Source of the DNA: Luteimonas sp. 8-5
GTDB lineage: Bacteria > Pseudomonadota > Gammaproteobacteria > Xanthomonadales > Xanthomonadaceae
NCBI RefSeq assembly: GCF_029763755.1
Contig: NZ_JARUVM010000029.1
Span: 1 to 51,939 of the forward strand
Length of the DNA stretch: 51,939 bases
Direction of reading: 5' to 3'
Notes under the pieces: model-generated
What the model saw: only the letters and a program-made list of their open reading frames with translations
The model's database searches: none
What the model was told of the DNA's origin: nothing
Program-made: the position numbers and the translations under genes
Shown: in pieces, positions 1-51,939 of the stretch
Position numbering within the stretch: the stretch's first letter is position 1
Layout: each line of letters starts with the position of its first letter

Positions 1-403
1 GTGCCTCCAGCGGGGCGGTCCAGAAGACGCGGCAGTGGTTCTTGGTCAGCACGTTCAGCGGGCCGGCCAGGCGCGCCAGGTCCGCTTCGCCGGACTTGGC
101 CCCTTCCTTGTTCGGCATGCAGGCCACCAGCACCCCGCCCGGCGCCAGGCGTGCCAGCGCGCGTGCGAATTGCGCGCGCGCCTGGTCGCGCTGCCGCGGG
201 GGCAGCAACAGGACCAGCGGATACCGGGTCGCAGAGTCGGAGTCGTCCGGCTCGATGCGCAGTCCGGGCAAGGGCTGTGCGTGCAACGGCCAGCCATCGC
301 GGCCGCCGATGAAAAGCGCGCCACCTTCCCGCGGCCACGCCAATCCGCCGCCGGCGAACGGCAGCAGCAGGGTCTCCAGTGCGGGATCGGTGCGCGTACT
401 CAC
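1..403 (-). CDS. Class I SAM-dependent (rRNA) methyltransferase, RsmC-like, 3' part beyond window
   Basis: The frame opens with GTG at 403 (VSTRTDPALETLLLPF) and runs off the left edge, giving about 134 residues. The N-terminal half looks like the non-catalytic domain of RsmC-type 16S rRNA guanine-N2 methyltransferases. It has a hydrophobic strand RYPLVLLLPPRQ, then LAPGGVLVACMPNKEG, then the family-like VLTKNHCRVFW segment that links the two domains. The catalytic SAM-binding half lies outside the window, so the exact substrate cannot be stated. The upstream 105 bp separates it from a divergent small gene and probably holds both promoters. The alternative is another paired-domain methyltransferase of the same fold. 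Confidence 0.6.
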   Translation of the reverse strand, partial: MSTRTDPALETLLLPFAGGGLAWPREGGALFIGGRDGWPLHAQPLPGLRIEPDDSDSATRYPLVLLLPPRQRDQARAQFARALARLAPGGVLVACMPNKEGAKSGEADLARLAGPLNVLTKNHCRVFWTAPLEA

Positions 404-508
404 CAGGCGATTCTACGGAGCCGCGCTACGGAACCCTAACGCCGGCTTTATGCCGCCTCAACATCGCAACGCCGAGGATGGGGGCCACACCACAGCGAGG
501 GGGTTGCC

Positions 509-784
509 ATGCGGGCATTGTTCGTGGGCGGTACGGTCGACAACAGCGAGCTGGACCTGGCCGTGGACCAGCCGCCGACACACTACCCGGAGAACACGGG
601 TTCGGGCCTGGCGCGGTACCAGTTGCACCACGTGGGCAGTCGCGACGGTGGCATCGCCTACGCCGTGTACGCGGCACCCGACCTGGCCGACGAGGAAGTG
701 GAGCGCATCGCGCGCGAACGCGACTACGCACGCCGCTTCGACGCCGAACCCGTCCCCGCGTCCGAATGGGCATCGCCTGCATGA
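509..784 (+). CDS. Small conserved hypothetical protein
   Basis: This 91-residue protein starts MRALFVGGTVDNSELDL, with a purine-rich GAGGGGG stretch about 7 bases before the ATG. No signal peptide or membrane segment is visible. The centre (GLARYQLHHVGSRDGGIAYAVYAAPDLADEEV) reads as a small alpha/beta fold, and the C-terminus is charged. Its TGA overlaps the ATG of the next gene by four bases, so the two are probably translated together. Proteins of this style are common as uncharacterised xanthomonad genes. No function can be assigned. Confidence 0.75.
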   Translation: MRALFVGGTVDNSELDLAVDQPPTHYPENTGSGLARYQLHHVGSRDGGIAYAVYAAPDLADEEVERIARERDYARRFDAEPVPASEWASPA

Positions 785-1131
785 GCCGCGATGCGCCGCG
801 GGTCTACGCTGATCCGGTCGCGATCGCGCGCCTGGAGAAGGTGGCGGTGCAACTGCCCCAGGACGCCCGCGTGGAAGTGGAACTCGACGACGGCAGCCGC
901 CTGCGCGGCATGGTCAGCATGACGCCGACGGTGCAGTCGTTCTTCGACCCGGACGGCAACGAGGGCCTCAACGGCGTCGCCCGGATCGAGTGCGAAGCCG
1001 ACGGCGCGGCGACCGGCCAAAGCCAATACCTGTGGCTGGATACCATCGGCAACGTCGAGCAGCTGCCCAATCCGACGCCGCCGGAACGCTCCACGCGCGT
1101 GCCGCCGGACCCGAACGCCCCGGCGACCTGA
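781..1131 (+). CDS. DUF3247-family protein
   Basis: This 116-residue soluble protein starts MSRDAPRVYADPVAIARLEK. The start was chosen because ATG 781 overlaps the previous stop as ATGA; the longer open frame upstream is a shadow. The middle (DARVEVELDDGSRLRGMVSMTPTV, QSFFDPDGNEGLNG, then YLWLDTIGNVEQL) resembles the small xanthomonad DUF3247 family, which has an SH3/Sm-like beta-barrel appearance. The function of the family is not established. The Pro-rich tail after residue 95 is probably disordered. Confidence 0.75.
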   Translation: MSRDAPRVYADPVAIARLEKVAVQLPQDARVEVELDDGSRLRGMVSMTPTVQSFFDPDGNEGLNGVARIECEADGAATGQSQYLWLDTIGNVEQLPNPTPPERSTRVPPDPNAPAT

Positions 1132-1136
1132 GCCGG

Positions 1137-1517
1137 TTACCTGGCCGTTCGCGGCTGCCCGGCGCGGCCCATCAGCCAGGTCAACGCGATGCAGGCCAGC
1201 ATTGCCGCCACCCAGTTGAGCGTCGACGCGTCGACGGGCACCGGCAACGAACCGAAGGCGGGCAGCCATTCCCGTCCGTAGACCACGGTCACCACCACCG
1301 CGGCCAGCCCGAAGACCGCCACGAGCGCGCGCACCAGCCAGCGCTCGATCGCCGGATCGGCCGCGCGCTCCCGGGCGAGCACTGCAACGCTGCGGGCGAA
1401 ATCCGCCGGGGGCCCGGCATCGGGTTCGCGTCGCAGCGCCAGGTCGATGTGGCGGTCGATGCGGGTGCTGGGGTCGTGGGTACCGACGTCGTGGGTACCG
1501 ATGTCGTGCGGATTCAT
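1137..1517 (-). CDS. Two-helix membrane protein coupled to the sigma factor (anti-sigma-like)
   Basis: This 126-residue protein has a soluble N-terminus and two hydrophobic helices (WLVRALVAVFGLAAVVVTVVY near 60-80, and LNWVAAMLACIALTWLMG near 100-117). Its ATG overlaps the TGA of the sigma gene by four bases, so it is translated in step with it. That position and topology are typical of a membrane anti-sigma factor, although no zinc-binding HxxxCxxC motif is visible. The first codons carry a short in-frame DNA duplication that encodes GTHDVGTHD. The role as sigma antagonist is inferred from position only. Confidence 0.7.
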   Translation of the reverse strand: MNPHDIGTHDVGTHDPSTRIDRHIDLALRREPDAGPPADFARSVAVLARERAADPAIERWLVRALVAVFGLAAVVVTVVYGREWLPAFGSLPVPVDASTLNWVAAMLACIALTWLMGRAGQPRTAR

Positions 1518-2044
1518 GCGGCGGCTCCTATCCGGGGTTCCAGCAACTCGCGCAGGCGCTTGCGGCTGCGGAACAGGTGGCTCTTGATGGTGCCCTCGGC
1601 GAGCCCGGTGATGCGTGAAATCTCGCCGATCGGGATTTCGTCGAGGTGGTACAGGGTCAGCAGCGTGCGCTGCAGCGGCGGCAGGGCCTCGATGGCCGCG
1701 TGCAGCAGTCGCGCGACTTCGTCGTCGGCGGTCGCCGCTTCCAGGTCGAAATCGTCGCCTATGCGCTCGTAAAGCGGCGCTTCCTCGTCGCCGGATTCGA
1801 CCAGCGCGATGCGCTTGCGCTCCAGGTGCCGGCGCGCGACCGAGTACGCGACCTGGCCGATCCAGGACTTCAGCGGCGCGTCGAAGCGGTACTGGTGCAG
1901 GTTGCGGTGCACGCGCAGGAAGGCTTCCTGGCACAGCTCGCGCGTGTCCTCCGGGTGCCGGACCATGCGCTGCACGATGTGCCAGCACAGGCCCTGGTAC
2001 TGGCGCACCAGGCGCTCGAACGCGCCCGGCACGTTACCGAGCAC
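1514..2044 (-). CDS. ECF-type RNA polymerase sigma factor
   Basis: This sigma-70-family regulator has region 2 at about residues 5-75 (AFERLVRQYQGLCWHIVQRM, LCQEAFLRVHRNLHQY, LKSWIGQVAYSVARRHL). Region 4 near 110-165 includes LPPLQRTLLTLYHLDEIPIGEIS and the helix-turn-helix GLAEGTIKSHLFRSRKRLRELL. The GTG at 2044 is the first standard start. However, the same frame continues upstream as LDEDRKLVADVL back to CTG 2074, right after the TGA of the preceding gene, and those residues look like the usual N-terminus of this family. A CTG start, or a start error, is therefore possible. The operon order is membrane protein, sigma factor, putative anti-sigma. Confidence 0.9.
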   Translation of the reverse strand: MLGNVPGAFERLVRQYQGLCWHIVQRMVRHPEDTRELCQEAFLRVHRNLHQYRFDAPLKSWIGQVAYSVARRHLERKRIALVESGDEEAPLYERIGDDFDLEAATADDEVARLLHAAIEALPPLQRTLLTLYHLDEIPIGEISRITGLAEGTIKSHLFRSRKRLRELLEPRIGAAA

Positions 2045-2077
2045 GTCCGCGACCAGCTTGCGGTCTTCGTCCAGGGG

Positions 2078-2404
2078 TCAGCCCTGCTTGCGGGCGATGA
2101 ACCAGTAGGCCAGGTTGCCGATGCCGGTGGCGCCGAGCAGGATCGCCAGCACGCCCGGGGTGAGCTCGTCCCAGTTGCCGGCGTCGACCAGGGCGAAGCC
2201 GATCGCCAGCGCGACCAGGGTCACGCCCCAGCGCAGCGAGCCGTGGCGGCGATGCTGTTCTTCGCCGGCGAGCATGGCGCGCACCAGGTCGTCGGAACCG
2301 TTGGATTCGATGAAGCGCGGGCGCACGCGTGCGTCGACGACCGCCTTGATGGTGGAGGCGATACAGATGAAGAGGACGATCGGGATGAGGAATTCGAGCT
2401 GCAT
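2078..2404 (-). CDS. Small membrane protein (DUF6249-like)
   Basis: This 108-residue protein has three hydrophobic stretches: the N-terminal LEFLIPIVLFICIASTIKAVV, then WGVTLVALAIGFALVD, then GVLAILLGATGIGNLAYWFIA. A charged cytoplasmic loop (ESNGSDDLVRAMLAGEEQHRRH) lies after the first helix. Its TGA (2080-2078) is in the same frame as the downstream sigma gene, which begins within 35 bases, so they share a transcript. This layout (small membrane protein, ECF sigma, anti-sigma-like protein) recurs in xanthomonads. The protein could sense membrane state for the sigma factor, but that is inference. Confidence 0.75.
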   Translation of the reverse strand: MQLEFLIPIVLFICIASTIKAVVDARVRPRFIESNGSDDLVRAMLAGEEQHRRHGSLRWGVTLVALAIGFALVDAGNWDELTPGVLAILLGATGIGNLAYWFIARKQG

Positions 2405-2452
2405 GTCGTTGCTCCGGTGGTGGGCGTTCGGAACAAGGGATACGGCCGGGCC

Positions 2453-3649
2453 TCAGGCGGTTGCAGCTTCCTCGCCGGTCCGGGCGGCCGCGCCGGAAAG
2501 GACCTCCTCCGCCGGGGCGGCCTTGCCGATCAGGTAGCCCTGGGCGTACTCGACCCCCATCGCCCGCAGGCGGTCCAGCTGCTCGCGGGTCTCGACGCCC
2601 TCGCAGATGACCTTGGCGCCGATGGCGTGGGCCATGTTGACGATGGCCTCGACCATCGCCATCGCGCGTTCGCTGTCGAACATGTGGCGGGCGAAGGCCT
2701 GGTCGACCTTGATGAACTCGAAGTCCAGGGAGTGCAGGTGGGTCAGGTTGGAATAGCCGGTGCCGAAGTCGTCCAGGGCAAACGGCAGGCCCTGCTCGCG
2801 GCAGTGCTTCATCACCGCGGCCACGGGCGCGTAGTCCAGCATCCGGCTCTCGGTGACCTCGAGCTTGAGCGCGCCGGCCGGCAGCTTCGCGCGTTCGGCG
2901 CGGGCCACGATCTGGCGGGCCATGCCGGGCTCCACCAACTGCCGTGCCGACAGGTTCACCGCGATGCTGGGCAGCGGGTCGGCGCCGTCGTCGCGCAGCG
3001 CCTGCAGCACGCCGATCACCTTGTCGAGCACGTATTCGCCGACCGGCACGATCAGCGAGGTTTCCTCGGCGAGCTGGATGAACTGCGCCGGCGACACCGG
3101 GCCGCTGCCCGGCAGGTCCCAGCGCACCAGCGCTTCGTAGCCGGCGACGCGGGCGGCGGCGATGTCGTAGATGGGCTGGTAGCGGACCTCGAGCTCGCCG
3201 CTGGAGAGCGCGTCGCGCAGCTGCGCTTCCAGGCGGATCTTGTCGATGCCCAGGCGCTCGACCGGGTCGTCGCAGGGCACGTCCTCGGAGGGCATTTCGG
3301 CATCGGCCGGCAGGCTCGCGACCAAGCCGCGGATGCGCTGCAGCAGGCTGTCGACCAGGGTGCGCAGGATGGGATCGCCGGCCTGCAGGCGCTCCATGAA
3401 CTGTTCGCGTTCGATCGCCAGCAGCACGCTGTCGGCGCGGGCGGTGGCGGTGGCGCTGCGCGGCGCCCCGTCGAGCAGGCCGAGCTCGCCGATCAGTTCG
3501 CCGGCGCCGAGCACGCCATGACGGGTAGTGCGCCGCCCGTGCACCGAGACCAGCTCGACCTGGCCGCTCTCGATCAGCCAGGCGCAATCGGTCGGGTCGC
3601 CCTGCCGGTAGAGCACCTCGCCTGCGAACAGTTCGCGCCGGATCGCCAT
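2453..3649 (-). CDS. Cyclic-nucleotide-binding / EAL-domain c-di-GMP phosphodiesterase
   Basis: This 398-residue cytoplasmic signalling enzyme starts with a cNMP-binding (CAP-like) sensor at about 5-110 (GEVLYRQGDPTDCAWLIESG, GELIGELGLLDGAPRSATATA). An EAL domain from about 145 to 385 follows. The residues needed for c-di-GMP hydrolysis appear present: YEALVRW, AVNLSARQL, LEVTES, DDFGTGYSNL, FIKVDQ, CEGVE and QGYL. It should lower c-di-GMP in response to a nucleotide ligand, or to another signal bound by the CAP-like fold. There is no DNA-binding domain. It is divergently transcribed from the DUF3297 gene across only 24 bp. Confidence 0.92.
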   Translation of the reverse strand: MAIRRELFAGEVLYRQGDPTDCAWLIESGQVELVSVHGRRTTRHGVLGAGELIGELGLLDGAPRSATATARADSVLLAIEREQFMERLQAGDPILRTLVDSLLQRIRGLVASLPADAEMPSEDVPCDDPVERLGIDKIRLEAQLRDALSSGELEVRYQPIYDIAAARVAGYEALVRWDLPGSGPVSPAQFIQLAEETSLIVPVGEYVLDKVIGVLQALRDDGADPLPSIAVNLSARQLVEPGMARQIVARAERAKLPAGALKLEVTESRMLDYAPVAAVMKHCREQGLPFALDDFGTGYSNLTHLHSLDFEFIKVDQAFARHMFDSERAMAMVEAIVNMAHAIGAKVICEGVETREQLDRLRAMGVEYAQGYLIGKAAPAEEVLSGAAARTGEEAATA

Positions 3650-3673
3650 GGGCGGCTACGTTATCATGGCGCC

Positions 3674-3940
3674 ATGAGCAACGAACTTCCCGACCGCCTG
3701 TCCCTGGACCCCCGCAGCCCGCACCACGATGCCGCCCTGCTCGAGCGCGGCGTGGGCATCCGTTTCAACGGTACCGAGCGCACCAACGTCGAGGAATACT
3801 GCATCAGCGAGGGCTGGATCCGGGTCGTGGCCGGCAAGTCCCTGGACCGCCGCGGCAACCCGATGACGATGAAGCTCAAGGGCACCGTCGAGCCCTACCT
3901 CATGGATGCCGGCAGCAGCGACGGCGGCGACGCCGGCTGA
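3674..3940 (+). CDS. DUF3297-family protein
   Basis: This 88-residue protein starts MSNELPDRLSLDPRSPHHD, and the start fits the family N-terminus. The conserved block RGVGIRFNGTERTNVEEYC is followed by SEGWIRVVAGKSLDRRGNPMTMKLKGTVEPY, which identifies the small DUF3297 family of proteobacteria. Their function is not established. The acidic Gly/Asp tail is probably disordered. It is followed after 7 bases by the DUF4031 gene on the same strand, so the two probably form a pair. Confidence 0.85.
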   Translation: MSNELPDRLSLDPRSPHHDAALLERGVGIRFNGTERTNVEEYCISEGWIRVVAGKSLDRRGNPMTMKLKGTVEPYLMDAGSSDGGDAG

Positions 3941-3947
3941 ACCCGCC

Positions 3948-4232
3948 ATGGCGGTCTACGTCGACGATGCCGTGACCTTGTGGCGCGGCCATCGCTGGGC
4001 GCACCTGATGGCCGACACCCTGGCCGAACTGCACGACATGGCCGGCCGCCTGGGCATCCCGCGCCGCGCCTTCCAGGACAAGACCAGCGGCGCCCACTAC
4101 GACGTCGATGCGGACCTGCGCGAGCGGGCGATCGCCCTGGGCGCGATCGCGATCTCGCGCCACCGCGACCGGGAACTGGTGCGTGCGGTGATTCGCCGCG
4201 CCAAGGCCCAGGGCCGGCACGAGGCGCCCTAA
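3948..4232 (+). CDS. DUF4031-domain protein
   Basis: This 94-residue protein starts MAVYVDDAVTLWRGHRWAHLMADT. The pattern of acidic residues near the start, the central LGIPRRAFQDKTSGAHYDVDADLRERAIALGA and the HRDREL segment match the small DUF4031 family. Its function is unknown. The fold has been suspected to be nuclease-like because of the conserved Asp and His residues, but no activity is proven. It starts 7 bases after the DUF3297 stop and its 3' end overlaps the convergent diguanylate cyclase gene by four bases. Confidence 0.85.
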   Translation: MAVYVDDAVTLWRGHRWAHLMADTLAELHDMAGRLGIPRRAFQDKTSGAHYDVDADLRERAIALGAIAISRHRDRELVRAVIRRAKAQGRHEAP

Positions 4233-5281
4233 CCCTCGACCGCCACCACCTGGTTGCGCCCGCCGGCCTTGGCCGCGTACAGCGCGCGGTCGGCCGCGGC
4301 GACCAGGCGCGCAGGCTCGGTGTCCAGGTCCGGCCAGAGCGCGGCGACACCGATGCTGACGGTCAGGTGCCCGGCCACCGGCGACGACGGGTGCGCCATC
4401 GACGCATCCTCGATCCGCAGGCGGATGCGTTCGGCGATCGTGCGCGCCTGTGCCAGGTCGCGACCGGGCAACATCACCATGATCTCCTCGCCGCCGAAAC
4501 GCGCCACCAATTCGCCCTCGGCGATTCGGCTGCACAGTCGCGCGAGCTCGCGCAGGCATTCGTCGCCGTACAAGTGCCCGCAGGCGTCGTTGAGCATCTT
4601 GAAATGGTCGGCGTCGACCAGCAGCAGGGCCAGCGGCTTGCGTTCCCGCGCCATCTGCTTCCACTCGGCGGCCAGCTGGCGGTCGAACAGGCGGCGGTTG
4701 CCGATGCCGGTCAGGCCGTCGCTCATCGACAGCGCTTCGAGCTTGCGGTTGGCTTCCTCCAGCTCCGCCGCAAGCCGCGCGAGGTGGATCGCCCCCGCCA
4801 CCTGGTCGGCGATGGCGTCGAACATGTCGCGTACCTGCCCGTCGAACAGGTCGGACCGCGTGCTCTCGATGTTGAGCACGCCGTGCAGGCGGTCGCGATG
4901 GCGGATCGGCACCAGGTATTCGGAGCGCACCGCCGCATTGCCGGGCACGTAGTCCGGATCGCTGTCGACATCCACGATCAGCTGCGGCGTGCCCATCCGG
5001 ACGCAGCGACCGGCAGCGCCCATGGTCACCGGCCAACCGCTGGCCAGCGCCGGCGGGCTGAGGTCGAGTTCGCCGGACCAGACTTCCTGCACGAAAGTGG
5101 TGCCGCCCTCGTCGAGCAGGATGATGCTGGCGATCGCTACCGGCAGGTTGCGCACCAGGCAATCGCAGATGTGCTGCAGCACTTCGTCCAGGCCGTCGCC
5201 CTGCAGCGCCTCGCGCGACACCTGGGCGAGGATCGCGGTCAGCGCTGCTTCGTGGCCTTGTGCTGCTCCCTCGCTACCCAT
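4229..5281 (-). CDS. GAF-GGDEF diguanylate cyclase
   Basis: This 350-residue cytoplasmic protein has a GAF sensor at about 20-165 (LPVAIASIILLDEGGTTFVQEV, MGTPQLIVDVDSDPDY, LVPIRHRDRLHGVLNIES). A short helix links it to a GGDEF cyclase at about 190-345 (DGLTGIGNRRLFDRQL, LLLVDADHFKMLND, GHLYGDECLRELA). The active-site loop reads RFGGEEIMVM, so the fifth position is Ile instead of Phe. The four catalytic positions are kept, so it is probably active. No RxxD inhibitory site is seen five residues before the loop. It converges on DUF4031 with a four-base overlap. Confidence 0.92.
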   Translation of the reverse strand: MGSEGAAQGHEAALTAILAQVSREALQGDGLDEVLQHICDCLVRNLPVAIASIILLDEGGTTFVQEVWSGELDLSPPALASGWPVTMGAAGRCVRMGTPQLIVDVDSDPDYVPGNAAVRSEYLVPIRHRDRLHGVLNIESTRSDLFDGQVRDMFDAIADQVAGAIHLARLAAELEEANRKLEALSMSDGLTGIGNRRLFDRQLAAEWKQMARERKPLALLLVDADHFKMLNDACGHLYGDECLRELARLCSRIAEGELVARFGGEEIMVMLPGRDLAQARTIAERIRLRIEDASMAHPSSPVAGHLTVSIGVAALWPDLDTEPARLVAAADRALYAAKAGGRNQVVAVEG

Positions 5282-5404
5282 CGTCGTTCACGCCGGCGGT
5301 ACGAGCCGAGTCTAACGCCGCCGCCTGCGCGGCCGGGGAAAAACCCGCACCGGGCGCGGGATTTCCCTACAGATCCCGCGCCTGGCCTCCTCGATGCTGC
5401 TGCC

Positions 5405-6361
5405 ATGCGCCCGAACCCGCCAATGCCCAACTGGCTGCTCGCCTGCCTCGCCGCCTGCCTGCTGGCCGCCTGGCCGCCACCGGCCGCCGGCACGGACGGG
5501 GCAGCCGCGCACCAGCCGCCGGCGGTGATGCTGCCGATGGTGCTGGAGGACGGCACCGGGATCGACGTATCGCAGTACCTGGTCAGCGAGAAGCTCGATG
5601 GCGTGCGCGGGCGCTGGGACGGGCATCGCCTGTGGACGCGCGGCGGTCTCCCGGTTGCGGCGCCGGCCTGGTTCACGGCCGGCTGGCCACCGGTGCCGAT
5701 GGACGGCGAGTTGTGGATCGGCCGCGGCCAGTTCGAAGCGGCCAGCTCCATCGTCCGCGGCGCGCCCGGCAACGATGCCGAGTGGCGCCGGATGCGCTTC
5801 ATGGTCTTCGACCTGCCCGATGATGGCGCGGTCTTCGCGCAACGCGCCCGCCGCATCGGCGAGTTGACGGCCTCGGCCGGCGTGCCGTGGCTGCGCGCGG
5901 TGGAACAGTTCGAAGTGCCCGACCGCATCGCGCTGGATGCGCGCCTGGCCGCGACCGCGGCGGCGGGCGGCGAAGGCCTGGTGCTGCACCGCCGCGATGC
6001 GCACTACCGCGCCGGGCGCAGCGGCGACCTGCTCAAGTACAAGCCCTACCGGGACGCCGAGGCATGCGTGGTCGGGCACACGCCAGGGCGCGGCAAGTAC
6101 GCCGGGATGCTCGGGGCGCTGGTGGTGGAACGCGACGACGGCCTGCGCTTCCGCATCGGCACCGGCTTCAGCGACGCACAACGCGCCGATCCGCCGCCGC
6201 CGGGCAGCGTGGTCACGTATCGCTACAACGGGCTGGGCAGCAACGGCGTGCCGCGGTTCGCACGCTTCCTGCACGTGCGTCACCTGCTACCGCCGCCGGT
6301 CAATCCACCAGGGGCAGGCGCACCACGAACTCCGCGCCCTTGCCGGGAACGCCCGCGCTGA
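5405..6361 (+). CDS. Secreted ATP-dependent DNA ligase (Lig E type)
   Basis: This 318-residue protein has an N-terminal signal peptide (LLACLAACLLAAWPPPAAG). A minimal ATP-dependent DNA ligase follows. Motif I is SEKLDGVRGRWDG, with the nucleotide-accepting Lys; PMDGELWIG is next, then motif III MRFMVFDLPDD, motif IV GGEGLVLHRRDA, motif V LLKYKPYRDA and the OB-fold segment GMLGALVVERDDG. Lig E enzymes are small, lack extra domains and carry leader peptides that send them to the periplasm. A link with DNA uptake or extracellular DNA has been proposed for them. The 3' end overlaps the convergent kinase gene by 62 bp, so the last 15-20 residues may be a non-conserved extension. Confidence 0.88.
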   Translation: MRPNPPMPNWLLACLAACLLAAWPPPAAGTDGAAAHQPPAVMLPMVLEDGTGIDVSQYLVSEKLDGVRGRWDGHRLWTRGGLPVAAPAWFTAGWPPVPMDGELWIGRGQFEAASSIVRGAPGNDAEWRRMRFMVFDLPDDGAVFAQRARRIGELTASAGVPWLRAVEQFEVPDRIALDARLAATAAAGGEGLVLHRRDAHYRAGRSGDLLKYKPYRDAEACVVGHTPGRGKYAGMLGALVVERDDGLRFRIGTGFSDAQRADPPPPGSVVTYRYNGLGSNGVPRFARFLHVRHLLPPPVNPPGAGAPRTPRPCRERPR

Positions 6362-7388
6362 AAACGCTGGTCTCGCCGCCGTGGAGGGCGACGAGCTGCT
6401 GCACAAGGCTCAGCCCCACGCCCAGGCCCGCGGCCATGCTGTCCGGCTGCGAGTCGCCCTGCACGAACAGGTTGAAGATGTCCTCGAGTCGGTTGGCGGG
6501 AATGCCGGGGCCGTTGTCGCGCACCGACACTTCCGCGTTCGATCCGTCCCGGCGCAGCTCGACGACGATGGAACCGCCGTTGGGCGTGAACTTGACCGCG
6601 TTGTTGAGCAGGTTGCTGAACACCTGCAGCAGGCGCGCGCGGTCGCCGTTCACCCAGGTGTAGCCCGGCGCCATGTCCAGGCGCAGCAGATGGTCGCGGC
6701 GCATCGCTTCGGGCTCGGCCATTTCCACCGCGCCAGCGACGACGCGCGCCAGGTCCATGCGCGCGGTGGACAAGCGGATCTTGCCGCTGGTGATGCGGCC
6801 GACGTCGAGCAGGTCGTCCACCAGCCGGGTGAGCTGCGTCACCTGGCGGTCGATGATGTCGCGGCAACGCTTGACGTTCTCCGACGCGATGTCTTCCAGC
6901 TTCATCACCGACACCGCGTTGGCGATCGGCGCCAGCGGGTTGCGCAGTTCGTGGCCGAGCATCGCCAGGAACGTGGTCATGCGCCGGCCTTCGTCCTCCA
7001 GCGCCTTGACCCGGCGCTGGTCGGTCAGGTCGCGGGTGATCTTGGCGAAGCCCAGGTGGGTGCCATCGGGCTCGAACAGCGCGGTGATGGTGACGCTCGC
7101 CCAGAAGCGGCTGCCGTCCTTGCGCACGCGCCAGCCTTCGTCCTGCACGCGGCCCTCGGCCAGCGCGAGCTCCAGTTCCCGCGCCGGCCAGCTGCTGGCG
7201 ACGACCTCGTCGGGATAGAACACCGAGAAGTGCTTGCCGACGATCTCGTCGGTCTCGTAGCCCTTGATCAGCTTGGCGCCCGCGTTCCAGGTGCTGACGC
7301 GGCCCTGCGTGTCGAGCATGAAGATCGCGTAGTCGCGAACGTTCTCCACGAGCAGGCGGAAATGTTGTTCCGAGATCGGCGTCATCAT
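6300..7388 (-). CDS. PAS-domain sensor histidine kinase
   Basis: This 362-residue soluble kinase has a PAS domain at about 5-125 (QHFRLLVENVRDYAIFMLDTQ, TWNAGAKLIKGY, the PAC-like KITRDLTDQRRV). The dimerisation/phosphoacceptor helix has His 146 in GHELRNPLAPI. The HATPase domain has an N box (FSNLLNNAVKFTPNGG), a G1 box (VRDNGPGIP) and a G2 box (GLGVGLSLVQQLVALHGG). No membrane segments are seen, so it senses a cytoplasmic cue. No response regulator is adjacent, so the kinase is orphan and its partner is unknown. Start choice between the two initial Met codons is uncertain by one residue. Confidence 0.9.
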   Translation of the reverse strand: MMTPISEQHFRLLVENVRDYAIFMLDTQGRVSTWNAGAKLIKGYETDEIVGKHFSVFYPDEVVASSWPARELELALAEGRVQDEGWRVRKDGSRFWASVTITALFEPDGTHLGFAKITRDLTDQRRVKALEDEGRRMTTFLAMLGHELRNPLAPIANAVSVMKLEDIASENVKRCRDIIDRQVTQLTRLVDDLLDVGRITSGKIRLSTARMDLARVVAGAVEMAEPEAMRRDHLLRLDMAPGYTWVNGDRARLLQVFSNLLNNAVKFTPNGGSIVVELRRDGSNAEVSVRDNGPGIPANRLEDIFNLFVQGDSQPDSMAAGLGVGLSLVQQLVALHGGETSVFSAGVPGKGAEFVVRLPLVD

Positions 7389-7453
7389 GAATCGTTCAGC
7401 CTCGGCGGGGGTCCTTCACGCGGTCAGCGAGTATCGCGCACTACCGTCGCCAC

Positions 7454-7828
7454 ATGCGATCCCCCCTGCCCCTGCTGCTGTGCATGACCCTGCTGGCGCC
7501 CGCCTGCCTGGCCCAGTCGCGCCCCGGCGATGCCGTCGCCGCGGATGCAGGCGAACAGGCGCCCGCGGCAGATGCCCCGCGCAGCGCGATGGGCCGGGTG
7601 ATGGGCATCATGATCGAGGCACTGCGCCAGGAAGCCATGCGCGGCGCGCAGACCGATGCGGGCGACGCCCCACACACCGGCCCGAACAGCGGCCAAACCC
7701 TGGACATCGAAGTCGGCGACGCATTCCGGCTGCAGCCTCCGGCGCAGGCATCGGTGCGCTCCGGATGCGACGTTCAGCCATGTGATCGAGATTCCGTGCC
7801 GAACCTGCGGATTGCGTCACAGAAGTAG
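7454..7828 (+). CDS. Secreted hypothetical protein
   Basis: This 124-residue protein begins with a clear signal peptide (MRSPLPLLLCMTLLAPACLAQ). The mature part is rich in Ala and Asp and has a short amphipathic segment MGRVMGIMIEALRQEAMRG. A tail with two close Cys residues (SGCDVQPCDRD) could form a disulfide. There is no recognisable domain and only a weak ribosome-binding site. It sits between a kinase and a PAS-GGDEF gene, both possibly unrelated to it. The function is not recognised. Confidence 0.6.
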   Translation: MRSPLPLLLCMTLLAPACLAQSRPGDAVAADAGEQAPAADAPRSAMGRVMGIMIEALRQEAMRGAQTDAGDAPHTGPNSGQTLDIEVGDAFRLQPPAQASVRSGCDVQPCDRDSVPNLRIASQK

Positions 7829-7889
7829 CGTGCGCTCCAGCGTTTTCGCTCACCGCGCCTTACGCATTGCGCCGCTAGCCTGACCCGGC

Positions 7890-8924
7890 ATGGCGTCCTC
7901 CCCGCGCCCCCACCGCGTCGACCATGCGTCGACGCAGACCCTTGCGAGCGAGCTGGCAAAAGCGCGCCGCGAACTCGCGTCCGCACGCGAGGCCCTGCAG
8001 CGCAGCGAGAGCGCCCTGGCCGCGATCGCCGACGGCATCGTCGTCACCGACCTGCAGGGCCGCATCACCAGCCTCAACCCGGTCGCCTGCCACCTGACGG
8101 GATGGACCCAGGCCGAGGCGATGTCGCGGCCGCTGTCCGAAGTCGTGCGGATCATCGACACCCACGGCGACATGATCGACCTGCTCGGCGACGGCTTCGG
8201 CAACGGCAACGACGACACCGGTTCGCTGGTGCGCCTGGACGGCCACGTGATCCTGGTCGACGGCACAGTGGCGCAGATCCACGACCCGCAGCGCCGCCAG
8301 GTCGGCAACATCGTGACCTTCCGCAACGTCACCGCGGCCACGCGCATGGCCCGCGAGCTGTCCTACCACGCCAACCACGACGCGCTGACCGGCCTGCTCA
8401 ACCGCCGCGTGCTGGAGGCGCGCCTGGGCCGGGCGCTGGACAGCGCAGACGAACTCGACTGCCGCCACGCCCTGCTCTACTTCGACCTGGACCACTTCAA
8501 GGCGATCAACGACAGCGCCGGCCATGTCGCCGGCGACGAACTCCTGCGCCAGCTTTCGCTGCTGCTGCGCCGCCAGCTGCGCGAGCACGACACCCTGGCG
8601 CGCATGGGCGGCGACGAGTTCGCCGTGTTGCTGGAGAACTGCGGCAGCGCGCGCGCCAACACCGTGGCGGAGAAAATCCGCGACACGGTCGGCGCGTTCG
8701 AGTTCACCTGGGAAGGCCGCGTCCACCGCACCGGCGCCAGCGTGGGCCAGGTCGAATTCAACGGCCACGGCCTGTCCGCGCGCGACGTGATCGAGGCCGC
8801 CGACCGCATGTGCTACGCGGCCAAGTCGGCCGGTCGAGGGCGCATCGCCGCCTGCACCGTGCAGGGCATCGACCCCACGCGTCCCGCCGCTACTTCCGTG
8901 GGGGGCTGGCGACCTCGCGGTTGA
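7890..8924 (+). CDS. PAS-GGDEF diguanylate cyclase
   Basis: This 344-residue cytoplasmic protein starts with a coiled coil (LASELAKARRELASAREALQ, about 12-40). A PAS domain follows at about 40-150 (ALAAIADGIVVTDLQGRITS, NPVACHLTGW, and a PAC-like NIVTFRNVTAATRMAR). The GGDEF domain at about 155-325 (HDALTGLLNRRVLEARL, LYFDLDHFKAINDSAGH) has an intact active loop RMGGDEFAVLLE. It should make c-di-GMP in response to a PAS-sensed signal. It overlaps the convergent downstream gene by 35 bp at its C-terminus (8890-8924), so the last residues are poorly constrained. Confidence 0.92.
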   Translation: MASSPRPHRVDHASTQTLASELAKARRELASAREALQRSESALAAIADGIVVTDLQGRITSLNPVACHLTGWTQAEAMSRPLSEVVRIIDTHGDMIDLLGDGFGNGNDDTGSLVRLDGHVILVDGTVAQIHDPQRRQVGNIVTFRNVTAATRMARELSYHANHDALTGLLNRRVLEARLGRALDSADELDCRHALLYFDLDHFKAINDSAGHVAGDELLRQLSLLLRRQLREHDTLARMGGDEFAVLLENCGSARANTVAEKIRDTVGAFEFTWEGRVHRTGASVGQVEFNGHGLSARDVIEAADRMCYAAKSAGRGRIAACTVQGIDPTRPAATSVGGWRPRG

Positions 8925-9315
8925 AGCACTGGCGCCCGGCGCCGTGCTTCCACGCGTCGACCACCGGGCCATACGGCGTGTCGGCGGCGGTGTCGGTGGT
9001 GAACTCCGCGCACAGCCTGTAGCTGCGCTCGCCCAGCACTTCGTAGCCGTACGGCGTGCCGCTGGCCGGATCGCCCGGCGCCAGGTTCCAGCCGGGCATT
9101 TCCGCCCGCAGTGCCGCCATGTCGGCCGGCAGCGCCTTGTGCCCGGCATGGTAGACCCCGATCGCGTTCTCGAGCTGCTGCAGGTCCTGCACGCGACGCG
9201 CATCCAGGCGCTGTTCGCGCTGCTGCGGCGGCGAATCCAGGACCGCGATCGCGGCCACCAGCGTGGCACCAACGACCAGCGACGCGATCACCGAAAGACG
9301 GCGGCCCGGACTCAT
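8890..9315 (-). CDS. Membrane-anchored hypothetical protein, pseudopilin-like periplasmic domain
   Basis: This 141-residue protein has one N-terminal transmembrane helix (LSVIASLVVGATLVAAIAVL). The rest looks like a small pseudopilin-type fold: RRVQDLQQLENAIGVYHAGHKALP, GTPYGYEVLGERSYRLCAEF, and a late Cys pair (CAEF, RQCFN) that may form a disulfide. The prepilin peptidase site (G before F/M-T-L-x-E) is not visible, so this is not a processed pseudopilin. Its ATG overlaps the TGA of the upstream DUF5671-like gene, so the two are coupled and may form a membrane pair. Confidence 0.72.
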   Translation of the reverse strand: MSPGRRLSVIASLVVGATLVAAIAVLDSPPQQREQRLDARRVQDLQQLENAIGVYHAGHKALPADMAALRAEMPGWNLAPGDPASGTPYGYEVLGERSYRLCAEFTTDTAADTPYGPVVDAWKHGAGRQCFNREVASPPRK

Positions 9316-9956
9316 GGCTGCTTCTCCTCGCGGCGCAGGTCGGACAGGTAGTAGCCGAAGATCGAGCCGGCGATGGCGCCCACCACGAACACCTTGAGCA
9401 GGAAGCGCGCGCCCAGTTCGCCGCCGAGCACGTTGTACAGCAGCGTGATCAGGTCGCCGATAACGATGCCGGCGGCCAGGAACAGGGTCACGTAGGTGAG
9501 CCAGCGGCGGACCGCGGACTGGCGCTTGGTCGGGCTGCGTGCCAGCTCCTTGCCCAGCAGGTTGGCCACGTACAGGAACACCGGGAAGGCGACCGCCAGC
9601 GACGCCACGCCCCAGCGCATCGACGAGGCCGCGTGCGTCGCCCGCCAGGCCGGATCGGCCGGATCCGGGAACGCGCGGTTGATCAGGTCGAACAGCAGGC
9701 TGCCCAGGTGGTAGGCGCTGATGTACAGCGTCGCGAACAGGACCAGGTACAGGAAGGCTTCCCGGGCGGACAGGTAGGGGCGCGGTTTGGGTACCGGCAC
9801 CGGGAACGAAACGTCGGCGTAGGCATCGAGCGCATCGACGGCCTGCTCTTCCGGCCAGCCCGCCGCCGTCAGCGCCGCCAGCACCGACTGCTTGGATTCG
9901 CCTCGCGACAGTGCCGCATGGACGAACTGCTCGAGTTCCCGCGTCGCGACGCCCAT
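9312..9956 (-). CDS. DUF5671-like multi-pass membrane protein
   Basis: This 214-residue protein has a soluble helical N-terminus (residues 1-50, ELEQFVHAALSRGESKQSVLAALTAAGW), a UBA-like or SHOCT-like module. Four hydrophobic segments follow: AFLYLVLFATLYISAYHLG, WGVASLAVAFPVFLYVANLLG, LTYVTLFLAAGIVIGDLITL and KVFVVGAIAGSIFGYYLSDL. The arrangement matches DUF5671 membrane proteins, whose role is not known. It is the first gene of a two-gene unit with the pseudopilin-like protein (4-base overlap). Confidence 0.78.
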   Translation of the reverse strand: MGVATRELEQFVHAALSRGESKQSVLAALTAAGWPEEQAVDALDAYADVSFPVPVPKPRPYLSAREAFLYLVLFATLYISAYHLGSLLFDLINRAFPDPADPAWRATHAASSMRWGVASLAVAFPVFLYVANLLGKELARSPTKRQSAVRRWLTYVTLFLAAGIVIGDLITLLYNVLGGELGARFLLKVFVVGAIAGSIFGYYLSDLRREEKQP

Positions 9957-9960
9957 GGCG

Positions 9961-10899
9961 CTACAGCCTCACCAGTTCGACGCGGCGGTTCTTCGCGCGC
10001 CCTTCCTCGGTGTCGTTGCCGGCCACCGGCTTGTCCTGGCCAAAGCCCTTCGACTGCAGCCGCGCCGGATCCACGCCCAGGCCGACGAGCGCACCGAGCA
10101 CGCTGCGCGCGCGTGCGGTCGACAACTCCTGGTTGTGCGCGGCGTCGCCGGTGTTGTCGGTATGGCCCTCGATCGACAGGCGCAGACCCGGTTCGCCTTC
10201 GAGCAGCTTTGCGATCTGCTCGACCAGCGGCTGCGCATCCGGGCGCAGCGTCGCCTTGTCGACATCGAAGTTGACCTGCAGCGCCACCCGGCCGTCGGCG
10301 TCGAGCGCCTGCTTCATCGCGGCGGCATCGAGGAAGCCCAGCGAACGCGCCATCGCCTTGCGCTCGAGCACCACCACGTAACCGTGCAGCGGGATCGCGC
10401 CGGAGCTGATGTCGATCCAGTACTCCTTGTCCGCGGTGCGCAGCAGGTAGCTGTCGTGGCGATAGCCCGGCACCGCGACCGCGCCGTACTGGTTCTGCTC
10501 GATCACCGCGCGGCCGCCCGCGGCCTTGGCCACGTCAGGCGTGTACTGCACGGTGTTGATCTTCACCCCGCCGAGTTCGGCGATGGCGTCCTGGTAATTG
10601 CGGTGGAATTCCAGGGCGGTGTAGGGCCGCGCCTTGTTGGCCAGGTTGAACTTGTCGTGGAAGATCCGGCCCTCGACCAGCACGGCCTTGTCGCCAGCCA
10701 GGAAGTACTGGCCGTCGTAAGGCACCTCGTGCTCGCCCTCGCGAACCGCGCTGGCCAGGCCGTCGGGCGCCTTGAAGAACGGGAACGGCGGCAGCGCCGC
10801 CGTCGTCACCGGCACGCTGCCGGGGTCGAAGTCCTGCGCGCCCGCGGGCGCCGCCATCAGCATCACCAGCACCACCGACAACACCAGCCTCATGCGCAT
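9961..10899 (-). CDS. OmpA-family outer-membrane/periplasmic protein
   Basis: A 312-residue protein. The start at ATG 10899 is preferred over 10914 because the sequence between them is a strong Shine-Dalgarno (GGAGG 8 bases before the ATG). A signal peptide (LVLSVVLVMLMAAPAGA) leads into a novel 190-residue N-terminal domain. The C-terminal OmpA peptidoglycan-binding domain includes VNFDVDKATLRPDAQPLVEQIA, LRLSIEGHTDNTGDAAHNQEL and LSTARARSVLGALV, and ends with GRAKNRRVELVRL. It probably links the envelope to peptidoglycan through diaminopimelate. The N-terminal domain is not recognised. Confidence 0.88.
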   Translation of the reverse strand: MRMRLVLSVVLVMLMAAPAGAQDFDPGSVPVTTAALPPFPFFKAPDGLASAVREGEHEVPYDGQYFLAGDKAVLVEGRIFHDKFNLANKARPYTALEFHRNYQDAIAELGGVKINTVQYTPDVAKAAGGRAVIEQNQYGAVAVPGYRHDSYLLRTADKEYWIDISSGAIPLHGYVVVLERKAMARSLGFLDAAAMKQALDADGRVALQVNFDVDKATLRPDAQPLVEQIAKLLEGEPGLRLSIEGHTDNTGDAAHNQELSTARARSVLGALVGLGVDPARLQSKGFGQDKPVAGNDTEEGRAKNRRVELVRL

Positions 10900-10944
10900 C
10901 GCGGACTCCTCCATGGAATGGCTGGCGGCTAGCCTACCCCAGGA

Positions 10945-11445
10945 TCAGGTCTTGCGCGGCAGCTTCCAGTCCGGACGGACGTAGTGGCAGGTATAGCCGG
11001 TGGGATAGCGCTGCAGGTAGTCCTGGTGCTCGGGTTCGGCTTCCCAGAAGTCGCCCGCCGGGGCGACCTCGGTGACCAGCTTGCCCGGCCACAGGCCCGA
11101 GGCCTCGACGTCGACGATGGTCTCCAGCGCCGTGGCCTGCTGCTCTGGCGTGGTGTAGTAGATCGCCGAGCGGTACGAGGTACCGACGTCGTTGCCCTGC
11201 CGGTTCTCGGTGGTCGGGTCGTGGATCTGGAAGAAGAATTCGAGCAGGTCGCGGTACCCGATGCGTTCGGGGTCGAACACGATCTCAACCGCCTCGGCAT
11301 GCGTGCCATGGTTGCGGTAGGTCGCGTCGGGAACGTCGCCGCCGCTGTAGCCCACGCGCGTGGACACCACGCCGTCCATCTTGCGCAGCAGGTCCTGCAC
11401 GCCCCAGAAGCAGCCGCCGGCAAGGATCGCGCGCTCGGTGCTCAT
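10945..11445 (-). CDS. msrA: Peptide-methionine (S)-S-oxide reductase MsrA
   Basis: This 166-residue enzyme reduces methionine-S-sulfoxide in oxidised proteins and free Met-S-O. The catalytic motif AGGCFWG has its nucleophilic Cys near residue 12. Family blocks [60 protein letters not shown] and [12 protein letters not shown] follow. No C-terminal resolving Cys pair is evident. The ATG overlaps the msrB stop as ATGA, so B and A forms are made together and repair both sulfoxide stereoisomers. It has the usual length for a cytoplasmic MsrA. Confidence 0.95.
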
Positions 11446-11894
11446 GGCCGCTCCTCCACCTGGTCCAGGTACGCGCCATAGCCTTCGGCCTCCATGCGAT
11501 CGCGCGGCACGAAGCGCAGCGACGCCGAGTTGATGCAGTAGCGCAGCCCACCGCGGTCGCGCGGACCGTCCTCGAACACGTGGCCCAGGTGGCTGTCGCC
11601 ATGCGCGGAGCGCACCTCGGTCCGGATCATCCCGTGCGAACCGTCGCGCAGTTCCTTGATGTGCGCCGGGACCAGCGGCCGGGTGAAGCTCGGCCAGCCG
11701 CAATGCGCGTCGAACTTGTCCGACGAGGCGAACAACGGCTCGCCCGAGACGATGTCGACGTAGATGCCGGGCTCGTGGTTGTGCAGGTATTCGCCGGTGC
11801 CGGGGCGCTCGGTGCCGCTTTCCTGGGTCACGCGATACTGCTCGGACGTGAGCCGGGCGATCGCATCGGGATCCTTCCTGTAGGTATTCGTCAT
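11442..11894 (-). CDS. msrB: Peptide-methionine (R)-S-oxide reductase MsrB
   Basis: A 150-residue protein. The start at ATG 11894 was chosen because AGGA lies about 7 bases upstream; the longer frame adds only MATPRQDHD. MsrB signatures are [36 protein letters not shown] and the catalytic [11 protein letters not shown]. The two CxxC pairs that bind structural zinc in many MsrB proteins are absent ([11 protein letters not shown] and [10 protein letters not shown] in their places), so this is a zinc-free form. It is translationally coupled to msrA and reduces the R-sulfoxide. Confidence 0.94.
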
Positions 11895-11955
11895 GTCGTG
11901 ATCCTGCCGTGGGGTGGCCACGCCATGCTAACGCCGCGGCAGGCACCATGGCGTC

Positions 11956-12936
11956 ATGACAGGCATCGCGAACCTGCCGGAAGGCGCCGTGGGCCACGCG
12001 CTCGTCATCCTCCTGCTGCTGCTCGCCGTGTGGCTGGGCGTGCGCGCGATCCGCGCCATGGAGCGCCGCGTCGCGCGCGAGAACCCGCTGGACGTGGCCG
12101 ACAACCTGCATGCGCGCAAGATCCTGACCCAGGCCCGCGTGGTCAGCGGCGTCGCCCAGGGCCTGGTGGTCCTGGTGGGCGTGGCGCTGGCGTTGATGAC
12201 GTTCCCCGGCATCCGCCAGATCGGCGCCACGCTGCTCGCTTCGGCAGGACTCATCGGCCTGGTGGCGGGCATCGCCGCCAAGCCCGTGTTCGGCAACCTG
12301 ATCGCCGGACTGCAGATCGCGCTCGCCCAGCCGATCCGCCTGGACGACGTGGTCATCGTCGAGGGCGAATGGGGCCGCATCGAGGAGATCAACCGCACCT
12401 ATGTCGTGGTGCGCGTCTGGGACGAGCGGCGCCTGGTGGTGCCGCTGCAGTGGTTCATCGAGCATCCGTTCCAGAACTGGACGCGCACGACCTCGCAGCT
12501 GCTCGGCACCGCGTTCCTGTGGCTGGATTACCGCACCCCGATGCAGGACGTGCGCGAGGCGCTGCAGCGCATCTGCGAGAGCGACGAACGCTGGGACCGG
12601 CGGGTATGCGTGGCCCAGGTCACCGAGACCGCCGAGACCACCATCCAGGTGCGCCTGCTGGTGAGCGCGCGCAACTCCGGCGAACTGTTCGACCTGCGCT
12701 GCGCGGTGCGCGAACGGATGATCGACTACCTCAGCCATGCGCATCCGGAATCGTTGCCGCGGATGCGCGTGGACATGGGCCGGCAGGCGCCCGAGGCGGT
12801 GGCCGCGGTTCCGCAGCCCGAAGCGCTGGACGCGCTGGAGGCGGGCTCGGCGCAGGTCGCCGAGAGCACCGCCTCACCGGGCGCCGAGGACGTGAACGAC
12901 GCCGATGCCCCGGCACGCGAACATCAGGCTTCCTGA
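11956..12936 (+). CDS. MscS-type mechanosensitive ion channel
   Basis: This 326-residue inner-membrane protein has an N-terminal helix ([21 protein letters not shown]), then a second ([21 protein letters not shown]). The pore-lining TM3 with the Gly/Ala pattern follows ([26 protein letters not shown]). After it comes the MscS beta domain ([41 protein letters not shown]) and an alpha/beta vestibule. It should release solutes during hypo-osmotic shock. The Ala/Glu-rich tail from about 275 is probably disordered. The 3' end overlaps the convergent MddA-like gene by 13 bp. Confidence 0.93.
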
Positions 12937-13691
12937 GGCTTGCGCCGCGCCGCCTTGCGCCGGCCGAACGGCAGCAGCATCGGCACCTGGCGCTGGTATT
13001 CGCGATAGGTATCGCCGTAGATCGCGATCAGGTCGCGTTCCTCCAGGAATTTCACCGCGACCAGGATGTAGCCGGTGGTGGCGATCGCGAACAGCAGGTG
13101 CCCCACGCTCATCGTCGGCGCGGACCAGAACGCGACCAGGAAGCCGAGCATCAGCGGATGGCGCACGACCCGGTAGAACGCGCGCGCCACGAACGGCACG
13201 TGCGGGTCGGGGCGGCGGCCCGTGGCATGGAACCATGCCTGGCGCAGGCCGAACAGGTCGAAGTGGTTGATCAGGAAGGTGCTGTACAGCAACAGCAGCC
13301 AGCCCGACGCGCACAGCGCGTAAATGGCGATCCGCGCGGCTTCGGCTTCGACGTGCCAGACCACCTGCGGCAGCGAGCGCCACTGCCACATCAGCAGGGC
13401 GAGCACCAGCGTGCTGGCCAGCACGTAGGTGGCGCGCTCGACCGGCTCGGGGACGATCTGCTTCCACCAGCGCTTGAAGCCGGGGCGGGCCATGCCGCTG
13501 TGCTGCACGGCGAACAGCAGCAGCAGCGCGACGTCGATGCCGATGGCCACCGGCAGCGCGGCGGCGGGGCCGTTGTCGATATGGCGGGGGACGATGTCCA
13601 GGCCGGCAACGAAGGCGATGGCGTACAGGAACGTCACCAGGAAAAAGACATAGCAGCCCGCGGCGTAGGCGAGCGAGAGCAGACGGAACAT
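12924..13691 (-). CDS. MddA-like methanethiol S-methyltransferase (NnrU/ICMT superfamily)
   Basis: This 255-residue integral membrane protein has about six hydrophobic segments (for example AGCYVFFLVTFLYAIAFVAGL, IGIDVALLLLFAVQHSGMARP, LCASGWLLLLYSTFLINHFDLFG). The motifs LFAVQHSGMARPGFKRWW and FYRVVRHPLMLGFLVAFWSAP, plus the C-terminal EERDLIAIYGDTYREYQRQVPML, are those of isoprenylcysteine-methyltransferase-like proteins. The nearest type I can name is MddA, which makes dimethyl sulfide from methanethiol and SAM. The substrate is inferred from family resemblance. A 114-bp gap separates it from the upstream hydrolase-LuxR gene. Confidence 0.82.
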   Translation of the reverse strand: MFRLLSLAYAAGCYVFFLVTFLYAIAFVAGLDIVPRHIDNGPAAALPVAIGIDVALLLLFAVQHSGMARPGFKRWWKQIVPEPVERATYVLASTLVLALLMWQWRSLPQVVWHVEAEAARIAIYALCASGWLLLLYSTFLINHFDLFGLRQAWFHATGRRPDPHVPFVARAFYRVVRHPLMLGFLVAFWSAPTMSVGHLLFAIATTGYILVAVKFLEERDLIAIYGDTYREYQRQVPMLLPFGRRKAARRKPQEA

Positions 13692-13805
13692 TCGGGAAGG
13701 TCCTGGGGGAAAACGGTGGCGGCAGGGTGGAACGCCGAAGCCGCCGCGCCAATGGGAACCTTGTCCCGGTTCGCCGGATCCGATCGGGACAAATGTCCCG
13801 GTCGG

Positions 13806-14885
13806 TCAGCCGGCGCCGTCGCCTCCCGACTGCCGGTGCCAGGCCACGATCGCCTCGGCCCGGCTGCGCACGCCCAGCTTCCGGTACAGGTTGGAGACGT
13901 GGTTGCGCACGGTCTTCTCCGCCACGCCCAGCTCGTACGCGATCTGCGCATTGCTGCGGCCTTCGCACAACAGGCGCAGCGCAGCGCGCTCGCGGCCGGT
14001 GAGCTGTGCAGCGCTGATGTCGGCCTGCGGTCGCGCGGCCTTCGGCGCCACGCCGGTGAACTCCAGCACCGCCGCCTGGAACTCGCGCCATGCCGGCTCG
14101 TCCTCGAGCAGCACGTGGTTGTCCGAGCGCAACTGCACGAAGCTGGCACCGGGGATCCCGCTGGCCAGCGCCCGCCCCTGCGCCAGCGGCGCGACCTGGT
14201 CGCGGTCCGAATGCAGCACCAGGGTAGGCACGCGGACCTTGGCCAGTTCCTCGCGCACGTCGATCTCGCCGCGCGCGCGCAGCAACTGGATCGCATTGGC
14301 CTGGGAAGTCGTGCGCCGGCACAGCTCGTTGAACCAGGCGAGCTGCTCGGGCGTGCCGTTGGGCACGAAGCGCGTGGTGAACAGCTGGCGGAACGAAGGA
14401 TTGTCCACGCCCCAGCCCAGGCCGACGACGTGCATCACCGCCTTGTACAGCTCGCGCCGCCGTGGATCCTCGCTGCGGTTTCCGCCCACCGCGTAGCCGC
14501 CGTACAGCACCAGGTGCGAGACGCGCTCGGGATGGCGCACTGCATAGCGTATGGCGGTGCTCGCGCCCTGGCTGATGCCCAGCAGCACCATCGGCTCATC
14601 GACGTGCGCCGCGTCCACCACCTGTTCCAGGTCGCCAAGCCAGTGCGATGCGTCCAGGTCGCCGGTGTTCCAGTCCGACATGCCGCAGCCGCGCTCGTCG
14701 TAGCGCACGGCACGGAAATGGCCGCCCAGGAAACGCAGCCAGTGCGCCCAAACCGGGCTTTCCATGTCGTATTGCAAGTGCGTCATCCACGTCGCCGCGC
14801 GCACCAGCGGCTTGCCGCGGCCGATCTCGGACCAGGCCAGCTGGACCCCGTCGTCGCCGCGCACGTAGCCGACGCGCTGTCTCAC
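13806..14885 (-). CDS. Alpha/beta hydrolase fused to a LuxR-type DNA-binding domain
   Basis: A 359-residue fusion. The GTG start at 14885 overlaps the stop of the DUF885 gene as GTGA. Residues about 1-275 form an alpha/beta hydrolase: WLRFLGGHFRAVRYDERGCG, the nucleophile elbow LGISQGAS, the acid in TLVLHSDRDQVAPL and the late His in LRSDNHVLLEDEP. Residues about 290-350 are a LuxR/NarL helix-turn-helix (LTGRERAALRLLCEGRSNAQIA, VAEKTVRNHVSNLYRKLGVRSRAEAIV). The hydrolase fold may act as a ligand sensor controlling DNA binding, or may be an active enzyme. The coupled peptidase gene is a likely partner or target. Confidence 0.88.
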   Translation of the reverse strand: MRQRVGYVRGDDGVQLAWSEIGRGKPLVRAATWMTHLQYDMESPVWAHWLRFLGGHFRAVRYDERGCGMSDWNTGDLDASHWLGDLEQVVDAAHVDEPMVLLGISQGASTAIRYAVRHPERVSHLVLYGGYAVGGNRSEDPRRRELYKAVMHVVGLGWGVDNPSFRQLFTTRFVPNGTPEQLAWFNELCRRTTSQANAIQLLRARGEIDVREELAKVRVPTLVLHSDRDQVAPLAQGRALASGIPGASFVQLRSDNHVLLEDEPAWREFQAAVLEFTGVAPKAARPQADISAAQLTGRERAALRLLCEGRSNAQIAYELGVAEKTVRNHVSNLYRKLGVRSRAEAIVAWHRQSGGDGAG

Positions 14886-16600
14886 GGGCCGGCCTTCTGC
14901 CCGGCGATGAACCTGGACACTTCCTGCTCCAGCACCGGCAGCGGCACCGCGCCCAGGGCGAGGATGGTGTCGTGGAAGCGCTTCTGGTCGAAACGCGCGC
15001 CCAGCTCGCGTTCGGCTTCCGCGCGCAGGTCGCGCAGCGTGCGATAGCCGATGTAGTAGGACAGCGCCTGGCCCGGCCAGGAAATGTAGCGGTCGACCTC
15101 GTTCTCGATGTCGAGCTGCGCCAGTGCCGTGTGGCTGGCTAGGTAGTCGATCGCCTGCTGCCGCGTCCAGCCCTTCGAATGCAGGCCGGTGTCGATCACC
15201 AAGCGCGCCGCGCGCCACATTTCCATGGTCAGGCGGCCGAAGTCCTGGTACGGCGTCTCGTACACGCCCATCTGCGTGCCCAGCCATTCCGAGTACAGGC
15301 CCCAGCCCTCGCCGTAGCCGGAGAAATAGAGGTTCTGCCTGAATTCCGGCCGCTCCGGCGCCTCCAGCGCCAGCGCAGCCTGCAGGCTGTGGCCGGGCGC
15401 GCACTCGTGCAGCACCAGCGCCGGGATGTTGTACAGCGGCCGCGACGGCAAGTCGTAGGTGTTGAACAGGCACGCGTCGAGCCCGCCGCGCGCCGAGGTG
15501 TAGTTGGGCGCGATGTCGTCCGGCACCGGGATGATGGTGAAGCGGTAGCGCGGCAGCGTGCCCAGCGTGTACTTGAGCTGGCCGTCGATCTTCTTGGCGA
15601 TCCATGCCGCCGTGGCCATGAGTTCCCGTGGCGTCTTCGCGTAGAAGCGCGGATCGGTACGCAGGAACGCGAGGAACTCCTGGAACGTGCCCTCGAAGCC
15701 CGCGCGCTTCATCACTTCGCGCATTTCCGCTTCGATCCGCGCGACTTCGGCCAGGCCCATCGCGTGGATCTGTTCAGCGGTCATGTCCAGGGTGACGTAC
15801 TCGCGGATCTGCGACTGGTAGAACGCCGCGCCGTCGGGCAGGTCGCTGGCCGAAGTGGTGATGCGCGTGTTCGGCAGGTAGTCCTCGCGCAGGTAGGCCA
15901 GCAGCTTGCGGTAGGCCGGCACCACCCGTTCGAGCACCACCTTGTGGCCTTCGGCCTGCAGCGCCGCGCGCACGTCCGCCGGGATGGTCTCGGGCATGGC
16001 GTCGAACGTGGCCAGGAACGGATTGCCCTCCGCGACCACGTACGGTTCCAGCGTGCGCTCGCGTCCCTGCACCGAGATGCGCGGCACGCTCCAGCCGCGC
16101 GCCAGGCCGCGCTCCATGTTGGCGATGTTCTCGTCGAAGTAGCGCGGCAGGTCCTCGAGTCGGCCGATGAAGGCGCGCCAGTCGGCGACGTCGCGGTACG
16201 GCTGCGACGGATTGAGGTAGCTCCAGAAGAAGCTGTCGCTGTTGAACGGCGCTTCGTAAGTGCGCCACTTCGCGTTGTTGTACTGCGCCTCGATGTCGGC
16301 GCGGAACACCGCCGCGTTCACCTGCTCTTCGTGCGGCAGTGATGCGACGTCGATCGCGTCGAGCTGCTCCAGCACCTGCTTCCAGTAAGCCGCGCGACGA
16401 TCCCAGGCTTCCGGCGTCACCGAAGGGAAGCGGTCGCCCGACTTCCACTCGCCGTCGTCGGTCTGGTAACCAAACTCGTGCTGGCGCCACTGCCATTCCT
16501 GCGTATACAGCGTCTTGAGCGCGTTGCCGGATTGCGCGCACGCAAGGGACGGCAAGGTGCTGCCGAGGACGATGGCAAGAATGAGGAACAACGCTCTCAT
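14882..16600 (-). CDS. Secreted DUF885 metallopeptidase-like protein
   Basis: This 572-residue protein has a signal peptide (LFLILAIVLGSTLPSLACAQ). It belongs to the DUF885 family, which looks like zinc peptidases related to carboxypeptidase Taq/M3-type enzymes. The zinc motif is PALVLHECAPGHSLQ (HExxxGH), followed by NLYFSGYGEGWGLYSEWLG, where a third ligand Glu is expected. The C-terminus has the helical ENEVDRYISWPGQALSYYIG. It is probably periplasmic or outer-membrane associated and degrades peptides. The stop overlaps the start of the hydrolase-LuxR gene. Confidence 0.9.
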   Translation of the reverse strand: MRALFLILAIVLGSTLPSLACAQSGNALKTLYTQEWQWRQHEFGYQTDDGEWKSGDRFPSVTPEAWDRRAAYWKQVLEQLDAIDVASLPHEEQVNAAVFRADIEAQYNNAKWRTYEAPFNSDSFFWSYLNPSQPYRDVADWRAFIGRLEDLPRYFDENIANMERGLARGWSVPRISVQGRERTLEPYVVAEGNPFLATFDAMPETIPADVRAALQAEGHKVVLERVVPAYRKLLAYLREDYLPNTRITTSASDLPDGAAFYQSQIREYVTLDMTAEQIHAMGLAEVARIEAEMREVMKRAGFEGTFQEFLAFLRTDPRFYAKTPRELMATAAWIAKKIDGQLKYTLGTLPRYRFTIIPVPDDIAPNYTSARGGLDACLFNTYDLPSRPLYNIPALVLHECAPGHSLQAALALEAPERPEFRQNLYFSGYGEGWGLYSEWLGTQMGVYETPYQDFGRLTMEMWRAARLVIDTGLHSKGWTRQQAIDYLASHTALAQLDIENEVDRYISWPGQALSYYIGYRTLRDLRAEAERELGARFDQKRFHDTILALGAVPLPVLEQEVSRFIAGQKAGP

Positions 16601-16662
16601 GGGATTCTCCGTGCGGACGGGCGCAGCATAGCCCGGCCGGCCCGCAGCCTCGAAACTCCGGG

Positions 16663-17397
16663 TCAGGTCTCGGCGTCGGCGCCCAGCAGCAACAGGGCGG
16701 CGGCTGCGGCCGCCAGCCAGCTGCGTTGCGCGGCAGCGACGCCATCGGCCATGTGCACGTGGCCGGCGTTGAGCATGTCCACCACCATCACCACCTTGCC
16801 GTCGCGCAGCACCTCGAAGCCGTTGACGCCGTACGCGGGGATGGAGGTTCCCTCGTAACGATGCAGGCTGCGTACCTCATGGTCGCCCCACGGCGACTCG
16901 AGCCGGCCGTGCAATTGCGTGCCGTGTCGGGCGAGCGCGAGCACCATCGCATCGGCGACGTCGTCGACATCGACGCTTCGCAGGCCACAGCCCAGGACCG
17001 GTCCGCGCAGCGCGGTGAGGTCCAGCTCGGTGCGCGAGTCCACCCGGCCGGTCACCGTGTCGTGGCCCACGGCCCGGGAGCGCACCGCACATTGCACCTC
17101 GACCGGCATTTCACCGGGCGCTTCCAGGCTGAAGGCGTAGTCCCGGCTGCTGCCGGCGATGTCGATGCGGCCCACGGGCACGGCCCAGGAGAACGTGCCG
17201 CCGTCCTCCGGCTCGAGCGCGCTGTAAGGCCCGAACCGCAACGTTTCGCCGTAGCTGCGCGGGGAATGTCCCGAGACCGGCCATGCCGCGGCGCCGGCAG
17301 CGAAGCCCTCGGGCATCTGCAGCCGCACCGGTGCGCAGGCGGCCAGCAGGCAGGCCAGGCCGGCACCCATCACGCTCATCAAGATCACTTGTCGCAT
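16663..17397 (-). CDS. Predicted lipoprotein
   Basis: This 244-residue protein has a lipobox signal (MSVMGAGLACLLAACAP; lipidated Cys after LLAA). The mature region is beta-rich with paired Cys residues (VEVQCAVRSR and VLGCGLRS) that could form a disulfide. The C-terminus has a weakly hydrophobic Ala/Leu stretch (WLAAAAAALLLLGADAE), which is unusual for a lipoprotein and may be a helix packed against the protein. The function is not recognised. It is separated from the DUF885 gene by 62 bp and may be in the same transcription unit. Confidence 0.75.
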   Translation of the reverse strand: MRQVILMSVMGAGLACLLAACAPVRLQMPEGFAAGAAAWPVSGHSPRSYGETLRFGPYSALEPEDGGTFSWAVPVGRIDIAGSSRDYAFSLEAPGEMPVEVQCAVRSRAVGHDTVTGRVDSRTELDLTALRGPVLGCGLRSVDVDDVADAMVLALARHGTQLHGRLESPWGDHEVRSLHRYEGTSIPAYGVNGFEVLRDGKVVMVVDMLNAGHVHMADGVAAAQRSWLAAAAAALLLLGADAET

Positions 17398-17501
17398 GGC
17401 CGGCTCCCGAGGCGCAGGCGTGGAAGATATTGCGTGTACGCAGGCCGCGGTAGCTACCGGCCGGTGCCGTTCAGCGCGCAGAAAGGCTAGGCTTGTCGCA
17501 C

Positions 17502-18563
17502 ATGCCAGGCCCCTCCCACCGCTTCGCCGACTTCGTCCTCGACCCGGCCCAGCGCCAGCTCTGGCGCGGTGGCGAGCGGGTCGAGCTCAATGCCCGCTAC
17601 TTCGACGCCCTGGCCCTGCTGGTCCGAGAGCCGGGACGGTTGGTGAGCAAGGACCGATTCCTGGACGAAGTCTGGAACGGCGTGCCGGTAACCGAGGAAG
17701 CGCTGACCCAGTGCATCCGCACCTTGCGCCGATCACTGGGAGACAACGCCTCGGATCCGATTTTCATCGAGACGGTGCCCAAGCATGGCTACCGCTTCAT
17801 CGCGCCGGTGACGGCGGCGGATGGGGATAAAGCGAGTGCAGCAACACCCGCTTCCGGATGGAACTGGCGCAGCGCCCTGCTGCTAGCCGCCGCCGGCACC
17901 ACCGGCGCGGGCGTGGCCGGCGTCCTCGGCGGGCTGTTCTACGGTTTCGCGGGCGCCACCCAACCGCTCGCGCCCGGCATGGGCGCGGTCTCGATGCTGC
18001 TGGTGATGGTGTGTTTGACCATCGTCGCCGCGGTCGCTGGCGGCGCTGGCGTCAGCCTGGGCATCGCCGCATCGACGCTGCTGCCCGGATCTCACTGGCG
18101 CTGGACGATCCTGGGTGGCGCCATCGGCGGCATGTTCGTCGGCACGGTGGTGAAACTGCTCGGCCTGGACGCCTTCAACCTGCTGCTCGGGCGTTCGCCC
18201 GGCGACATCACCGGCGGCGCCGAAGGCCTGGTGCTCGGTGCAGCGGTCGGCTTCGGCGTGTGGTTCGGGGCACGCGGCGGCACTCCACCATGGACAGGGC
18301 GCAGCGTCACCGGCGCGGCGATCGCCGGCGTGGTCGCCGGCATCGCCATTCCGCTCGCTGGCGGCCGCCTGATGGGCGGCAGCCTGCAACTGCTGGCGAA
18401 CACCTTCGAAGGTTCGCGCTTGCAGCTGGACCGGATCGGCGCACTGTTCGGCGAAACCGCCTTCGGCCCCATCAGCCAGGCCGTTACCGGCGCGATGGAA
18501 GGTGCCTTGTTCGCCGCCTGCATCGTCGCAGCGATGGCCTGGCTCGGGCCGTCACGCGATTGA
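17502..18563 (+). CDS. OmpR/CadC-type winged-helix regulator with multi-pass membrane domain
   Basis: A 353-residue protein. Residues about 1-100 form a trans_reg_C winged helix (RFADFVLDPAQRQLWRGGERV, LNARYFDALALLVREPGRLVSK, LTQCIRTLRRSLGDNASDPIFIETVPKHGYRF). About 230 residues of glycine-rich hydrophobic sequence follow, with several GAxxG-style segments (GTTGAGVAGVLGGLFYGFAG, GGAIGGMFVGTVVKLLG, AAVGFGVWFGARGG). The usual CadC/ToxR layout is one helix plus a sensor or TPR domain; here the membrane part itself must be the sensor. ATG 17502 was preferred; TTG 17493 in frame is the alternative. Confidence 0.85.
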   Translation: MPGPSHRFADFVLDPAQRQLWRGGERVELNARYFDALALLVREPGRLVSKDRFLDEVWNGVPVTEEALTQCIRTLRRSLGDNASDPIFIETVPKHGYRFIAPVTAADGDKASAATPASGWNWRSALLLAAAGTTGAGVAGVLGGLFYGFAGATQPLAPGMGAVSMLLVMVCLTIVAAVAGGAGVSLGIAASTLLPGSHWRWTILGGAIGGMFVGTVVKLLGLDAFNLLLGRSPGDITGGAEGLVLGAAVGFGVWFGARGGTPPWTGRSVTGAAIAGVVAGIAIPLAGGRLMGGSLQLLANTFEGSRLQLDRIGALFGETAFGPISQAVTGAMEGALFAACIVAAMAWLGPSRD

Positions 18564-18577
18564 AGGTTGCGCGAGAT

Positions 18578-19081
18578 TCAGGGCCTTTCGATCGCGGTGA
18601 TCAGCGCCGCAGGATCTTCCGGCGTCAGGACGATATCGAAGCCTCCCGACGTCGGGATGTAGACGCGGTTCGCTTTGCCGGTTATCGCCGCGAACACGCG
18701 TTTGGAGCCGTTGGTGGTAAACCATCCCAAACTCAATCCGGGCCACCCCAACCCATTGGTCCTCCACCGGAGCCTGAAGGGATCGTCCGCCGGCAGCAAT
18801 CGCACATTGCGTGCATCGATTTGCGCCAATGGCATCCTGACCTTGTAGAACATTCCGCCTGCAATGAGATTCCCATCGGTTACGACGATCCGTACCGATC
18901 CGATGAGCGCCAGCACTACACCGAAGACAACAATGGCAAGCGCGACCGGCACGGCTCGAAATCCCTTGTCCATACCCAGGACGACCGACGCCACGACAGC
19001 CAGGGCCATCAGGACCAATGCACCGATGGATTTCCAGTTCAGTGCGCCTATAGCGAAAACCTGCGTATCCATGCTTCCCAT
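18578..19081 (-). CDS. Membrane-anchored PH-domain-like protein
   Basis: This 167-residue protein has two adjacent hydrophobic helices near the N-terminus (IGALVLMALAVVASVVLGM and VPVALAIVVFGVVLALIG). A beta-rich domain follows (VRIVVTDGNLIAGGMFYKVRM, PLAQIDARNVRLL, VYIPTSGGFDIVLTPEDP, then a final helix AALITAIERP). This is the layout of bacterial PH-like (YdbT/DUF304-type) membrane proteins. It starts 5 bases after the stop of the Tat-signal protein gene and is the last gene of the radical SAM operon. GC content is below that of its surroundings. A start at ATG 19072 is also possible. Confidence 0.7.
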   Translation of the reverse strand: MGSMDTQVFAIGALNWKSIGALVLMALAVVASVVLGMDKGFRAVPVALAIVVFGVVLALIGSVRIVVTDGNLIAGGMFYKVRMPLAQIDARNVRLLPADDPFRLRWRTNGLGWPGLSLGWFTTNGSKRVFAAITGKANRVYIPTSGGFDIVLTPEDPAALITAIERP

Positions 19082-19086
19082 CGCGT

Positions 19087-20091
19087 CTACACACCGATCA
19101 TTCTATAAGCATAAAGGGACATCGCCTCCGCGAGGCGGCCAACGCCATCTTCGGAGATGTCCAGGATGCCTGCGCCCTTCATCGCGGAGACAATGGCAAC
19201 GCTCTCGGCCAGGATCAACTCCCGCGCCCCGTGCGCGAGAATCTCCTTGTCCCCGGTAAGCGCGGCCAATCTCGTGGCACGTTCATAGTTCTTGACGAGA
19301 TTCGGGTCGGCCTCTGCTAGCCGGCCAAAACTCGTGCCGGGGAAATTCGCCACAAGCGGTCCGCCGATCACCCATCCTGCCGTGTACACCCAGAGAACCG
19401 CGGCGGCTGCCACCGTAACTACGACAAGAGCGATTGATACGACGACCAATGCGATCGATGGCGATCCTTCGAGCTCGGATGACATCAGCTTGTAGGTAAT
19501 CGCCAGATCGTCTTCCGAGGCGCCACACCCCGATGCCGAAAGGATCGCAAGGAAAGCTTCGCGGTCTGCAGTCGGGATCCTATCGATGTTGGACAACAGC
19601 AGATCGCGAATCTCGTCCGCATTCTTGGCCAAGGTCTTCTCGAGTTCTTTCTGGAGAAAACTCGCATCGAACCCAAGAACTCCCGTTGTCTTGAGATGCT
19701 GCATGAACGCAACATGATCCTTCCTGGTAATTGCGTCGCGCGCAGCGGGACTAGACAAGGCCACGACAAGCTTGACCGTCTCGTCTTCCAGCGTCCCGTC
19801 CGAATGATCCAACCCGTGCATCTCCAGGTACTTGGCGGGAGATTCGGCAAATGCCCTGCTTTCTTCAGGTGAATTGAGCACGCCAACAACGACCGACGAC
19901 ACCCCTTTCAGCTTGGCCCAGAATCGCGGTGGCAAGCCGGAGCGGGCAAGCGGAAGCACAAGCTTTTCCCCCAGATCATTGCAACCTGGAGACACGCTGC
20001 CCGGCGTTCCAAACAACCGGGTCCCCGCTGATACGTTTCCTGCGAGTACCGGCGCAACCAACGCCGCCTTGATGAACTTCCTCCGCTTCAT
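19087..20091 (-). CDS. Tat-exported protein with leader-like domain, candidate radical SAM substrate
   Basis: A 334-residue protein. ATG 20091 is preceded by GGGAGA at 7 bases. The N-terminus (MKRRKFIKAALVAPVLAGNV) matches the twin-arginine RRxF(I/L)K signal. Around 65-95 the segment VVVGVLNSPEESRAFAESPA followed by KYLEMHGL recalls the D/SPxxYLxxxGL helix of several RiPP leader peptides. A hydrophobic span at about 211-245 could insert in the membrane. Only a few Cys residues are present (near 37 and 189, the latter in SASGCGAS). It overlaps the radical SAM stop by four bases. It may be the modified substrate or an accessory. No family is recognised. Confidence 0.72.
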   Translation of the reverse strand: MKRRKFIKAALVAPVLAGNVSAGTRLFGTPGSVSPGCNDLGEKLVLPLARSGLPPRFWAKLKGVSSVVVGVLNSPEESRAFAESPAKYLEMHGLDHSDGTLEDETVKLVVALSSPAARDAITRKDHVAFMQHLKTTGVLGFDASFLQKELEKTLAKNADEIRDLLLSNIDRIPTADREAFLAILSASGCGASEDDLAITYKLMSSELEGSPSIALVVVSIALVVVTVAAAAVLWVYTAGWVIGGPLVANFPGTSFGRLAEADPNLVKNYERATRLAALTGDKEILAHGARELILAESVAIVSAMKGAGILDISEDGVGRLAEAMSLYAYRMIGV

Positions 20092-21119
20092 TTGGACATC
20101 TCCCTTGCGTTGGAGGCCTGGATTCCATCCACGGCCTGTTTGATCGCGAAACGGGTCATTACCTCTTCGACATATGACGGGAACAACGCAACAATCTTTT
20201 CCCTTATTTCTGGAGTCTTGTGCAGGATCGCGCAAGCCTGACATCCGTGTACAACGCCCTCCAAGTAGGTTCCAGCGGCATCCCCCATGACCTTTTCGAT
20301 AATGGAATAGGGGCCGTCCATGCGGATCCAGTACTTCATGAAATCATCTGCCTGGGCGCGGTACAGCGAACCCATGTTGCTGCCGTCGTTCTTGCCGAGG
20401 CGCATTTCCGGAATATGCTCCAAGGTGAGTCCGCAACACGCGGACAGATTGTCGTGCGGCGTCAAGACAACATTCTCGAAAACCTGCGAGCACCCCTTGC
20501 GAAGCAAGGCGATGTCGGCTTCCTGCCGTCGAACGGGAGCGTCGTCGTGGAATGGCATCCAGAAGTTGTTGACGATCCTGAAGCGCCTGTCATCCAGGAG
20601 CCGCTTGATACGCGCGTTCCCCCTGAGCGACAGATAACAGTCGCTTTCGGATGTGTCCGTCTCGACCGTGACCAGGACTTCGATGCCACTCCCGATCGCC
20701 GCCTCGGCTGCATTGATGATGCTGTCTTCTGGTACGAACTCCTGATGGTCCCGCCCGGTGCTCAAGTTCAGCTCCCCAAGACCGGCCTCCTTCAGTTCCG
20801 CGCAGACCCGGATAGCTCGCTCCAGGCGCTTGGCCCACGAGCCGTTGGAGACGATCCTGGTCTTGAGTCCGAGCGCTGTTGCATGCGCTACGCTCCGGGT
20901 CAGCTCCTCCTTCAGGAGAAATGCTTCCCCGCCGCTGAAGACGACGAGTCCCAACTCGCGGAACTCATTTTTCGCCTCGGAAATGCGCGCCCGGATCACC
21001 TCGCCTTCCAGGCCACCCTTGATGGCTGGGCTGGACTCGAAGCAACATTGCTTGCAGGCAGCCGTGCACTGGTATGTGCACAGCACGGTGATGCTCTTGG
21101 GTTCGATCAGGCATTCCAT
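20088..21119 (-). CDS. Radical SAM enzyme with SPASM-like C-terminal cysteines
   Basis: A 343-residue protein. The [4Fe-4S]/SAM motif is CTAACKQC (Cys 18, 22, 25). The GGE-type SAM-binding loop is VVFSGGEAFLLKEE, and the barrel continues with TRIVSNGSWAKR and ELNLSTGRDHQEF. The C-terminal third has Cys at about 210, 228-229, 293 and 296 (LSACCGL, HGCQACAIL), as expected for auxiliary iron-sulfur clusters of the SPASM/twitch type. ATG 21119 was chosen because GGAG lies 7 bases upstream; the open frame reaches 21197. It is the first gene of a three-gene operon. The substrate is unknown, and post-translational peptide modification is the commonest role of such enzymes. Confidence 0.88.
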   Translation of the reverse strand: MECLIEPKSITVLCTYQCTAACKQCCFESSPAIKGGLEGEVIRARISEAKNEFRELGLVVFSGGEAFLLKEELTRSVAHATALGLKTRIVSNGSWAKRLERAIRVCAELKEAGLGELNLSTGRDHQEFVPEDSIINAAEAAIGSGIEVLVTVETDTSESDCYLSLRGNARIKRLLDDRRFRIVNNFWMPFHDDAPVRRQEADIALLRKGCSQVFENVVLTPHDNLSACCGLTLEHIPEMRLGKNDGSNMGSLYRAQADDFMKYWIRMDGPYSIIEKVMGDAAGTYLEGVVHGCQACAILHKTPEIREKIVALFPSYVEEVMTRFAIKQAVDGIQASNAREMSK

Positions 21120-21250
21120 TGCCATACTCCATTTGATGTCGCCAGCACATTGCATGCCGGCTCGCCGAATATAGCGATCGGCCGACCCCGATTTCAAGCG
21201 TCATTTGACCCTTGGGGCAACGCCCGCCCCGCCGTGCTAGCTTGCGGCTG

Positions 21251-22588
21251 ATGACGACCCCGTCGCCGGCCCAGCCCAACCCGTCCCAGCCCGCCCTGCG
21301 CCGTGCCGTCGGCCGCTGGCAGCTGTTCGGCCTGTCGATCAACGACGTCGTCGGCAGCGGCATCTACCTGTTGCCCGCCGCAGCGGCTGCATTGCTGGGA
21401 CCGGCGAGCCTGTGGGGCATCCTGCTGGCCGGCCTGGCGGTGAGCCTGCTGGTGCTGTGCTACGCGCAGGCAGCCAGCTACTTCGATACGCCCGGCGGCA
21501 GTTATCTCTACGCGCGCGAGGCGTTCGGGCCGCTGGTCGGCTTCGAGATCGGCTGGATGCTGGTGCTCACGCGCATCGCCAGTGCCGCCGCGCTGAGCAA
21601 CGGCCTGGCCGAGGCGGTGACGCATTTCTGGCCCGGCGCGGCAAGCGGCGGAGCCCGGGTCGCGATCGTGACCGCGTCGATCGCCTTCCTGATCGCGATC
21701 AACATCCTCGGCGTGCGCGCCGCCGCGCGCACCGGCGTGCTGCTGGCGATCGCCAAGATGCTGCCGCTGCTGATGTTCATCGCCATCGGTGCGATGTACG
21801 TGGACATGTCGCAGGCCGCGGTGCTGGCCGCCGACATTCCGCTGGCCGACCTGGGCGAGGCGGCCTTGCTGCTGCTGTTCGCCTACGCCGGGTTCGAGAA
21901 CCTGCCGGCGGCCGCCGGCGAATATCGCAACCCGCGTCGCGACGTGCCGTTCGCGATGCTGGCGATGATCGCCACGGTCACGGCGGTGTACGTCGCGGTG
22001 CAATGGGTCGCGCTGGGCACCTTGCCAGGTCTGGCGCAGTCGCAGACGCCGCTGGCCGAAGCCGCCTCGCTGTTCAGCGGAAGCTGGCTGGTGTGGGTGC
22101 TCACGGTGGGCGCGGCGGTGTCGATCCTGGGCACGACCGGCAACACCATGATGCTCGGGCCGCGCTATTTGCTCGCGCTGGCCAACGACGGTTTCGGCCC
22201 GCGTTCGATGACCCGCATCCATCCGCGTTTCCGCACGCCGGTGACCGCGATCATGGTGATCGGCGTGCTGTCGCTGGTGCTGGCATTGAGCGGATCGTTC
22301 GTGCAGCTGGCGCTGCTGTCGGTGGTGGCGCGGCTGGTGACTTACGTCAGCACCGCCCTATCGGCGGTGGTGCTGCAGCGCCGCCATGGTCAACGCGAGG
22401 GCTCGCTGCGCTTGCCCGGCGGCGCGGTGATTCCGGTGGCCGCGACGGTGCTGTCGCTTGGCCTGCTGGCCAGCGCCAGCGTGCACAACCTGGTCGCCGG
22501 TGCCGTGGCACTGGTGGCCGGCGCGCTGATCTACCGATTCTGGCGCCGCGACCTCACGGCATCGATAGCCGCGGCAGATCGATCGTGA
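21251..22588 (+). CDS. APC-family amino acid/polyamine permease
   Basis: This 445-residue inner-membrane transporter has about 12 hydrophobic segments. Typical APC sequences are LFGLSINDVVGSGIYLLPAA in TM1, with the unwound GSGI segment, then YFDTPGGSYLYAREAFGPLVG between TM2 and TM3, and LLLFAYAGFENLPAAAGE in TM6, where the substrate-contact segment sits. Start MTTPSPAQPN at 21251 is favoured over the longer frame. The substrate (amino acid or amine) cannot be told. The 3' end overlaps the convergent kinase gene by 35 bp. Confidence 0.92.
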   Translation: MTTPSPAQPNPSQPALRRAVGRWQLFGLSINDVVGSGIYLLPAAAAALLGPASLWGILLAGLAVSLLVLCYAQAASYFDTPGGSYLYAREAFGPLVGFEIGWMLVLTRIASAAALSNGLAEAVTHFWPGAASGGARVAIVTASIAFLIAINILGVRAAARTGVLLAIAKMLPLLMFIAIGAMYVDMSQAAVLAADIPLADLGEAALLLLFAYAGFENLPAAAGEYRNPRRDVPFAMLAMIATVTAVYVAVQWVALGTLPGLAQSQTPLAEAASLFSGSWLVWVLTVGAAVSILGTTGNTMMLGPRYLLALANDGFGPRSMTRIHPRFRTPVTAIMVIGVLSLVLALSGSFVQLALLSVVARLVTYVSTALSAVVLQRRHGQREGSLRLPGGAVIPVAATVLSLGLLASASVHNLVAGAVALVAGALIYRFWRRDLTASIAAADRS

Positions 22589-23687
22589 AGACGCATCCGC
22601 GGCCCGGTAGATCCCGGGCGCGGAGGTGGCCGCCATTGGCTTCTACGCTGCGGCGCGCGATCGCCAACCCCAGTCCCAGGCCCGACCTGTCCTCGTCGGC
22701 CTGGACAAAGGGCATGAAGAGCGCCTCGACGTCGCCGCCCGGCAGGCCGCCGCACTCGTCCTTGACCTCGACCAGGATGCGATCGGCCGCGGCATAGGCC
22801 TGCAACCGCACCTCGGTGCCCGGGCGGGTGTACTTGAATGCGTTCTGGAGCAGATTGCCGACGGCCGAGAACAACAGGTCGCGATCGGCATCGACCGCCA
22901 GTTCCGGGTCCACTTCCGCGACGCGCAACGTGCAGCCCTTCACCGATGCCTCCAGGTCCGCGGCGGATTTGAGTTCGCCGATGAAGCTGGCGAGCGAGAA
23001 CACTTTCTGGCGCACATCCACGCCGGCATTCATCCGCACTTCCGACAGCGACCGGTCGATGAGATTGCGCAGGTTCACCAGGCTGCGGTCGAGCACGGCG
23101 CCGGTTGCGCTGTTCACGCCGACGTTGCCCGTCTTCATCACCATCAGCGCCAGGGTGGCGGTGCTGAGGTGATTGCGCAGTTCGTGGGCGAAATAACCCA
23201 GGTGCTCCTTGAAGGCAATGGCCTGGCGATCGGCGACGACGAAGTCGCGCTGGTAGGTATATTCGGTAATCGCGTTCGCAATGGCGTTGTCGAGGCACCG
23301 GTTGAGGGTGCGGAACTCCTCCATCGTGAATGGAGAATCCTGCTCGAGCGCCAGTCCGGTGATCGATTGGCACAGATCGCCGTAGTCGTGGACCAACTCT
23401 TCCACGGTGAAGCCGTTCTCCAGCAGTTCGCGCCCGTGCGCGGCAGCCGACTTGCCCATTTCGGACAGCACCGGCTGGCCGCCGCCACTGGGACCGGACA
23501 CCTCGCGGCTGCGCAGCGGTTCGACGCCTTCCTCGACCTGCAGCGTCTTGATCAACTGGTCGAGGAACACGGTGATGCCGTGGTCGAGCTCGATGGCGAG
23601 CGGCCCGGGCAAGGCGCGCAAGGCGACCTTGGCCCGGCAGCGGGCGATGAGCTCGCTCCGGTGATCGGTGAGGAAGCGATGCAACAT
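22554..23687 (-). CDS. Soluble sensor histidine kinase with RsbRD-like N-terminal domain
   Basis: A 377-residue protein (from ATG 23687). Residues about 1-145 are helical (MLHRFLTDHRSELIARCRAK, ITVFLDQLIKTL, GFTVEELVHDYGDLCQSITG), as in the RsbR/globin-like sensor domains of some kinases. His 168 in YFAHELRNHLSTATLAL is the phosphoacceptor. HATPase motifs are GNLLQNAFKYTRPG, VKDECGGLPGG and SGLGLGLAIARRSVEANGG. No transmembrane helix is seen and no response regulator is adjacent. An in-frame GTG at 23753 would add 22 residues. Confidence 0.9.
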   Translation of the reverse strand: MLHRFLTDHRSELIARCRAKVALRALPGPLAIELDHGITVFLDQLIKTLQVEEGVEPLRSREVSGPSGGGQPVLSEMGKSAAAHGRELLENGFTVEELVHDYGDLCQSITGLALEQDSPFTMEEFRTLNRCLDNAIANAITEYTYQRDFVVADRQAIAFKEHLGYFAHELRNHLSTATLALMVMKTGNVGVNSATGAVLDRSLVNLRNLIDRSLSEVRMNAGVDVRQKVFSLASFIGELKSAADLEASVKGCTLRVAEVDPELAVDADRDLLFSAVGNLLQNAFKYTRPGTEVRLQAYAAADRILVEVKDECGGLPGGDVEALFMPFVQADEDRSGLGLGLAIARRSVEANGGHLRARDLPGRGCVFTIDLPRLSMP

Positions 23688-23826
23688 GGCCGGCAGTTTA
23701 CTCGCGCTGCCGGCGACCGTCGTCACATGAATGGCCGTGGCGGGTTTCACCACACCTTACCCACCGCCCCGGTACGGTGGCCTTGCGATGTGGAACCCGC
23801 ATTCCTTCGGTTCCCGGAGAAACACC

Positions 23827-23979
23827 ATGAACAACGACACCGACAACAAGACCGGCCAGAACAAGAACCCGAACCAGGACGGCGCGCAGAAGGATGGCGA
23901 CAAGAGCAAGGAGGCCGCGCCGGGCAAGGACCAGGGCACCGGCAGGACCGAACCCGGCACCGGGAACGAAAGGAAGTAG
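23827..23979 (+). CDS. Small hydrophilic, probably disordered protein
   Basis: This 50-residue protein (MNNDTDNKTGQNKNPNQDGA...) is almost entirely Asn, Asp, Gln, Lys, Gly, Glu and Pro, with no hydrophobic core. The ATG follows a good GGAGA Shine-Dalgarno, and the gene is followed by a strong hairpin. Both points argue for real expression. The composition resembles stress-related hydrophilic or general-stress peptides. The function is not assigned. Confidence 0.7.
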   Translation: MNNDTDNKTGQNKNPNQDGAQKDGDKSKEAAPGKDQGTGRTEPGTGNERK

Positions 23980-24008
23980 TCCCCGGCGTTTCCAGGGATG
24001 GATGCAAC

Positions 24009-24036
24009 GACAGCGCCGCCCTCGGGCGGCGCTGTC
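24009..24036 (+). terminator. Perfect 12-bp hairpin with CTCG tetraloop
   Basis: GACAGCGCCGCC at 24009-24020 pairs without mismatch with GGCGGCGCTGTC at 24025-24036 around a four-base CTCG loop. It lies 30 bp after the small hydrophilic protein. No T-run follows, so termination would be hairpin-assisted, or the stem stabilises the 3' end of the message. It may also serve the convergent gene at 24060-24296. Confidence 0.65.
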
Positions 24037-24059
24037 ACATGGGGCATTGCCGCATGGCG

Positions 24060-24296
24060 CTAGCGGCGGCGCGCAGGGGCATACCGGTCAAGCGATCGCC
24101 GCCGCCATTCGCCCGCGGGACCGGCGGAGGACCAGCGCGGCGCTACGGCCGGCCGACACGACGCCACCGCCACCGCGGCAATCGGTGGCCAACCGACGCG
24201 AAGCGGTGTTACGCGGCGGACTTGCACGGGACAGGTCGCCAGGGCGGACAGGAAGTGCCTGGCGCGTTGCATGAAGGGCTGAGTAGGGGAATCCAT
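24060..24296 (-). CDS. Small hypothetical protein
   Basis: This is a 78-residue basic reading frame (MDSPTQPFMQRARHFLSALA...). The main support is a good ribosome-binding site: AGGAG lies about 7 bases before ATG 24296. The composition (Arg, Pro, Ala, Val) has no recognisable domain, and high-GC sequence yields such frames by chance. It may be a real small basic protein or a spurious frame in an otherwise empty 390-bp gap between the small hydrophilic protein and the membrane protein gene. Confidence 0.35.
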   Translation of the reverse strand: MDSPTQPFMQRARHFLSALATCPVQVRRVTPLRVGWPPIAAVAVASCRPAVAPRWSSAGPAGEWRRRSLDRYAPARRR

Positions 24297-24365
24297 CGGT
24301 TGCTCCTGAAGTTGCAGCCACTATGCGCGAGTCGGCGGCATCGTGCCGCATCGCAGCAATCCGGT

Positions 24366-24887
24366 TCACCCGGGGTGCAGCGCGGCATGGCGGAACAGGC
24401 TTGCCGAGAACAGCCAGGGCAACACGAAACCGAGCGCAAGCACGGCACCGCGGGTGTCCCAGCCCGCGACCAGCGCGACCAGGCCAATGGCACCGTGGAG
24501 CGCCGCGGTCGCATACAGCGACCAGGCCATCCCCGCCGGCCGGAACCACGACAGCAGCGCTCCCGCCGCGCCGACCACGAGCGCGACCAGGAACAAAAGG
24601 TTGTACGCATTTTCCTCGCTGCCGATCATGCCGACCGCACCATTGACCCAGACCACCAGGAAGCCGGTGACCACCGCCACGCCCACCCCGGCGCGGTACG
24701 CCCGGCTCGGCGACATCCGGCTCACCACCTCGTAGGCGGCACAGGCCACCAGCAGCATCCCGGCCCAGAACACGAAGTCGAACGTGGTCCAGTTGACCTC
24801 GTCGGTGAACTGCATCGCCACCAGCGGCAGCAGCCACAGCGCCGCCGCCAGCCCCCAGATCGCGATCCGCAAACGATTGCCCGCCAT
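24366..24887 (-). CDS. Multi-pass membrane protein
   Basis: This 173-residue protein starts MAGNRLRIAIWGLAAALWLL. The ATG at 24887 has GAGGAGG just upstream, so the much longer open frame to 25046 is not used. Five hydrophobic segments are visible (WGLAAALWLLPLVAMQF, FVFWAGMLLVACAAYEVV, GVGVAVVTGFLVVWVNGAVG, NLLFLVALVVGAAGALLSWF, and a last one around LVALVAGWDTRGAVLALGFVLPWLF). A small water-filled or regulatory role is possible but unassigned. It lies 95 bp after the metallophosphoesterase stop. Confidence 0.82.
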   Translation of the reverse strand: MAGNRLRIAIWGLAAALWLLPLVAMQFTDEVNWTTFDFVFWAGMLLVACAAYEVVSRMSPSRAYRAGVGVAVVTGFLVVWVNGAVGMIGSEENAYNLLFLVALVVGAAGALLSWFRPAGMAWSLYATAALHGAIGLVALVAGWDTRGAVLALGFVLPWLFSASLFRHAALHPG

Positions 24888-24982
24888 TGCCGTCCTCCTC
24901 CGATCGAATGAGGGCTGCAGCTTGCCGGCGCGGCCAGCAAGGCGCATGAGCGGCCCATGAGCAATGGATGAGCAATTGCTGA

Positions 24983-26482
24983 TCAGAGGCACCTGGGATC
25001 GGAGGCGTGGACCCGCGACCCTGTCCCGTCCTCGGGCTGGTGCCAACGCCAGAGCTCCATTCCCCGGCGCTCATCCGTGATCACCACGAATGTGTAGCAC
25101 GCCGGCAGGTCCTCGGGCACCAGGGACATGAGGGCCCGGGACCGTGGAAGCGAGCGGGTGCGGCGCTTGAATCCCGCTTCGTCGACTACCCGGTGGAACG
25201 AACCGGTATTGGCCACGGTGAACCTGACGCCGTCGGCGACTGCGCTCCAGGGCTCGCGGAATGCGTGCGTGTGTCCATAGACGAAATTGATCATCGACGG
25301 ATGATCCGCCTCCCTCGCCCTCAGGTGCGGCGTCACCACGGCCCGCTCCGAGCGCAGCAGCGACTGGCCCATGTGCGACGCCACCGACGGAGCGCAGGGA
25401 TGGTTGTCCTGCATCGCCGCAATCTCGCACAGCTGGCGGATCCCGTCGTCGGGCATCTGCCGCACTTCGGCATCGAGGCTGTCCCTGAGCGACTGTCCCG
25501 TCTCCGAATCCTCGGCGATCAGCGCCGCCAGTTCATCGCCGGGTTCAAGGCTGGCCAGTACCAGCTGGTGGCCCGCCTGCCGTCCGAGATCCACGCGCCA
25601 GGCCGGCTCCGCGTCGGCAACGGACATGAACCTGCCCAGCTGCGACCGGGACGTTTCGAAGAGATTGAACTTCAGGAAACGGGCGATGTCCGCGGCACTC
25701 GCCACCACGCCCCGGTCGATGATCCGGTACTTCACCCCCACGGACTCGGGGCCGATGTTGTCGATGATCGGATACTCACCCTCCACATCGTTGTAGATCT
25801 TCTGCACGAACAGCTGGCCCCAGGGGCGCTGCAGGTGGCCGGGCCGTGGTTGTTTCGTCACTGTCGGCCATCGGTCGAACCTGTTCGCATCGCCATGTAT
25901 CTGATGGCCGTGCTCGGCGACCGTCAGGCCCGAGGGGCTCGTCCAGACACCAGCCTCCACGAGCTCCACCCTGGCGCCGGCTCCGAATGCCGGTGCCACG
26001 TTCGCCCAGGCCTCGGGCAGGATCAGCGCGGCGTCGTGGTTGCCGGGCACCACGTAAATCCGATTCTCGCCACGCCTGGAAAAGTCGCCGAGCCGTTTCA
26101 GATCGGCGGCATGCGCGGCGGCAACATGCGCCGCAAGGACCGCGGTCTCCGCCACGCTGCAGCCGGCCTCGGCCTCCGGATCCGTGCAGGCCAGTCCCGG
26201 GAACGGCTGCCACAATTCGAGGAAGTCGCCGAGGATGACCAGATCCGCCTTGCCTTCGTAGGTTCGCTCCACGTAGGCCAGGAAGCCGTCCAGTGCGTTC
26301 GGCCAACGGAAATCCTCGATCGGCATCCAGTTGCCGCCGGCATCCTTGCCGACGCCCAAGTGCACGTCGCTGATGAACACCAGGGCACGTTCGGTTGGCC
26401 GCGCCGACTGCGCCGCAGGCTGAAACGGGAGGAGCAGGCTGCACGCTGCCAGCAAGGCGATTACGGCCATTCGGGTCTTCAT
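24983..26482 (-). CDS. Exported calcineurin-like metallophosphoesterase
   Basis: This 499-residue protein has a signal peptide (MAVIALLAACSLLLPFQPAAQ). The five-block metallophosphoesterase signature is complete: FISDVHLGVG, LVILGDFLELW, VVPGNHDAAL, AEHGHQIHG and FVYGHTHAFREP. It should bind two metal ions and hydrolyse a phosphate ester or nucleotide in the periplasm. The region between GHQIHG and YGHTH (about 200 residues) is long and partly unique. Its ATG overlaps the stop of the CHAT-like gene, so the two proteins are made together. Confidence 0.9.
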   Translation of the reverse strand: MKTRMAVIALLAACSLLLPFQPAAQSARPTERALVFISDVHLGVGKDAGGNWMPIEDFRWPNALDGFLAYVERTYEGKADLVILGDFLELWQPFPGLACTDPEAEAGCSVAETAVLAAHVAAAHAADLKRLGDFSRRGENRIYVVPGNHDAALILPEAWANVAPAFGAGARVELVEAGVWTSPSGLTVAEHGHQIHGDANRFDRWPTVTKQPRPGHLQRPWGQLFVQKIYNDVEGEYPIIDNIGPESVGVKYRIIDRGVVASAADIARFLKFNLFETSRSQLGRFMSVADAEPAWRVDLGRQAGHQLVLASLEPGDELAALIAEDSETGQSLRDSLDAEVRQMPDDGIRQLCEIAAMQDNHPCAPSVASHMGQSLLRSERAVVTPHLRAREADHPSMINFVYGHTHAFREPWSAVADGVRFTVANTGSFHRVVDEAGFKRRTRSLPRSRALMSLVPEDLPACYTFVVITDERRGMELWRWHQPEDGTGSRVHASDPRCL

Positions 26483-28449
26483 TGTTCATTCTCCAGTGTC
26501 GACTCCAGCTTGCACAGGCGTCGGTCGGGATTCCCGACCAGCACGAACTCGCGACCGAGCACCCGGTCGCCGATACCAGCGCCGGATTCCGCCTTCATCG
26601 CCTCGATCGCATCGCGATACAGCTCTCCCACGGTGGGCGTCCTGCCTTTGGCATAGGCATCGCCGAGCTGCGTGACGAAGCGGTCCATCAGCGGTACCGC
26701 GTAGGTCACGGGAACCTGGAGGGGGGACGCGACGAACGTTTCGACGTTGCCATTCCGCAGTTGTCGAATGAGACCATCGGCCTCCGTGGGAATCGCCGTC
26801 TCGCATGCCGCCAGGAAGGCAGCACTGCCTGGCGGAAACCGCCTCCTGATGGCGGAGATCGGCAGCTTCTCTTCGTTCTCGAGGCCCAGCATCCCGCGGC
26901 CGTAGTGCGCGATGACGACCAGTCCCGTGGCACCGTCGTCGCCGGTATCGTTCCCGTCTTCGTCGGCGCCGAGATACTCCCTGATATCGTCGTAGGACGA
27001 CAGCGACGCATTTCGCCAACTGTTCTTTTCCAGTGCCTTCAACCTGGCGATTGCGTCGGCGACGGCGAACGACATGCCGGCCGGCGAGCCATCGGACTTC
27101 GCGAAATCCGGATTGACGATGACCTGCCAGCGTGAAATGCAGCGATCGACCGGCTCCACCGCGCCGGATAGTGGCGAATACTGGTTGAAATCGTTGCTGA
27201 AGATTTCGGAGCCCGGCGCGGCCATGATCCGCAGCGGGAGAAACATCAATCCGTATTCATCGCCCCCGGGCAGCGGCACATAGAGCTGCAACGAAACATC
27301 GACGCCCTCATGCGCATTGACGAACCCCCTGATGCGATCGAAAGCGTCGCGTCGCCCCGCCTTGTCTGTGAAAAGGTTGTCGCGGATGAATTCGGCGGTC
27401 TGCCGGTAGATCCATTGCCCCGGAGTCGCGCCACGCATCCGTTGCCGGTCCTGCTCGGCGACCGCGCTGAAGTTGGCCGCATGGTCACCAAAGCCTCTCG
27501 ACAACGGCCAGTTGAGCTTCCACCCCTCGAAAGACTTCGTGCCACCATGATCGAGGACGGCAACGCCATAGCTGTCCCTGGTTGTTAGCGGCAGTTCGAA
27601 CGCGTAGATGGAGATACGGTCCTGGGCCGTTTCGAACTCGCTTGCCACCCATGGGTGGAAGACATCCGTAACGCTGACGAGCGACGGCTCCGCCAGGATC
27701 GTCGCGGGGTGGAGGGGGTCCTGGCACCCGGGAGCACCCGCGTCCACCACCGGGAAGGTCACCAGGAAGGCATCGAAGGCCTGGCGCATTCCCGTGTCCC
27801 ACACCGAGACGATCATCTGTGCGCACCTTCGCGCTTCCGGCAGCACCGAAAACGGGATGTCTGCAGTTCCCCAATCCTCCAAGGCGCTACCGGGCCGCAT
27901 GATCGTCAGGTCGACCGCGTGGACGCCCCCACCGAAACCCACGCCATCCAGATACAGGGGAATCAGCTTGAACCGGTGCACCTTCCCGTCGGCGACCGCC
28001 CTGCCCAGGCTTTCCGTTGCCCTGCCGCGATCTTCCACGCGTTCATTGAGGCGGACACGAAGGCGGTATTCATCACCGCGCCGGACCTGCGTCTGGTCCT
28101 CGCACTCTTCGTCGCAGTATGGCGACAAGGCAGCCGCCTTCCAGTACAGGCCGGGCGTGGGCGCGGGATTTTCCTCCGGCGGCGGAGGTTGCGCAGGTTG
28201 CGGGACCACGGCTCCGGACGCCTGCTGCATCTCGAGCCGTCTGGCGGCCTCGGCGACGGCAGCGGCCTCAGCCGCTGCGGCATCCGCCGCTGCGGCCGCC
28301 TCGACATCCTGGAAACCACCGCCGCCGCCACCACCCCCTACGCTCGAATCGCCAGGGGCGTCTCGATTGGCCCGCATCGAACAGGTCGATGCCACTGCGG
28401 CGACCAGAAGCGCGGTCGCAATGGCCAACAAGGGAAGTTCCTTCTTCAT
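26479..28449 (-). CDS. Exported CHAT/caspase-like protease
   Basis: A 656-residue protein. An N-terminal signal (LLAIATALLVAAVASTCSM, possible but poor lipobox) is followed by a poly-Gly stretch and an Ala/Glu coiled region. Two unfamiliar beta-rich regions follow (about 95-420). The C-terminal domain has LVVIAHYGRGML (His 515) and AAFLAACETAIP (Cys 549), the His-Cys dyad pattern of CHAT/caspase-type (clan CD) proteases. Between them are acidic residues that could form the S1 pocket. It is translationally coupled to an exported metallophosphoesterase. Most CHAT proteins are cytoplasmic, so export is unusual. Substrates are unknown. Confidence 0.75.
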   Translation of the reverse strand: MKKELPLLAIATALLVAAVASTCSMRANRDAPGDSSVGGGGGGGGFQDVEAAAAADAAAAEAAAVAEAARRLEMQQASGAVVPQPAQPPPPEENPAPTPGLYWKAAALSPYCDEECEDQTQVRRGDEYRLRVRLNERVEDRGRATESLGRAVADGKVHRFKLIPLYLDGVGFGGGVHAVDLTIMRPGSALEDWGTADIPFSVLPEARRCAQMIVSVWDTGMRQAFDAFLVTFPVVDAGAPGCQDPLHPATILAEPSLVSVTDVFHPWVASEFETAQDRISIYAFELPLTTRDSYGVAVLDHGGTKSFEGWKLNWPLSRGFGDHAANFSAVAEQDRQRMRGATPGQWIYRQTAEFIRDNLFTDKAGRRDAFDRIRGFVNAHEGVDVSLQLYVPLPGGDEYGLMFLPLRIMAAPGSEIFSNDFNQYSPLSGAVEPVDRCISRWQVIVNPDFAKSDGSPAGMSFAVADAIARLKALEKNSWRNASLSSYDDIREYLGADEDGNDTGDDGATGLVVIAHYGRGMLGLENEEKLPISAIRRRFPPGSAAFLAACETAIPTEADGLIRQLRNGNVETFVASPLQVPVTYAVPLMDRFVTQLGDAYAKGRTPTVGELYRDAIEAMKAESGAGIGDRVLGREFVLVGNPDRRLCKLESTLENEQ

Positions 28450-28700
28450 CCCGCCCCCTTCGCCCGAACTCCATGGGCGTTTGAAGCGTGGAACGGGGAT
28501 ATGGGCCGATTCAGGTCAGCCCGGTCTCCGGAGGGCGCATGAGCTGCGTCTGGGCAAAGGGTGAGCAATCGCTGATTGGCGTAGCATGGGCGCCACCCAG
28601 GCGTTCGCCGCGACACACGCTATCCCCTCCCAGCACCGCTGGCCGCTCCTTCACGCGTTTCCGCCCCGCTCGTTCCGGGCGACGCCATACCGGAGCACGC

Positions 28701-29363
28701 ATGCCGGGTTACCAGGTCCGCGAAATCGAGCAACCGATCGGTGGCCACCGCTATCGGCTGCGCCTGCTCAGCGACACCCAGCAGTTCGCCGATCCCGACG
28801 GCCATGGCGCGCGCGCCGGCGTCTCGTCGGCGCAATGGAGCCTGTTCGGCCAGTTGTGGCCGGCCGGGCGCATGCTCGCGCAGGCGATGGACCGCTTCGA
28901 CATCGCCGGCAAGCGCATCCTCGAACTCGGCTGCGGCATCGGCCTGGCCAGCCTGGTGCTGCAGCGGCGCGGCGCCGATGTGGTCGCCTCCGACCTTCAT
29001 CCGCTGGCCGAGGTGTTCCTGGCCTACAACGCCGCGCTGAACGACTTGCCGGCCGTGCCTTTCCGGCACATCCACTGGGACCTGGACACGCCCAACCTGG
29101 GCATGTTCGACGCCATCGTCGCCAGCGACGTGCTGTACGAACGCGGCCACGCCGAGCTCATCGCCGGAATGGTCGAACGCCACGCGCTGCCGATGGCCGA
29201 AGTGCTGGTCGCCGATCCCGGCCGCGGCAACAGCGGGCGTTTCACCGCGCTGCTCGCAGGACTGGGATTCAGCGTCGAAACCGAGCGATGCCCGATGGAC
29301 GACGGCGATCCGCCGCCGCACCGCGGGCGGCTGCTGCATTTCCGCCGCGGCATGCCCGCATGA
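28701..29363 (+). CDS. Class I SAM-dependent methyltransferase (METTL21-like protein methyltransferase)
   Basis: This 220-residue soluble enzyme has ATG 28701 preceded by GGAG at about 6 bases. The SAM-binding motif is RILELGCGIGLASLVLQRRG, with the acidic loop in VVASDLHPLAEVFL. The post-motif segment FDAIVASDVLYERGHAELI resembles lysine-methyltransferase-like (nicotinamide N-methyltransferase / METTL21) proteins. An N-terminal extension (YQVREIEQPIGGHRYRLRLLSD) carries a Gln-Phe motif. It probably methylates a protein or small molecule. The stop overlaps the start of the YkgJ-type gene. Confidence 0.85.
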   Translation: MPGYQVREIEQPIGGHRYRLRLLSDTQQFADPDGHGARAGVSSAQWSLFGQLWPAGRMLAQAMDRFDIAGKRILELGCGIGLASLVLQRRGADVVASDLHPLAEVFLAYNAALNDLPAVPFRHIHWDLDTPNLGMFDAIVASDVLYERGHAELIAGMVERHALPMAEVLVADPGRGNSGRFTALLAGLGFSVETERCPMDDGDPPPHRGRLLHFRRGMPA

Positions 29364-29653
29364 GCGGCTGCAGCACATGCGATGCGGTGTGTTGCCGGCT
29401 CACGGTCGTGCTGCAACCCGAAGACCGCATTCCCGACCACTACACCACGCATACCGACGCCGGCCTGCACGTGATGGCGCGCGACGCCGAGGGTTGGTGC
29501 GTGGCGATCGACGGCGCGAGCATGCAATGCGGCATCTACCAGACGCGGCCGCAGGTGTGCCGCCGGTTCGTCATGTCCGGCCCGTATTGCCGCGAGATCC
29601 GGGCCGATTACCGCGACCGCAACCTGCGCGGGATTCCGCTGCAACTCTACTGA
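29360..29653 (+). CDS. YkgJ-family cysteine-cluster protein
   Basis: This 97-residue protein has Cys residues in the order CSTCDAVCC, then GWCVAID, MQCGIYQTRPQVCRRF and PYCREI. They fit the YkgJ/Fe-S or zinc-binding cluster family (UPF0153). The start overlaps the methyltransferase stop (ATGA), so they are co-translated. Proteins of this family are often found beside methyltransferases and may bind an iron-sulfur cluster. The precise role is unknown. Confidence 0.88.
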   Translation: MSGCSTCDAVCCRLTVVLQPEDRIPDHYTTHTDAGLHVMARDAEGWCVAIDGASMQCGIYQTRPQVCRRFVMSGPYCREIRADYRDRNLRGIPLQLY

Positions 29654-29674
29654 TGCATCACCGCGCGGTCGCGA

Positions 29675-30445
29675 TCAGGCCATCGCGGCTTTCGCGGCCT
29701 CGGTGAGCCAGCGCATTGCCCCGCTGTAGGGACCGGGTCCGTGGCTGATGCGGGCCACGCCGAGTTCGGCCAGGCGCGCGCGCGGCGGCAGGCCCGGCAT
29801 CGCCATCACGTTGACCGGCAGCGGCGAGGCCTCGGCGATGCGCGCGATCAGCGCCTCGGCCACCAGGCCGGGTACGAACAGGCCGCTGGCGCCGACATCG
29901 GCGTAGGCACGCGCACGTTCCAGCGCGGCGTCGGCCATGGCCGCGTCGTGTTCGGGGGCGGGCTTCTGGAAGAACACGTCGGTGCGCGCGTTGATGAACA
30001 TCGCCACGCCTGCGGCGTCGGCCGCCTTGCGCGCGGCGGCCAGGCGCACGGCCTGGTCGCCCGTGTCGCGCAGCATGCCGTCGACGGGGAAGCTGTCCTC
30101 GAGGTTGCAGCCGATGGCGCCGGCGTCGATGGCGGCGGCGACGGTTGCGGCCACGATGCCGGGCGCCTCGCCGTAGCCGCTCTCCAGGTCGATGGTCACC
30201 GGCAGCGCCGCGACCGCGGCGGCGATACGGCGCAGGTTGTCCAGCGCCACCGACAGCGGCAGGTTCTCGCCATCGGGGTAGCCGTTGGCCGCGGCCACCG
30301 ACCAACTCCCGGTCGCGATCGCCCTTGCCCCGGCTTCGGCCACCGCGCGTGCACTGCCCGCGTCCCAAGCGTTGAACAACACCAGCGGATCGCCGGCGAC
30401 GTGCAGCCCCCGGAACGCGGCTGCCTTCTGCTGCTGGCCGCTCAT
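29675..30445 (-). CDS. Isocitrate lyase / PEP-mutase family enzyme
   Basis: This 256-residue TIM-barrel protein is recognised by LVLFNAWDAGSARAVAEAGA, PVTIDLESGYGEAPGIV, CNLEDSFPVDGM, FINARTDVFFQK and the late GLPPRARLAELGVARISHGP. The Asp/Glu pairs in DLESG and NLEDS are the metal-binding positions of the superfamily. The KKCGH-like loop of isocitrate lyase is absent, so the closer guess is a phosphonomutase/oxaloacetate-decarboxylase-like enzyme with a small keto-acid substrate. Its ATG overlaps the stop of the small Cys-rich gene upstream. Confidence 0.86.
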   Translation of the reverse strand: MSGQQQKAAAFRGLHVAGDPLVLFNAWDAGSARAVAEAGARAIATGSWSVAAANGYPDGENLPLSVALDNLRRIAAAVAALPVTIDLESGYGEAPGIVAATVAAAIDAGAIGCNLEDSFPVDGMLRDTGDQAVRLAAARKAADAAGVAMFINARTDVFFQKPAPEHDAAMADAALERARAYADVGASGLFVPGLVAEALIARIAEASPLPVNVMAMPGLPPRARLAELGVARISHGPGPYSGAMRWLTEAAKAAMA

Positions 30446-30612
30446 GCGCGGGTCGACGCCTGCTGGATGGTGGCGGAGGCTGCGGCATAGGCCTCGCGCA
30501 GCTTGATGGCACAGTCCTCGCAGCACACTTCGACGGTCTTGCCGCCGACGCGGACCTGGATGGCGTTCTCGTCCAGCGGGTAGTCGCAGGCGGCGCAGGT
30601 CTTCTCGCTCAT
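30442..30612 (-). CDS. Small Cys-rich metal-binding protein
   Basis: A 56-residue protein (MSEKTCAACDYPLDENAIQV...). ATG 30612 follows GGAG at about 8 bases, so the longer open frame upstream is not used. Two Cys clusters (TCAACDYPL and VCCEDCAIKLREAY) form a TRASH/YHS-like treble-clef pattern, suggesting zinc or copper binding. It is coupled by a four-base overlap to the PEP-mutase-family gene downstream. The role could be metal delivery or protein binding. Confidence 0.78.
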   Translation of the reverse strand: MSEKTCAACDYPLDENAIQVRVGGKTVEVCCEDCAIKLREAYAAASATIQQASTRA

Positions 30613-30730
30613 GGTCTTGCTCCGTTTGGATTGACGCCCGGGATCGGGCAGGACCATTGGACCGCGGGCGGCCCCCGGCGGCTGTCGAAAACTTTAGCGG
30701 CCGACGGGATTCGCGTGCTAGGCTTTGCCT

Positions 30731-30838
30731 CGAAGGGGAGTAGCTCCCAATTGCCACCACCGTCATTACGAGCCGGGCTTCACGCCCCATGCTCCGGTGC
30801 GGCAGCAGGCTAGACGCCTGTGAGCGAGACCTTCGCCA
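30731..30838 (+). promoter_or_regulatory. yybP-ykoY manganese riboswitch
   Basis: Signature elements are seen in order. CGAAGG at 30731-30736 opens P1 and continues as GGGGAGTAGC. CGTCATTACG follows in the middle, and GAGCGAGACCTTCG at 30822-30835 closes the stem by pairing CCTTCG with the opening CGAAGG. The element ends about 38 bases before the TerC ATG, and the interval has a GCCATGCATGGC palindrome at 30836-30847. Mn2+ binding normally turns on exporters in this class, here TerC. Confidence 0.87.
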
Positions 30839-30872
30839 TGCATGGCGTCCCTCCCTTTCGGAAAACCACACA

Positions 30873-31616
30873 ATGGAACAGCTTGCGAACCCGGAAATCT
30901 GGATCGCGCTCGCGACCCTCACCGCGCTGGAACTGGTGCTGGGTATCGACAACATCATCTTCATCTCGATCCTGGCAGGGAAGTTGCCGCCGGCGCAGCG
31001 CGACCGCGCACGCAAGGTCGGCATCCTGCTCGCCGCAGTGACCCGGCTGGCGCTGCTGATGGCCATCGCCTGGATCGTCGGCCTCACCGCGCCGCTGTTC
31101 TCGGTGTTCGGCCACCCGTTCTCCTGGCGCGACCTGATCCTGATCGGCGGTGGCCTGTTCCTGATCGCCAAGGCCACGCACGAGATCCACCAGAAGGTCG
31201 AAGGCGCGGGCATGCCGCCCTCGGTCGCGAGCGCGGCCACCGCCGCCGGCACCGCGACCTTCGGCGCCGTGATCGGCCAGATCATGCTGCTCGACATCGT
31301 GTTCTCGCTGGACTCGATCATCACCGCGGTCGGCATGGTCGACCAGCGCTGGGTCATGGTCACCGCAATCCTGGCCTCGATCGTGTTCATGCTCGCCTTC
31401 GCCCGCCCCATCGGCGAGTTCGTAGAGCGCCACCCCACGGTCAAGGTGCTCGCGCTGAGCTTCCTGATCATGATCGGCCTGGTGCTGGTCGCCGACGGCT
31501 TCGGCCACCACGTACCCAAGGGCTACGTCTACACCGCGATGGCGTTCTCGGTGTTCGTGGAGATGATCAATTTGTGGATCAGGCGGCGGGCGGAGCGGCA
31601 GGGAGCTCGCCCCTAG
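30873..31616 (+). CDS. TerC-family membrane protein, probable Mn2+ exporter
   Basis: This 247-residue protein has about seven membrane helices. Characteristic motifs are ALELVLGIDNIIFISILAGKLP, IVGLTAPLFSVFGHPFSWRD, LIAKATHEIHQKVEG, IMLLDIVFSLDSIITAVGMVD and SFLIMIGLVLVADGFG; acidic residues in LGIDN and FSLDS are the usual metal-contact positions. The upstream yybP-ykoY riboswitch argues for manganese export. The 3' end overlaps the convergent HigA gene by four bases. Confidence 0.9.
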   Translation: MEQLANPEIWIALATLTALELVLGIDNIIFISILAGKLPPAQRDRARKVGILLAAVTRLALLMAIAWIVGLTAPLFSVFGHPFSWRDLILIGGGLFLIAKATHEIHQKVEGAGMPPSVASAATAAGTATFGAVIGQIMLLDIVFSLDSIITAVGMVDQRWVMVTAILASIVFMLAFARPIGEFVERHPTVKVLALSFLIMIGLVLVADGFGHHVPKGYVYTAMAFSVFVEMINLWIRRRAERQGARP

Positions 31617-31909
31617 GCAGCGCGCCTTCTGACCTGTGCTTCGATATCAGGTCCGCGCTCGCGACGAAGCATTCGCAGATCATAGTCTGTCTGCAGATTG
31701 AGCCAGAGCTCGGGGTTGGTGCGGAAATACACTGCCAGGCGCAAGGCGGTATCAGCAGTGAGCGCCCGACGCCCGGCAACAATCTCGCTGATGCGATTCG
31801 GCGGGACACCCAGGTCGCGGGCCAGCGCGTTCATGCTGATGCCGAGGGGCTGCATGAACTCTTCAAACAGGATTTCGCCTGGCGGAATGGGATCGAGGTG
31901 TTTGCTCAT
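31613..31909 (-). CDS. higA: HigA-family antitoxin / transcriptional regulator
   Basis: This 98-residue protein has a Cro/C1-type helix-turn-helix typical of HigA: PIPPGEILFEEFMQPLGISM, then ALARDLGVPPNRISEIVAGR, then ALTADTALRLAVYFRTNPELWLNLQ. It should bind its operator and, in an intact locus, neutralise HigB. Here the toxin gene that normally lies directly upstream is reduced to an N-terminal scrap, so this antitoxin is orphan. It may still autoregulate or counter a toxin from elsewhere. Confidence 0.92.
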   Translation of the reverse strand: MSKHLDPIPPGEILFEEFMQPLGISMNALARDLGVPPNRISEIVAGRRALTADTALRLAVYFRTNPELWLNLQTDYDLRMLRRERGPDIEAQVRRRAA

Positions 31910-31964
31910 GGTGATGCTCAGTGGTAAGCGCTTCGGCTTCCTTGCCGCGGAACGACGCGATCAT
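31863..31964 (-). pseudogene. higB toxin remnant
   Basis: ATG 31964 opens a short frame reading MIASFRGKEAEAL for 13 residues. It resembles the N-terminus of HigB/RelE-type toxins (MIxSFxxKxxEaL). The frame then runs out of register through the start of higA and stops at 31863. About 80 codons of toxin are therefore missing by deletion, and the promoter and antitoxin are left intact. No RBS precedes the ATG, and the promoter would start transcription almost at it, so the original toxin may have been leaderless. Confidence 0.65.
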
Positions 31965-31970
31965 GTGCGA

Positions 31971-31999
31971 ATGTTAGTACGTATCACGTACTACGTCAA
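31971..31999 (-). promoter_or_regulatory. higBA promoter with palindromic operator
   Basis: On the minus strand, TTGACG (31999-31994) and TAACAT (31976-31971) are spaced by 17 bases, a good sigma-70 promoter. Inside the spacer a perfect inverted repeat TAGTACGT-ATC-ACGTACTA (31975-31993) overlaps the -10 edge. It is the expected binding site for the HigA dimer and allows repression by promoter occlusion. Confidence 0.75.
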
Positions 32000-32013
32000 G
32001 CGTATCGGGCGAC

Positions 32014-32844
32014 TCACTTTCCCAGCACCGCCTGCCTGAACTCGCTTGGCGTGCGCCCGTAGACCTTCTGGAACGCCGCGGTGAAATGGCTGTGGCTGGA
32101 GAAGCCAAGGTGCAGGCCGAGCGCGGTGAGGTCGTCGAACTCGCGCAGCAGGTCCAGCGCGCGCGCCAGGCGCAGGCGCAACTGGTACTGGTACAGCGGC
32201 ACGCCCTCGACCTGGCGGAAGCTCTGGGTCAGGTACACCGCGGACACGCCGACTTCCGCCGCGACTTCGGCCAGGGTCCATCGCCGCGCCAGGTCGCTGG
32301 CCAGCACCAGCTTGGCGCGATCGACCAGGCGCTGGCGAACGTGGCTGGAACCGGCCGCATGCGTGGTCCGCGGCGCCAACGCACGATGCACCAACGTCAG
32401 CGCCAGGCTCTCGCCTTCCAGCGGCTCGGCGATGCCCTCGAGCAGCGAATGCCGCAGCATCGCCACCAGCACCTGCGCGCGCGGATCGATGCGCAGCCGC
32501 GGCAGGCGGAAGCGTAGCGGCTTGCCTTCGTGCACGAGCCCTGGCGGCGCTATCTCGCGCAACAGGTGCGGGTCCACCCACAACGACAACGTCGCATCGC
32601 CACCCGGGTTCGGATGGCTCACCTGATAGTCCTCGCCGGCGTTGAAGAACAACACCTGGCTCGCATCGGCCACGGCCTCCTCGTCGCCGGTGTGGCGCAC
32701 GTAGGTGCCGCGATAGGGGAAGCCCAGGGTAGTGCGCGGCGAGCGCTCGGTGTCGCCCTTGTGGCGGTGGGTGCCCGTGCAGGCGACGTCGCGGATCTCC
32801 ACCAGCGGCGTGGTCAGCAGCGTCTGGACCTGGAACTCCGACAT
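32014..32844 (-). CDS. AraC-family transcriptional regulator
   Basis: A 276-residue protein. The N-terminal half is a cupin-like ligand or effector domain ([57 protein letters not shown]). The C-terminal AraC/XylS double helix-turn-helix comprises [22 protein letters not shown] and [20 protein letters not shown], then [12 protein letters not shown]. It sits 20 bp downstream of the ABC permease on the same strand and may be in that operon. The effector is unknown. Confidence 0.92.
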
Positions 32845-32864
32845 GCGCGCGCCCAGCCGAGGCC

Positions 32865-33637
32865 TCAGGCCTTGAGCTTCCACCCGCTGCGGAAGATCCA
32901 CCACACCGCCACCAGGCAGGCCACCAGGAACCCGAGGATGGCGGCGATGCTGATCCCCACCGGGACGTCGGCATTGCCGTAGAAGCTCCAGCGGAATCCG
33001 CTGATCAGGTACACCACCGGGTTGAACAGGGTGATGGTCTGCCACACCGGCGGCAGCATCTTGATCGAGTAGAACGCGCCGCCGAGGAAGGTCAGCGGGG
33101 TGATCACCATCAGCGGCACCACCTGCAGCTTCTGGAAGTCGTCGGCCCAGAGCCCGATGATGAAACCGAACAGGCTGAAGCTGGTCGCCGTGAGCAGCAG
33201 GAAGGCCAGCATCCAGAACGGATGCTGGATTTCGTAGTCTACGAACACCCGCGCCGTGGCCAGGATCAGCACGCCCAGGATCAGCGACTTGGTCGCCGCC
33301 GCGCCGACGTAGCCGATCACCACCTCGACGAAGGACACCGGCGCCGACAGCAGCTCGTAGATCGTGCCCGACCACTTGGGCATGTAGATCCCGAACGAGG
33401 CGTTGGAGATGCTCTCGCCCAGCAGCGACAGCATGATCAGGCCGGGAATGATGAAGGCGCCGTAGCCGACCCCGTCGATCTCGCCCATGCGCGAACCGAT
33501 CGCCGAGCCGAACACCACGAAGTACAGCGAGGTCGTGAGCACCGGCGCGGCGATGGACTGCATCAGCGTGCGCCCGGTGCGGGCCATCTCGAAGCGATAG
33601 ATCGCGCGGATGGCGTGCAGGTTGAGGCCCATGCGGC

Positions 33638-33641
<4 letters not shown>
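32865..33641 (-). CDS. ABC-2 type transporter permease
   Basis: This 258-residue protein has about six hydrophobic segments ([119 protein letters not shown]). The ABC2-membrane signature region [19 protein letters not shown] is typical. The start overlaps the ATPase stop by four bases. With the ATPase it forms an exporter. The substrate is unknown; such pairs export drugs, antibiotics or lipid-linked polymers. Confidence 0.92.
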
Positions 33642-34582
<941 letters not shown>

Positions 34583-34654
34583 GGGGCCGATCATAGCTAG
34601 CAGCAGGCAGGAGAGCGACAGCTATGCTGCTCCGGAAATTAGTATCCTGGGGCC

Positions 34655-35605
34655 ATGGAGCGCCTCCCGCCCGCGACCGATCTGCCCTTCGAAGTAGGGG
34701 CGCTTTACAGTCGCCGCGATCAAATCCATGGCCCATTGGGCGGACAGCGGCAAGGTGGCATCTCCACACCTGCTACCAGCCCCTTCGTCATCCTATTTAC
34801 AGGCGAAGCGGGCAAACAGCACGGCTATCACGACTTCTGGGACGACAACGGAGTCCTTCACTATTATGGTGAGGGACAACGGGGCGATATGAAGTTCTCG
34901 GGTGGCAACCTAGCCATTCGCGAACATCTGAACAATCTTAAGCGCCTGTTGCTTTTCCAGATGATGGGTCATGGTCGGCCATGCAGGTTCTTGGGCGAAT
35001 TCCGCTTCGTGCATGCCTACGAGCAATCCGGAATCCCGGATACAAGCGGTGAGCTACGTAAAGCGCTTGTATTTATGCTGCAACCGATCGAATCTTCATT
35101 CGAACCATTCGACAAATCAATTGGCGACGCGCGGAGTCCGGAGATTGAACTTTCTTCCACCATTTCGTCGCAAGTATTGGAAGTCAGAACTAAGCAGTCA
35201 CTCTTTAAGCGCCGTCTGTTGACCGTAGAAAAGGAATGTCGCTTGACTCGGATCGCTGATTTGCGTTTTCTACGCGCGAGCCATATCAAGCCATGGTCGA
35301 AATGCGCCTCTGGGGACGAACGCATTGATGGCAGCAATGGCCTGTTGCTGAGTCCTGCAGCGGATCATCTGTTTGATCGTGGTTGGATTACTTTTGAAGA
35401 TGACGGTGCTCTCGTTCGATCGGATGCGCTTCCCGGTGATGTCATTAGCCGAATCGGAATAGATCTTACGCAAGGTCGAAAGTGCGGGACTTTCAGCCAA
35501 GTTCAAAAGAAATATCTCCAATATCACCGTAACAAGATTTTTGAGAAGACCTTCAAGACGATGCCCGACACCCTCTTAGAGCTTCTGACTAAATCAGGCG
35601 CTTAG
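34655..35605 (+). CDS. ScoMcrA-like SRA-domain HNH endonuclease (type IV restriction)
   Basis: This 316-residue protein has an N-terminal domain at about 10-110 ([76 protein letters not shown]) that matches the SRA-like modified-DNA reader of ScoMcrA-type proteins. The C-terminal HNH (about 200-265) has [30 protein letters not shown] and [10 protein letters not shown]. It should cut DNA carrying modified bases such as 5-methylcytosine or phosphorothioate, acting against foreign modified DNA. It begins the AT-richer defence island, divergent from the ABC exporter. Confidence 0.85.
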
Positions 35606-35682
35606 TTCCGCTGACTGGCCTTCGACACGACGCTCAGCAGGCCGGTTGACAAAAAAACAGGTCGCTTGATGTCATCCTTCAC

Positions 35683-35835
35683 GCATGCAACACTTCGGCA
35701 TCTCCCAAGGGGAGTAACGGCACCCCTCAGCGGTACTTGTACTTTGGGGCATGGAGTTCAAAATCCATGGCAACTGAAACTTACTTTAACTAGGTTGGTG
35801 TCCGTGGAAGGCCCGAGTTCGCTCGGGCCTTTTTT
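35683..35835 (+). ncRNA. Candidate small RNA upstream of the reverse transcriptase
   Basis: The 256-bp gap before the reverse transcriptase has no gene, but it has a promoter-like TTGACA (35646-35651) with an 18-base spacer to TGTCAT (35670-35675). Local stems follow: CTCCC-AAG-GGGAG at 35702-35714, and CATGGA/TCCATG at 35750-35755 and 35764-35769. A Rho-independent terminator ends just before the gene. Several defence RTs and all retrons use an adjacent structured RNA as template or cofactor, so this is a plausible ~150-nt RNA. The ends are predictions. Confidence 0.5.
35808..35835 (+). terminator. Rho-independent terminator before the RT gene
   Basis: AAGGCCCGAG (35808-35817) pairs perfectly with CTCGGGCCTT (35822-35831) around a TTCG tetraloop and is followed by a T-run to 35835. 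It stops transcription 26 bases ahead of the RT ATG. RT expression must therefore come from readthrough, or transcripts must be cut or attenuated here. This arrangement suits an independently terminated small RNA. Confidence 0.9.
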
Positions 35836-35861
35836 AGTTGCGAAATCGCTAAGGAGCCAAC

Positions 35862-37352
35862 ATGCTTGACGCGCGCAACATCGAAAAAGCGATCGCCGAA
35901 GAATCGGCGAAACTCATAGAACGATTCAACTCGTATCACAACAACTTACATGTCGATTGGACTAGAAATAAAAGGCGATTTCCCACGATCGGTCCAAAAG
36001 TAGTTTTGCGGCCAGATTATTGGCTCATCGATCCAAAGTTCGACCCTTTTTACTGCAAGCATAAAGCGAAGGCGATTGCACGATCGATCGCACGAAAGAT
36101 CAAGCTCGGCACGTACGCACCACACACACCACATGTAAAAATAATTCCAAAAACGTTAGGCGGTACGCGAACCGTTCACATTTACCAAATTCCTGACGCA
36201 GCTGTCTCCAAAATTGTCTATTCGAGGCTGCTAACCAAGAATAGGCATAGATTTAGTTCGTTCGCATATGCGTACCGTGACGACCGGAATGTACATTTCG
36301 CCATACAAGACATGTATGTCGACCTTTCTAAGAAAGATCGCGCCTTTATTGCGGAATTCGATTTTTCCGACTTCTTCGGAAAAATCGATCACGCCTATCT
36401 ACTTGGCGAACTAGGAAAACATGGCCTATTGCTCAGTGAGCAGGATCTGCGCATCATCAAAGCGTTTCTTTCAGGACGAGACGGAGTTCCCCAGGGAACT
36501 TCTGTTTCGCTCTTTCTCGCAAATGTAGCCTGCTTTGAATTAGATCGAGAGCTAGAGCGCTTAGGCGTTAAATTCGCGCGATACGCTGACGATACAGTCA
36601 TTTGCAGCCCCAGCTACGAGGCAACCTGCGCGGCCGTGCAAGCTCTGTTCAACTTTTCGGAAAGATCAGCTGTACCGATCAATTTTAAGAAATCTGCTGG
36701 CATTCACCTAATTTCTAGCCAGCCAAAGAACGCAGAAATACGCGCGAAGTCATCGTTTGACTTCCTTGGCTACGCACTCGCGCCGGGAAGGCTATCGATT
36801 AAGAGCTCCTCTGTCTTGAAGATAAAGAAAGAAATTTCCTATCTTCTCTATCGCAATCTTATTCAACCCTTGAAGGTTCCTGCATTAGCAGGCATATCCA
36901 TCCCATCCGGCGGCAGAGATGAAGGCCTCCTTACCGCCATGATGCAGGTCCGTCGATACGTTTGTGGCGGGCTATACAAGGCAACACTGAGGCGCTACAC
37001 ATTCGGTCATGGTGGGCAGCTGAGATTCAAGGGGGCAATGAGTTTTTATCCATTGGTGGACGACATTGATCAGTTGAGGGCACTAGATGGCTGGCTTGTC
37101 TCCACGATATATCGGGCATTGCAGCTTCGAGTCCAGCTCCTCGCCGCCCATGGATTCACTCGCCATTCGATGTTTCCATTTAATGTGCCAAGAAGCGATT
37201 TGGTTGAGCATTTTGATAAGCACCAAATTCGCGGCAAGCCTCTACTAGAAATTCCGAGTTTCGTCGTAGTGCAAACTGCCATGCAGCATGGGCTCCGCGA
37301 GCACGGAATTCAGCATGTTATGAATAGTCAATCGAATGCCTACAAATACTGA
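35862..37352 (+). CDS. Reverse transcriptase, defence-associated (DRT/UG-like)
   Basis: A 496-residue protein with the full set of RT palm motifs. Motif A is IAEFDFSDFFGKIDH (Asp 167), motif B is DGVPQGTSVSLFLANVA (about 208-222) and motif C is FARYADDTVICS (Asp 243-244). NFKKSAG and FDFLGYALAPG follow. A helical C-terminal part (about 310-496) has RFKGAMSFYPLVDDIDQLRA and later residues. Motif B (PQGTS) differs from retron RTs (PQGxxTSP), and there is no maturase X domain or intron. An AGGAG site precedes the ATG. It lies between two defence genes. The class cannot be named from sequence reading alone. Confidence 0.85.
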   Translation: MLDARNIEKAIAEESAKLIERFNSYHNNLHVDWTRNKRRFPTIGPKVVLRPDYWLIDPKFDPFYCKHKAKAIARSIARKIKLGTYAPHTPHVKIIPKTLGGTRTVHIYQIPDAAVSKIVYSRLLTKNRHRFSSFAYAYRDDRNVHFAIQDMYVDLSKKDRAFIAEFDFSDFFGKIDHAYLLGELGKHGLLLSEQDLRIIKAFLSGRDGVPQGTSVSLFLANVACFELDRELERLGVKFARYADDTVICSPSYEATCAAVQALFNFSERSAVPINFKKSAGIHLISSQPKNAEIRAKSSFDFLGYALAPGRLSIKSSSVLKIKKEISYLLYRNLIQPLKVPALAGISIPSGGRDEGLLTAMMQVRRYVCGGLYKATLRRYTFGHGGQLRFKGAMSFYPLVDDIDQLRALDGWLVSTIYRALQLRVQLLAAHGFTRHSMFPFNVPRSDLVEHFDKHQIRGKPLLEIPSFVVVQTAMQHGLREHGIQHVMNSQSNAYKY

Positions 37353-37493
37353 ATTACTAAGCCTCACTTGGGTCTACTTCCTCTCCCCGCCGTGGACGTT
37401 GTGATCCCTAACGCAAGGGAGATCCAAATCGGCCGCCTTCTGCATTGCTTTACTTCAACATTCAAACCGCTAATCGAGTAGGGTTTTTCCCTT

Positions 37494-37570
37494 CTACCCT
37501 TTCAGCTCGATCGCCTTCGAAACAGTCTTTGCCGTAACCTCCCCTACGCTAACAGTGCCGCGATGGCCGC
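37494..37570 (-). pseudogene. Displaced, decayed copy of the aceE 3' end
   Basis: Read on the minus strand, this ends VGEVTAKTVSKAIELKG then TAG. The authentic aceE C-terminus reads EGKLAAKDVAKAIELYG, which is 10 of 17 identical. Just upstream in another frame VTAFLAAIAALLA parallels the aceE VAQAAVAALAAEG, so a frameshift is present. At DNA level, AGCTCGATCGCCTTCG here corresponds to AGCTCAATCGCCTTCG in aceE. The SPARSA operon lies between this scrap and intact aceE, as expected when an island inserts at a gene end and displaces the old end. Confidence 0.62.
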
Positions 37571-37770
37571 CAGAAACGCAGTAACCAACCGCGCATCGCA
37601 GCACCACTACCCAGCACCGCCACGGCCTTCTCGCCAGCGCGATTCGCTTAGGGTCGCCCGACGCTAGCGCAGCGGTGAAGGTCACCGGCGACGCCGACGA
37701 TCTCAAAGCCCTTCCGGGTCGATCGCACGCGCTCCGCGGGCCCGGGCGTAAGGATTGCGGCATTCGGCCA

Positions 37771-37849
37771 ATTGCGAGCCGAATCGCTTGCGGCCCGTCA
37801 CCATTTCTCGTATAGCTGCGATACTCGAAATAGAGGTACGGCTCGCAAT
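37771..37849. repeat. 11-bp perfect inverted repeat flanking the SPARSA promoter
   Basis: ATTGCGAGCCG (37771-37781) and CGGCTCGCAAT (37839-37849) are exact reverse complements separated by 57 bp. The right arm covers the first two bases of the SIR2 start codon. The arms bracket a predicted promoter. They could be paired operator half-sites, or, in a longer transcript, a stem that hides the start codon. Confidence 0.6.
37788..37816 (+). promoter_or_regulatory. Predicted promoter of the SIR2-Ago operon
   Basis: TTGCGG (37788-37793) and TATAGC (37811-37816) are separated by 17 bases, and transcription would begin near 37823, about 25 bases before ATG 37848. AGAGGT at 37831-37836 is a fair ribosome-binding site. 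This is a visual assignment only. Confidence 0.45.
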
Positions 37850-39620
37850 GTCTGCGCCAGAGATCAAGGAAATCGAGCTCCGCCAATATGTCGCCCAGAA
37901 TGGGCAGCATTTGATGTGGTTCCTCGGAGCCGGGGCGTCACGCAGTTCCGGACTTCCAACTGCAACAGACCTAATTTGGGATCTTAAGCTTCGCTACTAC
38001 TGTTCCCAGGAAAATCAAGACATTGTTGCTCATGACGTGAGCAATCGAGCTGTCCAAGCGCGCATACAGACGTATATGGACAGTAAAGGCTTTCCGCCCC
38101 CTGGAGATCCCACGGAATATTCTTTCTATTTCGAGCTGCTATTCGGAAGAGACTATGCGGCACAGCAGAGGTACCTCAGCAAGGCACTTGCAACAGAGAA
38201 GGTTTCCTCAGCCATCGGCCACCGCGCGTTAGCCGCGCTGTTGCATCTCGGCCTTGCCAGAATAATCTTCACGACAAATTTTGACGAAGTTGTCGAATCC
38301 GCCTACGCCTCTATTTCAGGCAAGAATCTAGCGACCTTCCATCTTGAAGGCTCTTACGCCGCGGTTGAAGCGTTAAACGCGGAGAAGTTCCCGTTCTACG
38401 CGAAAATTCACGGTGATTTTCGGTATCAGACCGTGAAGAATCTTTCTGACGATCTGCTACACAACGACCGTGAAGTTCAGAGGTGCTTTGTGGCCGCCGC
38501 TGTTCGCTTCGGAATTGTGGTCAGTGGATACAGTGGGCGCGATGGCAACGTAATCGCAATGTTTCACGAAGCTATCGATCAGAACAATGCCTTTCCGCAT
38601 GGCTTGTATTGGACGGTTCCGCGAATTTCCGCAGTAGAAGCGCCAGTACGTGAATTGATCGAATACGCGCACAGGAAGGGAATAAAGGCTGGAATAGTCG
38701 AAACGGGTACGTTCGACGAGATGTTGTCAAAAATCTGGCGTCTGGTCGCCGAAAAGAACCCAAGCATTGACAGCAAAGTCAGAAGCGCCGCGGCTAAGTC
38801 CGTAAATATTCCGCTTCCGCCTGTTGGCACCGCGTACCCTATGCTTCGAACGAATGCGCTTCAAATTACCGGGTTTCCGAGTGCCTGCGGCACAATCGAT
38901 TATGACGGAACTCTGGACATTGGACAGCTGAAAAGGGCTTTGTTCGAAGAGCAACCTCCATGTTCAGCCTGCTACACGGACCGCGTCCTATTTTGGGGAG
39001 ATGGCGAGGCGCTCGCCAAGATATACGAGTCCGATCGGGCGAAGTCCGTTTCGTCGTTCGAGATCGGTGACATGCTCCGTGCGATTAACGATTCGACTTA
39101 CTTCAAATCGATGGTGGAGCACACTATAGCATCAGCACTGGTCTCGAATGCCCCCCTAGTTCTGCGTAAGCAGGGTAATACTTGGTACGCCATCACTAGC
39201 CACAAAGAGGAAAACAGCGAAGCCTTGAAACCATTGCGAGATGCGCTTTCTTGGAAGGATCGAGACGGCAAGTTTCACAGCGGAGTCGTGAACGGTCAGG
39301 TCTTTGGCCTCAAAGATGTGTATTGGGCTGAGGCCATTTCGCTGAAAGTGGAAGAGCGGAACGGTCGGCTGTGGCTGCTCCTACGACCTGATGTTTGGAT
39401 TTCTCCGAGTAAGATGCGCGAAGAAGCAACAGATTTTCTCTACAGGAAGAAGATACGCCGCTATAACAAACAGGCATCCGAAATTCTGAGCGCTTGGATT
39501 GCGATTCTTCTTGGAGGCCTTGGAAAGGGAGACGCCATTATCACCGCATACGATGGGTCCAACTACCCAGCGCAGTTTCAGATCAGCATGCGCTCCGCGT
39601 TCAGCAGAATTGGGGGCTAG
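37848..39620 (+). CDS. SIR2-APAZ effector of a SPARSA short-Argonaute system
   Basis: A 590-residue protein. The N-terminal SIR2 NAD-hydrolase domain (to about 290) has [17 protein letters not shown] (NAD loop), [26 protein letters not shown] (catalytic His 188) and [16 protein letters not shown]. The rest (about 300-590) fits the APAZ region that pairs with short Argonautes. On guide-directed target recognition such complexes deplete NAD+ and kill or arrest the infected cell. ATG 37848 ([13 protein letters not shown]) was chosen over the longer frame because of the RBS and domain start. The Argonaute gene follows after one base. Confidence 0.92.
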
Positions 39621-39621
39621 T

Positions 39622-41046
39622 ATGAGTAATGATCCAAATGCATTGCCAGCCAGCTCTATTCTTCCCGAACCGCGCTTACTCTTCGCGAGCGCAAAGACTC
39701 ACGCTCATCCGCTTCGCGGCCTAACAGACCACGGGCCATACAGCCTCGACATCGGAGCACCAAGAGTGGTCCGCCTTGCTTTTCTTGCGCCTAACGCCCT
39801 TCTTCCAAGACTCGATGCCCTTGTAAGAGAATTGATGAACAAGCAGCAGGTTCGCGAAGCCCCGAACTACTACATCGCGTATGAAGGATTTGAAAAAGTC
39901 TTTCGCGCACAACTTATACCGCCGACAGAATCTCTACGCGTTTCCACCCCGAATGAATGCAACGCTATGGCGGTCGCAGGCAACGGCAACGCTCTGGTCG
40001 ATTTGATTTTGCATGCAATCCTTCCACTGCAAAAGATCAAGTATACGTTTGACGTGCTAGTTATTTATCTGCCTGCCGCATGGAAAGCGTCCTATCTGTA
40101 CGAAGGCTTCGATCTTCACGACAGAATCAAAGCGAAGCTCGCGCCACTCAACATTCCAATCCAAATTCTCAATGACACAGTATTCGAGCGTACTTGTCGC
40201 GCACAGGTTGCGTGGGGATTGAGCGTCGCCCTTTATGCAAAGGCAAACGGGATCCCATGGAAGCTCGCCGACTGGGACAAAGACGAGGCCTATATCGGGC
40301 TCAGCTATGCCATCAAGACCCTCGAGAATGGCGCCGAGTACAGCACTTGTTGCAGCCAGGTTTTCGATCCGGACGGCACCGGATTTGAGTTCATCGCCTA
40401 CGATACGCGCGAGTACGAGACTGATCGTAAGGGCAACCCCTACTTGACCTATCAAGAGATGCAGTCAGTGCTCTCGAAAAGTCTATTGCTCTATCAGAAC
40501 TCCCACAACGGACGCTTGCCAAAAAAGATCTATGTCCATAAAACCACGCACTTCACGGAAGACGAGATCCAAGGCGCGCTCGATGCATTCGGCTCGAGGA
40601 TGGAAATCGAGCTAGTTCAAATCGTGCGCGGAAGTAATTGGTATGGCCTGAAGATTGACGGCCCGAATAGGTGGAACAATAAGCCATCCCCTGCCGGGTA
40701 TTCCGTTGATCGAGGCCTCTACCAGCCGCTCACCGGAAACGAGTGTCTTCTTTGGACGCAGGGGTCCGTCCATGACATCAATCAACACAGGCCCAATCAA
40801 CCTGTGTTCAAAGAAGCACCGCTTAAACCTCTTCCCAACCCGATAATGCTGCGTCGGTTCTCTGGAGATGGCGGATGGCATGCGACGTGTGCGAGCATTC
40901 TCGCCCTTACAAAGGTCGATTGGAACAACAACACGCTCTATAAGACATTGCCGGTAACACTCGTGTACTCGCAGGTATTCGCTGAGGTCGTAAAGCAGTC
41001 GCCGGATATCGTGAACGATGTCTATGATTATCGGATGTTCATGTAG
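39622..41046 (+). CDS. Short prokaryotic Argonaute (MID-PIWI, catalytically inactive)
   Basis: This 474-residue protein lacks PAZ and N domains. The MID region (about 140-215: [40 protein letters not shown]) should hold the guide 5' end. The PIWI region has [15 protein letters not shown], where Ser replaces the first catalytic Asp, and later [20 protein letters not shown]. The DEDX nuclease tetrad is therefore broken, as in other short pAgos. It binds a small RNA guide and a DNA target, and activates the SIR2-APAZ partner. It starts one base after the SIR2 stop, so the two are translated together. Confidence 0.93.
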
Positions 41047-41156
41047 TGGACATTCGTGGAATAGAATTCGGTTAAGTCATGCGGCTTTAGCAATGCAATT
41101 GAGTCCGGGATGGGTCGACACTAATCCACATATCTAACGTTGCAAGGGCTATGGTC

Positions 41157-43874
41157 TTAAGCCCCCAACGGATTCGGCTTCTTCCCATCGATCCCGTAAA
41201 GCTCAATCGCCTTCGCCACATCCTTCGCTGCGAGCTTCCCCTCAGCCGCCAACGCCGCCACAGCCGCCTGCGCCACGTAGTACCGGTCCACCTCGAAGTG
41301 CTTGCGCAGGTTCTCGCGGGTGTCGCTGCGGCCGAAGCCGTCCGTGCCTAGCACGGTGTAACGCATCGGCACGAACTGGCGGATCTGCTCGGGGTACAGG
41401 CGGATGTAGTCGGTGGCGGCGATGGCCGGCCCCTGCCGTCCTTCCAGCAGCTCGGTCACATAGGCCTTGCGCGGCTTGGCCTCGGGGTTGAGGCGGTTGT
41501 GGCGCTCCACGTCCTGGCCGTCGCGGGCCAGCTCGTTGAAGCTCGGGCAGGACCAGATGTCGGCCTTGATGCCGAAGTCCTTCTCCAGCAGCTCCGCCGC
41601 GGCAATCACCTCGCGCAGGATCGTCCCCGAGCCCATCAGCTGCACACAGAGCGCGTCCTTGCCCTTGCCCTTCGCTTTCCCCGAGTCCCGAGTCCCGAGT
41701 CCCGAGTCCCGGAACAAATACATGCCCTTGAGGATCCCTTCCGCGCTGCCTTCCGGCATCTCCGGGTGCGCGTAGTTCTCGTTCATGAGGGTGACGTACC
41801 AGTACTCGTCCTTCTGCTCGGCCAGCATGCGCTGCATGCCGTGCTGGATGATGGTGACCACTTCGTAGGCGAAGGTAGGGTCGTAGCTGCGCACGTTGGG
41901 GATCAGCGCGGCCTGGACCAGGCTGTGGCCGTCCTCGTGCTGCAGGCCTTCGCCGTTGAGCGTGGTCCTGCCGGCGGTGGCGCCGAGCAGGAAGCCGCGC
42001 GAGCGCATGTCGCCGGCCTGCCAGGCGGCGTCGCCGATGCGCTGGAAGCCGAACATCGAGTAGTAGATGTAGAACGGCAGCATCTGCAGGTCGTTGGTGC
42101 TGTAGCTGGTGGCGCAGGCCAGCCAGCTGGCGAACGCGCCAGCCTCGGTGATGCCTTCCTGCAGCACCTGCCCGGCGGCGTCCTCGCGGTAGTACATGAG
42201 CTGGTCGGCGTCGACCGGCTTGTACTTCTGTCCGTTGGGGGCGTAGATGCCGATCTGCCGGAACAGGCCTTCCATGCCGAAGGTGCGGGCCTCGTCGGCG
42301 ACGATCGGCACCAGGCGCGGGCCGACCTGCTTGTCGCGCAGGGCAATGTTGAGCATCTGCACGAAGGCCATGGTGGTGCTGATCTCGCGGTCGCCGGTGC
42401 CCTTGAGCAGGCGCTCGTAGGTCTGCAGCGGCTGCACTTCCAGCGACTGGGTGGCCTTGCGCCGGCGCTGCGGCAGGAAGCCGCCCAGCGCGCGGCGGCG
42501 CTCGAGCATGTATTCGACTTCCGGCGAGTCCTTGCCTGGGTGGTAGAACGGCACCTTGTGCTCTTCGAGCTGCTTGTCGGTGACCGGGATCTGGAAGCGG
42601 TCGCGGAACGCCTTGACGTCCTCGTCGTCCATCTTCTTGGTGCCGTGCGTGGGGTTCAGCGCTTCGCCGGCCTTGCCCATGCCGTAGCCCTTGACCGTCT
42701 TGGCCAGGATCACGGTGGGCATGCCCTTGGTGTTCACCGCGGCGTGGTAGGCGGCGTAGACCTTGTGCGGGTCGTGGCCGCCGCGGTTGAGGCGCCAGAT
42801 GTCGTCGTCGGAGAGGTTGGCGACCAGCGCGGCGGTCTCCGGGGTCTTGCCGAAGAAGTGCTCGCGCGTGTAGGCGCCACCGAAGGCCTTGCAGTTCTGG
42901 TACTCGCCGTCGACGGTCTCCATCATCACCCGGCGCAGCTGGCCGCCGGTGTCGCGGGCCAGGAGCGGATCCCAGTAGCTGCCCCAGATGGTCTTGATCA
43001 CGTTCCAGCCGGCGCCGCGGAAGTTGCCTTCCAGCTCCTGGATGATCTTGCCGTTGCCGCGCACCGGGCCGTCCAGGCGCTGCAGGTTGCAGTTGATGAC
43101 GAAGATGAGGTTGTCCAGGCCTTCGCGGCCGGCCACGGAGATTGCGCCCAGGCTCTCGGGCTCGTCGGTCTCGCCGTCGCCGAGGAAGCACCAGACCTTG
43201 CGGTCGCTCTTGGGCATCAGGCCGCGCGCTTCCAGGTACTTGAAGTTGCGCGCCTGGTAGATGGCGGCGATCGGCCCCAGGCCCATGGAGACGGTGGCGG
43301 TCTGCCAGTAGTCGGGCATCAGCCAGGGGTGCGGGTAGGAGCTCAGGCCCTTGCCGCCCACCTCCATGCGGAAGTTGTGCAGCTGCTCGTCGCTGATGCG
43401 GCCTTCGAGGAAGGAGCGGGCATAGACGCCGGGGGAGCCGTGGCCCTGGATGTAGAGCAGGTCGCCGGGGTGGTCCTCGGACGGGGCGCGCCAGAAGTGG
43501 TTGAAGCCGACGTCGTAGAGGGTGGCGCTGGAGCCGAAGGTGGCGATGTGGCCGCCGAGCTCGCCGGGCTTGCGGTTGGCGGCCACGACCATGGCCATGG
43601 CGTTCCAGCGGATCAGCGAGCGGATCCGCCATTCCATCGCGGCGTCGCCGGGGCTCCTGGCTTCTTCGCCCGGGGGAATGGTGTTGATGTACTCGGTGGT
43701 GGGGTCGAACGGCAGGTTCGCGCCCGCGCGGCGGGTGACCTCGACCACGTTCTCCAGCAGCTGGTGGGCGCGGCCGGGGCCGTCCCGGTCGAGCACGGCC
43801 TGGATCGAGTCGAGCCACTCGCGGGTCTCGATCGGATCGGGGTCTTCGCGCAGGAGGGCGTTGTCGTGGGTCAT
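41157..43874 (-). CDS. aceE: Pyruvate dehydrogenase E1 component (AceE)
   Basis: This 905-residue homodimeric E1 decarboxylates pyruvate with thiamine diphosphate and passes the acetyl group to E2 lipoyl arms. It is recognised by IRWNAMAMVVAANRKPGELG, GHGSPGVYARSFLEGRIS, KVWCFLGDGETDEPESLGAI, VINCNLQRLDGPVRGNGK and LLGATAGRTTLNGEGLQHED. It is slightly longer than usual because of a low-complexity insert RDSGLGTRDSGKAKGKGKD near residue 725-735, encoded by a heptamer repeat. No E2/E3 genes are adjacent in the window. The 3' end faces the defence island. Confidence 0.97.
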   Translation of the reverse strand: MTHDNALLREDPDPIETREWLDSIQAVLDRDGPGRAHQLLENVVEVTRRAGANLPFDPTTEYINTIPPGEEARSPGDAAMEWRIRSLIRWNAMAMVVAANRKPGELGGHIATFGSSATLYDVGFNHFWRAPSEDHPGDLLYIQGHGSPGVYARSFLEGRISDEQLHNFRMEVGGKGLSSYPHPWLMPDYWQTATVSMGLGPIAAIYQARNFKYLEARGLMPKSDRKVWCFLGDGETDEPESLGAISVAGREGLDNLIFVINCNLQRLDGPVRGNGKIIQELEGNFRGAGWNVIKTIWGSYWDPLLARDTGGQLRRVMMETVDGEYQNCKAFGGAYTREHFFGKTPETAALVANLSDDDIWRLNRGGHDPHKVYAAYHAAVNTKGMPTVILAKTVKGYGMGKAGEALNPTHGTKKMDDEDVKAFRDRFQIPVTDKQLEEHKVPFYHPGKDSPEVEYMLERRRALGGFLPQRRRKATQSLEVQPLQTYERLLKGTGDREISTTMAFVQMLNIALRDKQVGPRLVPIVADEARTFGMEGLFRQIGIYAPNGQKYKPVDADQLMYYREDAAGQVLQEGITEAGAFASWLACATSYSTNDLQMLPFYIYYSMFGFQRIGDAAWQAGDMRSRGFLLGATAGRTTLNGEGLQHEDGHSLVQAALIPNVRSYDPTFAYEVVTIIQHGMQRMLAEQKDEYWYVTLMNENYAHPEMPEGSAEGILKGMYLFRDSGLGTRDSGKAKGKGKDALCVQLMGSGTILREVIAAAELLEKDFGIKADIWSCPSFNELARDGQDVERHNRLNPEAKPRKAYVTELLEGRQGPAIAATDYIRLYPEQIRQFVPMRYTVLGTDGFGRSDTRENLRKHFEVDRYYVAQAAVAALAAEGKLAAKDVAKAIELYGIDGKKPNPLGA
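41680..41711. repeat. Heptamer tandem repeat inside aceE
   Basis: Four exact copies of CCCGAGT (41680-41707) plus a partial copy run through the aceE coding frame. On the coding strand they read GGGACTC units, giving the in-frame low-complexity DSGLGTRDSG insert. The next bases code KAKGKGK. Each gain or loss of a single unit would shift the frame of an essential gene; three units (21 bp) would be tolerated. Confidence 0.85.
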
Positions 43875-43960
43875 GTCGGGGCTCCGTTGATGGCCCGATG
43901 TTAGCAGCGAGCGGCAATGATTAAATTATCGTCCGGACGAAAATAAATCCCGATGTCCTG

Positions 43961-43993
43961 TTGACATAATTCGATAATTCTGGAATATACGAA
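43961..43993 (+). promoter_or_regulatory. arsR promoter and operator
   Basis: TTGACA (43961-43966) with ATATAC (43985-43990) at 18 bases forms a strong promoter in an AT-rich 120-bp gap. An imperfect inverted repeat TTCGATAATTC-TG-GAATATACGAA (43970-43993, 8 of 11 pairs) overlaps it and ends three bases before the arsR ATG. It is the expected ArsR dimer site, so repression would be relieved by arsenite. Confidence 0.65.
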
Positions 43994-43995
43994 CC

Positions 43996-44337
43996 ATGGA
44001 GACCGCCAACGCCCTTTCCGCCCTCAGCGCCCTCGGCCAGGAATCCCGGCTGGCCGCCTTCCGCGCGCTCGTGCAGGCCGGGCCGGGGGGCCTGTCGGTC
44101 GGCGAGCTGCGCGAGCGGCTCGACCTGCCGCCGGCCACGTTGACCGCGCACCTCAACGTGCTGCGCGCAGCGGGGCTGGTCCTTGACCAGCGCGAGGGCC
44201 GGGTCATCCGGGTCCGCGCCAATTACGCGGGGATGGATGCCCTGCTCGCCTACCTCACCGAAAACTGCTGCGCCGGTGCCGCCGACTGCGGACCGGCTTC
44301 CTGCTGCCCACCGCCCACCAAGGGAACGAAACGATGA
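43996..44337 (+). CDS. arsR: ArsR-family arsenic-responsive repressor
   Basis: This 113-residue winged-helix repressor has LSALGQESRLAAFRALVQAG, then LSVGELRERLDLPPATLTAH (recognition helix) and LNVLRAAGLVLDQREGRVIRV. The C-terminal Cys cluster (ENCCAGAADCGPASCC) is where trivalent arsenic would bind, as in ArsR types with C-terminal Cys ligands. Its TGA overlaps the arsI ATG (ATGA). It should repress the whole operon at the upstream operator. Confidence 0.9.
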   Translation: METANALSALSALGQESRLAAFRALVQAGPGGLSVGELRERLDLPPATLTAHLNVLRAAGLVLDQREGRVIRVRANYAGMDALLAYLTENCCAGAADCGPASCCPPPTKGTKR

Positions 44338-44822
44338 ACCGCTTCCACGTCCACCTCAACGTCGCCGACCTGGCGGCCAGCGTCCGCTTCTATGCCGAGC
44401 TGTTCGGCGCGCAGCCCACCGTGCTGAAGGACGACTACGCCAAATGGATGCTCGAGGATCCGCGCGTCAACTTCGCGATCTCCAACACCGGGCGCGCACC
44501 CGGCATCGACCACCTGGGCATCCAGGCCGACAGCGGCGAGGCGCTCGCGGCGCTGGGCACGCGCCTGGACGCCGCCGGCGGCACCGTGGTGCCGGAGGAA
44601 GCGACGATCTGCTGCTACGCGCAGTCGGACAAGCTGTGGACGTCCGATCCGCAGGGCACGCGCTGGGAGACCTTCCACACCACCGGCGAGGCCACGCAGT
44701 ACCACGCGGCCGGCGCGCCTTGCGCGACCGATGGCGCGTCGTGCAGCCCGGACATCGCCAGCGTCGGCCCGAAGGTGGGAGATGGCGCCGCGTGCTGCGG
44801 GCCGAAGTCGGCGTGCTGCTGA
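44334..44822 (+). CDS. arsI: ArsI-type C-As lyase (VOC family)
   Basis: This 162-residue VOC-fold protein has MNRFHVHLNVADLAASVRFYA, VNFAISNTGRAPGIDHLGIQ and VPEEATICCYAQSDKLWTSD, with the vicinal Cys pair of the ArsI/CadI group. Its C-terminal Cys-rich tail (AACCGPKSACC) is also typical. ArsI uses Fe(II) and oxygen to break the carbon-arsenic bond of trivalent organoarsenicals such as methylarsenite. CadI-like cadmium-induced proteins share this fold, so the substrate rests on the arsenic neighbourhood. Confidence 0.9.
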   Translation: MNRFHVHLNVADLAASVRFYAELFGAQPTVLKDDYAKWMLEDPRVNFAISNTGRAPGIDHLGIQADSGEALAALGTRLDAAGGTVVPEEATICCYAQSDKLWTSDPQGTRWETFHTTGEATQYHAAGAPCATDGASCSPDIASVGPKVGDGAACCGPKSACC

Positions 44823-44832
44823 GGCGGCGGCC

Positions 44833-45216
44833 ATGAAGCGGATTCTTTTCGTCTGCATCGAGAACGCCAACCGCAGCCAGATGGCCGAGGCCTTCGCGCG
44901 CATGCATGGCGGCGCGGAGGTCGAGGCACTGAGCGCGGGCTCGCGCCCCTCCGGGCGGATCAATCCGAAGGCGGTCCGCTTCATGGCCGAAGTGGGCTAT
45001 GACCTCACGGCCCACGCTTCCAAATCACTGGACGACATCAACGGAGAGTTCGACGCGGTGGTGACCATGGGCTGCGGCGACAGCTGCCCGTGGGTGCCGG
45101 CGAAGCGGCGCGAGGACTGGGCGCTGCCCGACCCGAAGGACATGGACGACGACGGCTACCGCGCGGTGCGCGACGACATCGGACGTCGCGTGCGCGACCT
45201 GCTGGCCTCGCTGTGA
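44833..45216 (+). CDS. arsC: Arsenate reductase (LMW-PTP/thioredoxin type)
   Basis: This 127-residue protein has the phosphatase loop VCIENANRSQMAEAFARMHG (CX5R). It continues with ALSAGSRPSGRINPKAVRFM and a distal Cys pair, TMGCGDSCPW, that resolves the catalytic disulfide. The late DPKDMDD carries the general acid Asp. It reduces arsenate to arsenite for export by Acr3 downstream. The start at 44833 lies 10 bases after arsI, and its stop overlaps the Acr3 GTG. Confidence 0.93.
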   Translation: MKRILFVCIENANRSQMAEAFARMHGGAEVEALSAGSRPSGRINPKAVRFMAEVGYDLTAHASKSLDDINGEFDAVVTMGCGDSCPWVPAKRREDWALPDPKDMDDDGYRAVRDDIGRRVRDLLASL

Positions 45217-46235
45217 CGATCTTCGAGCGTTACCTGACCCTTTGGGTCGCGCTGTGCATGGCCGCGGGCATCGCCCTGGGCGCGGTGGCGCCCGGCGTGT
45301 TCGCGCAGCTCGCTGCGGCCGAGGTCGCCAACGTCAACCTGCCGGTCGCGGTGCTGATCTGGCTGATGATCATTCCCATGCTGCTGAAGATCGACTTCGG
45401 TGCAATGGGCGAAGTCCGGCGACACTGGCGCGGCATCGGCGTCACGGTCTTCATCAACTGGGCGATCAAGCCTTTCTCGATGGCGCTGCTGGGCTGGATC
45501 TTCATCCGCCGCGTGTTTGCCGACTACCTGCCCGCCGACCAGCTCGACTCCTATGTGGCCGGGCTGATCCTGCTGGCGGCGGCGCCGTGCACGGCGATGG
45601 TCTTCGTCTGGAGCCACCTGTGCGATGGCGAGCCGCGCTTCACGTTGAGCCAGGTCGCGCTGAACGACCTGATCATGATCGTCGCCTTCGCGCCGATCGT
45701 GGCGCTGCTGCTGGGGATTTCCTCGATCACCGTGCCGTGGTCGACGCTGTTGTTGTCGGTCGGGCTGTACATCGTCGTTCCCGTCGTGGTTGCGGTGTCG
45801 ATGCGCCGATGGATCCTGCGCCGGCACGGCGAGGCCGCGCTGGGATCGTTGTTGCAAAGCCTGCATCCGGCGTCGCTGCTCGCGCTGCTGGTCATGCTGG
45901 TGCTGCTGTTCGGTTTCCAGGGCGGGCAGATCCTCGCCCAGCCGCTGATCATCGCGATCCTCGCAGTGCCGATCCTGATCCAGGTCTACTTCAATGCAGG
46001 CCTGGCCTACTGGCTCAATCGCAGGTTCGGCGTCGCCCATTGCGTGGCCGGGCCGTCGGCCCTGATCGGTGCGAGCAACTTCTTCGAGCTGGCCGTCGCG
46101 ACCGCCGTGGCCGTGTTCGGCGTGCACTCGGGGGCGGCGCTGGCCACCGTGGTGGGCGTGCTGGTCGAGGTGCCGGTGATGCTGTCGGTGGTGCGCATCG
46201 TCAACGCCAGCAAGCCCTGGTACGAGGCCCGCTGA
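45213..46235 (+). CDS. acr3: ACR3-family arsenite efflux permease
   Basis: This 340-residue transporter has about ten membrane helices. Landmarks are LMIIPMLLKIDFGAMGEV, WAIKPFSMALLGWIFIRR, LLAAAPCTAMVFVWSHLCDG (the Cys in APCTAMVFVWS is conserved for As(OH)3 binding), LNDLIMIVAFAPIVALLLG and SALIGASNFFELAVATAVAV. The GTG start at 45213 overlaps the arsC stop as GTGA. It completes a four-gene arsenic operon, arsR-arsI-arsC-acr3, and exports arsenite. Confidence 0.94.
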   Translation: MTIFERYLTLWVALCMAAGIALGAVAPGVFAQLAAAEVANVNLPVAVLIWLMIIPMLLKIDFGAMGEVRRHWRGIGVTVFINWAIKPFSMALLGWIFIRRVFADYLPADQLDSYVAGLILLAAAPCTAMVFVWSHLCDGEPRFTLSQVALNDLIMIVAFAPIVALLLGISSITVPWSTLLLSVGLYIVVPVVVAVSMRRWILRRHGEAALGSLLQSLHPASLLALLVMLVLLFGFQGGQILAQPLIIAILAVPILIQVYFNAGLAYWLNRRFGVAHCVAGPSALIGASNFFELAVATAVAVFGVHSGAALATVVGVLVEVPVMLSVVRIVNASKPWYEAR

Positions 46236-46283
46236 CGAGGGTCCCGTCCCGCCGCTTGCAAATCCCCCGGGGCAGGCATACAG

Positions 46284-46299
46284 TGAACCATATGGTTCA
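46284..46299 (+). promoter_or_regulatory. Palindromic operator over the ArsR-type start codon
   Basis: TGAACCATATGGTTCA is a perfect 16-bp palindrome, and its ATG (46292-46294) is the start codon of the ArsR-type gene. It is a likely autoregulatory binding site for that protein, blocking the promoter or the start of transcription. Similar palindromes (ACCATATGGT core) precede many ArsR/SRPBCC gene pairs. Confidence 0.7.
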
Positions 46300-46660
46300 G
46301 TATCAAGCCCACCTCGACGCCACCTTCGCCGCCCTCTCCGACGTCACCCGGCGCGGGGTGCTGGAGCAGCTCGGCAGCGCCGACGCCTCGATCAGCGAGC
46401 TGGCCCGGCGCTTCGACATGACCCTGACCGGCATGAAGAAGCACGTCGGCGTGCTGGAGCAGGCCGGGCTGGTGCGCACCGAGAAGGTCGGGCGCGTGCG
46501 CACCTGTCGACTCGGGCCGCGCCGGCTCGAGGACGAGGCCGCCTGGATCGAGAAGCATCGCCAGCTCTGGAGCGCCCGCTTCGACGCTCTGGACGGGATC
46601 GTCGAAGACCTGAAGCGCAAGGAGAAGGCAGATGGCAAGCGCAAACAGCACCGCCGTTAA
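46292..46660 (+). CDS. ArsR-type (SdpR/Rv-like) winged-helix regulator
   Basis: This 122-residue repressor has LDATFAALSDVTRRGVLEQL, DASISELARRFDMTLTGMKK (recognition helix), HVGVLEQAGLVRTEKVGRVR and CRLGPRRLEDEAAWIEKHRQ. It lacks the metal-binding Cys cluster and belongs to the ArsR group that partners SRPBCC/AHSA1 genes. ATG 46292 sits inside a palindromic operator; an upstream GTG at 46283 is possible. It overlaps the next gene by 29 bp. The effector is unknown. Confidence 0.88.
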   Translation: MVQYQAHLDATFAALSDVTRRGVLEQLGSADASISELARRFDMTLTGMKKHVGVLEQAGLVRTEKVGRVRTCRLGPRRLEDEAAWIEKHRQLWSARFDALDGIVEDLKRKEKADGKRKQHRR

Positions 46661-47126
46661 CCCCACCAAGGTGGAACGCAAGTCCGATCTCGAGTTCGTG
46701 GTCACGCGCGTGTTCGACGCGCCCGCCCGCCTCGTGTTCGAGGCCTGGAGCAACCCGGACCTGTTCAAGCGCTGGTGGGTGCCCGAAGGCGCGGGCCTCA
46801 CCCTGCTCTCGTGCGAGATGGACGTGCGCACCGGCGGCAAGTACCGCCTGGTGTTCGCGCACCCGGCCGCGCCGGACGGCATGGCGTTCTTCGGCACCTA
46901 CCAGGAGGTCGTGCCGGGCAAGCGCATGGTGTGGAGCAACGAGGAGAGCGGCGACCAGGGTGGCGTGACCACCGTGGTGTTCGAGGAGCGCGACGGGCGC
47001 ACGCTGGTCACCTACTCGGAGCGGTATCCGACTGCGGAGGCGCTGGATGAAGCGCTGGCCGGCTCGGCGGAGGGGCTGCCCGAGCAGTTCAAGCAGCTGG
47101 ATGCGATGCTGGCTGCCGGGTGGTAA
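46632..47126 (+). CDS. SRPBCC / AHSA1-domain protein
   Basis: This 164-residue lipid- or ligand-binding fold has LEFVVTRVFDAPARLVFEAW, NPDLFKRWWVPEGAGLTLLS, EMDVRTGGKYRLVFAHPA and TYQEVVPGKRMVWSN. The C-terminal helix is EGLPEQFKQLDAMLAAGW. Such proteins bind hydrophobic ligands and often serve as partner of an ArsR repressor. The gene overlaps the regulator upstream and ends just before the 56-bp palindrome. Confidence 0.9.
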   Translation: MASANSTAVNPTKVERKSDLEFVVTRVFDAPARLVFEAWSNPDLFKRWWVPEGAGLTLLSCEMDVRTGGKYRLVFAHPAAPDGMAFFGTYQEVVPGKRMVWSNEESGDQGGVTTVVFEERDGRTLVTYSERYPTAEALDEALAGSAEGLPEQFKQLDAMLAAGW

Positions 47127-47127
47127 G

Positions 47128-47183
47128 AAAAAGGGGACGGAGGGGATTAAGCGCATGCGCTTAATCCCCTCCGTCCCCTTTTT
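47128..47183. terminator. Perfect 56-bp palindrome between convergent genes (REP/MITE-like)
   Basis: A 28-base arm beginning AAAAAGGGGACGG and ending ATTAAGCGCA is followed at once by its exact reverse complement, ending in a T-run. It sits between the stop codons of the SRPBCC gene (47126) and maeB (47187). As a hairpin it can terminate both transcripts. Its perfect symmetry and GC-rich ends also resemble the dispersed palindromic elements of REP/MITE families. Confidence 0.85.
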
Positions 47184-47186
47184 TTG

Positions 47187-49496
<2,310 letters not shown>

Positions 49497-49548
49497 CTTG
49501 CCGGGACTCGTCTTGCCTGGAGCAGGGACTGCGGAACGACCATTCTAG

Positions 49549-50835
49549 TCACTCCGGCGACAGCATCGGTGCCTGGTCCACCGCGTCGAGCCGGATCCGG
49601 TTGGCGAACAGGGAGAACGCGAGCATCCCGGCCAGGCCGTTGGCGCGCGACAGCCAGCGCGGCAACCAGCGCGGCGGCGCCAGCACCGGCGCGGCATCGC
49701 CCTGGCCCTTGAACAGCGGCTCGAACCGCATCGCGTCCTCCAGCGTCATCTTGCCGGCGAACAGCTGCCGGCACAGGTGCAGGCGGTCGGTCTTGAGCGC
49801 CCAGCGAAAGAAGGTGTGCACGCCGATCAGCCCGCGCAGGTAGACCACGTCCTTGGCGAAAGCGTGGCCGCCGCCGGTGGGGACGCCACGGAACACGCGC
49901 TGCGCGGACGAGAAGCTTTCGACCTCGTCCTGCCCGGCGTCGAGGAAGTAGCGGAACACCTGCACGAAGTCGGCGCCGTCCAGCGCCATCGCCACCGCCT
50001 CGATGCGGAGCGATACGCGCTTCATGCGCTCGATGTCGATCGCCCCGGTGATCTGCTCGGCGAAGGTGGCCAGGCCTTCCTGGGTGGCGGTGGTGCGCGG
50101 CGAGGACAGCGCCAGGCTCTTGAGCACCGGCTGCTGCCGGCCATTGAGGCCGGTGAGCGAATGCACGAAGGCCTCGTGCTGCAGCAGTTGCTGGCGGTCG
50201 TAGTCGCTGAACGCGGCGCCGGCGCGCAGGCGGATGCGGGTGGAACCGGCGGCGGCCTTGGCGATCAGTTCCGGATCGAGCACGACCTCGATCACGCGCG
50301 AGTCGAAGAAGTCGTCGAGGTCGGACTGCAGCTGCAGGCGCAGCGCGGTGGCGGAGATCTCGACGCGCTCCTCGGGCGCGAGCAGTTCGCGGTCGAGTTC
50401 GCCCGCGATGTCGATGAAATGCCGCGCCGCGTCGCGCGTGCTCGGCCCGTTGCCTGGCAGCGGCGCGTCCGGCCGCCCGAACAACTGCTGCGACAGTTCG
50501 CCCACCCGCGGTGTGCCCAGCGACTCGAGCAGCTGCGCGGCGAGGTTCCAGTCGCGGCTGGATTCGACCAGGTACTGCGCCAGCGGATGATCCGGATCGC
50601 CCGCACCGGCTTCGGCCGCGACCGCCTCCAGCTCGCGCCGCGCATCCCCGAAGTCGTGGCGCGGATATTCGTATTGCGGCAGCACCGCTTCACACCGCCG
50701 CCACCCCGCCAGGAACGCCTCCTGCACCGCCACCGGCCAGCTCACCAGCGACAACCACCGCAACCCCCGCGCCGCCCGCACCATCCGCGCGTCGAGCTCG
50801 GCGTACCTGGCGATCTCGCTTTCCCGGGGGTTCAT
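49549..50835 (-). CDS. DUF1704 QEGLA-motif tyrosine-carboxypeptidase-like protein
   Basis: This 428-residue soluble protein has zinc motif RQQLLQHEAFVHSLTGLNG (HExxxH) and the second conserved motif RTTATQEGLATFAEQITGAI (QEGLA). These identify the DUF1704/MATCAP-like family, whose eukaryotic members are tubulin tyrosine carboxypeptidases. Bacterial members were annotated as flavohemoglobin-expression modulators. It lies upstream of maeB on the same strand and downstream of rsgA. The substrate in bacteria is unknown. Confidence 0.9.
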   Translation of the reverse strand: MNPRESEIARYAELDARMVRAARGLRWLSLVSWPVAVQEAFLAGWRRCEAVLPQYEYPRHDFGDARRELEAVAAEAGAGDPDHPLAQYLVESSRDWNLAAQLLESLGTPRVGELSQQLFGRPDAPLPGNGPSTRDAARHFIDIAGELDRELLAPEERVEISATALRLQLQSDLDDFFDSRVIEVVLDPELIAKAAAGSTRIRLRAGAAFSDYDRQQLLQHEAFVHSLTGLNGRQQPVLKSLALSSPRTTATQEGLATFAEQITGAIDIERMKRVSLRIEAVAMALDGADFVQVFRYFLDAGQDEVESFSSAQRVFRGVPTGGGHAFAKDVVYLRGLIGVHTFFRWALKTDRLHLCRQLFAGKMTLEDAMRFEPLFKGQGDAAPVLAPPRWLPRWLSRANGLAGMLAFSLFANRIRLDAVDQAPMLSPE

Positions 50836-50855
50836 GGTGTGTGGGTGTTCCTTGG

Positions 50856-50990
50856 ACGCGGATCAACGCGGATCAAGAGCCGGATTCACGCGGATAGAGC
50901 AACCACTAGTGGAACTTCGCTTGCCGTGGGGCCAATCCTTCTTCGCTTGATCCGCGTTGATCCGCTTTTCCATCCGCGTTGATCCGCGTC
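50856..50990. repeat. Interspersed and inverted copies of a GATCAACGCGGATCA-type motif
   Basis: The 166-bp gap before rsgA holds ACGCGGATCAACGCGGATCA (50856-50875), then the inverse form CTTGATCCGCGTTGATCCGC (50946-50965) and ATCCGCGTTGATCCGCGTC (50972-50990). The copies form imperfect inverted repeats. Such GATCAACGCGGATC elements recur between genes of xanthomonads and may act as terminators or REP-like elements. Confidence 0.65.
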
Positions 50991-51001
50991 AAAAATATGT
51001 C

Positions 51002-51939
51002 TCAATGTCGCCCGTACTTGTCGTCGAGGCGCTTGTGCAGGGCCTTGCCGAGGACGCGGGCTTCGGATTTCTGGGCGAGGCGGGTCGCGAGCTGGTTGGC
51101 GGCGCCGGCGACTTCGTCGCGGAGCTTGAGGAAGTTCGCGTAGCGGTCCGGGTCCAGGGTGCCCGCCTCGATCGCCGCGCGCACCGCGCAGCCGGGTTCG
51201 CGGTCGTGGCGGCAGTCGCGGAAACGGCACTGCTCGGCCAGCGCCTCGATGTCGGCGAAGTTCTGCTCGACATCCTCCTCGCCCGTCAGCTTCAGCTCGC
51301 GCATGCCCGGCGTGTCGATCAGGCAGGCGCCCGACGGCAGCGGTACCAGTGCACGGTGCGTAGTGGTGTGGCGCCCGCGCGAATCGCTCTCGCGCACTTC
51401 TCCGGTCTTCATCCGCTCCACGCCGAGCAGAGTGTTGGTCAGCGTGGACTTGCCGGCGCCCGACGAACCCACCAGCACGATGCTGCGCCCAGGCTGCAGC
51501 CAGGGCGCCAGCGCGCGCAGCGTGTCGGCGTCCTTGGCGTTGACCGCGACCACGGCGGTGCCGTTGGCGGCGGTGTCGGCAAGCGCGTGCAGCGCGTCGG
51601 TGACGGCATCCGCGTTGTCGGCCAGCGCCTTGTCGGCCTTGGTCAGGACCACCACCGCGCCCGCGCCACTGCCCTGGACCAGCAGCAGGTAGCGTTCGAT
51701 CCGGCGCGGGTTGAAGTCCGCGTCCAGGCCGCAGACCACGAATACGGTGTCGATGTTGGCCGCGATCAGCTGCTGCCGGTAATGCTCGCCGGCGGCGCCG
51801 CGCTTGATCGCCGAGTGCCGCGGCAGCAGGGCGACGATCTTGCCGGGCGCGCCGTCGCCGCCTTCGACCAGGACCCAGTCGCCGACCGCGGCCCGGTCCT
51901 CCGGCGAGGCCTGGCCCTTGCGGTACCCGGCCGGGCGCT
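51002..51939 (-). CDS. rsgA: Ribosome small-subunit GTPase RsgA, 5' end beyond window
   Basis: About 312 residues are visible; the start lies outside the right edge. An OB-fold segment (GDWVLVEGGDGAPGKIVALL) leads into a circularly permuted GTPase: G4 VVVLTKADKALAD first, then G1 IVLVGSSGAGKSTLTN, G2-region SRGRHTTTHRALVPLP and G3 LIDTPGMRELKL. The C-terminal zinc knuckle follows (CRFRDCRHDREPGC). It helps late maturation of the 30S subunit. Confidence 0.95.
   Translation of the reverse strand, partial: RPAGYRKGQASPEDRAAVGDWVLVEGGDGAPGKIVALLPRHSAIKRGAAGEHYRQQLIAANIDTVFVVCGLDADFNPRRIERYLLLVQGSGAGAVVVLTKADKALADNADAVTDALHALADTAANGTAVVAVNAKDADTLRALAPWLQPGRSIVLVGSSGAGKSTLTNTLLGVERMKTGEVRESDSRGRHTTTHRALVPLPSGACLIDTPGMRELKLTGEEDVEQNFADIEALAEQCRFRDCRHDREPGCAVRAAIEAGTLDPDRYANFLKLRDEVAGAANQLATRLAQKSEARVLGKALHKRLDDKYGRH

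What the first reader, a model, noticed from the sequence alone, without database searches (positions are those of the whole stretch)
35606..37352. Reverse transcriptase with a candidate template/cofactor RNA upstream
The RT has complete palm motifs, but PQGTS in motif B and a helical C-terminus unlike retrons or group II introns. The 256-bp gap before it carries a promoter-like element, local stems and a perfect terminator 26 bases before the ATG. Known defence RTs and retrons use adjacent structured RNAs. Together with defence neighbours this suggests an RT-based immune unit, possibly of an undescribed class. The sequence shows motifs and the terminator; the defence role and RNA are inference.
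Basis: partly seen in the sequence, partly recalled or inferred. Interest (0 to 1): 0.85.

Follow-up and report, generated by a model that had tools for sequence, protein, structure and literature searches.

The report
DRT9 antiphage enzyme, altered RNA template
This is a known kind of bacterial antivirus system (DRT9), thought to sacrifice infected cells by making long DNA strings from a small RNA template, but this copy has one changed letter in a template that was the same in every relative examined here.

Summary
The reverse transcriptase (35862-37352) and the RNA gene before it are real and belong together. They are a divergent DRT9 (UG28) unit, a described antiphage system, not an undescribed class. 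PADLOC Drt9 scores 628 bits, the next model 98. The AlphaFold model matches six DRT9 cryo-EM chains at TM 0.90-0.96. A covariance model built from 24 relatives without the window hits the window once, at 35692-35807, E 1e-11; its helices covary. The unit lies in a low-GC slot with HNH and SIR2/short-Argonaute genes; in two of seven congeners examined the slot holds other defence genes. Likely mechanism, inferred from published DRT9 work: tyrosine-primed poly-dA synthesis on a uridine template, then abortive infection. The surprise is the template: 37 of 37 other ncRNAs have UUUU, the window UUUA. Its RT is also on a long branch (1.2, median 0.27). It is a working three-uridine template, a decaying system, a changed product or a base error. 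How many uridines are needed is stated as open in print, so this is a useful natural variant.

The parts
34620..41157 (.). Low-GC variable slot (defence island) between an ABC-transporter ATPase gene and aceE
   Evidence: GC 0.514 against 0.678 (left) and 0.682 (right); in L132 and L133 both edges align to congeners and the content between differs; in L134-L138 only the aceE side (and for L138 one other stretch) aligned
34655..35605 (+). HNH endonuclease gene, neighbour; no evidence that it is part of the unit
   Evidence: Pfam HNH_2 40.8 bits, PADLOC HNH 73 bits; about 40% identical relatives in congeners L136 and L137
35646..35675 (+). Promoter-like TTGACA-18-TGTCAT; a weak alternative TTGATG-17-AACACT at 35666-35694 would start the RNA at the family position (read by eye)
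   Evidence: the stricter scanner found none
35692..35807 (+). DRT9 ncRNA core as matched by covariance model R1
   Evidence: 59 bits, E 1.1e-11, full-length model 1-128
35702..35714 (+). SL1, CTCCC/GGGAG
   Evidence: R1 alignment; helix 1 of A4, 98.3% of cells paired, 4 of 5 pairs with both-side changes
35750..35769 (+). SL5 hairpin CATGGA...TCCATG whose loop keeps UCAAAA with the base equivalent to C94
   Evidence: C94 numbering checked on L114
35785..35788 (+). Template positions: UUU at 35785-35787 and A at 35788, where 37 of 37 relatives have UUUU (U124-127 in E. coli DRT9 numbering)
35810..35835 (+). Terminator hairpin (SL6 equivalent) and T6
   Evidence: sequence; fold
35862..37352 (+). 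DRT9 reverse transcriptase, 496 aa, C-terminus ...SNAYKY with the two tyrosines (Y494, Y496)
37848..39620 (+). SIR2-type protein with pAgo-N-terminal-type part, neighbour
   Evidence: PADLOC Aga_SIR2-PNTD1-PNTD2 644 bits, Pfam SIR2_2 51.8 bits; start codon chosen by eye
39622..41046 (+). Short prokaryotic Argonaute, neighbour
   Evidence: PADLOC pAgo_I 616.9 bits; no Pfam match; start codon chosen by eye

Best explanation
A two-part DRT9 antiphage unit. Shown here: a DRT9-type RT directly behind a DRT9-type ncRNA that ends in a terminator, in a variable slot with other defence-type genes. Inferred from the published DRT9 work: the ncRNA scaffolds an RT hexamer and presents a short U tract beside the YADD site; a C-terminal tyrosine primes; the RT copies the U tract over and over into poly-dA joined to itself; on infection this accumulates and the cell dies before phage spreads. 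Particular to this copy: the tract is three U followed by A. I think it most likely still makes poly-dA by slipping on UUU, perhaps less well. Odds: about 0.97 that it is of the DRT9 family, about 0.57 for the whole statement with the product.
For: Drt9 628 bits over residues 5-494, next model 98. PDB DRT9 RT, E 1.2e-172. Model with mean pLDDT 86.7 matching 9vma, 9vku (two chains), 9ioa, 9nlx, 9nlv at query-normalised TM 0.90-0.96; the next listed structures reach at most 0.56. Y25, K98, R104, R140, YADD, Y496 and Y498 equivalents kept. ncRNA found by an independent model with covariation score 0.645 against 0.209 in shuffles and at most 0.149 in slid controls, and 14 of 20 pairs with both-side changes on an alignment not fitted to the model. 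Slot with defence-type genes.
Against: The template departs from an element called universally conserved; in SenDRT9 deletion of one U, or U4 replaced by C4, G4 or A4, abolished defence. The RT has a long end branch (1.2, median 0.27) and departs at 10 columns that at least 94% of the others share. R205 and K208, which dock SL4 in E. coli DRT9, are S and D here, but these columns vary in the family. The base equivalent to kissing-loop G114 is U at the same offset, with a G next to it, as in L024, L027 and L033. No expression or activity data.
Confidence: 0.57

Rival explanations
1. A DRT9 unit on its way to decay: the ORF is still open, but the template change and the losses at conserved RT positions have already made it weak or dead.
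For: Single exception at the template; long branch; V65C, W225F, W248C and Y368C at columns where 35 of 35 others agree; promoter not at the usual spacing; single-base changes and a deletion in this loop impaired SenDRT9.
Against: ORF, catalytic residues, both priming tyrosines, ncRNA helices and terminator are intact. Other long-branch members with normal UUUU have similar counts of odd residues (L116 10, L023 9, L013 7), though L026 with a branch of 0.86 has 2 and L016, whose contig cuts the RT, has 13.
Confidence: 0.25
2. A DRT9 with a changed product: the A is copied, giving dA tracts broken by T, or the loop works by the DRT10 A-B-A' rule as AACU-UACUUU-AACU, giving a 10-nt repeat AAAGTAAGTT.
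For: The A at 35788 makes a 4-nt A/A' match at period 10; DRT10 uses 2- to 4-nt matches directly behind the template (passages of PMC12632851). In SenDRT9 the template letters set the product: A4 gave poly-dT. W248C lies four residues after YADD.
Against: Ordinary UUUU loops have such matches too: L114, the E. coli DRT9 type, has 6 nt at period 6 and 4 nt at period 10, and that type makes poly-dA. No SLATT family among the three neighbouring genes scanned.
Confidence: 0.08
3. A base-calling or assembly error at 35788; the true template is UUUU.
For: One draft genome of 193 contigs, one base, no second allele: 0 of 99 other relatives searched carry the RT.
Against: An error falling by chance on this very position is unlikely beforehand, and the RT is divergent in many places, so the locus is not simply a normal copy with one wrong letter.
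Confidence: 0.08
4. An RT class not yet described.
For: PQGTS motif B and poor retron and group II scores.
Against: Drt9 profile, DRT9 structures and DRT9 ncRNA all match; four of the five PQGTS letters' columns and the fifth are invariant or nearly invariant in the 20-row DRT9 alignment.
Confidence: 0.01

Closest known systems
DRT9 / UG28 of Salmonella enterica and E. coli (PDB 9ioa, 9iob, 9nlv, 9nlx, 9vku, 9vma; PMC12483538, PMC12489045)
   Same: RT with N-terminal helix, YADD, C-terminal tyrosine pair, upstream ncRNA with SL1, SL2 closing stem, SL5 with UCAAAA loop, template loop and terminator
   Different: About 52-53% identical RT; template UUUA and not UUUU; a gap of five columns in the template loop against most relatives; long branch
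DRT10 / UG17 (PMC12632851, passages)
   Same: Related RT and similar ncRNA layout; loop holds an A-B-A' match
   Different: RT_UG17 83 bits against Drt9 628; no SLATT family in the three neighbours scanned; the match is not special to this loop
DRT2 / UG2
   Same: RT-only protein with upstream ncRNA
   Different: Drt2 77.8 bits; DRT2 structure 9c0i at query TM 0.39; DRT2 makes a repeated gene-coding cDNA
SPARSA (SIR2 plus short Argonaute), for the neighbouring genes
   Same: Profile matches for both proteins
   Different: Neighbour only; seen in print as search listing and abstract starts; no functional link to the RT shown

Membership tests
DRT9 / UG28 | RT of the Drt9/UG28 family | tested here: met
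   628.4 bits, E 2e-189, next 98.1; structure TM 0.90-0.96
DRT9 / UG28 | YADD catalytic site and lock residues (K98, R104, R140) | tested here: met
   Kept in the window and in all 36 aligned RTs
DRT9 / UG28 | N-terminal helix extension with Y25 | tested here: met
   Helix 4-39 in the model; Y25 in 36 of 36
DRT9 / UG28 | C-terminal tyrosine pair used for priming | tested here: met
   Y494 and Y496, aligned to Y496 and Y498; priming itself not tested
DRT9 / UG28 | Upstream ncRNA with the conserved stems | tested here: met
   R1 match 59 bits, E 1.1e-11
DRT9 / UG28 | Four-uridine template (U124-127) | tested here: not met
   UUUA in the window; UUUU in 37 of 37 others. Hence filed as a divergent variant of DRT9
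DRT9 / UG28 | Kissing contact C94-G114 between ncRNAs | tested here: inconclusive
   C94 equivalent present; U at the G114 offset with G beside it, as in L024, L027, L033
DRT9 / UG28 | Hexamer, poly-dA on infection, abortive infection | not testable with these tools
   Needs the bench
DRT10 / UG17 | RT of the UG17 family | tested here: not met
   83 bits against 628 for Drt9
DRT10 / UG17 | SLATT partner gene | tested here: not met
   None among the three neighbouring genes scanned; other ORFs of the window not scanned
DRT10 / UG17 | A-B-A' pattern in the template loop | tested here: inconclusive
   AACU-UACUUU-AACU present, but comparable matches occur in ordinary DRT9 loops
Retron | Retron RT family | tested here: not met
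   retron_St85_RT 62.3 bits, cut-off 235
Group II intron RT | Group II maturase-RT family | tested here: not met
   TIGR04416 119.7 bits, cut-off 300

The most novel reading that the evidence does not exclude
A DRT9 whose natural template was rewritten from UUUU to UUUA, with accompanying change in the RT near the active site (W248C, W225F), so that it makes dA tracts broken by T, or a 10-nt repeat, and not a pure homopolymer: a natural step between DRT9 homopolymer and DRT10 repeat synthesis.
Probability: 0.08. Interest if true: 0.75.

Novelty: new variant of a known kind. Interest (0 to 1): 0.38.

Why it matters
The uridine tract of DRT9 is described as universally conserved, and the authors name the number of uridines needed as an open question (PMC12483538, passages). 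A natural unit with three uridines and an A, otherwise complete, gives a ready pair (UUUA against UUUU) for asking how slippage, product and immunity depend on the template. The congeners also mark a chromosomal slot that holds different defence genes in different species.

Tried and rejected
Undescribed class: rejected. Retron and group II intron: rejected. Rfam, 30000-43000: one match only, 20.4 bits against a gathering score of 56.

DNA-pattern scans of IMG/VR for UUUA and UUUU loops gave 16 and 60 contigs; none of these 76 encodes a relative of the RT at tblastn E 1e-15, so they are taken as chance and left out of the census (one, L038, has a weak R1 match, 11.7 bits, E 0.36). Two other viral scans gave the same two contigs. 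Phage records: no match at E 1e-40. Plasmids: 2 records. In 100 genomes of relatives only the window's own has the RT, so no close allele could be compared and no selection test was possible.

Repeat-product idea: kept only as a low-odds rival, for the reason given there. Partnership with the HNH or SIR2/Ago genes: tblastn at E 1e-3 against 48 loci (41 from DRT9 searches, 7 from congeners) found no SIR2 or Ago relative, and HNH relatives only in congeners L136 and L137; flanks were often short, so this is weak evidence.

Left out of the 38-RNA census: L115 (same R1 coordinates and score as L114), L117 and L118 (same contigs as L032 and L033), L029 and L031 (the window), L035 (contig starts before the RNA), L037 (contig starts inside the RT), and L036, L139, L140, L141 (no R1-type RNA). 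The script's pattern allowed only T or A at the fourth template place; the alignments (34 relatives; L119-L121) were read to check that none has another letter there.

Full report
What is there. The finding names an RT ORF at 35862-37352 and a 256-bp gap before it; both are as described. The RT has 496 codons, PQGTS at 210-214 and YADD at 241-244. The gap ends in a GC-rich hairpin with six T at 35810-35835, 26 bases before the ATG. The simple scanner found neither this terminator nor a promoter; the fold shows the hairpin.

Identity of the RT. Among 5027 PADLOC models the best is Drt9, 628.4 bits over residues 5-494; then come a generic RT model at 98.1 and UG17 at 83. NCBIfam retron and group II models are far below their cut-offs. 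Among PDB sequences the first hit is the 499-aa DRT9 RT of six entries (9ioa, 9iob, 9nlv, 9nlx, 9vku, 9vma), E 1.2e-172. An AlphaFold2 model from the window plus 19 relatives (mean pLDDT 86.7) matches six DRT9 chains at query TM 0.90-0.96; of the 50 structures listed the rest reach at most 0.56. Y25, K98, R104, R140, YADD, Y496 and Y498 are kept; R205 and K208, which dock SL4 in E. coli DRT9, are S and D, at columns that vary in the family (roles from PMC12489045, results).

The RNA. One scan of genome contigs gave 28 relatives; further searches added more (and the plasmid). DRT9 is rare: 2 of 369 genomes of the class and 5 of 398 of the phylum, the window's own counted in each. I built a covariance model from 24 relatives without the window. 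In the window's 51,939 bases it gave one match at E up to 10: 35692-35807, plus strand, 59 bits, E 1.1e-11. On 35 sequences the 20 modelled pairs form standard pairs in 92.8% of cells; the covariation score is 0.645 against 0.209 in shuffles (0 of 500 as high) and at most 0.149 in slid controls. That alignment was fitted to the model and leans towards it; on the 24-row alignment not fitted to it, 14 of 20 predicted pairs have both-side changes. The E. coli locus L114 encodes an RT that agrees, as far as printed, with the solved DRT9 chain. The RNA positions named in PMC12489045 (U67, C94, A106, G114, U121, U124-127, U131) carry the named base in L114 once U124 is set, so the numbering is safe.

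The template. In SenDRT9 the U4 tract (U123-126; U124-127 in the E. coli paper) lies about 8 A from YADD and templates poly-dA; deletion of U124, or U4 changed to C4, G4 or A4, abolished defence, and the A4 RNA made poly-dT (sections 3-6 of PMC12483538). Of 38 ncRNAs in my set, 37 have UUUU and the window has UUUA (checked). No UUUU lies in 35692-35807; the only longer U run is the terminator's, and the matching 3' U-rich stretch was dispensable in SenDRT9. The window also has a five-column gap in the template loop against most relatives. The paper calls the tract universally conserved and says that the number of uridines required is open (passages). Its figures and the logo are not held, so a tested or already seen U126A cannot be excluded.

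The RT is divergent as well. On a maximum-likelihood tree of 36 RTs the window's end branch is 1.2 against a median of 0.27, and no strongly supported group of up to half the rows holds it. It departs at ten columns that at least 94% of the others share, among them V65C, W225F, W248C (four residues after YADD) and Y368C. Other long-branch members with UUUU have 10 (L116), 9 (L023) and 7 (L013); L026 has 2 and L016, cut by its contig end, 13. So the count alone proves neither compensation nor decay.

Surroundings. 34620-41157 has GC 0.514 against 0.68 on either side. It holds an HNH gene, the DRT9 unit, and a SIR2 plus short-Argonaute pair, which resembles SPARSA (search listing with abstract starts of PMC10781750 and PMC10474274). 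Seven congeneric stretches were fetched. In two, L132 and L133, both edges align to the window and the space between differs; in the other five mainly the aceE side aligned. Of six ORFs scanned there, L132 has a type II methyltransferase (518 bits), a restriction-enzyme match (68 bits) and a weak NsnA match (25 bits); L133 has candidate defence gene PDC-S41 (918 bits) and two ORFs without a match. So the place looks like a slot for defence genes. A paper search for DRT9 with 'defense island' and 'argonaute' found none.

How it most likely works. By family identity: an ncRNA-scaffolded RT hexamer, tyrosine-primed iterative copying of the U tract into poly-dA, accumulation on infection when a phage protein out-competes host ExoI, and cell death (PMC12483538, sections 3-6 and passages; PMC12489045, results). 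Only the parts are shown here. For this copy, slippage on three uridines is the simplest reading; decay, a changed product and a base error are rivals with the weights given.

Verdict. Observation confirmed; interpretation partly right. A known system, DRT9; a new variant by its template. Modest interest, since it offers a natural test of a point left open in print.

Noticed in passing
L140:1333-1483 and L141:1332-1481: Two DRT9-family RTs (PDLC03766 513 and 502 bits) of the same phylum but another class carry no R1-type RNA. Upstream they share a different RNA-like stretch of about 150 nt, 85% identical, with a long closing stem (GGTGGGGCG with CGCCCCACC in L140) and a common fold of 43 pairs, 2 with both-side changes: perhaps a second ncRNA type in this RT family.
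   Followed up: partly
L139:1989-4119 (Thioclava plasmid p3): A Drt9-profile RT (484 bits) directly followed by a SLATT gene, with no R1-type RNA found. Just upstream lies GGAAACTTAGATTATCTACCG, like the DRT9 template loop but without UUUU, read by eye.
   Followed up: partly
L036:1501-3018: Another Drt9-profile RT (523 bits) with no R1-type RNA in the stretch held.
   Followed up: no
window 34620-41157 with L132, L133: Variable slot between an ABC-transporter gene and aceE that holds different defence-type genes in congeners.
   Followed up: partly
window 37848-41046: SIR2 protein plus short Argonaute, SPARSA-like by profile, not studied further.
   Followed up: no
L114:2102-5181 and L115:2102-5181: The DRT9 unit was reached in 2 of 5426 E. 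coli genomes, behind ssrA and an integrase gene; RefSeq starts the RT CDS inside the ncRNA (532 codons against 499 in the solved chain).
   Followed up: no
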